This document shows, piece after piece, positions 1 through 30,930 of a stretch of DNA of 30,930 bases. The DNA is from a virus. The stretch spans positions 1 through 30,930 of IMG/VR virus record IMGVR_UViG_3300022072_000082. One strand, given 5' to 3'. Numbering within the stretch: the stretch's first letter is position 1; each line of letters opens with the position of its first letter. The notes under the pieces were generated by a model. The model saw nothing but the letters and a program-made list of their open reading frames with translations. It did no database searches and was not told the origin of the DNA. The position numbers and the translations under genes were made by a program.

Positions 1-1
1 T

Positions 2-376
2 TTTGCCCCTATAAAGGGCATAATATTAATGGTAGCTTTATCTACTATTATAGACACTTGCTTCGGAGTATGGAAAGCTAAAAAATTAGGAGAACCTATT
101 ACGAGTAAATTGTTCCGCAATGGGTTAATACCTAAGTTAGTTAGTTATATAGCCGTAGTGATGCTTGTATACGCCTCAGACGTCTTTATCATAAATGCTT
201 TGACAACGAGTGTAGTAAGCGTACCTTTTATCTCTACAAAGGTAATTGCCTTAGTATTACTCTCTATCGAGGTTAAGTCTATGGATGAATCTTGGATAAA
301 AGTTAAGGGCTATTCGTTTATTGATAAAATTAAGGCTATTATTGTAAAACTAAAAGACGTAAAAAAGGAACTATAA
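2..376 (+). CDS. Phage holin, 5' end outside the window
   Basis: Small membrane protein that probably forms the inner-membrane lesion releasing the endolysin. The frame is open to the left edge (it reads FAPIKGIIL before the first in-window Met codon at 29), so the gene is truncated and its true start lies upstream. Visible features are a hydrophobic segment running into DTCFGVWKAKK, which matches the 'D..tG...A.k' pattern of Bacteroidetes phage holins of the phage_holin_4 type. Two more hydrophobic stretches follow (roughly 35-52 and 65-80 counted from Met 29), then a Lys-rich C-terminal tail. Its stop overlaps the start of the next gene (TAATG), and the amidase follows, which supports a lysis role. 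The holin call rests on topology and context. Confidence 0.68.
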   Translation, partial: FAPIKGIILMVALSTIIDTCFGVWKAKKLGEPITSKLFRNGLIPKLVSYIAVVMLVYASDVFIINALTTSVVSVPFISTKVIALVLLSIEVKSMDESWIKVKGYSFIDKIKAIIVKLKDVKKEL

Positions 377-528
377 TGGAATGGTCAATAACTTTCTCCG
401 CCCACTATCCGCACGACCGCTTCGCTCTTGGGTGGGAGTATATAGCCCCTTCTAAAGAGTATCAGTATAACACTATCACTATTTATTTATTTATAATAAC
501 CCTAAATATAGATTATGCGACCCATTAA
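376..528 (+). CDS. Conserved small phage protein between holin and endolysin
   Basis: A 50-aa product with ATG at 376 overlapping the holin stop in a TAATG junction; its own stop lies 14 nt inside the amidase gene. It begins MEWSITFSAHYPHDRF, has an Ala/Trp/Tyr-rich middle, and ends in a hydrophobic stretch (about 35-45) too short to be a confident membrane helix. Short proteins of this kind are common beside lysis genes in Bacteroidetes phages, but I know of no assigned function. The double overlap with both neighbours makes it translationally coupled to the lysis cassette and argues that it is real despite its size. Confidence 0.6.
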   Translation: MEWSITFSAHYPHDRFALGWEYIAPSKEYQYNTITIYLFIITLNIDYATH

Positions 529-919
529 TAAAGTAATTATACATTGCTCAGCTACTCCTGAGGGTAGAGATGTTAAGATAGACACTATACGCCAATGGCA
601 TTTAGATAAAGGCTGGAATGATATAGGTTACCACTACGTTATAGAGTTAGACGGACAGATACAAGCGGGGAGACCTGTAGAGCTTTTAGGGGCACATTGC
701 TTAGGTCAAAATAAATTTAGTATTGGTATATGCTACATTGGCGGTATGGATAAAAAAATGACTAAGGCTAAAGATACTCGAACTAAGGAGCAAAAAGAGT
801 CTTTAATCTCTTTAATCGCTGACCTTCGTAAAAAATACCCAGTACTATCTATCCACGGACATAACGAATATTCTGCAAAAGCTTGTCCAAGTTTTGACGT
901 ATCTAAAGAGGGTTATTAA
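515..919 (+). CDS. Endolysin, N-acetylmuramoyl-L-alanine amidase (Amidase_2 / T7 lysozyme type)
   Basis: Zinc amidase that cleaves the bond between MurNAc and L-Ala of peptidoglycan at lysis. The 134-aa product is a single Amidase_2/PGRP-like domain with no signal peptide, so it needs the holin for release. Visible catalytic elements are the first zinc ligand His10 in VIIHCSAT, Tyr39 in GYHY, the second ligand His116 in GHNEY, Lys122, and the third ligand Cys124 in ACPSF. The 8-residue spacing from His116 to Cys124 equals that of T7 lysozyme His122/Cys130. Length is near the minimum for the family. It overlaps the upstream small gene by 14 nt and the downstream gene by 1 nt, placing it in the holin operon. 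Confidence 0.92.
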   Translation: MRPINKVIIHCSATPEGRDVKIDTIRQWHLDKGWNDIGYHYVIELDGQIQAGRPVELLGAHCLGQNKFSIGICYIGGMDKKMTKAKDTRTKEQKESLISLIADLRKKYPVLSIHGHNEYSAKACPSFDVSKEGY

Positions 920-1308
920 TGCAAGAAAATGACCTCTTCGAGTGGTTACAATCAAATATCTATTTTGACTTAGTTAAGGCTAATAATCAGATGTCTCGTT
1001 GGGACTGCTATTCTCCAGCTACTAAGCATAGAATAGAGCTAAAGTGTAGAAGGACTCACTACGACACCTTATTACTTGAAAAAAAGAAGTATGACGCTAT
1101 GCTCCAGGAGACGTCTAAACACTCAGACGCTGCTATCTATATCAATTCAACGCCTAAAGGTATCTATTTATTTAACCTCCACGATATAACTCCTCATTGG
1201 AAGGTGCAATATATCAGGGCTACAACTGAGTTTGGCAATAGCAACCGAATAGCTAAAGAGGTTATGTACTTAAACGTCTTCGACTCTCGAGTATTAACTA
1301 CGTTTTAA
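919..1308 (+). CDS. Possible PD-(D/E)XK-type nuclease, function unproven
   Basis: A 129-aa soluble protein whose ATG overlaps the amidase stop (TAATG). A candidate PD-(D/E)XK core is visible: Asp29 in RWDCYSP, then the strand HRIELKCR with Glu39-x-Lys41, followed by a helix-rich KKYDAM region. This spacing is typical of small restriction-fold nucleases and resolvases in phages. The rest (AAIYINSTPKGIYLFNL) looks like the following beta strands. It ends the lysis transcription unit, an unexpected place for a nuclease, so a role in host DNA degradation or packaging is only a guess. It could be any small restriction-fold protein. Confidence 0.5.
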   Translation: MQENDLFEWLQSNIYFDLVKANNQMSRWDCYSPATKHRIELKCRRTHYDTLLLEKKKYDAMLQETSKHSDAAIYINSTPKGIYLFNLHDITPHWKVQYIRATTEFGNSNRIAKEVMYLNVFDSRVLTTF

Positions 1309-1430
1309 TCTGCCTGAATTTTTCCGAAAACTTCATTCACTTTGTCACAATATATCGGCAAGGTTTATTGTGCAAAATTAGGTAGCATTATTCCGACATT
1401 ATCCTAAATTAAAGCACATAAAGTACATTA

Positions 1431-1502
1431 TACTGCACTTTAGTAAGTAATTACGTATAATATCGAATAATTACGTATAAAAGAGCGTTTTACTGCACTT
1501 TA
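1431..1502. repeat. Nested direct repeats in a convergent junction
   Basis: Two copies of TACTGCACTTTA (1431-1442 and 1491-1502, exactly 60 bp apart) flank two copies of TAATTACGTATAA (1448-1460 and 1468-1480, exactly 20 bp apart). Each inner copy contains the palindrome TACGTA. The array fills most of the 191-bp non-coding gap (1309-1499) between the convergent lysis and leftward operons. It ends just inside the last codons of the leftward gene. No intrinsic terminator with a T-tract is obvious. Spacing of two and six helical turns suggests protein binding, such as an origin, terminator or operator, but this is inference. Confidence 0.6.
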
Positions 1503-1751
1503 CGCAATTAGGTATATTACAATTATTGCGCCGAGCATATATCCAATAGCAGACGCTAAAGCTATTTTAAAACGTTCTAAACGATTTTCGCTTTCAATTA
1601 GATAACTTATAAAGGGCAAGGTTAAAAAGGGACTTATAAAAGAAAAGAATAGCATTCCTACGACATTAAACTCGCTAACGCTTCTAATGTAGAATGTAGA
1701 TGCAATTTCTATTATTAAGCAACTAATACCGATTATTATATATTTTTTCAC
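1500..1751 (-). CDS. Small integral membrane protein
   Basis: 83-aa hydrophobic protein predicted to cross the inner membrane three times: roughly residues 3-20, 28-50 and 63-82. A charged loop (ESENRLERFK) lies between the last two. Proteins with this pattern are frequent in Bacteroidetes phages and have no known biochemical role that I can name. It is the last gene of the leftward operon and its start lies directly after the stop of the next gene upstream. Its position next to two other membrane or exported proteins and facing the lysis cassette makes a link to lysis or the envelope plausible. A holin-like or superinfection-exclusion role cannot be excluded. Confidence 0.6.
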   Translation of the reverse strand: MKKYIIIGISCLIIEIASTFYIRSVSEFNVVGMLFFSFISPFLTLPFISYLIESENRLERFKIALASAIGYMLGAIIVIYLIA

Positions 1752-2132
1752 TTATAAAGCTATAAATAAAAACAGCGTTACAATAGCTATAAAAGATATA
1801 GTACGATTTGTTCTAATTTGAGTCTTTTGCTCCTCGTTCTCCAAGTGTAGACCCATATTTTCAGCGTCAATAGCATATACAAGCGATTGTAGAGACTCTA
1901 TATCTTTTTTGGCACTATCTATTACCTGATACAATAAAACCTCTTTAGAGTGGCTTAAAATGGCTTGTTCTGATAAACTATCCTTTTGCAGCAATTCAAT
2001 ATAGACTCTATCCATCTGAGGCAAGGTTATGCAGATAGTCGTATCGCCAGCCTCATCTATTAATACGGTCTGCGAATAGCTGAATTTTGTTAGTAGTATT
2101 AGAGCTGCGATAATTATTGATTTTTGTCTCAT
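1752..2132 (-). CDS. Exported coiled-coil protein with C-terminal membrane anchor, spanin-like
   Basis: 126-aa protein with an N-terminal signal sequence (MRQKSIIIAALILL, likely cleaved after FSYS). A short beta region DTTICITLPQ and a long heptad-rich helical middle (about 45-105) follow. A C-terminal transmembrane helix ends the protein (about 111-126, SFIAIVTLFLFIAL). This order (exported N terminus, coiled coil, C-terminal anchor) resembles unimolecular spanins, which join inner and outer membrane during lysis of Gram-negative hosts. However, the signal lacks a clear lipobox Cys, so it fits a spanin imperfectly. The start is fixed by the signal peptide and lies 80 nt inside the upstream gene, an Rz/Rz1-like overlap. 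Spanin function is inference. Confidence 0.55.
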   Translation of the reverse strand: MRQKSIIIAALILLTKFSYSQTVLIDEAGDTTICITLPQMDRVYIELLQKDSLSEQAILSHSKEVLLYQVIDSAKKDIESLQSLVYAIDAENMGLHLENEEQKTQIRTNRTISFIAIVTLFLFIAL

Positions 2133-2322
2133 ATTTTATTTTGATTGTGTCAGATTTAAGTTTAATTTTTTCTATTTTTTTATATATAGTATCGGTATTA
2201 GTTAAGGTTATAACTCTTGGAGGCGGCAAAGCTTCTTTTTCTTTTGATATATGAATCAAAGTTGTAATAAATAGCGTAGCAGATATAGCTACGATTAGGA
2301 TTAGTTTTATGTTTAGGCTCAT
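2053..2322 (-). CDS. Small protein with N-terminal membrane anchor, possible spanin partner
   Basis: 89-aa protein with one N-terminal hydrophobic helix (about 5-23, IKLILIVAISATLFITTLI) followed by a hydrophilic, Lys/Thr-rich region (LPPPRVITLTN, then IKLKSDTIKIKYETKI) likely to be periplasmic. The layout matches an inner-membrane i-spanin (type II membrane protein). Its 3' end overlaps the next leftward gene by 80 nt in a different frame, as in Rz/Rz1 pairs. Its start overlaps the upstream stop by 4 nt. I see no sequence identity with known Rz proteins, so the role is inferred from topology, overlap and location near the lysis cassette. Confidence 0.5.
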   Translation of the reverse strand: MSLNIKLILIVAISATLFITTLIHISKEKEALPPPRVITLTNTDTIYKKIEKIKLKSDTIKIKYETKINNYRSSNTTNKIQLFADRINR

Positions 2323-2573
2323 TTTTCTATTGTTAGTTCTCCGATAGGGAGCGATAAGGTGTCGTGGTCTATGCTATTGATAATTACGTTAAAGTTATGG
2401 ACTGCTCGAGCGTGTACCTCTGAGTCTAAACCTTCTACGACTTCGCTCTGTTCTTTAGCCCAAAGCTCGAAGGAACGTATAGACTTTCTAAAGCCATTAT
2501 TTGGTAAGCCCACCGCATCGGCAGCGGTGAGCATCCTAACGCTTAGCAAGTATAGTTCTATTGATGGTTTCAT
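2319..2573 (-). CDS. Hypothetical phage protein
   Basis: 84-aa soluble, probably helical protein (begins MKPSIELYLLSVRML; acidic C terminus). I do not recognise a family. The ATG overlaps the upstream stop (TAATG on the leftward strand) and the stop overlaps the next start, so it belongs to the same translationally coupled operon as the DnaA-domain and recombination genes. No transmembrane segment, cysteine cluster or catalytic motif is visible. It is accepted as real because of the tight tiling with neighbours on both sides. Confidence 0.55.
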   Translation of the reverse strand: MKPSIELYLLSVRMLTAADAVGLPNNGFRKSIRSFELWAKEQSEVVEGLDSEVHARAVHNFNVIINSIDHDTLSLPIGELTIEK

Positions 2574-2845
2574 TAGTACCCTAATTCTTTTTTAATTTGC
2601 TCACTTATAACCTCTTTGCGGTGTTTACGTTTTTCACCTCTTAGCTCCTCGTTATTTAACTGGGCTTTACGGTTAGCTCGTAGGATAGTCTCTACTGCTT
2701 TGTAATGCTCTGCAATAATCAGGGCGGATAGTACGTTAATTCCGTAGACCTCTTGCAAGGCTTTGCGTATTAATTTTTTAAAATTGTCTCGAGTCTCAGG
2801 GTAATCTCTGAGCAGCTGCTCTACTTGTTTAGTTGCGTTTTTCAT
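2573..2845 (-). CDS. Hypothetical helical phage protein
   Basis: 90-aa charged, fully helical-looking protein with a Lys/Arg-rich second half (RANRKAQLNNEELRGEKRKH). The first half (KQVEQLLRDYPETRDNF) is predicted to be amphipathic. I do not recognise a family with confidence. The basic character could allow nucleic-acid binding, but there is no diagnostic motif. Its start overlaps the stop of the DnaA-domain gene by 4 nt, and its stop overlaps the following gene, so it is co-translated within the leftward replication and recombination operon. Confidence 0.55.
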   Translation of the reverse strand: MKNATKQVEQLLRDYPETRDNFKKLIRKALQEVYGINVLSALIIAEHYKAVETILRANRKAQLNNEELRGEKRKHRKEVISEQIKKELGY

Positions 2846-3306
2846 TTTATAAATTGGATTATTTTGTTATAGTCTCTTTGCATTAATTTGTCACTTTGTA
2901 AAAGGTCTGTTATTTTGTCTATCGCGTGTAGAACGGTAGAGTGGTCTTTGCCTCCGATATAAGCTCCTATTTCTTTTAAAGTAGATGAGGTATTTTGCTT
3001 AGATAGGTAGCAGAACATATGTCGAGCGTCTACCAAGTTACGAGGGCGTTTAGTACCTCTTATATCCTCTTTGGTTTCGTTGTAGTACATTGATACTATC
3101 TCCATTATTCGCTCAAAGTATAGCGGCTCTCCGTTGCTCATTTGCATAGTAGTACCCAGGTTATGCTTATTTCGCATACTTTCAATCCTTTTATCAATAT
3201 AGCCCCTATATTTTAAAGCCTTCTCGTAATCTGCGATAAGCATACCCATAGCGATTATAGTTTGCTTAGCCTCTCCCAGCTCTCTCTTCATTACTCTCTC
3301 ACTCAT
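2842..3306 (-). CDS. DnaA domain IV (DNA-binding) protein without ATPase domain
   Basis: 154-aa protein whose C-terminal half (about 66-154) is the helix-turn-helix domain with which bacterial DnaA binds DnaA boxes. The signature loop and helix are clear at 119-133, GGKDHSTVLHAIDKI, close to the canonical GgrDHSTVlHA motif. It is preceded by VDARHMFCYL and KEIGAYIG, which match the domain's upstream helices. The N-terminal 60 residues are helical and unlike the DnaA AAA+ module, which is absent. It may bind the phage origin, interfere with or recruit host replication, or act as a regulator. It overlaps both neighbours by 4 nt in the leftward operon with the exonuclease and ERF genes. Confidence 0.82.
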   Translation of the reverse strand: MSERVMKRELGEAKQTIIAMGMLIADYEKALKYRGYIDKRIESMRNKHNLGTTMQMSNGEPLYFERIMEIVSMYYNETKEDIRGTKRPRNLVDARHMFCYLSKQNTSSTLKEIGAYIGGKDHSTVLHAIDKITDLLQSDKLMQRDYNKIIQFIK

Positions 3307-3911
3307 ATTAACGTCTTTATATATTCCCTTGAAATTTTAACTCTCTCTATTAATTTTTCTATCACTTCTATATCGTATTCTATGTCAAAAGTCTTTATCC
3401 GATATTTACTTTCTACCTCTGAGTAGTCTTGTGGCTCTTCGTAGCTTAAATGCTCAGGAGTGTTCATAAGTACGTAGCAAAGTGTAGCTTTACGTTTACC
3501 AGTTAAGTGCATATATACCATTAATTGGTAGTAGTAATCTGAGTTTGGTATCTCGTCTTCGAATAGCGGGAAGGTAAAACAATCCCAAGAGCTTTTAATA
3601 TCTACTATTGTGTCCTCGAGCATTACGTCAGGCGTTCCACAAAAATACTCATCCTCAAAAAACTCTTTGTTTTTTATAGCGAATAACCATCCAAGCTCTG
3701 CGGCTGCGTAGTCTATTGCTGAGTCCTCAACTGCGTTACCTTTATCTAAGTACTTGCTTTTAATTTGCTTACGTATGCCGTAAAGCTCAGACTTTAACCA
3801 CTCTTGTAGGTGGCTTTTGGTAGTTTGACTTAACACCTCGCCTTTGGAGCGAGGGTTAGTCATTAGTTTGCCAGCCGATGAGGCTCTTTGCTTAAATTCC
3901 TTTAATTGCAT
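3303..3911 (-). CDS. RecB/lambda-exo-like PD-(D/E)XK exonuclease for phage recombination
   Basis: 202-aa nuclease likely to resect double-stranded DNA ends for single-strand annealing. The restriction-fold core is visible: Glu62 in KGNAVEDSAID, Asp95 in CGTPDVML, Asp104-x-Lys106 in IVDIKSS, and the QxxxY element Gln129-Tyr133 in YQLMVYMHL. That last element marks the RecB/Cas4/YqaJ exonuclease group. The length fits this group. It overlaps the ERF annealing gene by 20 nt, the usual exonuclease plus annealase pairing (compare lambda exo/bet and Erf systems). This supports a recombination role rather than a Cas4 adaptation role, as no CRISPR genes are present. Confidence 0.8.
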   Translation of the reverse strand: MQLKEFKQRASSAGKLMTNPRSKGEVLSQTTKSHLQEWLKSELYGIRKQIKSKYLDKGNAVEDSAIDYAAAELGWLFAIKNKEFFEDEYFCGTPDVMLEDTIVDIKSSWDCFTFPLFEDEIPNSDYYYQLMVYMHLTGKRKATLCYVLMNTPEHLSYEEPQDYSEVESKYRIKTFDIEYDIEVIEKLIERVKISREYIKTLI

Positions 3912-4398
3912 CCTCGTATTTTTGAGCGTTTACGTTACTTATTGAATAATGCTCTCTTATTTTTGCAATCGTTATACCTTTAGCAAGAGCAGCCTTCCAG
4001 GTATTATCGTTTTCGTTAATCCAAGGCTTAGTACTTTTTACCGCTTGGCTTGCTGAGTTAGCGTCATCGTCTTCAGCTTGTAAGCCTAAAAGACTTTGTA
4101 GGGTGTAGCGTCTATAATAAGTAACCGCCGACCCTAACTTTTGTGGGTCATCCATATTAGGTAAAGCTATTGAACTGGTAACGCTTTCGCCTGAGTCGGT
4201 GTCTATAATTTGAGAGCTTACCTCGCCATTTAAAATAGGCTGCAATAGTAGTAGACCATTCTTTTGTAGTAATGGCTCTGTATGTCTTAAAAGCCCGTTT
4301 ATATCAAAGTACTTAGATTTGAAAAAAGGGTTTGTTTCGTCTTTGGAGATAGCTCCTATCTCTTTTTTAACGGCTGCAAGTTTATTGTATATTGTCAT
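3892..4398 (-). CDS. erf: ERF-family single-strand annealing protein
   Basis: 168-aa recombinase that should anneal complementary single strands exposed by the neighbouring exonuclease. ERF signatures are clear: NPFFKSKYFDINGLL (23-37), then QKNGLLLLQP, and the conserved block KLGSAVTYYRRYTLQSLLGL followed by QAEDDDAN (to about residue 113). A linker and a small C-terminal helical region (about 125-168, KAALAKGITIAKIREHY) follow, as in other ERF proteins. It is the first of the two-gene recombination pair and lies downstream of the operator-controlled promoter at 4870-4897. This implies that recombination functions are expressed with the early leftward genes. Confidence 0.88.
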   Translation of the reverse strand: MTIYNKLAAVKKEIGAISKDETNPFFKSKYFDINGLLRHTEPLLQKNGLLLLQPILNGEVSSQIIDTDSGESVTSSIALPNMDDPQKLGSAVTYYRRYTLQSLLGLQAEDDDANSASQAVKSTKPWINENDNTWKAALAKGITIAKIREHYSISNVNAQKYEDAIKGI

Positions 4399-4424
4399 AA
4401 TTGTTTATTTTTGCTGAGTTATTG

Positions 4425-4703
4425 TTAATGATTGTTTAGGGAGGTGGCTTCGGCTGCCTCTTTTTGTTGGTAGTAGTCTGCTAAGGTCTTGCCGTTATAG
4501 TTGGCGTTACGTATAGCTAATTTTATTATCTCGGTCAGAGCTGGCTCGTTAAAGTTGGTAATCTTACGCTCTCCGCTTATAACGGTATTGAGGGTATGTA
4601 CGCTAATTAAATGTCTCTCAGATACTACCTGGCGTTCTGCTCGAGTAGTATTAGCTTTTATAGCTCTTGTTAATTGTTTGCCTAAATATGGTTCGAATTT
4701 CAT
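4425..4703 (-). CDS. Candidate HTH DNA-binding regulator
   Basis: 92-aa mostly helical basic protein. Residues about 22-47 (ERQVVSERHLISVHTLNTVI, then SGERKIT) fit the pattern of a helix-turn-helix in small phage regulators, with a 'hliSvhTLntVisGerk' recognition segment. The C-terminal part is a second helical region (LADYYQQKEAAEA). The ATG overlaps the stop of the 50-aa gene by 4 nt, and both lie in the transcript started at the operator-bearing promoter at 4870-4897. This protein is therefore a good candidate for the factor that reads the shared operator, which would make it autoregulatory. Family membership and target are inference; a structural or replication role is possible. Confidence 0.5.
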   Translation of the reverse strand: MKFEPYLGKQLTRAIKANTTRAERQVVSERHLISVHTLNTVISGERKITNFNEPALTEIIKLAIRNANYNGKTLADYYQQKEAAEATSLNNH

Positions 4704-4852
4704 AACTTCTTAGTAATTTTGGTTAAAGTCTCTACCTGGTCAGACCAGTAACAATCTTTGGTAGCTTGAAAGTTTTTTTCTGCTGAGGTAATTTTCTCCT
4801 CAAGGCATATCGCTACCCAGCTACGTTCTTCTAAGTTTAAATCTATTATCAT
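4700..4852 (-). CDS. Small acidic hypothetical protein, first gene of the operator-controlled operon
   Basis: 50-aa protein beginning MIIDLNLEERSWVAICLEEK and ending in a charged helical segment; not matched to any family I know. The ATG at 4852 lies 17 nt downstream of the -7 element of the operator-bearing promoter, and its TGA overlaps the next gene's ATG (ATGA junction). The promoter-proximal position, the coupling to the next gene and the absence of any alternative frame in this stretch make it a probable real gene. Confidence 0.6.
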   Translation of the reverse strand: MIIDLNLEERSWVAICLEEKITSAEKNFQATKDCYWSDQVETLTKITKKL

Positions 4853-4869
4853 TGTGTTTAATTGTTTTG

Positions 4870-4897
4870 CAAATATAGTATTTATTGTTAATACAAG
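4870..4897 (-). promoter_or_regulatory. Leftward promoter with 17-bp operator (copy 1)
   Basis: On the leftward strand the -7 element TATATTTG (4870-4877) is preceded immediately by the 17-bp imperfect palindrome GTATTAACAATAAATAC (4878-4894) and then by a -33-like CTTG overlapping its far edge. The element matches the Bacteroidetes consensus TAnnTTTG, and the spacer is filled by an operator-like repeat of the form GTATT-N7-AATAC. Two further promoters in the window have the same arrangement. The transcript would begin about 10 nt before the ATG at 4852. Confidence 0.75.
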
Positions 4898-4908
4898 GTT
4901 ATTTTATT

Positions 4909-5076
4909 TTAACTTGTACGTTTATTTTTTTCTTTTAATTTTAAGTCTATAAGTTCAAGTATGCAGACAAAGCCTATCACAAAATTAATAGTTCCGTAAA
5001 CCTTGTAGTCGCAAATTGCGACCATAAAACCAAGTGGCATTAATATAGTTCCTACTTTTAATATTTGTTCTTTCAT
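4909..5076 (-). CDS. Small two-helix membrane protein
   Basis: 55-aa protein with two hydrophobic helices (about 7-22, VGTILMPLGFMVAI, and 28-42, YGTINFVIGFVCIL) joined by a short CDYKVY loop and followed by a Lys-rich tail. The probable topology is both ends in the cytoplasm. It begins 4 nt after the upstream 61-aa gene and is third in the short operon started by the operator promoter at 5452-5480. Its stop is only about 15 nt before the -33 side of the next operator promoter. Function is unknown; small membrane proteins in early phage operons often affect host envelope or superinfection, which is only a possibility here. Confidence 0.58.
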   Translation of the reverse strand: MKEQILKVGTILMPLGFMVAICDYKVYGTINFVIGFVCILELIDLKLKEKNKRTS

Positions 5077-5080
5077 AATT

Positions 5081-5266
5081 TTAGTATAAAGTGTAATTTA
5101 ATCCTGATAATTCTAATTCTTTTTCGATATTGTATAGCATATCTTCGCTTTCGTAAATGTCCTGGTATTCGTCATAGCTAAAGCCGAGCTTTTTACTTGT
5201 TTTTTCTAACCACTCAGAGCCAGCGGTAAAGTCTTTAGGCGCGAAGGTGATTTGTATTCTGTTCAT
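5081..5266 (-). CDS. Small acidic hypothetical protein
   Basis: 61-aa strongly acidic soluble protein (SYDEYQDIYESEDMLYNIEK in the centre), beginning with a short basic stretch MNRIQITFAPK. I do not recognise a family. Acidic DNA-mimic behaviour is conceivable given the Asp/Glu/Tyr-rich middle, but nothing shows this directly. Its start overlaps the stop of the previous gene by 4 nt, and the membrane-protein gene follows after 4 nt, making it the middle gene of a three-gene operator-controlled operon. Confidence 0.55.
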   Translation of the reverse strand: MNRIQITFAPKDFTAGSEWLEKTSKKLGFSYDEYQDIYESEDMLYNIEKELELSGLNYTLY

Positions 5267-5433
5267 TTTACTAAATAATAAGAGTTAGATGTTGCTAAAA
5301 AATTAAACCAGTCAGCATCGGTATTATGCTCAAGCTCCTCGAAGGTAGCTTTTGAAAACTGCGAGGTGCGGTACTTACTATCCTTTACTCTTATAGTGAA
5401 GGTGCGGTCTTTTTGATTTGCTTTTACGTTCAT
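5263..5433 (-). CDS. Small hypothetical protein, first gene of an operator-controlled operon
   Basis: 56-aa protein beginning MNVKANQKDRTFTIRVKD. An in-frame ATG also exists at 5454, but it lies within the -7 element of the promoter at 5452-5480 and so cannot be in the transcript. I therefore place the start at 5433, giving the same promoter-to-start distance (17-22 nt) as at the other two operator promoters. The short protein looks beta-rich at the start and helical at the end (FEELEHNTDADWFNFL). No family is recognised. It is coupled by a 4-nt overlap to the next gene. Confidence 0.6.
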   Translation of the reverse strand: MNVKANQKDRTFTIRVKDSKYRTSQFSKATFEELEHNTDADWFNFLATSNSYYLVK

Positions 5434-5451
5434 TTCTTTGTTATTGTACTG

Positions 5452-5480
5452 CAAATATAGTATTAAACTTTAATACCAAA
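5452..5480 (-). promoter_or_regulatory. Leftward promoter with perfect 17-bp palindromic operator (copy 2)
   Basis: The leftward strand reads TTTG (5477-5480), 17 bp of perfect inverted repeat GTATTAAA-G-TTTAATAC (5460-5476), then TATATTTG (5452-5459). Both promoter elements match the Bacteroidetes consensus (-33 TTTG, -7 TAnnTTTG), and the whole spacer is a palindrome with 8-bp arms. A bound dimer would directly block RNA polymerase. This is the best promoter in the window and drives the 56-, 61- and 55-aa genes. Confidence 0.85.
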
Positions 5481-5813
5481 CTATTTTTTATTTATTTTTA
5501 TTTCTACCATATCGTCAGCTCCTTTACTACTGGTTATTAAAATACTCTTTATTACTTTGTATCCATCACTCTCGAATATTATATCCTCTATCATTTTTAC
5601 CATAGCCACGCAGTTAGAAGCGTCTAAGGGTCTGCTTTTAAAAGTGAAGTGGTATTCTGTATCGTAACTCTCAGAGGCTGGCAGCACCTCCTTAAATTGG
5701 CTTTTAACTATTAGAATGTAATTGTCTTTTAGCTTTTTACGGAACGACCAATGCTTTGAACTATACCAAACATTAAGCGAAACTTTCGGGAGGTCTTTTA
5801 AAATTATTTTCAT
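5481..5813 (-). CDS. RusA-like Holliday junction resolvase
   Basis: 110-aa protein likely to cleave Holliday junctions or branched DNA before packaging. It has the RusA-like order: a short N-terminal strand region, a basic segment (SFRKKLKDNY), a strand YHFTFKS, then the acidic core RPLDASN with Asp64 and Asn67. Lys73, Glu76/Asp77 in KMIEDIIFESDG, Asp83 and a final beta strand follow. In RusA the core reads RDxDN...K...D, so one of the paired acids appears replaced here. Length (about 110-120 aa) fits. It is the first leftward gene from the divergent region and sits with the exonuclease and annealase. The resolvase call is probable, but activity is uncertain because of the altered motif. Confidence 0.6.
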   Translation of the reverse strand: MKIILKDLPKVSLNVWYSSKHWSFRKKLKDNYILIVKSQFKEVLPASESYDTEYHFTFKSRPLDASNCVAMVKMIEDIIFESDGYKVIKSILITSSKGADDMVEIKINKK

Positions 5814-5820
5814 TTAACTA

Positions 5821-5828
5821 CAAATTTA
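5821..5828 (-). promoter_or_regulatory. Possible leftward -7 element before the resolvase gene
   Basis: TAAATTTG on the leftward strand fits the Bacteroidetes -7 consensus. It ends only 7 nt before the ATG at 5813, so the transcript would be leaderless or nearly so. The upstream spacer lacks both a clear TTTG and the operator palindrome seen at the other leftward promoters. Confidence 0.4.
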
Positions 5829-5851
5829 TTTTTTTATTCGGATTGTATTTT

Positions 5852-5859
5852 TATATTTG
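5852..5859 (+). promoter_or_regulatory. Rightward promoter, -7 element TATATTTG
   Basis: A perfect Bacteroidetes-type -7 element faces the replication block. A T-rich stretch sits at the -33 position (no clear TTTG) and there is no GTATT-N7-AATAC operator. Initiation would fall near 5864-5868, placing the structured RNA element at 5866-5958 at the 5' end of the transcript. Confidence 0.6.
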
Positions 5860-5865
5860 CAGAGA

Positions 5866-5958
5866 TATTAACCGTTAGGAGGTTATTAATTAAAGATATT
5901 TAAAGACCAAGCTTTAGCAGTAGTCCTAACCTACTTCTAAGGTAAGGTCTTTTTTTTT
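5866..5958 (+). ncRNA. Structured leader or small RNA with predicted pseudoknot
   Basis: About 93 nt between the TATATTTG promoter and a T-tract with no open reading frame starting in it. The 3' part folds into a long hairpin: 5902-5908 pairs with 5946-5952 (AAAGACC/GGTCTTT). Then 5912-5917 pairs with 5937-5942 (one G-U), and 5919-5923 pairs with 5931-5935. The apical loop is UCCUAAC (5924-5930). That loop is perfectly complementary over 7 nt to GUUAGGA at 5874-5880, predicting a long-range pseudoknot. The upstream strand also contains AGGAGG (5877-5882), so pairing would hide this Shine-Dalgarno-like sequence. It may be a free small RNA or an attenuating leader for the replication genes. Confidence 0.6.
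5902..5958 (+). terminator. Intrinsic terminator in the leader of the replication block
   Basis: Three stacked stems (7, 6 and 5 bp, separated by small internal loops) are followed by a run of nine T residues (5950-5958). It lies upstream of the first replication gene rather than after a gene, so transcription into 5998-12031 requires read-through, antitermination or another promoter. Confidence 0.72.
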
Positions 5959-5997
5959 ATTAGTTTATTGGTTAATCTTAAAAACCATTATAAATTT

Positions 5998-6201
5998 ATG
6001 AGTAAAATTAAAAAGTTATTTTTTGATTATCAAGACCAAACAAATTTAGAAGTTTTTTCATCAAAAAGTGAAATTGTGATTGTAATTAGCGATTATGAAG
6101 GTAGCCATTTTATTGAGCTTGACATATCAACAGCTATATCACTTAGCAAGGAGTTAAGAAAAGAAATTAATATAGCTAAAACTTTTAACGAATATGAATA
6201 A
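5998..6201 (+). CDS. Hypothetical protein, first gene of the replication block
   Basis: 67-aa protein starting at ATG 5998 (MSKIKKLFFDYQDQ). A TTG 30 nt upstream is in frame but lies close to the terminator T-tract and gives an unlikely N terminus, so I prefer the ATG. The sequence alternates beta strands (LEVFSSKSEIVIVISDY) with a C-terminal helix (ISLSKELRKEINIA). No family is recognised. Its last codons overlap the start of the replication organiser gene by 8 nt, which ties it to that operon. Codon choice (many GAT, AAT, ATT) differs somewhat from the following genes, hinting at separate acquisition. Confidence 0.55.
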   Translation: MSKIKKLFFDYQDQTNLEVFSSKSEIVIVISDYEGSHFIELDISTAISLSKELRKEINIAKTFNEYE

Positions 6202-6883
6202 CGAGTTGAATAGTTACGAGCTAAGCAGAAACTTTATAAACTTTGCTTTTGATAATCCTGAGAAGATAAGCCCTAACCATTACGCTATTTATTTTTTTGC
6301 GATAGAGCATTGCAATAGATTAGGATGGAAGACTAAATTTGGCTTTCCTACGATGATGGCTTGCGATGCAGTAGGCATAAAAAAGCCTCAAACTTTTATT
6401 AAGTATTTTAACGATTTAGAAGACTGGGGTTTTATAAAAGTAGTAGAAAGGTCTAAAAATCAGTACTCAGCTAACATAATTAGCTTAATAAGTGCTACGC
6501 CAAAAAAAGGCGAAGCAATGGATAAAGCAATGGTAAAGCACGCGGCAAGCAAGGGGCAAAGCAATAGCCCTATAAATAAACAAGTAAACAATATAACAAT
6601 AGAACAAGAAATAGATAGCAGTAAACTGCTTACTCTTTTTAATTCTCTTTTAGGAAAACAAGCGAAAGTAGTAAACGCAAAAACTAAGACTCAGATAAAA
6701 CAAAGGTTAAAAGAAGGATACACCAAAGAGGATATTGTAAACGCTATACGCAACGCAAGCAAAGACCCTTTCCACATAGAATCTAATTATAAATACCTAA
6801 CCTTAGAATTTTTGACTAAGCCTGAAAAGCTCGATAGATTTGTAAATATGGGAGACTTTAAAATTAAAACGCAAATCCTATGA
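6194..6883 (+). CDS. Replication initiator / helicase-loader-like protein (winged helix plus phage C-terminal domain)
   Basis: 229-aa protein with an N-terminal winged-helix region (about 1-100): NHYAIYFFAIEHCNRLG, FPTMMACDAVGIKKPQTF as the recognition helix area, and DWGFIKVV as the wing strand. This is typical of DnaD/replisome-organiser proteins of phages. After a Lys/Ser/Gln-rich linker, the C-terminal part (about 145-222) resembles the conserved phage replication C-terminal domain: LLTLFNSLLGKQ, then IKQRLKEGYTKEDIVNAI, and KYLTLEFLTKPEKLDRFV. It likely binds the origin and loads the helicase encoded next. The genes overlap by 4 nt. No catalytic motif is expected or seen. Confidence 0.75.
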   Translation: MNNELNSYELSRNFINFAFDNPEKISPNHYAIYFFAIEHCNRLGWKTKFGFPTMMACDAVGIKKPQTFIKYFNDLEDWGFIKVVERSKNQYSANIISLISATPKKGEAMDKAMVKHAASKGQSNSPINKQVNNITIEQEIDSSKLLTLFNSLLGKQAKVVNAKTKTQIKQRLKEGYTKEDIVNAIRNASKDPFHIESNYKYLTLEFLTKPEKLDRFVNMGDFKIKTQIL

Positions 6884-7797
6884 TAAAGTCAAGCAGCGAA
6901 ATTTTAGACCAGCTTATGAGCCTCCACAAAAACGGATTACCCGAGGGAAGCAGAATAGGCTTAAATTCTTTTGATAGTCAATTAACATTTGTTAAAGGTG
7001 GGTCTACAGATATAACGGGCTACCCTTTCTTCGGTAAAAGCCTTTTTTTAAAGGAGATAATGATGGGTCTTACTTTAAACCAAGGTTGGAGGCATTGCGT
7101 TTATATGCCTGACGATGGCAGCGATACAGAGGTAATATCTAACCTAATGCATAAACTAACTGGCAAGACATTTCAAAAGGACTATCCTAACACAATAACC
7201 GAGAAGGAAATAAGTAAGTATAGTACTCAACTTTGCGATAGCTTTAAGTTTATCTCCGCAGAGCATAATATAGAGCCTGAAGCCTTTTGGAACTACGCAA
7301 AAGAGAATAAATGCACCTCAGCAGTTATAGACTCCTGGAACTACTTAGCACACAAAGGCGAGCCAACTAACGCAGACTATTTACGTAAGATACTTTCTCT
7401 ACGTAACCGCTTTATGGATATAAATAAAATGCACTCGTTTATAATTATTCACCCTAAAAACCCTGACCCGAAACAAGTAAAAGACGGCTCAGTAAAGAAG
7501 CCAAGCGTTTACGATTTGATGGGAGGCTCTGAGTGGAATAACAACGGTAGAAATATAGTAGTAGTTCATAAAGAGTCAAAAGACAACCACCAACCGTATA
7601 AGATAACCGTAGATAAAGTTAAGCCTAAATACTATGGAGAGCTTGGAGAGTGCGTATTGCATATTGACTGGGCGAGCCAAAGGTTTTACGAGTTTGACCA
7701 TATCCACAACACAAAGAAATACGCCTACGCTACTGAAGAGATAGTGATAGACCCAATTAAAGATATATTCGCAGTAACTAACGACCAACCTTTTTAA
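6880..7797 (+). CDS. Replicative helicase (RecA-fold, Twinkle/T7 gp4-like, no primase domain)
   Basis: 305-aa RecA-type hexameric helicase that should unwind the phage replication fork. The Walker A motif is GYPFFGKS (47-54). The Walker B strand is TSAVIDSW with Asp151, and HPKNP follows at 191-195. MGGSEWNNNGRNIVVVHK (214-231) corresponds to the ssDNA-contacting and H4 region of the Twinkle/gp4 group ('GG..w.N..d....v.r'). There is no zinc finger or TOPRIM primase region, so priming must come from elsewhere. The protein is shorter than DnaB and lacks its N-terminal domain. It overlaps the loader-like gene by 4 nt. Confidence 0.82.
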   Translation: MIKSSSEILDQLMSLHKNGLPEGSRIGLNSFDSQLTFVKGGSTDITGYPFFGKSLFLKEIMMGLTLNQGWRHCVYMPDDGSDTEVISNLMHKLTGKTFQKDYPNTITEKEISKYSTQLCDSFKFISAEHNIEPEAFWNYAKENKCTSAVIDSWNYLAHKGEPTNADYLRKILSLRNRFMDINKMHSFIIIHPKNPDPKQVKDGSVKKPSVYDLMGGSEWNNNGRNIVVVHKESKDNHQPYKITVDKVKPKYYGELGECVLHIDWASQRFYEFDHIHNTKKYAYATEEIVIDPIKDIFAVTNDQPF

Positions 7798-7800
7798 ATT

Positions 7801-8097
7801 ATGACAGACCAAGAAGCTAAAGAGATTTTAAACAAGCCAGCTATCTGCAAAGAGGCGGAGCGTTCAGTACGAGATATGAAGATTAAGCTCGCTAAATACT
7901 CAGGCGATAAGACCGAGCAAACTAAGCATTTGCAAAACTTAGATAATTTGATTAACTTAGCTTATAAGCAAGCCGTAGACATAGACGCTTACGAGGAGTT
8001 GTTAGCTACTTATCTATTTAAGATGGGAGAGCAGCAAGCCAAAATAAGAGAGTTATGCGAACTAAATGCGATGAGTAACAAAATAGTAGAGCTATAA
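7801..8097 (+). CDS. Hypothetical helical protein
   Basis: 98-aa, entirely helical-looking, charged protein starting 3 nt after the helicase stop (MTDQEAKEILNKPAICK). Heptad-like segments lie at about 40-95 (KHLQNLDNLINLAYKQAV; LATYLFKMGEQQAKIREL), suggesting a short coiled coil. No family is recognised. Position between the helicase and an HNH protein suggests an accessory replication role, but there is no direct evidence. Confidence 0.55.
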   Translation: MTDQEAKEILNKPAICKEAERSVRDMKIKLAKYSGDKTEQTKHLQNLDNLINLAYKQAVDIDAYEELLATYLFKMGEQQAKIRELCELNAMSNKIVEL

Positions 8098-8119
8098 TTA
8101 TAAACTAATTGTTAACAAT

Positions 8120-8419
8120 ATGAATCACTTTTATACTTCAGACGATGAGCGAGTATCCAAGAGTACAATAGACTCAAGAGTAAGAGATGCAAAGAGTAAC
8201 GCACTAAGCGAACAATTTTGGGAATTTGGATATAACTTTTGCACCGATTGCTTAAGCTCTGCTGGTAGATTAGACTGCTCGCATACGATAAGTGTAGACG
8301 AAGCACAAAAGACTCGTAGAACAGAATTAGCGTGGGACGTAGATAATATAAAAGTAAGGTGCAGAGATTGTCATATTAAGCACGATAGTAAAAGTAGAAT
8401 TAATGAAATTAAAAAATAG
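8120..8419 (+). CDS. HNH-type zinc-binding endonuclease
   Basis: 99-aa protein with an HNH/treble-clef arrangement: first zinc pair Cys41-Cys44 (FCTDC), then LDCSHTIS with the likely catalytic His55, then WDVDNIKVRC with Asn76. The second zinc pair Cys81-Cys84 leads into CRDCHIKHD with His85/His88. The pattern resembles the NinG/HNH proteins of replication and recombination regions in phages. The N-terminal 35 residues are a helical extension. A role in nicking or resolving phage DNA is probable; homing-endonuclease behaviour is less likely because the gene is tightly embedded in the operon. A 22-nt gap precedes it. Confidence 0.75.
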   Translation: MNHFYTSDDERVSKSTIDSRVRDAKSNALSEQFWEFGYNFCTDCLSSAGRLDCSHTISVDEAQKTRRTELAWDVDNIKVRCRDCHIKHDSKSRINEIKK

Positions 8420-8420
8420 T

Positions 8421-8606
8421 ATGAAGGGGTTAATTCAAGTAACAGCCACCAAAGGAGGGCGTACAATAACAAGCGAGGTCTTCGGAGATATGGGAGATAA
8501 AGAAACGTTATTCGGTCAGCTTATGAACCGACATAAAATAGTACACAACGAACGCCACTTATGGAAGTTGAGTAGCGTAGTAATAAACGAAGAGGTTAAC
8601 CTATGA
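8421..8606 (+). CDS. Small hypothetical protein
   Basis: 61-aa protein (MKGLIQVTATKGGRTITS...) that looks beta-rich in the first half. An earlier in-frame ATG at 8403 would overlap the HNH gene by 17 nt; I prefer 8421, one base after the HNH stop. No family is recognised. The stop overlaps the start of the DUF1599-like gene by 4 nt. The basic N-terminal strand region and NRHKIVHNERHLWKL middle do not show a known motif. Confidence 0.55.
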   Translation: MKGLIQVTATKGGRTITSEVFGDMGDKETLFGQLMNRHKIVHNERHLWKLSSVVINEEVNL

Positions 8607-8905
8607 CAAAAAAAGAACAGATAGCCCACTTTGGTTATATAACGGGCGAGATGGAGAAGGTACTATTTAGCAAGGGAGACGACTACGCTAACACCGATAG
8701 ACTCTCTAATTTTAAATTAGCTGGAGCAATTACTGGAGGGAACGCAAGTACTAATTGTTTGAACCTAATCTCTACTAAAGTAGCAAGGCTTGGAGTACTT
8801 CTTAATTCAGACAAAAAACCAAACAACGAGAGTATCGAGGATAGCGTATTGGATTTAGCTAATTATAGTGTACTTTTGTGGATGATAATAAACGAAAATA
8901 AATAA
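8603..8905 (+). CDS. DUF1599-like protein (nucleotide-modification-associated type)
   Basis: 100-aa all-helical protein with the pattern of DUF1599/Nmad1: SKGDDYANTDRLSNFKLAG at about 23-41, then STKVARLGVLL and NESIEDSVLDLANYSVLL at about 76-93. The conserved Lys-Gly-x-Asp-Tyr, Asn-Phe and Asp-x-x-Asp-Leu-Ala-x-Tyr blocks are all present. The fold resembles all-alpha NTP pyrophosphatases (MazG/dUTPase-like), and the family is often found in phages beside nucleotide or DNA modification genes. The exact reaction is not established. It fits here with a glycosyltransferase domain and a DNA methyltransferase about 300 and 2000 bp downstream. Confidence 0.72.
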   Translation: MTKKEQIAHFGYITGEMEKVLFSKGDDYANTDRLSNFKLAGAITGGNASTNCLNLISTKVARLGVLLNSDKKPNNESIEDSVLDLANYSVLLWMIINENK

Positions 8906-8912
8906 TAACAAA

Positions 8913-9179
8913 ATGGAAAAAACAGAAAAAGTATTCGCAGACGGTTTTATGTTCAAAATGAAACCCGATTCTCCTGAGTGGGTAGTAGGTAGCTTGAGCC
9001 TAAAAGCAGACGAGGCAATAGCCTTTATTCAAAAGAACACCGATAAAGGTTGGGTAAACCTAAACGTTAATATAGGCAAATCAGGCAAGCCTTACGTAGA
9101 GCTTGACACTTGGAAGCCAACGCAAGCGGCTGCAACTTCTCCAGACCCTGAATTTAATTCCGAAGGGCTACCCTTTTGA
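8913..9179 (+). CDS. Possible phage single-stranded DNA-binding protein
   Basis: 88-aa protein with a beta-rich body (VFADGFMFKMKP, EWVVGSLSLKADEAIAFI, GWVNLNVNIGKS, KPYVELDTW). A Pro/Ala/Ser linker and an acidic tail ending in EFNSEGLPF follow. The extreme C-terminal Leu-Pro-Phe preceded by acidic residues recalls the Asp-Asp-Ile-Pro-Phe tip of bacterial SSB that recruits partner proteins. With its location among replication genes, this makes an SSB analogue plausible. It is shorter than a full OB-fold SSB and I cannot confirm the fold. The stop overlaps the TTG start of the next gene. Confidence 0.5.
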   Translation: MEKTEKVFADGFMFKMKPDSPEWVVGSLSLKADEAIAFIQKNTDKGWVNLNVNIGKSGKPYVELDTWKPTQAAATSPDPEFNSEGLPF

Positions 9180-10528
9180 TATTACAAGAGATATATTTCG
9201 ATAAGAGCATTCGAGATTATGCTCTTAAATTAACAAACAACACCCAAGAAGCCGAGGAGTTAGTCTCTTTGGCTTTTGACATTTGTAGCCATAAGCCGCC
9301 TAAAGAAAATATGAAGGGGTATTTTGCAATAGTAATGCGGAATCAATGGTTAAAAAAATGTAATAAGACAGACCCGTACTGGGCAATAGAAGAGAGCGAG
9401 AGCGAGGATATAGAAGACGTACTCTCTAAGATGAGCCATTACAACGCTAATCTAATTCGAGCCGTTTATAACGGAGATACTCTTATCAAAATACACAACG
9501 AAACCTCTATAAGCTACCGCAGCATTAAAAGCGACTACAAGAAAGCAAAAAAAGAATTTAAGATAATGTACGAGAACAAAACCAAAATAGCTATCGTTAT
9601 GAGTACGGTTAGCGGGGTAAGCTATCACCGCTTAATGATGCCACTCGTTAGACTGAGCCAGGACTACGGAATAGAAGTAACTTGCTTAATTAATAACGCT
9701 GACGATTTTTTAGAGAAGCTTGACGGAGTAACCCACGTTATTTTTAATCGTAATATCTCCGAGCTTATGAAGCCTGAAGAGACTATCTTAATTTTAAAGG
9801 CAAGAGGTATTAAAGTTATCTGCGATGTAGACGATTACTGGGTATTACCTAAAGGACACCCTTTGCAATTATATTACTCGAGGTCTAATATGGCTAAATG
9901 TATTTTAGCAAACATCAAATTTGCGGACGTAGTATGGACTACCACAAAGATTTTAGCGGAGAAAATTAGACCCTATAACAAAAACGTAGAGGTAATTAAA
10001 AACGCTATTGACCCTAACGAAAAACAATTTGCTTACGAAGATTTGTCTTTAAAATTTGATACTTTCTTTTACTCAGGAGGCAGCACCCACTTAAAAGATT
10101 TAAAGCTATTAGGTAACGCTTTCGATAACGAATATTTAACCGTTAAAAGCCCGAGAGTACCTAAGCGAATGAGTCCAATACTTCAGCAAGTTAGCAGCAT
10201 ACAAGAATATGCGACAGAGTATCAGCATTGTGGTATATGCATAATACCTTTGAGAGATAACCTATTTAACCGATGCAAGAGTGAGTTAAAGATGATAGAG
10301 GCTGGACACTTTGCCAAGCCCGTAATGGTCAGCAACGTAATGCCCTACAACCTACTCGCTACTAATAGCAATAGCCTGAAGGTACAAGGTAATGACTGGG
10401 CGGCTGCAATAAAGAAAATAAAAGGTAACTATAATATGCAGATAGAGTTAGGACTAAAGCTAAAAGAAGACGTTAAGAGCAAGTATGATATAGTAAAAGA
10501 AAACGCAAAAAGACTTCAAACATTATGA
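9176..10528 (+). CDS. Fusion of an ECF sigma-like domain with a GT-B glycosyltransferase domain
   Basis: 450-aa protein in one uninterrupted frame, starting at TTG 9176 (overlapping the upstream TGA). Residues 1-130 look like a compact sigma-70/ECF factor. Region 2 is NNTQEAEELVSLAFDI plus MKGYFAIVMRNQWL; region 4 is RAVYNGDTLIKIHNETSISY, then RSIKSDYKKAKKEF. From about 137 a glycosyltransferase begins (KIAIVMSTVSGVSYHRLMMP). It shows CDVDDYWVLPKGHP at 216-229 and the EX7E-like donor-site block CKSELKMIEAGHFAKPVMVS (367-386). An internal Met131 (nt 9566) sits at the domain boundary and could start a separate glycosyltransferase. The sigma part may redirect host RNA polymerase; the acceptor of the sugar (DNA, protein or surface glycan) is unknown. 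Confidence 0.68.
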   Translation: MILQEIYFDKSIRDYALKLTNNTQEAEELVSLAFDICSHKPPKENMKGYFAIVMRNQWLKKCNKTDPYWAIEESESEDIEDVLSKMSHYNANLIRAVYNGDTLIKIHNETSISYRSIKSDYKKAKKEFKIMYENKTKIAIVMSTVSGVSYHRLMMPLVRLSQDYGIEVTCLINNADDFLEKLDGVTHVIFNRNISELMKPEETILILKARGIKVICDVDDYWVLPKGHPLQLYYSRSNMAKCILANIKFADVVWTTTKILAEKIRPYNKNVEVIKNAIDPNEKQFAYEDLSLKFDTFFYSGGSTHLKDLKLLGNAFDNEYLTVKSPRVPKRMSPILQQVSSIQEYATEYQHCGICIIPLRDNLFNRCKSELKMIEAGHFAKPVMVSNVMPYNLLATNSNSLKVQGNDWAAAIKKIKGNYNMQIELGLKLKEDVKSKYDIVKENAKRLQTL

Positions 10529-10677
10529 AATATACAATAATAAAAAGATACCGAGACGCTGAGAGCGGAGCAGTATTTAATTTAGGCGAACAGATAGAGC
10601 TTAAAGACCAAAAGAGAATTAAAGAACTAAAAGCAAGCGGGTGCATAGAGTCAGTAGCCAAGCGTAAAAAGAAATGA
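10525..10677 (+). CDS. Small conserved phage protein
   Basis: 50-aa protein (MKYTIIKRYRDAESGAVFNL...) with an ATGA overlap to both the upstream and downstream genes. It has the pattern of very small beta-rich phage proteins, 'y.v.....d..sG..f..Ge.ie..d...i..l...g.i', which resemble an SH3-like or KOW-like unit, and a Lys/Arg-rich C terminus (SVAKRKKK). Related small proteins are common near packaging and head genes of phages, with no defined role. Overlaps on both sides support reality despite its length. Confidence 0.6.
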   Translation: MKYTIIKRYRDAESGAVFNLGEQIELKDQKRIKELKASGCIESVAKRKKK

Positions 10678-10859
10678 GCGAGGAGCTTGAGAGTCAAATA
10701 AGGGTCATAGTCAAGCAACAAGGCGGAGGTATAAGCCCGCACCTTAGAGCAGAGTTCCAAAGGCTTTGCCAAGAGGATTTCGCCTACCGACCTGACATTA
10801 CTTGCGGTAAGTGTATATATAAACATAGCGTTAAGCTATTTGATAAGTATTTAAAATGA
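10674..10859 (+). CDS. Small hypothetical protein with CxxC motif
   Basis: 61-aa protein (MSEELESQIRVIVKQQGGGI...). A C-terminal TCGKCIYKH (Cys-x-x-Cys...His) could bind a metal ion together with Cys32 in LCQED or bind nothing at all. The N-terminal half is helical. No family is recognised with confidence. Its start overlaps the upstream stop (ATGA) and its stop overlaps the ParB/methyltransferase start, placing it directly in the DNA-modification and packaging run. Confidence 0.58.
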   Translation: MSEELESQIRVIVKQQGGGISPHLRAEFQRLCQEDFAYRPDITCGKCIYKHSVKLFDKYLK

Positions 10860-12031
10860 AACTAACAGAAATAAAATCAAACCCTAATAACCCCAGGGTA
10901 ATTAAAGACCATAAATTCGAGAAGCTAAAAAAGTCTATTAGCGAGTTCCCTAAAATGATGGAGCTTAGACCTATGGTAATAAACGAAGATAATATAGTCT
11001 TAGGCGGTAATATGCGTTTAAAGGCGTTAAAAGACTTAGGATATAAAGAAGTACCTGAAGAGTGGGTAAAGCGAGCCAGCGACCTTACAGAGGAGGAAAC
11101 GAGGCGTTTTATAATTGCGGACAATGTAGGCTTTGGAGAACACGATTGGGAGATGCTTGCTAACGAGTGGAATACTGAAGAGTTAGAGGATTGGGGATTA
11201 GAGGGGTTTCCGTTTGAGGAGGTTACAGAATTAGAGGCAGAAGAAGACGACTACACCGAACCCGACAATATACAAGTAGATGTAGTATTAGGCGACCTTA
11301 TAGAGATAGGAGAGCATAGGTTATTATGTGGGGATAGTACAAACTCAGACCAAGTAGCAAAGCTAATGAATGGACATAAGGCAGATATGGTATTTACAGA
11401 CCCTCCATATAAAATAGAAACAGAAGGCGGATGTAAAGGAAGTATCGGTCAAGGATTAAAAAAACAAGGAGATAGTATTGAATTTATATCAAACTTTGAA
11501 CCAACTGAATTTTTACAAGTGCTGCCATTAATATTTCACAAGAATAAACTAAACGCATATATATTTTGCAATAAAGAACTATTGCCAGATTATTTAGTAT
11601 GGGCAAGAGATAGTGGTTATTCTTTTAATGTTCTTATATGGAAAAAGCCAAATGCTATTCCAATAGGAGATTCACATAGACCAGATATAGAATATTTGCT
11701 TTTATTTAGAAAGTCCGCAATATGGAATAATGGACTAAAGGATGTTAATTATTCAAGATGTTTAGAGTTTGGTAGAGAAAGTGGATTACATCCAACAATG
11801 AAGCCGATAGAATTAATTGCTAATGAAATGAAGATTAGTTCAAATGAGAATAGCTTAGTATTTGATTTTTTCTTAGGCTCAGGCTCTACAATGGTTGCTT
11901 CACACCAACTTAAACGCAAGTGTTACGGAATGGAATTAGACCCTAAGTACTGCCAAGTTATAATAGATAGAATGAGCAAACTTGACCCTTCTTTAGAGGT
12001 AAAGATTAACGGAGTAGTTTATAATAAATAA
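10856..12031 (+). CDS. ParB/Srx-domain plus beta-class DNA methyltransferase fusion
   Basis: 391-aa protein. Residues 1-95 are a ParB/sulfiredoxin-type domain (IKSNPNNPRVI, then NIVLGGNMRLKALKDLGY at 46-63). After an acidic linker (124-137) comes an amino-methyltransferase that uses SAM to methylate adenine-N6 or cytosine-N4. Motif IV DPPY is at 182-185, HPTMKP at 312-317, and the SAM-binding motif I DFFLGSGST at 337-345 followed by GMELDPKYC. Motif IV before motif I is the beta-class order. The target recognition region between them (about 186-310) determines specificity, and its codon use differs from the flanks. Such fusions are common phage orphan methyltransferases that protect phage DNA. 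No partner restriction enzyme is seen. Confidence 0.88.
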   Translation: MKLTEIKSNPNNPRVIKDHKFEKLKKSISEFPKMMELRPMVINEDNIVLGGNMRLKALKDLGYKEVPEEWVKRASDLTEEETRRFIIADNVGFGEHDWEMLANEWNTEELEDWGLEGFPFEEVTELEAEEDDYTEPDNIQVDVVLGDLIEIGEHRLLCGDSTNSDQVAKLMNGHKADMVFTDPPYKIETEGGCKGSIGQGLKKQGDSIEFISNFEPTEFLQVLPLIFHKNKLNAYIFCNKELLPDYLVWARDSGYSFNVLIWKKPNAIPIGDSHRPDIEYLLLFRKSAIWNNGLKDVNYSRCLEFGRESGLHPTMKPIELIANEMKISSNENSLVFDFFLGSGSTMVASHQLKRKCYGMELDPKYCQVIIDRMSKLDPSLEVKINGVVYNK

Positions 12032-12050
12032 CCTTACCAAACCTTACGAT

Positions 12051-12440
12051 ATGAAAATAACAGATGAACAATTTTTCGCAGCACTTAGAGAGTCTGCGGG
12101 ATTATACGCAAGAGCAGCAAGGATTATAGAGAAAGAGTACGGAGTAAGCTATACAAGGCAATCAGTAAAAGAGAGAGCAGAGAAACATCCCGAAATACTT
12201 AAGGATATAGAAAGCGAGAATCACGATATAGCCGAGGAGGGTTTGCACTCTTTAATGAGGTCTAAAAATGAGCGTATACGTTTTCAGTCGGTGCAGTTTT
12301 ACCTAAAGACCAAAGGCAAGGATAGAGGATATATTGAACGCTCAGAAATACACCAAGAGACTACCTACAAGAGCTTAGATATTAATATTATCGATACTGG
12401 CGTACCTTTAGCGAGCAGCGAAAAAGATATAGTTGATTAA
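12051..12440 (+). CDS. terS: Terminase small subunit
   Basis: 129-aa DNA-recognition subunit of the packaging motor. An N-terminal helix-turn-helix region (FFAALRESAGLYARAARIIE, then YGVSYTRQSVKERAEKHPEI) is followed by a helical oligomerisation region (AEEGLHSLMRSKNERIRFQS). It ends in FYLKTKGKDRGYIERSE, a pattern typical of small terminases of Bacteroidetes phages. It lies immediately upstream of, and overlaps by 8 nt, the large terminase gene. It should bind the pac or cos site and hand DNA to the ATPase. Confidence 0.8.
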   Translation: MKITDEQFFAALRESAGLYARAARIIEKEYGVSYTRQSVKERAEKHPEILKDIESENHDIAEEGLHSLMRSKNERIRFQSVQFYLKTKGKDRGYIERSEIHQETTYKSLDINIIDTGVPLASSEKDIVD

Positions 12441-13590
12441 TACGGGTAACCTATATCGAAGCAATTATAACTCTACTGCGGACATCGTAGTTAATCAAGG
12501 TGGAACATCATCAGGAAAAACTTACGCTATACTCCAAGTGCTATTTTCAAAAGCAATAGCCGATACTTGCACGATTACGGTAGTAGGTCAAGATATACCT
12601 AACTTAAAAGTAGGAGCGTTAAGAGACGCGATAGACATCCACAACGCAGACGAGGCTATCAAGCAGCAAGTAACTTTCTATAATCGCTCAGATAGAGTAT
12701 TCACTTTTAAGAACGGCTCTATAATCGAGTTCAATTCTTACGACAACGAGCAAGACGCCAAGAGTGGTAAAAGGGACTATCTATTTGTAAATGAGGCTAA
12801 CGGCATACCGTATAACATCTTTGAGCAGTTAAGCCTTAGAACTCGCAAGCAAGTATATTTAGACTACAACCCCGATACGAGCTTTTGGGTTCACGACAAA
12901 ATAATACCTATGCCAAACGCTGAGTTAATAATCTCAGACCATAGACATAACCCTTTTTTAAGCGATAAGATAAGGGAGAAGATAGAAGCTTTAAAAGATA
13001 AAGACTTAGACTTATGGAAGGTATACGCTCGAGGGCGTACTGGCAAGATAGAAGGGCTTATACTTAAAAAATGGTACGTACTAAACGAAAGCTTTGAGGA
13101 TAAGAATTTAATTGGATACGGTATCGACTTTGGTTTCACTAACGACCCGACTACATTAGTTGAGGTAAGGCTGCAAGACGGCGAACTATGGGTAAAGGAA
13201 CTAATCTACGAAACGGGGCTAACCAACAAGGACATAAGCGATAGAATGGAGGCTTTAGGTATAAGCAAAGGGGCTTTAATAGTTGCAGATAGTGCCGAGC
13301 CTAAAAGTATCGAGGAGCTTAGGCGTTTACGATGGACTATTGACGGGGTAAAAAAGGGAGCAGACAGTATAATGTTCGGAATTAACTTGCTAAAAGGTTA
13401 CTCAATTAACGTACATTCGTCAAGTAAAAACTTAATAAAAGAGCTTGAGCAGTATAAATGGAAAGTGGACAGAAACGGAGATAGTCTTAATGTCCCGATA
13501 GATGGTTATAATCACGCTATAGATGCTCTCAGGTATTTAATAATGCACAAATTCAGTAAGAAAGGTTATGGAACATATAAAGTTATCTAA
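12433..13590 (+). CDS. terL: Terminase large subunit (packaging ATPase and nuclease)
   Basis: 385-aa motor protein that translocates and cuts phage DNA. ATPase motifs: Walker A GGTSSGKT at 23-30, Walker B YLFVNEAN with Glu121. RNase-H-like nuclease motifs: GIDFGFTNDPT with Asp232, IVADSAEP with Asp286, and GYNHAIDALRY with Asp364. The start is TTG at 12433, eight bases inside the small terminase gene; no ATG exists before the Walker A, so the TTG is the only sensible start. The C-terminal 23 nt overlap the tail chaperone gene. It is shorter than the 450-550 aa of many large terminases but has both domains complete. Confidence 0.93.
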   Translation: MINTGNLYRSNYNSTADIVVNQGGTSSGKTYAILQVLFSKAIADTCTITVVGQDIPNLKVGALRDAIDIHNADEAIKQQVTFYNRSDRVFTFKNGSIIEFNSYDNEQDAKSGKRDYLFVNEANGIPYNIFEQLSLRTRKQVYLDYNPDTSFWVHDKIIPMPNAELIISDHRHNPFLSDKIREKIEALKDKDLDLWKVYARGRTGKIEGLILKKWYVLNESFEDKNLIGYGIDFGFTNDPTTLVEVRLQDGELWVKELIYETGLTNKDISDRMEALGISKGALIVADSAEPKSIEELRRLRWTIDGVKKGADSIMFGINLLKGYSINVHSSSKNLIKELEQYKWKVDRNGDSLNVPIDGYNHAIDALRYLIMHKFSKKGYGTYKVI

Positions 13591-14164
13591 AATGACGGTA
13601 GGGCAATACCAGCTATTAAACGAGATAGACGGAGAGCTACCCGTAATGGAGCAGAATATCTACGCAGTAGCAGCGATAAAGGATATAACCTACGAGGAAG
13701 CAAGTAAGGTTAAGCTAAAAGACTTTGCAGTAATGATAGCAGAGTTAGGAGAGTTCAATATTAAGCAACTGGAGAAGCTAAAAATAAATAGCAGAGTAAT
13801 ACTTAACGGAAGCGTTTACCATATTGAACACAAACCCGAGAAGCTAACGAGCGGTCAGCTATTAGATATAATCAATATTAGAAGCAAGTACCAAGGCGAA
13901 GGTGTAAAGGTTATGGATTTACTCTTAGCAGCTATAAGCAAGCCTGAAGGCAAGAACTACGGAGACGATAACCTCAGCTTAAACGAGCGAGCCGCTTTAA
14001 TAAGAGGTATGGAATTAGACAAGGTATGGAATATCTTTGTTTTTTTTTGGAATCTTTGGAACGACTACTTGAACAATACAGAGGACTCTTTGAGCAAGTG
14101 GATGAGGGACACTCTGAAGATGACGCGGGAGATTTTGGGCAACGATGGGGACTCTTTAGCATAA
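13568..14164 (+). CDS. Tail assembly chaperone, short form (gpG-like)
   Basis: 198-aa zero-frame product. Together with the frameshifted long form it is expected to bind the tape measure protein and guide tail tube assembly; it is not found in mature virions of model phages. The N-terminal body (IKLSKMTVGQYQLLNEI, ITYEEASKVKLKDFAVMIAE, NIRSKYQGEG) is alpha/beta. The slippery site at codons 159-160 (14041-14047) precedes a short acidic tail in this frame. The identification rests on the frameshift layout and size, because primary sequence of these chaperones is poorly conserved. It overlaps the terminase by 23 nt and is about 5 kb from the tape measure gene, which is unusual. Confidence 0.65.
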   Translation: MEHIKLSKMTVGQYQLLNEIDGELPVMEQNIYAVAAIKDITYEEASKVKLKDFAVMIAELGEFNIKQLEKLKINSRVILNGSVYHIEHKPEKLTSGQLLDIINIRSKYQGEGVKVMDLLLAAISKPEGKNYGDDNLSLNERAALIRGMELDKVWNIFVFFWNLWNDYLNNTEDSLSKWMRDTLKMTREILGNDGDSLA

Positions 14165-14289
14165 TAGACGCTATGGCTAAACTTCATAACATAAGCATAG
14201 AGCAGACGACCAAACTCGGAGCGATTGAGTTTTTAAATTGGTGGGCTTATATGGTTGAGAAAGCTAACTACGAGAAGAATGCAAAATAA
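13568..14289 (+). CDS. Tail assembly chaperone, long form by -1 frameshift (gpGT-like)
   Basis: Predicted 240-aa fusion: residues 1-160 come from the zero frame. After the run of nine T residues (14040-14048) the ribosome slips back one base and reads a further 80 codons in the -1 frame to the stop at 14287-14289. The added T-like segment begins LESLERLLEQYRGLFEQV and contains SIIDAMAKLHNISIEQTT and EFLNWWAYMVEKANYEK, a convincing protein sequence lacking its own good start. The only in-frame ATG is at 14026, inside the upstream gene. In lambda and many siphophages the same arrangement yields a small fraction of G-T fusion. Confidence 0.7.
14041..14047 (+). other. -1 ribosomal frameshift slippery heptamer
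   Basis: Heptamer T TTT TTT in the zero frame of the chaperone gene, inside a run of nine T residues (14040-14048). Both tRNA-Phe anticodons can re-pair after slipping back one base. The downstream -1 frame is open for 80 codons. I did not find an obvious strong pseudoknot directly 3' of it. Confidence 0.7.
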
Positions 14290-14812
14290 ACTATACGCTA
14301 ATTTAGATAAGTACTGGCAGACGGTTGTAGATGACTTAGTCCAATCCTTAAAAGACGTAGGTAGGTATGCAAGCGGTAATACTGCTCAGGCGATAGGAGA
14401 CGGCAACGCTCAACCCGTAGCAATAACCGCAAACGGATTTAAGATTACGATAGCAATGCCTGATTATTACGAGTACTTAGACGAGGGCGTAAGCGGAGCT
14501 AAAAACAATACGGGTATATCGAGGTTCAAGTACACAAATAAAATGCCTCCTATAAAAGCTATAAGAAAGTTTATGCTTAATAGAGGTATAAACGCTCCAA
14601 GAACAAGTAACACTAAATCAGGTAAACGCCAAGACGCTGAGAAGATACGCAACGGAATAGCCTTTGCAATAGCTCGCAGTATATTTAACAACGGAACAAA
14701 GCGAACCGACTTCTATTCTAACGTAATTAACGATAAAAAGCTAATAGCCTTCGAGCAGATGCTACTAACTCAGTATAGCAATTATGTTATCGAGTTAATT
14801 AAAATAATTTAA
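14279..14812 (+). CDS. Head-tail joining / tail completion protein (HK97 gp10-like)
   Basis: 177-aa protein with the layout of neck proteins: an N-terminal helix (LYANLDKYWQTVVDDLVQSL), a conserved middle with strand ITANGFKITIAMPDYYEYLD followed by EGVSG, and a basic loop (PRTSNTKSGKRQDA) before the last helices. The DYYEYLDEGVSG block is characteristic of these proteins in Bacteroidetes phages. I choose ATG 14279 (overlapping the end of the frameshifted chaperone by 11 nt) over a TTG at 14255, which would add an unlikely basic peptide. It likely joins the head to the tail tube or terminates the neck. Confidence 0.6.
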   Translation: MQNKLYANLDKYWQTVVDDLVQSLKDVGRYASGNTAQAIGDGNAQPVAITANGFKITIAMPDYYEYLDEGVSGAKNNTGISRFKYTNKMPPIKAIRKFMLNRGINAPRTSNTKSGKRQDAEKIRNGIAFAIARSIFNNGTKRTDFYSNVINDKKLIAFEQMLLTQYSNYVIELIKII

Positions 14813-14813
14813 T

Positions 14814-14821
14814 TATATTTG
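14814..14821 (+). promoter_or_regulatory. Rightward promoter, -7 element TATATTTG, for tail genes
   Basis: An exact Bacteroidetes -7 motif lies just after the neck gene, with only a weak -33 match and no GTATT-N7-AATAC operator. Initiation would fall around 14824-14830, followed by a terminator hairpin before the next gene, as at 5852-5958. Confidence 0.6.
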
Positions 14822-14857
14822 TATCTTCTTAATTATATTAGTGTTTGACATTTTACT

Positions 14858-14897
14858 AAAGGACTCGGGCTTGTAAACCTTATGAGTCCTTTTTTAT
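14858..14897 (+). terminator. Intrinsic terminator in the leader of the tail operon
   Basis: A perfect 9-bp stem, AAAGGACTC (14858-14866) with GAGTCCTTT (14884-14892), encloses a 17-nt loop and runs into a T-rich tract. It could end transcripts from upstream (packaging genes) or attenuate the promoter at 14814; the RNA between them would be about 70 nt and encodes no protein. Confidence 0.75.
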
Positions 14898-14918
14898 TTT
14901 AGGGCGTATATAGGTATA

Positions 14919-16157
14919 ATGGCTATTACTATCCAAAACCAACCAAACCAACTACACGTAAGACCAGCCTTTGCTCCTATTGAGTATTTATTAAGCTCAA
15001 CAAGCACCGCACAACCTGGATTTAAAATAGTTTGTAAAATATATCTTAATCCAAGCGGAGCGAATACACTTATAAGCACTCAGCAAATAAACGTAAGACC
15101 TTCGACTACTCAAGCTATACTCAGCATTCAAGACGTAGTAAAGTCTTTTGCCCCAGTTTATAGCTATATGACTAAGCAAGCGTCTAACGTAAATAACGAT
15201 ACTTTAAACCAATTTAGAGTAACCTTTCAGGAGTATTACAATGGTGCTTTGCAAGGCTCTATTTCTACTTCCGATACAATATACGCTTATAGTGCTTCAC
15301 CTAAGTACATCCAATTTGCTACAAACGAATGGTTATCTTATTACTTGAGTTCTTTTTTTGCAAATAGAAAGTTTTTAAGTGGATTCGATAATATAATACC
15401 AGTAATAAACTCTTTTAAAAGTTCAGACCCTTGGCTAAAGGTAAAAAGTACGCAAAAAGTGCAAGTACAATGGCTGGAAAGGAATGTAACTTTGCCTTTT
15501 AAAATGTGGTTTAAAACATTAGACGCTAATTTTAATCAAATTTCTTTAAGTATTTCTGACCTTGGAACTTCGACTGCATCTTACAACGGATTTAACGTAG
15601 GAAGACAAGAGGCAAATTCAAGTAGTTGGAATACTCCAATAGTTTGGACTAATGCAAAGTATTATGCAGTAGGCATAGTTGACGATGCTACCAGCGAATT
15701 AGCTTCTTATTGTTATCTATACGAGTTAGACGAGTGCGATACTAACTACACGCCTTACGAGCTGCATTGGTTAAACCGTTGGGGCGGGTTCGATAGCTTT
15801 GTATTTGATGGCAAGAGCAACCAAACTACTCAGGTAAATAAAACTTTTGCGAAATACTCGCCTGATAGGATAAGCGGAACGAGTTTAAACTACTCTACCT
15901 CTGCGCAACGTACGAGAGCATTTAATACGGCTACAAGCGAGATTTATAGTCTTAATAGTAGATTACTCCAAGACTTCGAGGTAAGTGGCTTAGAAGACCT
16001 CGTAACGAGTCCCGAAGTTTATTGGAGAAGCGAAGCTGGATTTGTAAGCGTAAACGTAAGCGGCAATACCTACCAGCACGCCAAGAGCGAAAACGGATTA
16101 GTGTATAGCCTTGCCTTAGATATGACGATTGATAACTCAGATGAACGTCAATGGTAA
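14919..16157 (+). CDS. Tail tip / distal tail-type structural protein
   Basis: 412-aa beta-rich virion protein (MAITIQNQPNQLHVRPAF...). Repeated Ser/Thr/Asn-rich strands are followed by a conserved block YELHWLNRWGGFDSFVFDGK (about 283-302), which is widely shared by structural proteins of Bacteroidetes phages encoded next to the tail hub. The C-terminal part (about 340-412) ends in a strand-rich EVYWRSEAGFVSVNVSG region. It lies between the neck gene and the very large tail protein, overlapping the latter by 7 nt, so a baseplate or distal-tail role is likely. The precise part is not certain. Confidence 0.55.
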   Translation: MAITIQNQPNQLHVRPAFAPIEYLLSSTSTAQPGFKIVCKIYLNPSGANTLISTQQINVRPSTTQAILSIQDVVKSFAPVYSYMTKQASNVNNDTLNQFRVTFQEYYNGALQGSISTSDTIYAYSASPKYIQFATNEWLSYYLSSFFANRKFLSGFDNIIPVINSFKSSDPWLKVKSTQKVQVQWLERNVTLPFKMWFKTLDANFNQISLSISDLGTSTASYNGFNVGRQEANSSSWNTPIVWTNAKYYAVGIVDDATSELASYCYLYELDECDTNYTPYELHWLNRWGGFDSFVFDGKSNQTTQVNKTFAKYSPDRISGTSLNYSTSAQRTRAFNTATSEIYSLNSRLLQDFEVSGLEDLVTSPEVYWRSEAGFVSVNVSGNTYQHAKSENGLVYSLALDMTIDNSDERQW

Positions 16158-19117
16158 TAGAGCATATTATAGCGGGCTACTCTATACCGCATAACGAAGG
16201 GGCTATACCTCTAACCAAAGAGGCATACGATGTAAACAACCCACAGAAGAGGCTATCGGATTACTCTAAAACTATTACTATACCTGAGGGTAAGTTAGTA
16301 AATCAAATATTCGAACACGCTTTCGATGTAAACGTAGATTATCAGACTTTTAATCCTAATTTAAAAACAAGCTATCAGATACTACAAGACGGGGTATTAG
16401 CAATTGACGGGTACTGCCAACTATTAGCGATTAAAGACGTAGACGGCTTAGTAACTTACGAGATAGCCGCAACTGGTAAGGTAGGCAACCTATTTGAGAA
16501 GATAAAAGATAAGTACTTACAAGACTTAGACCTCTCAGCTTTAGACCATACCTGGAGCCAAGCTAACATAGAGGATAGCTGGACGGCTACAATAGGCGAG
16601 GGATACGTTTACCCTATGATTGATATAGGAGGGCGTAGTAGGTATACTATTTGGAAAACTCAAGAATTTAAACCAGCTATTTACTTAAAGCAATATTTAG
16701 ACGCTATAATCTCTGAGGCTGGGTATACTTACGATAGCACTTTTTTAAACACAACGCTATTTAAAAGTCTTATAATTCCTTACGGAAGCGGTAAGATACT
16801 TTTAGACAACGCTGCTATATTGTGCAAGGAGTTTAGCGCTGAATGTATAACAAGTTATTTAGTTCAATGCCAAAGCATAAACGACCCAGCTAATTTAGCA
16901 GATAGTATTTTAGTCTTTGACAAAGCGGACTTTATCTCTGATTATTATGCTCGAGTAATAGCGGACGGTGGAGTATTAGAAAACCAAACTTGTTTAGAGG
17001 CTGCATATCCGAACGAATACTTTAATACTTGCGAGGACGAGTATAATAGTACAACTGGTATTTATACAGCTCAAGCAGATAATAAAATAAGCCTTCAGGG
17101 AGTTTTAAACTTTGATTTAATTTATAACGAAAGTAGCCCGCTTACTACTAACTATTTTAACTCAGTACCACACTTTAGTTTTAAGGCTTATGTAAACTGC
17201 TATGTAGTTTTAAAAAGAGATTTAAACTACTCTATTATACAAACGCTGCAACTTGACGTAACCCAAAACGCAATAGACAATCCTTTAGCTGGTCCGTTTT
17301 CTTTATTACCCAATAATTCTATAACTTATATTACTGGAGAGCTTGATTTATTAGAAGGAGACGAAGTATTTTTATCAATTGGAAGCGTTAAGTATTCGGG
17401 TACTTTTGGTGGACCAAATATAATTAGTTATACAAACGATATAGACTTTGAATTTAGATTAAAAACGGGAAGCACTTTAGCGTCTAAATATTTAGAGACT
17501 GAGCTTGGAGTAGGCGAAACTATAATAACTCGAGTAGTAGTACCTAAACAAATTAAGCAAGTAGATTTATTCAGTAGCGTTATAAAGCGTTTTAACCTTT
17601 ATATAGATTACGACCCTTTAGACGATACTAAATTAATTATAGAGACAAGAGACGACTACCTAACCTCTGACAAAGTAGACATAGAGCAGATGGTAGATAG
17701 GTCAAGAGATTACCTTATAAAGCCTTTAGGAGCGTTAGACGCTGGTAGGTTTATATTTGCAGACCAAGAAGACAAAGACTCTATAAACGATAACTATAAG
17801 AATATCTATGACGAGGTTTACGGACAAAAAATAATAAACGTAGATAACGATTTTGTAACTTCAGATAAAACGATAGGGACAATATTTGCACCTACTCCGC
17901 TTTATTCCTCAGACGATAACGATAGAGTTATATCGGCTATGCTATTTGTAAATGAAAATGGACAAGTTACAGAGGCAACGGCTAAAATTAGGCTTTTATA
18001 TTGGGGTGGATTATTACCAACGCAAAAGCCTTGGGCGTTTGAAAGCAGCTTGAAAACTTCTTACCCTTACGCTGGGCATTTAGATAATCCTTACGAGCCT
18101 ACCTTCGATTTAAATTGGGGAGTACCTAAGCAGCTTTTTTACAACTTTAACTACGGCAAGGTTTACACTCTCAACTATCCGAATACTAACTGCTATAACT
18201 TCTTTTGGAAAAAATATATAGATGAGATTACGGATAAAAATAGCAAAATACTTGAATGCTATTTAGCTCTAAGACCTTACGACTATAACGAGCTTTCCTT
18301 TCGTAAAAACTACTATATTGACGGTAGCTACTGGAGACTATTAAGCGTAGTAGATTATGACGCTACAAGCGGACAGACTACAAAGTGTACCTTCTTAAAG
18401 GTAGAGCCAAAAGATGCATTTATAGGAGAGATTAAACCAGTATATGGCGGCATAGATACTTATGAAGACGGTAACGATTTGCCAATAGGAAATACTTTAG
18501 TAAAGCCTAACAATAATAGCGGACAGACTCAGGATAGTTTACAATTTGGAGAAAGCGTAAAGGGTGGTACTCGCTCGCTTATCGCCTCAGATAACGTAAG
18601 CCAATCCTTAAACTCTGTAAATGCGTTAGTTATTGGGAGTGATTACTCAGAGGTAAACGCTGACAACGTAACTATAATTAACTCACCTTACACTAACGCT
18701 ATACGACCTGATGAGACTTATATAAACGGGCTATTTGTAGAGAAATTAGCCTCTATCGTAGTACCTACTTTTGTACTTGAAAACTTAACGCAAGGTCTTG
18801 AGGTATTACCTCCTTTACCTGACAACGAGTTCTATCAAATAACAAGGGGTTATATTAGACTAAACGGAGACCCCGCAATGACTGGTAAAAAATTAGAATT
18901 CCAAGTATCAGTAGAAGGACACTCTTTAGCAAGCATAAAAGCAGCGTTTTTTAATACCGCAGATAACGTAGGATATATAGACGAAGACGCTCACTTAGAA
19001 GCTGACATCCACTTCGGCGAGGCTATAATCTTAAAAAGCCCCACTACTGATATGACCTTCCCAAGTGGCGAAACAACTTTAACAATTAACTTAGTATATA
19101 GAATTATAAAACTATAA
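16151..19117 (+). CDS. Large tail-tip protein, tail-hub-like
   Basis: 988-aa structural protein. The N-terminal part (about 1-190) has a conserved arrangement seen in tail hub proteins of Bacteroidetes phages: LSDYSKTITIPEGKLVNQIF (35-54), FNPNLKTSYQILQDG, QDLDLSALDHTW and YVYPMIDIGG. The middle is beta-rich with few repeats. The C-terminal 200 residues (after GGIDTYEDGND, about 775) contain a beta-strand-rich domain that may be exposed on the particle. It overlaps the previous gene by 7 nt and abuts the tape measure with a 1-nt overlap. The size and position suggest the platform for receptor-binding proteins. Enzymatic activity is not evident. Confidence 0.62.
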   Translation: MVIEHIIAGYSIPHNEGAIPLTKEAYDVNNPQKRLSDYSKTITIPEGKLVNQIFEHAFDVNVDYQTFNPNLKTSYQILQDGVLAIDGYCQLLAIKDVDGLVTYEIAATGKVGNLFEKIKDKYLQDLDLSALDHTWSQANIEDSWTATIGEGYVYPMIDIGGRSRYTIWKTQEFKPAIYLKQYLDAIISEAGYTYDSTFLNTTLFKSLIIPYGSGKILLDNAAILCKEFSAECITSYLVQCQSINDPANLADSILVFDKADFISDYYARVIADGGVLENQTCLEAAYPNEYFNTCEDEYNSTTGIYTAQADNKISLQGVLNFDLIYNESSPLTTNYFNSVPHFSFKAYVNCYVVLKRDLNYSIIQTLQLDVTQNAIDNPLAGPFSLLPNNSITYITGELDLLEGDEVFLSIGSVKYSGTFGGPNIISYTNDIDFEFRLKTGSTLASKYLETELGVGETIITRVVVPKQIKQVDLFSSVIKRFNLYIDYDPLDDTKLIIETRDDYLTSDKVDIEQMVDRSRDYLIKPLGALDAGRFIFADQEDKDSINDNYKNIYDEVYGQKIINVDNDFVTSDKTIGTIFAPTPLYSSDDNDRVISAMLFVNENGQVTEATAKIRLLYWGGLLPTQKPWAFESSLKTSYPYAGHLDNPYEPTFDLNWGVPKQLFYNFNYGKVYTLNYPNTNCYNFFWKKYIDEITDKNSKILECYLALRPYDYNELSFRKNYYIDGSYWRLLSVVDYDATSGQTTKCTFLKVEPKDAFIGEIKPVYGGIDTYEDGNDLPIGNTLVKPNNNSGQTQDSLQFGESVKGGTRSLIASDNVSQSLNSVNALVIGSDYSEVNADNVTIINSPYTNAIRPDETYINGLFVEKLASIVVPTFVLENLTQGLEVLPPLPDNEFYQITRGYIRLNGDPAMTGKKLEFQVSVEGHSLASIKAAFFNTADNVGYIDEDAHLEADIHFGEAIILKSPTTDMTFPSGETTLTINLVYRIIKL

Positions 19118-21363
19118 TGGCAGATAAAAAAATAGCCTTAGACTTAGAGGTAAATATAAAAAAGGGTGATATGACCCTGGGAGAGTTAAATAAACAACTC
19201 GAGACCTTAGGGACGACAATAGACGAGCAAAAAGAAATACTTATAGAGTTTGAGCGTGAGTTATTAGAGCTTGAGGCTATACAGTCTAAAACATCTAAGA
19301 CAGACCTCGCAAGGCAAGCCTCTTTAAAGGAAAAAAGCGAGCAGCTGAAAGGGGCTATTAAAGACCAAAAGCTATCTATAAAAGAGTTAACAACTGAGAA
19401 AAATAAAGCTGCTACTGCGTCTAAGGACTTAGCTAAAGATACGGCGGGAGAAGCTGACGCAATACAAGCTCTTGACGGAGTTACTGGAGGGGCTGCTACT
19501 AAGTTCCAAAATTTAAGAGGGGTATTAGGTAAAGTAGCTAACTCTTTTACTACCTTAAAAGGTGCTATCGCTGCTTCAGGCATAGGCTTATTAGCTCTTG
19601 CAGTTGCTGCGGTAGGTGCTGCCTTTACTTCAAGCGAAGAGGGTCAAAATAAGTTCGCTAAACTTATGGGAGTTATCGGTGCGGTTACTGGTAACTTTGT
19701 AGATTTATTAGCAGACTTAGGAGAGAAAATAATAAAAACTTTTGAGAATCCTAAAAAAGCGGTAGAGGATTTTTCTAAGTTAATAAAAGAAAATATAGTA
19801 AATAGATTCGAGGGTCTTACTGAGTTAATACCTAAACTTGGAGAAGCTATTAACCTACTATTTAAAGGTGAATTCTCTGCGGCTGGAAAGGTAGCAGCCG
19901 ACGCAGCTGGAAAGGTTGCTCTTGGCGTTGAAAATATAACCGATAAAATAGGCGGAGCTATTGAGAAAACTAAAGAGTTCGCAGCCGAGCAAGCTAAAGA
20001 GGCAAGACAAGCGGCTAAGGTAGCCGATATGCGAGCTAAGGCGGATAAGATAGATAGAGACTTAATAGTAAGCCGTAGTAAGTTAGAGAGTCAAATAGCT
20101 AACCTAAGATTAAAAGCAAGACAAGAAGACCAATTCTCCGCAGCCGAAAGGAGAGCCGCACTATTAAAAGCTCAAGAGTTAGAAAATACCCTACTCGACT
20201 CCGAAACAAAAGCATTAATACTTAGGAGAGATGCCATAGTTTTAGAAAATACCTTTAGTAAGACAAATAAAGAGAATCTAACTAAAGAAGCTCAAGCGAG
20301 AGCTGCGGTAAATAATCAGGTAGCCGCAAGGGCTGGAGTGGCAAGAGAGCTACAAAGAGAGTTAAACGCTATTAATGGTCAAATAGAGGCAGCAGACGCA
20401 GCTACTAAAGCAAAACAAGAGGCAGCCGATAAAGAATTAGCAGCGGCAAAAGAGGCTATACGTCAAGGCTTAATAAATACAGAGGCTCAACGTAGGCAAG
20501 AAGAGTTAGACGCAGTAGACAGACAGTATAAAGCCTTAATAGAATTAGCTAAAGGGAACGCAGCCCAACAAGACGAACTGGCAAAAGTTCAACAAGCTAA
20601 AAAAGAGGCTATAATTAAAAAGAATGCAGACGCAGACGCAGCCGCTGAGAAAGCCAAAACAGACAAAACCCTAAAAGAGCAAGAGGATTTAATTAAGAGT
20701 CTTGAAATTAAACAAGAGCAAGACAAAAACGATTTTGAAATACGCAGAGCTGAGGTAGATAGAAGAGAAAAAATACTATTAGAAGACAAAACACTAACAG
20801 ACGAGCAAAGGTCTAATTTAGAAAAACAATTCGCCGCAGAGCGTTTAAAAATATCTAACGAAGAGGAGGTCGCTCGAGGTAAAATATTTGAGCAAAGGCT
20901 ACAAATAGCTGGTAATATATTAGGGGCTATTAATGGACTTACTCAGGCGTTCGCTAAAGAAGACGAGGCAAGCCAAAAGAAAGCTTTTAAACTAAATAAA
21001 GCCTTCGGTATAGGGCAAGCTATAATCTCTACTGCGGTAGGTATAAGCAACGCTTTAACTGCTGGAGGTAATCCTATAAAGTTAGCAACGGGAACACAAT
21101 TTGTAGAAGCTGGAATAGTAGCAGCAACTGGAGCGGCTCAAATAGCGACGATAGCAAAAAGCCAATTTGGAGGTAATACAAATATAACGCCACCTCCACC
21201 AACTTTAGGAAGCGGCGGAGCTGGAGCAAGCCCAATAGGATTTACTCAAAACTTAAATAATACTCAGATACCTACTACCAAAGTAATAGTAACCGAAACA
21301 GACATACGCAGAGCTACAAGGAATATAGACGGAATCTATAACAAAGCCGTAGTCGTAGAGTAA
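19117..21363 (+). CDS. Tape measure protein
   Basis: 748-aa protein that sets tail length and is threaded through the tube. Extended coiled coils cover most of it: about 15-115 (LNKQLETLGTTIDEQKEILI) and 280-590 (Ala/Lys/Glu/Gln-rich helices such as KAAQ/EAAD-type runs). A hydrophobic region at about 143-205 (GAIAASGIGLLALAVAAVGA, then LMGVIGAVTGNFVDLLA) may insert into the host membrane at infection. A Gly/Ala-rich C terminus follows. At about 0.15 nm per residue the length predicts a tail near 110 nm. The stop at 21361-21363 directly abuts the convergent leftward block. Confidence 0.88.
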   Translation: MADKKIALDLEVNIKKGDMTLGELNKQLETLGTTIDEQKEILIEFERELLELEAIQSKTSKTDLARQASLKEKSEQLKGAIKDQKLSIKELTTEKNKAATASKDLAKDTAGEADAIQALDGVTGGAATKFQNLRGVLGKVANSFTTLKGAIAASGIGLLALAVAAVGAAFTSSEEGQNKFAKLMGVIGAVTGNFVDLLADLGEKIIKTFENPKKAVEDFSKLIKENIVNRFEGLTELIPKLGEAINLLFKGEFSAAGKVAADAAGKVALGVENITDKIGGAIEKTKEFAAEQAKEARQAAKVADMRAKADKIDRDLIVSRSKLESQIANLRLKARQEDQFSAAERRAALLKAQELENTLLDSETKALILRRDAIVLENTFSKTNKENLTKEAQARAAVNNQVAARAGVARELQRELNAINGQIEAADAATKAKQEAADKELAAAKEAIRQGLINTEAQRRQEELDAVDRQYKALIELAKGNAAQQDELAKVQQAKKEAIIKKNADADAAAEKAKTDKTLKEQEDLIKSLEIKQEQDKNDFEIRRAEVDRREKILLEDKTLTDEQRSNLEKQFAAERLKISNEEEVARGKIFEQRLQIAGNILGAINGLTQAFAKEDEASQKKAFKLNKAFGIGQAIISTAVGISNALTAGGNPIKLATGTQFVEAGIVAATGAAQIATIAKSQFGGNTNITPPPPTLGSGGAGASPIGFTQNLNNTQIPTTKVIVTETDIRRATRNIDGIYNKAVVVE

Positions 21364-21558
21364 CTAAGCAAATAGCCGAGCTACAAAGTTATCGTACTCG
21401 GCTTCTATGCTGGTTTTATTAGTTAAAGTAGTTTTATATTTTGAGTCTTTGTAGGTTATAGTAATCCTTAGACTATCTAAACGCTTTACGTACATCTCTA
21501 CGAAGCAATCCTCAAGAGCGGGTATAAACTCGCTGAGGTTTTTAATCTCTATCTTCAT
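21364..21558 (-). CDS. Small hypothetical protein
   Basis: 64-aa protein (MKIEIKNLSEFIPALEDCFV...) with alternating strand and helix. Two earlier ATGs, at 21600 and 21597, are in frame, but starting there would overlap the upstream gene by about 55 nt; ATG 21558 gives a 17-nt overlap and a better N terminus. No family is recognised. It is the last gene of the leftward accessory block and its stop codon is immediately adjacent to the tape measure stop, leaving no spacer between convergent genes. Confidence 0.5.
   Translation of the reverse strand: MKIEIKNLSEFIPALEDCFVEMYVKRLDSLRITITYKDSKYKTTLTNKTSIEAEYDNFVARLFA
21374..21403. terminator. Hairpin at the tape measure / accessory block junction
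   Basis: Perfect 7-bp stem AGCCGAG (21374-21380) with CTCGGCT (21397-21403) just past the tape measure stop, lying within the convergent small gene. Neither side has a good T-tract, so it is at best a weak or factor-assisted bidirectional terminator. Confidence 0.35.
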
Positions 21559-21769
21559 AAGTTTCTTTGTAGTATTGTTGACCGCAGTTATCTTCATCAA
21601 TCATTGGACTTTGATTATTATAACCATTATGCCAAGCGTCTATCTTCTGCTGTATGTCCATTTCTTTGGCATCTTTATACGCTTGTAACATATCATTACC
21701 GATAAAGTACTGCATCCTTTGAAGTTCACTAAAGAACCAATCGACTGCTGTTTGTTTTTTATTGCTCAT
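21542..21769 (-). CDS. Small phage protein, paralogue of the adjacent gene
   Basis: 75-aa protein beginning MSNKKQTAVDWFFSELQRMQ and continuing with a helical QAYKDAKEMDIQQKIDAWHN segment, then an acidic tail. Proteins with the 'KQTAVeWl...a.e.EkqQi..Aw..G' pattern are common in flavobacterial phages, with no known function. It is similar along most of its length to the upstream 56-aa gene, indicating a tandem duplication. The stop overlaps the following gene by 17 nt. Confidence 0.65.
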   Translation of the reverse strand: MSNKKQTAVDWFFSELQRMQYFIGNDMLQAYKDAKEMDIQQKIDAWHNGYNNQSPMIDEDNCGQQYYKETYEDRD

Positions 21770-21770
21770 A

Positions 21771-21941
21771 TTATTTTTTTTTAGTTAATCCATCTTTCCA
21801 ACCTCGCATATATTCTGCGTGATTCTGCTGCTTCTCCATTTCTTTGGCTTTGTTATATAAATCTCTAATTAAAACATCCATATCTCTTTTTTGTAATTCT
21901 TCAATTAACCATTCCACTGCCGTTTGTTTTTTATTGCTCAT
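21771..21941 (-). CDS. Small phage protein, paralogue of the adjacent gene
   Basis: 56-aa protein beginning MSNKKQTAVEWLIEELQK and containing LYNKAKEMEKQQNHAEYMRG, ending in a Lys run. The start overlaps the stop of the preceding leftward gene by 3 nt. It lies one base from the paralogue at 21542-21769, and the first ten codons of both are nearly identical at nucleotide level, so the duplication looks fairly recent. Function is unknown; both are short, helical and charged, and could be small regulators or subunits of one complex. Confidence 0.62.
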   Translation of the reverse strand: MSNKKQTAVEWLIEELQKRDMDVLIRDLYNKAKEMEKQQNHAEYMRGWKDGLTKKK

Positions 21942-22138
21942 AATTTTTCTATTTCTTTTTTAACTTCTCTCCAGTATGCAGAATAATTTGTGTAAACAAG
22001 AACTTCCTCAACTAAAATCAATGCGTTCTTAATGGCTATTGAAGTGCAAAGTAATTCGTTTCCACACTCTGTATCTTCATCCATTAAAACCACCCTAAAT
22101 TGGTTTACTAAATCTTTTGCTTTTTCTTTTGGTGTCAT
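21938..22138 (-). CDS. Small helical phage protein
   Basis: 66-aa protein beginning MTPKEKAKDLVNQFR and ending YWREVKKEIEKL, with a Cys-containing middle (DTECGNELLCTSIAIKNALI). The pattern 'mTpKEKAkeLv..f.......ALi.v.eil......YW.evK.EIekl' recurs in small proteins of flavobacterial phages and prophages; no role is established. It overlaps both neighbours by 3-4 nt, as expected for a coupled accessory operon. Confidence 0.65.
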   Translation of the reverse strand: MTPKEKAKDLVNQFRVVLMDEDTECGNELLCTSIAIKNALILVEEVLVYTNYSAYWREVKKEIEKL

Positions 22139-22308
22139 AAATCTATCTGTTCATTTAATTCCATAATTGCATCATCAATTGTACTTTGGTGAAATCCTAT
22201 GCACTTCATTAAGTTGGTAAAGGTTTCAAGAATTTCTGTTGCGTTCAAATTGTCTTCTTTTGTTTCGATGGAGTACGTAGCCCCGTAATGTTTAATTGTG
22301 ATTGTCAT
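22135..22308 (-). CDS. Small hypothetical protein
   Basis: 57-aa protein (MTITIKHYGATYSIETKEDN...) with two N-terminal strands followed by two helices (ATEILETFTNLMKCIGF; STIDDAIMELNEQI). ATG at 22308, stop overlapping the next start in an ATGA junction. Small proteins of this shape recur in Bacteroidetes phages without known function. The lytic transglycosylase gene ends 9 nt upstream of its start, so the two are probably on one transcript. Confidence 0.6.
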   Translation of the reverse strand: MTITIKHYGATYSIETKEDNLNATEILETFTNLMKCIGFHQSTIDDAIMELNEQIDL

Positions 22309-22316
22309 TTTTTTTA

Positions 22317-22739
22317 TTATTTTATATTTGATTGGGTATATTTTTTTACTTTATTCCAATATTGCAGCGTTTGGGGTATATTCTTACCATTATAACCTCC
22401 GTTCCAAGTCCTCGCTATCTGCTCATCGCTTGCTCCTTTTAAATGTGAGCGTAGTATATTAAACATCTGAATAGACTTAGCCTTACTCCATCGGTCTTTT
22501 AGCTTAAAGCTATCTTTGCCAAGTAATCTATTAACCTCTCTAACCATTATAGGGCGTATTTGCAAGCAGCCTACGGCATCTTCTTTGCAATTATAAGCCA
22601 ACGTATCGCCTCCGCTCTCTACTTGTATGATAGCAGCTATTAGAGGGTCTTGTATTATAGGCTCTTCCACTTTATCGTACCACATAGAAGCGGTACAAAA
22701 AAAGCTAAAAATCGGGAATATTAAAAGTGTATATTTCAT
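22317..22739 (-). CDS. Exported lytic transglycosylase (SLT type)
   Basis: 140-aa muralytic enzyme that cuts the MurNAc-GlcNAc glycosidic bond of peptidoglycan. An N-terminal signal or anchor (KYTLLIFPIFSFFCTAS, 2-18) should export it without a holin. The catalytic Glu41 with Ser42 is in IIQVESGGDT; the substrate-binding GCLQIRPIMV (57-66) and ARTWNGGYNG (109-118) match SLT motifs. Cys51/Cys58 could form a disulfide in the periplasm. It is separate from the holin/amidase cassette and is encoded in the leftward accessory block behind an intrinsic terminator. It may therefore act at entry, superinfection or envelope remodelling rather than only at lysis. Confidence 0.85.
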   Translation of the reverse strand: MKYTLLIFPIFSFFCTASMWYDKVEEPIIQDPLIAAIIQVESGGDTLAYNCKEDAVGCLQIRPIMVREVNRLLGKDSFKLKDRWSKAKSIQMFNILRSHLKGASDEQIARTWNGGYNGKNIPQTLQYWNKVKKYTQSNIK

Positions 22740-22743
22740 AATT

Positions 22744-22768
22744 AAAAAGGGGAGGTTTTACGCTCCCC
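22744..22768 (-). terminator. Leftward intrinsic terminator between two accessory genes
   Basis: On the leftward strand a 6-bp G+C-rich stem, GGGGAG (22763-22768) and CTCCCC (22749-22754), has an 8-nt loop and is followed by five T residues. It separates the promoter-proximal 84-aa gene from the transglycosylase, so only part of the transcripts from the operator promoter at 23058 should reach the downstream genes. Confidence 0.75.
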
Positions 22769-22780
22769 GTAGTTGGTTAT

Positions 22781-23035
22781 TTATCTTACAATTTTACTTG
22801 CAGTAATTGTAGGAGCCATTGAATAACTATCGTACCTTACGTATTCTGTATTATCGTAAATATTTATTTTTTTGCTAAAGGTTTCAGTACCTTTAAAACG
22901 CTCAAAAGTTGCAGTTTTTGCAGTTCTTTTAGTGCAAATAAACATAGGCTTTAAATCGCTATCTCCTATAAATCTCATTTCGTATACGCTACCTACTTCA
23001 AATGTGCTTCCTGTGTTTGTGTTTGTGTTTTTCAT
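22781..23035 (-). CDS. Small hypothetical protein, first gene of the accessory block
   Basis: 84-aa protein beginning MKNTNTNTGSTFEVGSVYEM, then predominantly beta strands (LKPMFICTKRTAKTATFERF; VRYDSYSMAP). The pattern 'f.iG..Y......d......iv..Rt.ktvtf' is shared by small proteins in Bacteroides/Flavobacterium mobile DNA, function unknown. It is the only gene between the operator promoter (23058-23086) and the terminator at 22744-22768, so it should be the most strongly expressed product of this block when the operator is free. The start is 22 nt from the -7 element. Confidence 0.6.
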   Translation of the reverse strand: MKNTNTNTGSTFEVGSVYEMRFIGDSDLKPMFICTKRTAKTATFERFKGTETFSKKINIYDNTEYVRYDSYSMAPTITASKIVR

Positions 23036-23057
23036 TTCTTTATCTTTTAATCTGAGG

Positions 23058-23086
23058 CAAATATAGTATTACTTTTTAATACGCAA
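23058..23086 (-). promoter_or_regulatory. Leftward promoter with 17-bp operator (copy 3)
   Basis: The leftward strand reads TTGC, then the 17-bp inverted repeat GTATTAAAAAGTAATAC (23066-23082), then TATATTTG (23058-23065). Operator placement and spacing are identical to the promoters at 4870 and 5452, about 18 kb away. It drives the 84-aa gene and, past the terminator, the transglycosylase block. Confidence 0.78.
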
Positions 23087-23145
23087 GCTATTCATACAAA
23101 AAAGTTTTTTGCCCCTTATTTATTCCTATCGTATATACCTATTGA

Positions 23146-24282
23146 ATGGATTTGCCTTTTATCGAATTTAAGCTAAGTGATGACGTCGAAGGACTTCAAG
23201 CTATAGCTTTTGTAGACGCTCCCGCTATTGGTTTAAACTATCAGGCTTTTGCTCCTCATAAATTTGAGGTAATAAACGAAGAAAAGAGAATCGTTATGGG
23301 TGCAGCTATGATACCTGACCTACCTATCTATCGTAGGGACGAGAGAGGCGAGTACTACGCTATATTTAGAAAAGAAACTATAAAAGCGTTAGTACAAAAG
23401 CTATTCAAAGAAAACAAACACAACAATTTTAACGAGCAGCACAACGCTTTTAAGATATTAGATGGTGTATATATCTACCAATCTTTTATTACTGACCAGG
23501 AGCTCGGCATTTTACCACCTCAAGGGTTTGAGAACGTAGCAGACGGAACTTGGTTTATCGCTGCAAAAGTAGAGAATGACGAGGCTTGGTCTAAAGTCAA
23601 AGAAGATGGAATATTAAAAGGCTTTAGCGTTGAGGGTGTTTTCGATTTAGAACCGTACAAATTTAAAAAAATGAATAAACTAAACTTAGATAGCGTAATC
23701 AGTACGCTAAAGTCTGTATTTGCAGACGCAGAAACTGAGGTAGTAGCTGAGGAAAAAACCTTCGGCGAAGCTGCTTTAGTAGATGGAACTATCGTTAAAT
23801 GGGAAGGCGAATTAGCTGAAGGAACTGCTCTAACAGTAGTATTACCTGAGGGCGAAGTTGCAGCACCTGATGGTATCCACGAAATTACAGACGGTACAAT
23901 AATCGAGACCGCTGGAGGCTTAGTAGTAAATATCCAAGCGATGAGCGAGATAGCTACTGAGGACAACGAGTTCACTTCTGAGATGTTAAACGAAATGGTT
24001 GAGAAAGCTCTTGCGAAATACGCTGAGGCTTTTACTGCTACTTTGGAAGGCGTTAAAGCTGAGAACGAAGGTCTTAAATTAGAGTTAGCTGCTATCAAAG
24101 CTGACAAAGAAACTTTAAGAAACGAGTTTAGTGCAACTTTAAGCAAAGTAGGTACTGAGTTAGAAGAAATCGTAAAAAGTGAGGCGGCTACCTCTTCAAA
24201 GCCACAAGAATTTAAAGCACAAAGTAGAGCTGAAAAAGCGGCGGCTATGGGTGCAATTATCAGAGCAAACAAATTAAAATAA
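23146..24282 (+). CDS. Prohead protease (XkdF/S78-like) fused to scaffold
   Basis: 378-aa protein. The N-terminal 175 residues look like an XkdF-type prohead serine protease: LQAIAFVDAPAIGLNYQAF (18-36), FNEQHNAFKILDGVYIYQSF with likely catalytic His99, GTWFIAAKVEND, and KGFSVEGVFDLEP with likely catalytic Ser161. A small beta-rich insert follows (VDGTIVKWEGELAEGTALTV; PDGIHEITDGTIIETAGG), then a Glu/Lys/Ala-rich coiled coil (about 285-360) typical of scaffolds. It should shape the procapsid and then digest itself and the capsid N terminus. It sits directly before the major capsid gene, as in HK97-type modules. Confidence 0.8.
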   Translation: MDLPFIEFKLSDDVEGLQAIAFVDAPAIGLNYQAFAPHKFEVINEEKRIVMGAAMIPDLPIYRRDERGEYYAIFRKETIKALVQKLFKENKHNNFNEQHNAFKILDGVYIYQSFITDQELGILPPQGFENVADGTWFIAAKVENDEAWSKVKEDGILKGFSVEGVFDLEPYKFKKMNKLNLDSVISTLKSVFADAETEVVAEEKTFGEAALVDGTIVKWEGELAEGTALTVVLPEGEVAAPDGIHEITDGTIIETAGGLVVNIQAMSEIATEDNEFTSEMLNEMVEKALAKYAEAFTATLEGVKAENEGLKLELAAIKADKETLRNEFSATLSKVGTELEEIVKSEAATSSKPQEFKAQSRAEKAAAMGAIIRANKLK

Positions 24283-24292
24283 ATAAACAAAA

Positions 24293-25231
24293 ATGAGCTT
24301 TAATGTAGCCTCGTTGACAAACTATGTTAACGAACAATCCACAGACTTAATCTCGAGATTATACTTCGAGAAAACTTCAAGCGACTATTTTACTCTACAA
24401 TCTGGAGTTAAAAAAACTGACGCTTTACACTTATTAGCAGTTACTGCATTCCCACAAGATGGTAGCGGATGTTCTCCTACGGCTTCAGGCGACGTAGTAT
24501 TCTCTAACAGAGATATTACAGTAGGTCAAATCACTTACTTCTCAGGTTTCTGTATGAAAGACCTTATTCCTAAGTATACTCAAATCTTATTGAGAGCTGG
24601 TAACGCTGAGACTGAGGATATGGCTTTCGAGGCTGAGGTTGCAGATTCTATAATTAAAACTATTATGGAGCATAACGAGGTAGCAGATTGGCAAGGTGAC
24701 ACCGCAAGCGGTAACGTATATATTAACAGATATGACGGTCTAATCAAAATTATCGACGCTGCTACTACTGCGGTAGATGGTAACACTACTTCAGCTACTG
24801 CGATTACTTCAGGAGCAAGCGGTAACGTAGATAGCTTAGTAAACGCAATGGCTAACGCAAGACCAGCGAAAGTAAAGTCTGCACTTAACCAAGTTCTATT
24901 CGTAGGTCAAGATACTTTCGACAAATACGTAGACACTCTTAACGCTAAAAACCTATTTAACGTAGACGCTACTTCTTGGGCTAACTACTCAGTATCTATA
25001 CCAGGTAAAAACATCACTCTTGTAGGTGTTGTAGGTCTTGACGGAACAGACAGAATGTTCTTAGGAACGCAAGAAAATTTCTTCTTAGGTTTTGATTTGC
25101 AAAATGATGAGGAAGAGTTTGATATGTGGTACGAGAAAAAAGACGACAAGGTTTACTACCGAGTTAAATTTAAGAGAGGTTTACAAGTAGCTTACCCTAA
25201 CGAAATCGTAGAGTTTACTTTGGCATCTTAA
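24293..25231 (+). CDS. Major capsid protein (HK97 fold expected)
   Basis: 312-aa protein, the main shell subunit by position (right after protease/scaffold) and pattern. It starts MSFNVASLTNYVNEQSTDLI. It has an extended region with GVKKTDALHLLAVTAFPQDG, an A/P-domain-like segment (VKSALNQVLFVGQDTFDKYV; SIPGKNITLVGVVGLDGTDR), and a C-terminal FFLGFDLQNDEEEFDMWYEK. The last two blocks are typical of capsid proteins of Bacteroidetes siphophages. Codon use is rich in C-ending synonyms, consistent with very high expression. The long N-terminal arm is absent or short, in keeping with a separate scaffold. Confidence 0.82.
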   Translation: MSFNVASLTNYVNEQSTDLISRLYFEKTSSDYFTLQSGVKKTDALHLLAVTAFPQDGSGCSPTASGDVVFSNRDITVGQITYFSGFCMKDLIPKYTQILLRAGNAETEDMAFEAEVADSIIKTIMEHNEVADWQGDTASGNVYINRYDGLIKIIDAATTAVDGNTTSATAITSGASGNVDSLVNAMANARPAKVKSALNQVLFVGQDTFDKYVDTLNAKNLFNVDATSWANYSVSIPGKNITLVGVVGLDGTDRMFLGTQENFFLGFDLQNDEEEFDMWYEKKDDKVYYRVKFKRGLQVAYPNEIVEFTLAS

Positions 25232-25242
25232 TCACTAACCAT

Positions 25243-25258
25243 AACAATTTAAAATATA
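25243..25258 (+). repeat. 16-bp leader repeat before the tail tube gene (copy 1)
   Basis: AACAATTTAAAATATA lies 6 nt before the ATG of the 171-aa gene; the identical 16-mer is found at 29078-29093 before another virion gene. It may be a translation-enhancing leader for abundant structural proteins. Confidence 0.6.
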
Positions 25259-25264
25259 AATATT

Positions 25265-25780
25265 ATGGCGTGTGATTTAACCCAAGGATTTACGGTAGGA
25301 TGCAACGACTCAGCGGGCGGTATAGCAGAGTTTTACTTTGCTAATATTACTACTGACTTTGCAGTAGCAAAAAACGTAAGCGGCGAGGCTTCAGCAATAA
25401 CTGGAACTGGCTTAGGATACTACAAATATGAGTGTACAAATGCTCAAGGAGCAGCTTCGACTATGAATGATAACCCAACGGTTAACTCTCAGAACGGAAC
25501 AAGCTACTTTGACCAAACTTGCACTTACGTACTAAATAAAATGGACTCAGCGAAACGCAATGAAATTAAATTGCTTTCAAGAGCTAAACTTTCTGTAATC
25601 ATTAAGGACAATAACGGTACTTATTGGTTAATGGGAGAGACTAACGGCGTTCGTATGACCGCTGGCGACAACGGAACGGGTACGGCTTTAGGAGATAGAA
25701 ACGGATACTCTCTATCTTTCCAAGGTCAAGAGCCTGAGCCGATGGCAGTAGTGTTAGACGGGGCTTTCCCATTAGCATAA
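25265..25780 (+). CDS. Major tail tube protein candidate
   Basis: 171-aa protein beginning MACDLTQGFTVGCNDSAGGI, a start ('cDLT.G....C.d..GGi') found in small abundant virion proteins of Bacteroidetes phages. Beta-rich body with NYYK-like strands (LGYYKYECTNAQGA), SVIIKDNNGTYWLMGETNGV and YSLSFQGQEPEPM, and two conserved-looking cysteine pairs. It lies between the capsid and portal genes and is followed by a strong terminator, which fits a highly expressed tube protein. It could also be a capsid decoration protein; the sequence alone does not decide. Confidence 0.58.
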   Translation: MACDLTQGFTVGCNDSAGGIAEFYFANITTDFAVAKNVSGEASAITGTGLGYYKYECTNAQGAASTMNDNPTVNSQNGTSYFDQTCTYVLNKMDSAKRNEIKLLSRAKLSVIIKDNNGTYWLMGETNGVRMTAGDNGTGTALGDRNGYSLSFQGQEPEPMAVVLDGAFPLA

Positions 25781-25803
25781 GAGTAACTAAACTCTAACAA
25801 TAT

Positions 25804-25837
25804 AGCCCACTACTTAGCGGTGGTGGGCTTTTTTTTT
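25804..25837 (+). terminator. Strong intrinsic terminator after the major tail tube candidate
   Basis: A 10-bp stem (25804-25813 with 25820-25829, one G-T pair), loop TTAGCG, then a run of nine T residues (25829-25837). It divides the abundant protease-capsid-tube genes from the portal and connector genes and should reduce transcription of the latter. Confidence 0.9.
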
Positions 25838-25842
25838 ACACA

Positions 25843-26205
25843 ATGGACATAATCACAAAAAACACAACTAACTATATTTATACTAATATCTCTAACGAGG
25901 TTGAGTATTCGTATTACACTATGACCATTGAGGCGGCTGAGTACACCGTCAACGTCACTTTAGACGTACCGCAAGGCGTAAACGGAAGGTATGTATACTT
26001 TATCTTAAAAGACGGCGTAGAAGACCTTACAAACGCTACAATAGATTTGCCTAATAACGGCGATTACCCTTACAAGATTATAAACGCTGAGACTATCGGC
26101 GGAACTACTGGAGTAGAAATACACCGAGGAATATTAAGACTAAAACAATTGCAAGAAATAGTATATTCGTACACAAACGAGGAAACAACGATAATTTATG
26201 AATAA
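25843..26205 (+). CDS. Small beta-rich structural protein
   Basis: 120-aa protein (MDIITKNTTNYIYTNISNEV...) made mostly of predicted beta strands (YYTMTIEAAEYTVNVTL; GRYVYFILKDGVEDLTNATI; IIYE at the end). Similar Thr/Asn-rich small proteins accompany portal genes in Bacteroidetes phages and may be head or neck components. The ATG lies 6 nt after the T-tract of the terminator, and the C terminus overlaps the portal start by 8 nt. No catalytic motif is visible. Confidence 0.55.
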   Translation: MDIITKNTTNYIYTNISNEVEYSYYTMTIEAAEYTVNVTLDVPQGVNGRYVYFILKDGVEDLTNATIDLPNNGDYPYKIINAETIGGTTGVEIHRGILRLKQLQEIVYSYTNEETTIIYE

Positions 26206-28015
26206 TCACTCAATTATAACCGAGTTTGCATCGGCTGAAATACCTAAATTCTTAGAGAAAAAAAATCAAAATATAGTTTATTTTGGTGTAGATAACATCT
26301 ACCCCTTTGAATTAATTGATTTATATAACGATAGCAGCACCCACAACGCTATTATTAACGGTAAAGTAGGTTATACGGTTGGCAACGGCTTATATTCTGA
26401 GGACTTAGCTACTAAAAAATGGCTTAGTTTTGCTAATATAGACGAAGATTGGACAAGTTTACTTAAAAGAATCTCTTTAGATTACGAGCTTTTTAATGGA
26501 TACGCTATTGAGGTGATAAAAACTGGAGTAGGCAACCAATACCACCATATAGATTTTGCTAATATAAGAGTAGGTTTAGACGGAGGGCTGCAATATTCGG
26601 ACGAATGGATAACCGATAAAGGGACAAGAAACGGTAAACCTAAAATACAGTACTTAGATAGGTACAACCCAAAAGACCAAGAGCAAAAGAGAGGCGTAAT
26701 TTACCACGTAGATTACAGACCAAACCTTAAATACTACCCTTTACCCGTATACGTTGGCTCACTTGCTGAGATAAAGACAGACGTACAAATAGGCGATTAC
26801 TGGTTAAACGAGGTAAAAAATGGCTTTGTAGGTGGAACTTTAATTCAGCATAACAACGGAGTACCCGAAACCCAAGCAGAGGCTAAAGAATTTGAAGAGA
26901 CTTTCCAAGATAAGTTCGGTAAAGCTACGGGAACTAAAATAGTACACCTATTCGCTCCTTCAAAGGAGAACGGAAGCGAGATAAGCAACCTTAACGGCAA
27001 CGACTTGCACGAACGCTATTTAGAGATGAGTAACCGAGTAAAAGAGTCAATTTTTATCGGACACCGAGTAACTAACCCTATTTTATTTGGAGTTAAAGAA
27101 GCTGGGCAATTAGGAGCAAGAAACGAACTTGACTTAGCATACGAGATATTTACAAATACGTATATTGCAGAGCGTCAAAATACACTTTTAAGAACTATTA
27201 AAAAATTAGCGTTCTATGAGATACAAAAAACGGATATAGAGATAATACCTCTTAAGCCTATTGACACAGTAGACCTTACCTCTGACATTATTTTAGCTAA
27301 CCTTACAAGAGCTGAGATAAGAGACCTAATAAACGCACAGACGGGCTTAGAATTAGCTGAGGAGGTAACCGCTCCCGTTGCTCCCGTTGCTTTATGTTCG
27401 CACTTCTCAGACGATAGCGACATAAGCCACTTATTTGATAACATAGGCGTAAGCGAAGACGATTACGAAGAGATAGGAACTTTCGATATTCACTTCGACT
27501 CAGACGGTAGCCCGATGGAGTTTGCTACTACTGGGCAAGGTATAATACAAAGAGTACTAAAAGCTATTTTAACCAACCCTTTAATACAAGCAAGTGGTAT
27601 AAGTAGTGCTTTAGAGCTTACCTTCCCTGAGTTAATTACTTCAATAGGAATATTAAAAGACTCTAAGCTAATCGAGATAACTGGAGAGGCTATAAACTTA
27701 ACGCCTACGGGTAAGAAAGTAGCCGAGGTAATAGATGTACCACAAACAGAGGTTAAGTATAAGTATACGCTTAGAAGTGACGCTCCAGCTTTAAAGACTG
27801 AGTCTCGAGATTTTTGCCGTAAAATGATGAGCAAAAGAAAGCTATACTCTAAAGCCGAAATAGAGCTTTTAAGAAACGATATGAAGTCGAGCAGTATTAC
27901 AGACGTAACAGACGTTTGGTTAGCTCGAGGAGGTTGGTATCGCAAACCTGAGACAGAAACGAGTATTCCTTATTGTAGACATATTTGGAAACAAGTAATA
28001 GTAAGAAAAAAATGA
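26198..28015 (+). CDS. Portal protein with C-terminal MuF-like / Cys-His extension
   Basis: 605-aa protein. Residues about 1-400 have portal features: IVYFGVDNIYPFELIDLYND at 26-45, HNAIINGKVGYTVGNGLY, a helical clip/stem region (EIKTDVQIGDYWLNEVKNGF; EISNLNGNDLHERYLEMSNR) and VTNPILFGVKEAGQLGARNE, matching dodecameric portals. The extra ~200 residues contain a winged-helix-like segment (ISSALELTFPELITSIGIL; LTPTGKKVAEVI). They end in a domain with SRDFCRKMM (Cys540), GGWYRKPET and PYCRHIWK (Cys593, His595), reminiscent of MuF-type head morphogenesis proteins. It forms the DNA gate of the capsid vertex; the extension may act inside the capsid. Confidence 0.78.
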   Translation: MNNHSIITEFASAEIPKFLEKKNQNIVYFGVDNIYPFELIDLYNDSSTHNAIINGKVGYTVGNGLYSEDLATKKWLSFANIDEDWTSLLKRISLDYELFNGYAIEVIKTGVGNQYHHIDFANIRVGLDGGLQYSDEWITDKGTRNGKPKIQYLDRYNPKDQEQKRGVIYHVDYRPNLKYYPLPVYVGSLAEIKTDVQIGDYWLNEVKNGFVGGTLIQHNNGVPETQAEAKEFEETFQDKFGKATGTKIVHLFAPSKENGSEISNLNGNDLHERYLEMSNRVKESIFIGHRVTNPILFGVKEAGQLGARNELDLAYEIFTNTYIAERQNTLLRTIKKLAFYEIQKTDIEIIPLKPIDTVDLTSDIILANLTRAEIRDLINAQTGLELAEEVTAPVAPVALCSHFSDDSDISHLFDNIGVSEDDYEEIGTFDIHFDSDGSPMEFATTGQGIIQRVLKAILTNPLIQASGISSALELTFPELITSIGILKDSKLIEITGEAINLTPTGKKVAEVIDVPQTEVKYKYTLRSDAPALKTESRDFCRKMMSKRKLYSKAEIELLRNDMKSSSITDVTDVWLARGGWYRKPETETSIPYCRHIWKQVIVRKK

Positions 28016-28515
28016 TATTAATAGTAAGCCCCGCATTTGTTAAGGAAAATACCGTACTAAACTACAACGTAGATGACGGATATTTGAAGCCGCTAATAGA
28101 TAGCATACAAAATACTTTCGTTAGACCTATTTTGGGAAGTGCTTTATTTGACGAGGTGCAAACTCAAATAAGAACTAACACCGTATCAGCTCTAAACGAA
28201 ATATTGATAAAAGAATATTTACGAGACGCTTTAAAATGGGAGGTTTGCCATAAGTACACTCGCATAGGTACGTATAAGCTAACTAACAAAGGAGCGGGTA
28301 CTCACTCAGGAGATAACTTTAGTACTTTATCTCAGCAAGAGCTTGTAACGGCTAAAAATATCTTTAAGGATAACGCAGACTTTTATCGTAGAAAACTAAA
28401 ATTATACCTAAAAGCTAACGAGGATAGTTACCCACTTTACAAGACTCCGCCAACTGGAGACGATGTTGTAAGACCTGAGATGGACACTCAATGGCGTTCG
28501 CAGTTTATCCTATGA
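28012..28515 (+). CDS. Head-tail connector (gp6-like adaptor)
   Basis: 167-aa helical protein (MILIVSPAFVKENTVLNYNV...). I place the start at ATG 28012, overlapping the portal stop by 4 nt, rather than at an upstream in-frame TTG. The pattern, with N-terminal DDGYLKPLIDSIQNTFVRPI, a helical hairpin with LIKEYLRDALKWEVCHKYTR, and a C-terminal LYLKANEDSYPLY, resembles the small adaptors that bind the portal and form the neck ring in siphophages. The following gene overlaps it by 4 nt. Function is inferred from location and helix pattern. Confidence 0.6.
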   Translation: MILIVSPAFVKENTVLNYNVDDGYLKPLIDSIQNTFVRPILGSALFDEVQTQIRTNTVSALNEILIKEYLRDALKWEVCHKYTRIGTYKLTNKGAGTHSGDNFSTLSQQELVTAKNIFKDNADFYRRKLKLYLKANEDSYPLYKTPPTGDDVVRPEMDTQWRSQFIL

Positions 28516-29069
28516 AAACGCTAACGATTAAAAATATCTTTAGTATAATGCAAGGCATAGCGTCCGAGCATCCACAAATAAATACTATTTTAAAGGGTAA
28601 TATTTGGGACGTAGATTTAACTAAAGATGTTACGGGAGTTTATCTAATTTATGACGTAGTGAGTATAGCCCCTAACGGCTTTAACGGCATAGATTACTCT
28701 TTAGACCTTTTTATCTGCGATAACGTTACGGAGCTTAATACCGCTACTAACGAGGTAAGCGTACAAAACGAGTGTAGCTTAATAGCCTTAGATATTATGG
28801 CAATATTTGAGAACTATAATAAGGCAGACTGGGCGGATAAAGACCTAAACTTAGTACTTAATAAAACTTGGTCTATTCAGCCTTTCGCTGAGCGGTTCGA
28901 TAGCTTATACGCTGGAGCTGCTATTAATATGTCGCTAAGTACTTCGTATTCTTACGCGAGATGCCAGCTACCCGTAGAGCCTTGGATACCAATTTTAAAC
29001 GCCTATAAAAAACGAATAGAGAACGAGGCTTGCTTAATCGAAAACATACAATACCTAATCTCTAATTAG
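28512..29069 (+). CDS. Neck / tail terminator-like protein
   Basis: 185-aa protein starting at ATG 28512 (MKTLTIKNIFSIMQGIASEH), overlapping the adaptor stop. An earlier ATG at 28491 would extend it into the upstream coding sequence. It is an alpha/beta protein with DVDLTKDVTGVYLIYDVVSI and YSLDLFICDNVTELNTATNE, similar in order to proteins that cap the tail tube or join the head to the tail in Bacteroidetes siphophages. A C-terminal region (SYSYARCQLPVEPW) contains the usual final strand. It completes the neck gene run. Confidence 0.5.
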   Translation: MKTLTIKNIFSIMQGIASEHPQINTILKGNIWDVDLTKDVTGVYLIYDVVSIAPNGFNGIDYSLDLFICDNVTELNTATNEVSVQNECSLIALDIMAIFENYNKADWADKDLNLVLNKTWSIQPFAERFDSLYAGAAINMSLSTSYSYARCQLPVEPWIPILNAYKKRIENEACLIENIQYLISN

Positions 29070-29077
29070 CACCAAAA

Positions 29078-29093
29078 AACAATTTAAAATATA
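29078..29093 (+). repeat. 16-bp leader repeat before a small virion gene (copy 2)
   Basis: AACAATTTAAAATATA lies 8 nt before the ATG at 29102, identical to the copy at 25243-25258. The spacing from repeat to start codon is similar (6 and 8 nt), which supports a role in translation initiation. Confidence 0.6.
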
Positions 29094-29101
29094 TATATAA
29101 A

Positions 29102-29374
29102 ATGACCACTCAAGAACTTCAAATCAGTAGAAACGGACAATATTACGTAAGCGGTGACGTTACTTTTACGGCTGCTCAGCAAGTAGCCTACTTAGTAGTT
29201 AACGAGGCTGCGGTATTCGCGAACCTTACAGACCTTGCAGACGTAGACCTAATCGCTCAAAGTAATATAAGCGGAGCAACCCTTTCGGCTGGAGTAATTA
29301 TCGCTCCAAAAGGCGGCTCTTTTATCAAGAGAGTGAATATGACAAGCGGCTCGGTATTAGCTATTTTTGCATAA
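29102..29374 (+). CDS. Small virion protein, fibre- or decoration-like
   Basis: 90-aa beta-rich, Ala/Val/Ser-rich protein (MTTQELQISRNGQYYVSGDV...) with an exposed C-terminal strand (SFIKRVNMTSGSVLAIFA). The N-terminal helix-strand unit followed by many short strands resembles capsid decoration or head-fibre subunits. It is preceded by the 16-bp leader shared with the tail tube candidate, suggesting strong expression. The stop overlaps the next start (TAATG). Function is inferred. Confidence 0.5.
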   Translation: MTTQELQISRNGQYYVSGDVTFTAAQQVAYLVVNEAAVFANLTDLADVDLIAQSNISGATLSAGVIIAPKGGSFIKRVNMTSGSVLAIFA

Positions 29375-29526
29375 TGTACGGATACGGGTACCAATATAGT
29401 AACGTACTAATAGGCGGAAGTATAGCACCCGTATTATTTGCTGCGTTCAGAGAGAGAGTTATAGCCGATAGCGGTATAGTAGAGAATAGTACTTGTGCTA
29501 TTAGATTTTTAAATGAAATAATATAA
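29374..29526 (+). CDS. Small hypothetical protein with hydrophobic centre
   Basis: 50-aa protein (MYGYGYQYSNVLIGGSIAPV...). A Tyr/Gly-rich N terminus leads into one hydrophobic segment (about 11-25), then a helical region with RERVIADSGIVENSTCAIRF. It overlaps both the preceding stop and the following start by one base, so it is part of the same coupled run of virion genes. Short Tyr/Gly-rich proteins preceding receptor-binding genes occur in Bacteroidetes phages; the role is unknown. Confidence 0.58.
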   Translation: MYGYGYQYSNVLIGGSIAPVLFAAFRERVIADSGIVENSTCAIRFLNEII

Positions 29527-30930
29527 TGAGTTTTTACGATGATGCAAGCCTAATAATGTTCCCTTCGGGCTACAAGGAAGATAAAATATATAGTTTAAAG
29601 CCAACCGATGGAAGTGGCGATTTAACCTTTACAAGAGCAAGCACCGCAACAAGGGTGAACGCTGAAGGGTTGATTGAGAAGGTGCGGACTAATCTACTGA
29701 CGTACTCAAATACTTTTAGCAATGCGGCTTGGATTAAAACAAATCAAGGAGTTGGTTCTGTGGCAGTAGTGACACCTAACTACACTACTGACCCTTTTGG
29801 CGGCAATAACGCTTGGCGATTTGAATGCAATTTAAACGGAGGTACCACAACTAACGATAGGTCTTGGATGCTAAATACATTTAGCCCTTTTGCTAATACT
29901 ACCTCGTCTATTTATATAAAATTAAATATTGCTGGCTCTAAGACAATTATTTTGTCCAATGGCGGTGGAGATGTTCAAACCATAACAAGTACCGAATGGG
30001 TTCGTATAAATATTGTGACATTGGGGTCAAGCGGCGAATTTAGAATTGGTTTGATTGGAGGCACTGGTTCGTCAGATACTTTGGATTGTTCTATTGCGTT
30101 TGCTCAAGCAGAAGTTTCCGATGTAGCAACCGAATACATACCCACTACTACGGCAGCGGTAAGCGTTGGAATGCTTGCAGACGTTCCCCGAATAGACTAC
30201 ACTGGCGGTGGATGCGGCTCTTTACTTTTGGAGAAGCAGTCAACAAATTTGGCTTTCCCAAGTGAGGATTTAACCGCGTTAACAACGGGCGGAATGACAA
30301 ACACCGCCAACCAAACAATAAGCCCAGACGGAACGCAGAACGCGGATAAATCAACAATTGGAACCACGACAAGATTTTACGATGTTATTACCGAACCAAT
30401 AATAGTTGCGACAATTGGGACAACATACACAACTTCATTTTTCGCCAAAAAAGGAACGGGCATTGAATCAATTTATTTTTTCCAAGGTGATGGAATTAGA
30501 ATTGCAAAATTTAATTTAAATAATGGGGCATATATTGGACACTCCCCAAGTGATGGTTACAATGCTTTTTCTTCTTATAGTTCCCAAAGTTTAGGAAATG
30601 GTTGGTATAGATTTACGGCAACTTATACCGCAGCAACCACAGTGGGGAAATTTGTAATAGGAGTAAGCACAAATACTAATAATTCAGTTACTGCAATTTC
30701 GGGCAACGGAACAGATTTTGTTTATGTTTGGGGATTGCAATATGAAATCGGAAGTTATGTTTCAAGTTACATCCCTACCGTTGCAAGTAGCGTAACACGC
30801 TTAGCGGATAGTGCAAGCAAGACGGGCATTAGTAGTTTGATAGGGCAGACGCAAGGAACTTTGTTTGTTGACATTGATGTAATAAACTTAAATCCATCTA
30901 ATGTTAGTAGAATAATACTAAGCGATGGTA
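29526..30930 (+). CDS. Receptor-binding / tail fibre-type protein, 3' end outside the window
   Basis: At least 468 codons from ATG 29526 (overlapping the previous stop) to the window edge without a stop. The N-terminal part has the conserved LTFTRASTATRVNAEGLIE (33-51), and PRIDYTGGGCGSLLLEKQST recurs at 221-240, both hallmarks of adhesins of Bacteroidetes phages. Two carbohydrate-binding-like beta domains appear in tandem: about 54-215 (TNLLTYSNTFSNAAW ... EYIPT) and about 240-420 (TNLAFPSEDLTAL ... SYIPT). A third, LamG-like strand region starts near 440 (QGTLFVDIDVINL). Codon use differs from the neighbouring genes, consistent with exchange of host-range modules. It probably binds a surface glycan. 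Confidence 0.7.
   Translation, partial: MSFYDDASLIMFPSGYKEDKIYSLKPTDGSGDLTFTRASTATRVNAEGLIEKVRTNLLTYSNTFSNAAWIKTNQGVGSVAVVTPNYTTDPFGGNNAWRFECNLNGGTTTNDRSWMLNTFSPFANTTSSIYIKLNIAGSKTIILSNGGGDVQTITSTEWVRINIVTLGSSGEFRIGLIGGTGSSDTLDCSIAFAQAEVSDVATEYIPTTTAAVSVGMLADVPRIDYTGGGCGSLLLEKQSTNLAFPSEDLTALTTGGMTNTANQTISPDGTQNADKSTIGTTTRFYDVITEPIIVATIGTTYTTSFFAKKGTGIESIYFFQGDGIRIAKFNLNNGAYIGHSPSDGYNAFSSYSSQSLGNGWYRFTATYTAATTVGKFVIGVSTNTNNSVTAISGNGTDFVYVWGLQYEIGSYVSSYIPTVASSVTRLADSASKTGISSLIGQTQGTLFVDIDVINLNPSNVSRIILSDG

Follow-up and report, generated by a model that had tools for sequence, protein, structure and literature searches.

Here, we report that a DNA record of 30,930 bases from a virus (hereafter the window, i.e., the whole stretch of DNA analyzed) carries three leftward promoters, P1, P2, and P3, in which a symmetric 17-bp site occupies the spacer between the -33 and -7 elements. 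This site is probably the operator of a dimeric phage protein, most likely the 92-amino acid predicted helix-turn-helix protein reg92, which would repress the three promoters by blocking RNA polymerase. Since related phages keep the site while the promoter and the surrounding genes change, it is, as far as sequence comparison goes, most likely where a small regulator of the phage docks, which would switch several groups of genes together. The record contains genes of a tailed phage, i.e., portal, large terminase (by tblastn), and SLT lysozyme-like and amidase proteins, together with promoters of the Bacteroidetes type TAnnTTTG, and it probably comes from an uncultured Bacteroidetes phage.

Three leftward promoters with a putative operator in the window

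The -33 motif of promoters of this type is TTG or TTTG. At P1, the -33 element TTTG (5477..5480, minus), the operator GTATTAAAGTTTAATAC (5460..5476, minus), a 17-mer with perfect 8-bp arms, and the -7 box TATATTTG (5452..5459, minus) follow each other directly, so that the minus strand reads TTTG-GTATTAAAGTTTAATAC-TATATTTG. P2 reads CTT-GTATTAACAATAAATAC-TATATTTG on the same strand; its operator (4878..4894, minus) has 5-bp consensus arms and lower symmetry than that of P1, its -7 box is at 4870..4877 (minus), and its -33 TTG (4894..4896, minus) shares the first base of the operator, the palindrome thereby overlapping the TTG by one base. At P3, the operator GTATTAAAAAGTAATAC (23066..23082, minus) is flanked by the -7 box TATATTTG (23058..23065, minus) and a TTG (23084-23086, minus). 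The distance from TTG to TATATTTG is 17 bases at P1, 16 at P2, and 18 at P3, which means that the palindrome is fixed relative to the -7 box and that it is the -33 TTG that shifts by a base. Transcription presumably starts at these sites. TAnnTTTG is the -7 consensus reported for Flavobacterium psychrophilum sigma-A (PMC9723704), and TATATTTG agrees with it at all three promoters.

The first-pass annotation had described GTATT-N7-AATAC beside TATATTTG at two leftward promoters, with a perfect palindrome of 8-bp arms at 5460-5476. Both descriptions are correct (4870-4894 and 5452-5476 for the promoters); the number of promoters is three, P3 at 23058-23082 having been missed together with the likely binder reg92. 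A search of the window finds exactly three perfect GTATT-N7-AATAC palindromes, all on the minus strand and all abutting TATATTTG. When the window was resampled 1000 times with a first-order Markov model, the palindrome by itself occurred with a mean of 0.107 and a maximum of 2, and the palindrome followed by TATATTTG did not occur at all. Written in the more general form GTAT-N9-ATAC, the window has one site per promoter, three in total.

The gene content of the two neighboring operons is as that annotation had it. P1 is followed by a 56-amino acid ORF (5263..5433, minus) and further small ORFs (5081-5266 and 4909-5076, minus). The first gene after P2 is a 50-amino acid ORF (4700..4852, minus), and the operon continues with reg92 (4425..4703, minus), an ERF single-strand annealing protein (3892..4398, minus; PF04404, 1.4e-23), a YqaJ/RecE-like exonuclease (3303..3911, minus; phrog_5715, 1e-56), and a DnaA C-terminal-domain protein (2842..3306, minus; PF08299, 3.3e-24). 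P3 precedes an 84-amino acid ORF (22781..23035, minus) and an SLT-domain, lysozyme-like protein (22317..22739, minus; PF01464, 2.5e-5); the whole P3 cassette (21364-23035, minus) lies reversed among rightward structural genes and has other first genes in relatives. Elsewhere in the window, a 450-amino acid ORF (9176-10528, plus) has a sigma-like N terminus (weak, phrog_1740, E 0.037) fused to a glycosyltransferase (phrog_7162, 5.5e-48), a layout also found in a 450-amino acid ORF of the relative L273, and another gene (10856-12031, plus) combines a ParB-like N terminus and an N6/N4 DNA methylase domain in one protein.

A rightward -7 box TATATTTG at 5852..5859 (plus) has no operator and serves as an internal control. 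Just past it lies a 99-base leader (5860-5958, plus) with a 5' hairpin followed by an intrinsic-terminator hairpin and T9 (z -3.3). The 7-nt loops of the two hairpins, GTTAGGA and TCCTAAC, are exactly complementary and would form a kissing loop. The pairing covaries in relatives, e.g., ATTGAGG/CCTCAAT in L270, with four of the seven loop-loop pairs changed on both sides among five distinct sequences. Rfam gave no family match to the leader. Given its place before the replication operon, the leader may act in attenuation or antitermination, or it may be a small RNA. Two copies about 800 bases apart, each after its own TATATTTG, are present in L271 (record G031; 4466-4563 and 5279-5379), and their loop pairs differ (GTTAGG/CCTAAC vs AGTGA/TCACT), as if they were two orthogonal versions. 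Different leaders follow the corresponding rightward -7 box in G003 and G138, where, by eye, interleaved complementary stretches resemble H-type pseudoknots; in G138, GTGATACATT and AATGTATCAC are interleaved with GGTATAAGGGTAGG and CCTACCCTTTTATACC.

Conservation, spacing, and position of the site

A scan of viral contigs for the exact pattern found 41 loci (43 sites), and reading of the flanks assigned 31 sites to the group of the window and 12 to unrelated sequences. When the left arm of the pattern was reversed as a control, 21 loci (23 sites) were found in the whole viral collection, many of them also promoter-like, and a start codon was nearby in 15 of these sites as compared with 34 of the 43 sites of the exact pattern. 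The raw count as a proof was dropped, since a control that also matches makes it weak on its own, and we therefore relied on relatives selected by homology. A nucleotide search of phages with P1 returned chance-level matches only.

Briefly, 19 loci were picked by homology to reg92, not by the operator, and 2.5 kb upstream were scanned. All 29 TATATTTG boxes on the regulator strand of these loci carry the arms, except one that is cut by the contig end, where just TAATAC is visible. Fifteen P1 and 18 P2 sites were recovered with the pattern GTRT-N9-AYAC, a tally that ignores the -7 box and that a fully decayed operator would escape; P1 could not be judged where the contig ends early (L056, L058, L059, and partly L057). 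The P1 operator is kept in 15/15 sites, with arms of 7-8 bp throughout: GTATTAAAGTTTAATAC abuts TATATTTG, GTATTAAATATTAATAC lies one base farther from TATATTTG, and GTATTAAAATTTAATAC lies two bases from TATTTTTG, making three cores, three distances (offsets 0, 1, and 2), and two -7 boxes. The left arm of P2 is GTATT in 18/18; six sites have AATAC as the right arm and 12 have AACAC, which makes P2 regularly less symmetric than P1. For P3, nine loci were reached via the downstream SLT gene; the left arm is GTATT in all nine, and the right arm is AATAC in seven and AACAC in two, both of the latter with altered -7 boxes.

The relative L273 was retrieved solely via the leader RNA beside the rightward promoter, i.e., neither by the operator nor by the regulator. 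A reg92 relative is encoded at 6891-7187, and the locus has GTATTAATTTTTTATAC in front of TTTATTTG and GTATCACTAATTAATAC in front of TATATTCG, i.e., two operators with intact arms, each next to a changed -7 box. A palindrome drifting in relatives beside a constant -7 element had been named by the first-pass annotation as the case that would speak against an operator; we see the opposite, a palindrome that persists through changes in its core, in the -7 box, and in the distance between them. Judging from the relatives compared, it is the operator that outlasts the -7 box, not the reverse.

With a reg92 profile, more distant relatives were found, at about 35-41% identity. The conserved core in these wider relatives is GTAT-N9-ATAC, the N7 form that had been taken as the core being the window's own (GTATT-N7-AATAC). 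GTAT-N9-ATAC-N0-3-TATATTTG is present in 20/31 reg92-bearing records, and the backwards pattern is present in 0/31; the 11 records with no exact match include many that are fragments or have a displaced form. The same pattern was found in 0/18 exonuclease relatives with no detected reg92, the 18 being 20 other records minus L006 and L025, which had been chosen by the site itself.

The spacing between the two half-sites was counted in 34 reg92-bearing records (637,927 bases) with the -7 box disregarded. Nonredundant intergenic matches to GTAT-Nk-ATAC number 21 at k=9 vs 0-6 (mean 1.6) at the other values of k from 2 to 17, and the genic matches in the same records have no peak at k=9 (eight matches). 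Intergenic GTAT-N9-ATAC was found 0 times in 56 regulator-less relatives (393,825 bases); please note that these loci are fragments and that their regulator-less status comes from tblastn with the window's reg92, which a diverged copy could escape. A fixed 17-bp dyad in noncoding DNA is the trace to be expected of a symmetric protein dimer, which presumably binds there.

The position of the site relative to the -7 box is less strict. In relatives, the operator slides by 0-3 bases. For the dyad GTAY-N9-RTAC near TATATTTG in reg92-bearing records, offsets of -20 to -17 occur 21 times, positions across the box (-6/-3) eight times, of which GTATATATTTGCAATAC is an example, and downstream positions twice. 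The dyad is present at none of 54 nonredundant TATATTTG sites of regulator-less relatives, and it is absent from the rightward promoters of these phages, including 5852-5859 in the window. More than one operator at a promoter is found in G002, G008, G023, and G026: G002 has two abutting 17-mers at one promoter, and three promoters have three half-sites with a 13-bp period and a shared middle half-site. Such abutting or chained sites are confined to some distant relatives. Operators across the -7 box and the abutting pair of G002 would suit a blocking protein. The comparison gives good support to the earlier proposal of a shared operator in the polymerase footprint, as the site is kept in homology-chosen relatives, slides by 0-3 bases, and is a strict 17-bp dyad.

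The candidate binder and competing explanations

The best candidate for the operator binder is reg92, which occurs with the site. AlphaFold2 models the protein (with 34 relatives; pLDDT 90.7) as a helix-turn-helix plus a long helix, with predicted helices at 9-18, 21-30, 35-42, and 53-90. Nine residues are invariant in 34 sequences, and five of them (S34, H36, T37, N39, and R46) lie within or just past the third helix. The mean frequency of the top residue in the predicted recognition-helix region (31-43) is 0.80 as compared with 0.51-0.63 elsewhere (19 nonredundant rows), so in this alignment a near-fixed recognition helix accompanies a near-fixed half-site.

The family matches of reg92 are weak, yet they point to regulators. 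Among 34 homologues, phrog_1124 (transcriptional regulator) is matched by 12 (best 9.4e-5) and phrog_4583 (transcriptional repressor) by six, and the Pfam matches are scattered and weak, with LacI in one (0.0035). The sole PHROG match of the window's own copy is phrog_27371 (E 0.017). For reg92 there is also a weak profile match to the PurR helix-turn-helix (1pru, E 0.052), and its fold weakly resembles those of XRE and lambda cI (Z 4-5). Foldseek with the model returned no match below E 0.001, Pfam HTH_3 had no match in the window, and reg92 had no match in 50,697 phage records. A genome scan gave a single short match, 60% over 25 residues, in a Bacteroidetes MAG (L199). A 201-amino acid form of the regulator, with an extra C-terminal part of about 110 residues, is encoded in L074 (988-1593) and L158 (4588-5190).

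The link between reg92 and the operator is a correlation within one clade, confounded by descent and by other genes shared among the records. It is therefore conceivable, though rather unlikely in our opinion, that the operator is genuine but is bound by a protein other than reg92, either a regulator of the host, the DnaA-domain protein, or some other small protein of the phage; the sigma-like gene is also common to the clade, leaving room for other binders, and the 50-amino acid product of 10525-10677 weakly matches an Arc-like repressor (E 0.0077). Relatives of the ERF protein and the exonuclease, as well as some of the DnaA-domain protein (L105, L118), are found in records where the site is missing, whereas reg92 has the regulator-type matches, the helix-turn-helix model, and the invariant recognition region. 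An activator of MerR type, whose dimer in the spacer would re-align the -33 and -7 elements and switch the promoter on, would explain why the site is placed between both boxes and why promoters in L004 and G002 (before ERF) have the site without a TTG at -33. We consider it improbable, because the 16-18 bases from TTG to TATATTTG in the window, the four-helix, wingless reg92 model, and the slide of the site by 0-3 bases, even across the -7 box, which a register-sensitive activator should not tolerate, argue against it.

The free position of a site whose symmetry is undiminished fits a blocking protein and speaks against both a register-dependent activator and an extended -7 box. The latter belongs to the reading of GTATT...AATAC as promoter consensus, e.g., as an extension of the -7 box or as the sequence recognized by the phage sigma-like protein (9176-10528). 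Such a reading would account for the near-constant distance at which most sites lie from the -7 box and for the retention, at 60-66% identity, of a gene with a sigma-like N terminus in these phages; it is nonetheless very improbable given the twofold symmetry, the strict 17-bp spacing, the sliding, and the persistence beside changed -7 boxes, and given that TATATTTG is used without the dyad at 54 of 54 sites in relatives without the regulator and at the rightward promoters of the same genomes. Finally, near-identical promoter blocks before different genes mean that copying does occur, and the repeated site might be a recent copy of one promoter that moved with mobile cassettes and has no binding function. 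This is scarcely credible, since cores and flanks differ among the copies while the arms stay (the three P1 cores are all palindromic) and since the spacing specificity holds across reg92 proteins only 35-40% identical.

Proposed control and comparison with known systems

In the repressor model that we favor, a reg92 dimer would sit on GTAT-N9-ATAC in the spacer beside the -7 box of P1, P2, and P3, and with the spacer covered, host RNA polymerase would be blocked. Expression of the leftward genes would then be limited by the occupancy of the three promoters by reg92, which, being made from the P2 operon, would also shut its own promoter. From the symmetry we infer an order of affinity, in which P1 (most symmetric) would be bound tightest and P2 (least symmetric, before the regulator) weakest. 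Leftward genes, which are probably early, would in this way be shut off or timed. Integrase or resolvase (PF00589, PF00239) was found in 0/19 records, possibly fragments, which makes timing or shut-off during infection likelier than a role in lysogeny.

The gene that follows varies more than the promoter block does. From phage to phage, nearly the same block is followed by unrelated first genes, and a recognizably similar first gene, beginning MIRTFTQNETTY / MTRTFTQNETTY, is found after two different promoter blocks. That the blocks stay while the first gene changes suggests plug-in cassettes under one control. Tentatively, the operator-promoter block may be a portable control unit with which one short regulator co-ordinates dispersed accessory cassettes, although we rate the odds of this as somewhat less than even. 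If it is so, genes swapped behind any block, even in the late region, would gain the same control at once, and the shared operator blocks offer an explanation for the swapping of small accessory genes without loss of control.

What the system has in common with classical phage repressors is a symmetric site that overlaps the polymerase footprint of several promoters, three in the window, with clade-wide conservation and strict dyad spacing. In lambda, the small helix-turn-helix proteins CI and Cro act at PR and PL on twofold symmetric operators of about 17 bp that lie over the promoters. The likeness is in the symmetric operator of that length over a promoter, the small helix-turn-helix candidate, and several promoters probably under one protein, and the N-domain of lambda cI is a weak structural match to the reg92 model (Z 4.4, 3.5 Å over 61 residues). 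The window differs in its Bacteroidetes-type -33/-7 promoters, its one operator per promoter, and its lack of a divergent cI/cro pair; no sequence relation was found at the level tested. Given the single operator at each promoter, a search of the 19 records (possibly fragments) that turned up neither integrase nor resolvase as lysogeny genes, and a regulator whose family matches are weak, we do not class the system as lambda CI/Cro. Likeness to LacI/PurR consists of the weak 1pru profile match, which is not significant, and a fold match of Z ~4.2 over 41-42 residues; unlike these proteins, reg92 has no ligand domain.

MerR-family operators have a palindrome in the spacer between the promoter boxes, and so has the window. 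Here, however, the spacers of 16, 17, and 18 are not overlong, in relatives the site is displaced by 0-3 bases or crosses the -7 box, and in place of a MerR winged helix the monomer model of reg92 has four helices, no wing, and a long last helix. Compared with the Bacteroidetes sigma-A promoter, the -7 boxes of the window fit the consensus TAnnTTTG reported for F. psychrophilum (PMC9723704), and the palindrome is an addition. The nearest named phage by exonuclease is Nonlabens phage P12024L, which has the ERF-exonuclease pair in common (47-54% identity); neither reg92 nor the operator was found in it. Our searches of open-access papers turned up no earlier description of an operator with its regulator in a Bacteroidetes phage.

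With its short, defined site, a small candidate protein whose predicted recognition helix is near-fixed, natural variation in the symmetry, spacing, and number of sites, and rightward promoters as a built-in control, the system opens the timing of phage genes on -33/-7 promoters to direct testing, and reg92 with its operator could serve as a compact orthogonal repressor in Bacteroidetes genetics. Among known systems, this one is, on the comparisons made here, a probable further case of the classical promoter-overlapping phage operator, unusually broad in its natural variants.

Follow-up and report, generated by a model that had tools for sequence, protein, structure and literature searches.

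A conserved in-frame fusion of an ECF sigma-like domain to a GT-B glycosyltransferase in phages that probably infect Bacteroidota

Organization of the locus

The window analysed here comprises the whole 30,930 nucleotides of a viral sequence (IMG/VR record IMGVR_UViG_3300022072_000082), and its plus strand carries, at positions 9176-10528, an open reading frame (ORF) of 450 amino acids that begins with TTG, ends with TGA, and contains no internal stops in a frame reading of the window. The encoded protein can be divided into (i) a helical domain resembling sigma region 2 (residues 1-62; 9176-9361), (ii) a flexible linker of low pLDDT (residues 63-75; 9362-9400), (iii) a helix-turn-helix domain resembling sigma region 4 (residues 76-133; 9401-9574), and (iv) a GT-B glycosyltransferase (GT) domain of the PHROG 7162 family (residues 134-450; 9575-10525), all on the plus strand. 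The TTG at 9176 is the sole usable start codon, the frame being closed 6 codons upstream, and this start is supported because relatives use either TTG, as most do, or ATG (L032-L034, L063, and L065) at the same codon. The TTG start is kept across nearly the whole fused family (position 9176 of the window; L061, L064, and L066-L068), and in distant members (L061, L064, and L066-L068) a TAnnTTTG sequence resembling the Bacteroidota -7 element lies just upstream of it. A search of the whole window with the host-type promoter pattern TTTG-N18-23-TAnnTTTG returned one match, which is the level expected by chance. No phage promoter motif was identified.

The fusion gene is preceded on the same strand by a gene for an 88-amino acid protein (8913-9179), syntenic in fused relatives, whose stop codon (TGA) shares bases with the TTG start codon of the fusion gene in the sequence TTGA. 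This protein had no Pfam or PHROG match; its C-terminal end, GLPF, resembles the acidic tip of SSB proteins, and from that end alone it is putatively termed SSB-like. Gene order in fused relatives is kept as repO, DnaC-like, HNH, SSB-like, fusion, ParB-methyltransferase, and terminase large subunit (TerL). In the window, the gene downstream of the fusion (10856-12031) combines a ParB-N-like domain with an N6/N4 DNA methyltransferase. The spacing between fusion and TerL is highly variable among relatives, which suggests an insertion hotspot. The late region contains an ORF of 988 amino acids (16151-19117) that matched nothing in Pfam and no PHROG significantly, although homologous coding sequence is found in L075 and L079. 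The virus host is probably a member of the Bacteroidota, judging from a related Bacteroidetes metagenome-assembled genome (MAG) contig (L131), the MAG context of related GTs, and the occurrence of TerL relatives in phages of Flavobacterium and Parabacteroides.

Conservation of the fused reading frame

The preliminary description had read this ORF as a sigma-like domain joined to a GT in one frame with no stop, with a boundary near residue 131. Relatives were collected from IMG/VR with the whole protein and with an alignment of the N-terminal domain as queries, and sequences with identical C-termini were collapsed, leaving 72 distinct full-length proteins from viral contigs that carry both halves in one frame, with identities ranging from approximately 100% down to approximately 37%. 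None of the fused relatives checked contains an in-frame stop. Ratios of nonsynonymous to synonymous substitution (dN/dS; NG86, pairs with unsaturated dS) were approximately 0.03-0.09 for both residues 1-130 and residues 131-450, and both halves are thus under strong purifying selection; the junction stretch (residues 121-150) gave noisier NG86 values, from 0 to 0.13, which are still well below 1. The 72 distinct intact relatives and the dN/dS values together rule out an artefact, frameshift, sequencing error, or chance read-through. The fusion is confirmed as one intact two-domain ORF, in which known parts are combined in a new architecture, and its boundary was correctly placed, at about residues 131-136.

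The C-terminal glycosyltransferase half

Assignment of the C-terminal part to the GT-B enzymes, as originally proposed, is borne out by both profile and fold comparisons. The GT half matches PHROG 7162 at 2.3e-48 over profile positions 3-302 of 309, which amounts to a full-length match, and a Foldseek search with the full model returned a top list of GT-B enzymes (GlgM, PglA, Gtf3, and GtfC; best 5.5e-11), with the two Rossmann-like domains of the GT-B fold. Searching PDB sequences with the GT profile gave no match at 1e-3. In an alignment of 18 divergent fused and stand-alone GTs, two motifs are invariant alike in fused and free members. These are DxDD, present here as DVDD (residues 217-220; 9824-9835, plus strand; D217, D219, and D220 invariant), and KSxLKxxE, present as KSELKMIE (residues 368-375; 10277-10300, plus strand; K368, S369, L371, K372, and E375 invariant). 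The latter is a variant of the EX7E motif common to the fused GTs and the stand-alone phage GTs, in which the second Glu (E375) is invariant and position 367 is occupied by C, S, L, M, or another residue.

Among the closest known systems for this half are the stand-alone phage GTs of PHROG 7162, for example gp073 of Escherichia phage phAPEC8, which share full-length homology and both motifs with it but, unlike it, are not fused to a sigma domain; the phAPEC8 protein is encoded in a GT cluster. The GT-B/GT4-type enzymes named above are similar in fold (Foldseek 5.5e-11 and weaker), whereas they share only approximately 12-18% identity with the GT half, which lacks the first Glu of EX7E.

The N-terminal sigma-like half

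A single-sequence Pfam search detected Sigma70_r2 in the N-terminal part with E=0.074 and 13.3 bits, below the gathering threshold of 24, and because this signal is weak, profile and fold evidence is needed. A family profile of the N-terminal domain matched the ECF sigma structures 1h3l (6e-4) and 5uxx (1e-3) and, in 395 Bacteroidota genomes, many ORFs of approximately 170-250 amino acids, over about residues 9-129. Eight of the best chromosomal matches, when read, proved to be typical ECF sigma sequences, and the chromosomal ECFs found by the profile carry the classic DADDLVQE...KAWL..IMKN signature. No fused copy was found among the matches listed for these 395 genomes, and the sigma-like N-domains tried had no match in 50,697 annotated phage records.

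An AlphaFold2 (AF2) model of the N-terminal domain, built from 25 sequences, has a pLDDT of 85.5 and places helices at residues 10-20, 23-38, and 46-61 in the region 2-like domain and across residues 76-133 in the region 4-like domain. Nearly all top matches of this model in a PDB fold search (best 1.7e-4) are either sigma factors, for the most part of ECF type, or the PhyR domain that resembles sigma, and in BFVD the best matches are phage sigma factors wherever they carry a telling name. TM-scores are approximately 0.4, which we attribute to a hinge between the two sigma-like domains in the model; taken by itself, the region 4 domain superposes on the -35 promoter binding domain of 3hug with 1.4 A over 57 columns. 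The AF2 model, Foldseek, and profile matches agree on an ECF layout, with sigma regions 2 and 4 in order and region 3 absent. Chance likeness to sigma factors is ruled out by the profile search and the two fold searches, and the ECF-like character first suggested for the N-terminal residues extends over residues 1-133.

Relatives with separate genes and the origin of the fusion

Related phages were recruited by a scan with a terminase alignment. In many of them a lone sigma-like gene lies upstream of TerL; in some, sigma and GT genes are kilobases apart, and in others the stretch fetched contains a GT but no detected sigma. Relatives with split genes, which the preliminary description had suggested looking for, thus exist, and they include directly adjoining pairs. 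In L131, a contig from a Bacteroidetes MAG that has a phage terminase close by, a sigma-like ORF of 175 amino acids (4474-5001) overlaps a GT ORF (4998-6077) by ATGA; the same overlap is present in the L138/L144/L149 group, and in L137 the two genes are separated by a short gap. The L131 sigma used as query in viral contigs found no relatives. A further apparent pair, in L136, was rejected, the weak N-domain match there being an open-ended, uncharacterised ORF that shows no features of a sigma factor. In L148, L151, L152, and L155 a small ORF starting ATGAAAGAAATTTTAAT separates the sigma-like gene from the GT, where close relatives have the direct overlap. A cassette in L149 (4274-7332; also of the type seen in L138-L156) comprises HNH-like, sigma-like, GT, second GT-like, and FkbM-like methyltransferase genes that overlap or nearly touch upstream of TerL; with functions read by eye from the sequence, it looks like a glycan-modification module.

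Whole-record searches revealed one sigma-like locus per record in all 20 phage records, which had been picked for having sigma, GT, or TerL matches (G411 has two neighbouring matches within one ORF); this locus is fused in the fused lineage and free elsewhere. Fused GTs form one clade (support 100/99), and the GTs of adjacent pairs form a separate clade that includes one member without a detected sigma. Since the fused proteins are monophyletic, they can be explained by one event, the simplest history being a single fusion of genes that were neighbours and coupled. Adjacency of sigma and GT genes may nevertheless have arisen more than once.

Proposed function and competing explanations

We propose that the ORF encodes one two-function phage protein in which a phage sigma factor or RNA polymerase adaptor would be linked to a catalytic GT. 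The N-terminal half would descend from a small ECF-type sigma gene of the kind carried upstream of the terminase gene in related Bacteroidota phages, and most probably continues to engage host RNA polymerase, directing it to phage (late) promoters; this role is suggested because the stand-alone relatives lie upstream of the packaging genes. The C-terminal half would be a catalytic GT-B enzyme of the PHROG 7162 family that probably adds sugar to a virion or host-surface component, since its relatives lie in glycan-type clusters (phAPEC8 and L149). Fusion would have arisen from a state in which the GT gene immediately followed the sigma gene and was translationally coupled to it, and would keep the halves co-expressed at a fixed ratio, requiring no sugar transfer onto RNA polymerase. 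Two independent jobs fit the finding that sigma and GT genes occur without each other or kilobases apart in related phages. The two domains, the single-copy sigma locus, the adjacent split relatives, the one fused clade, and selection on both halves are demonstrated, and from there we infer an active sigma, an active GT, its acceptor, and the reason for the fusion; taken whole, an explanation in which the sigma half acts on host RNA polymerase, the GT acts on the virion or surface, and the two are fused for co-expression is our best one, with about an even chance of being right. A counterpoint is that the fusion has been retained over such divergence, which suggests a possible importance of the linkage as such, something for which this explanation has no need.

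The strongest objection to a working sigma factor comes from region 2.2. In canonical sigma factors the DLVQ(E/D) motif of this region contacts the core enzyme, and a DxxQ(E/D) motif is typical of ECF sigma factors, though not strictly required. DLVQ(E/D) is kept in chromosomal ECFs and most of the stand-alone phage relatives aligned; in the fused clade, however, the Q-(E/D) pair is replaced (Q to S), the motif reading EELVS(L/V/K) with Ser31 invariant (EELVSL in the window), so that core binding by the fused protein may be altered or lost. Because of this replacement, we only infer sigma activity. The main rival explanation is accordingly that the ECF-derived domain no longer directs transcription and serves as an adaptor that binds DNA, RNA polymerase, or another protein, or as a structural partner that positions or oligomerises the GT. 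Besides the loss of the canonical pair, this is favoured by Pfam sigma scores below cut-off and by the absence of the Gln from L184 as well, but both sigma-like domains are retained with dN/dS below 0.1, and the locus is the only sigma-like one of the fused phages, sister phages having a single stand-alone gene. We regard such an adaptor or structural role as unlikely, if a serious competitor.

The preliminary description had gone further, suggesting that the protein might modify RNA polymerase or DNA at promoters. In its broad form, the sigma half would bring the GT to RNA polymerase or promoter DNA, where it would glycosylate RNA polymerase, a sigma or anti-sigma factor, or phage DNA bases in the course of host takeover. 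Fusion and adjacent, coupled gene pairs would point to a Rosetta-stone type of functional link, and the active-site-type residues are the same in fused and stand-alone GTs. Set against this, related phages carry sigma-like genes with no GT nearby or kilobases from one, and the surroundings of the relatives point to glycan decoration, with the phAPEC8 GT in a cluster of several GTs where no sigma was detected and that of L149 beside GT-like and FkbM-like methyltransferase genes; in addition, no base-hydroxylation gene was present among the window proteins searched. Nothing observed here points specifically to modification of RNA polymerase or promoter DNA, and we consider targeted modification in general quite improbable. 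Physical delivery of the GT by a phage sigma domain to RNA polymerase or promoter DNA, with glycosylation of the transcription machinery or template during infection, appears about equally improbable. If the sugar target were RNA polymerase or DNA, this would be a new takeover strategy; the literature searched contained no description of phage takeover by glycosylation of transcription machinery or template.

Comparison with known ECF sigma factors bears on a further alternative. ECF sigma factors, including stand-alone phage members (PHROG 1740 and 1190, annotated as RNA polymerase sigma factor), share the two-domain layout and fold of the N-terminal half; the fused protein differs from them in the replaced Q-(E/D) pair, a shorter linker, and an extra GT domain of 317 residues. 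As in ECF41, ECF42, ECF56, and ECF238, which have C-terminal extensions, the extra domain directly follows sigma region 4, the GT-B domain beginning at about residue 134; the known extensions, in contrast, are of SnoaL-like, TPR, or Cys-rich type. The literature searched yielded neither a GT extension on an ECF sigma nor a published sigma-GT fusion. The GT half could be a ligand-sensing regulatory extension, in which binding of a nucleotide-sugar would change the activity of the sigma half as do the SnoaL-like C-terminal domains of ECF41 sigmas. If N-terminal extensions are counted together with C-terminal ones, at least 26 ECF groups are known to have regulatory extensions, and glycosyltransferases occur in the gene neighbourhood of group ECF248 (PMC8999054). 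The GT half, however, keeps the invariant catalytic-type residues of stand-alone phage GTs and is a free protein in the split relatives, and we think a sensory role very unlikely.

Least credible is the suggestion that one gene yields two products, the full-length protein and a separate GT initiated internally, at Met131 (9566-9568, plus strand) or close to it: a Met at or near the junction is indeed present in most fused relatives, and L066-L068 carry one where stand-alone GTs start, but the L061/L064 branch has ILH or ILS instead, so that an internal start is rejected as a general feature of the family, and Shine-Dalgarno strength is no guide to Bacteroidota start sites here.

By documenting the conserved sigma-GT architecture together with split, overlapping-gene relatives, this analysis makes linkage versus mere co-expression a directly addressable question. 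Another outcome is an apparently unstudied family of ECF-like sigma genes, present in single copy upstream of the terminase, in phages of Bacteroidota, in which, to our knowledge, the control of late transcription is poorly known. Lastly, the PHROG 1740 sigma profile spans 567 positions, of which the phage sigma-like proteins cover only approximately 55-221, and other sigma fusions may be represented in the remainder.
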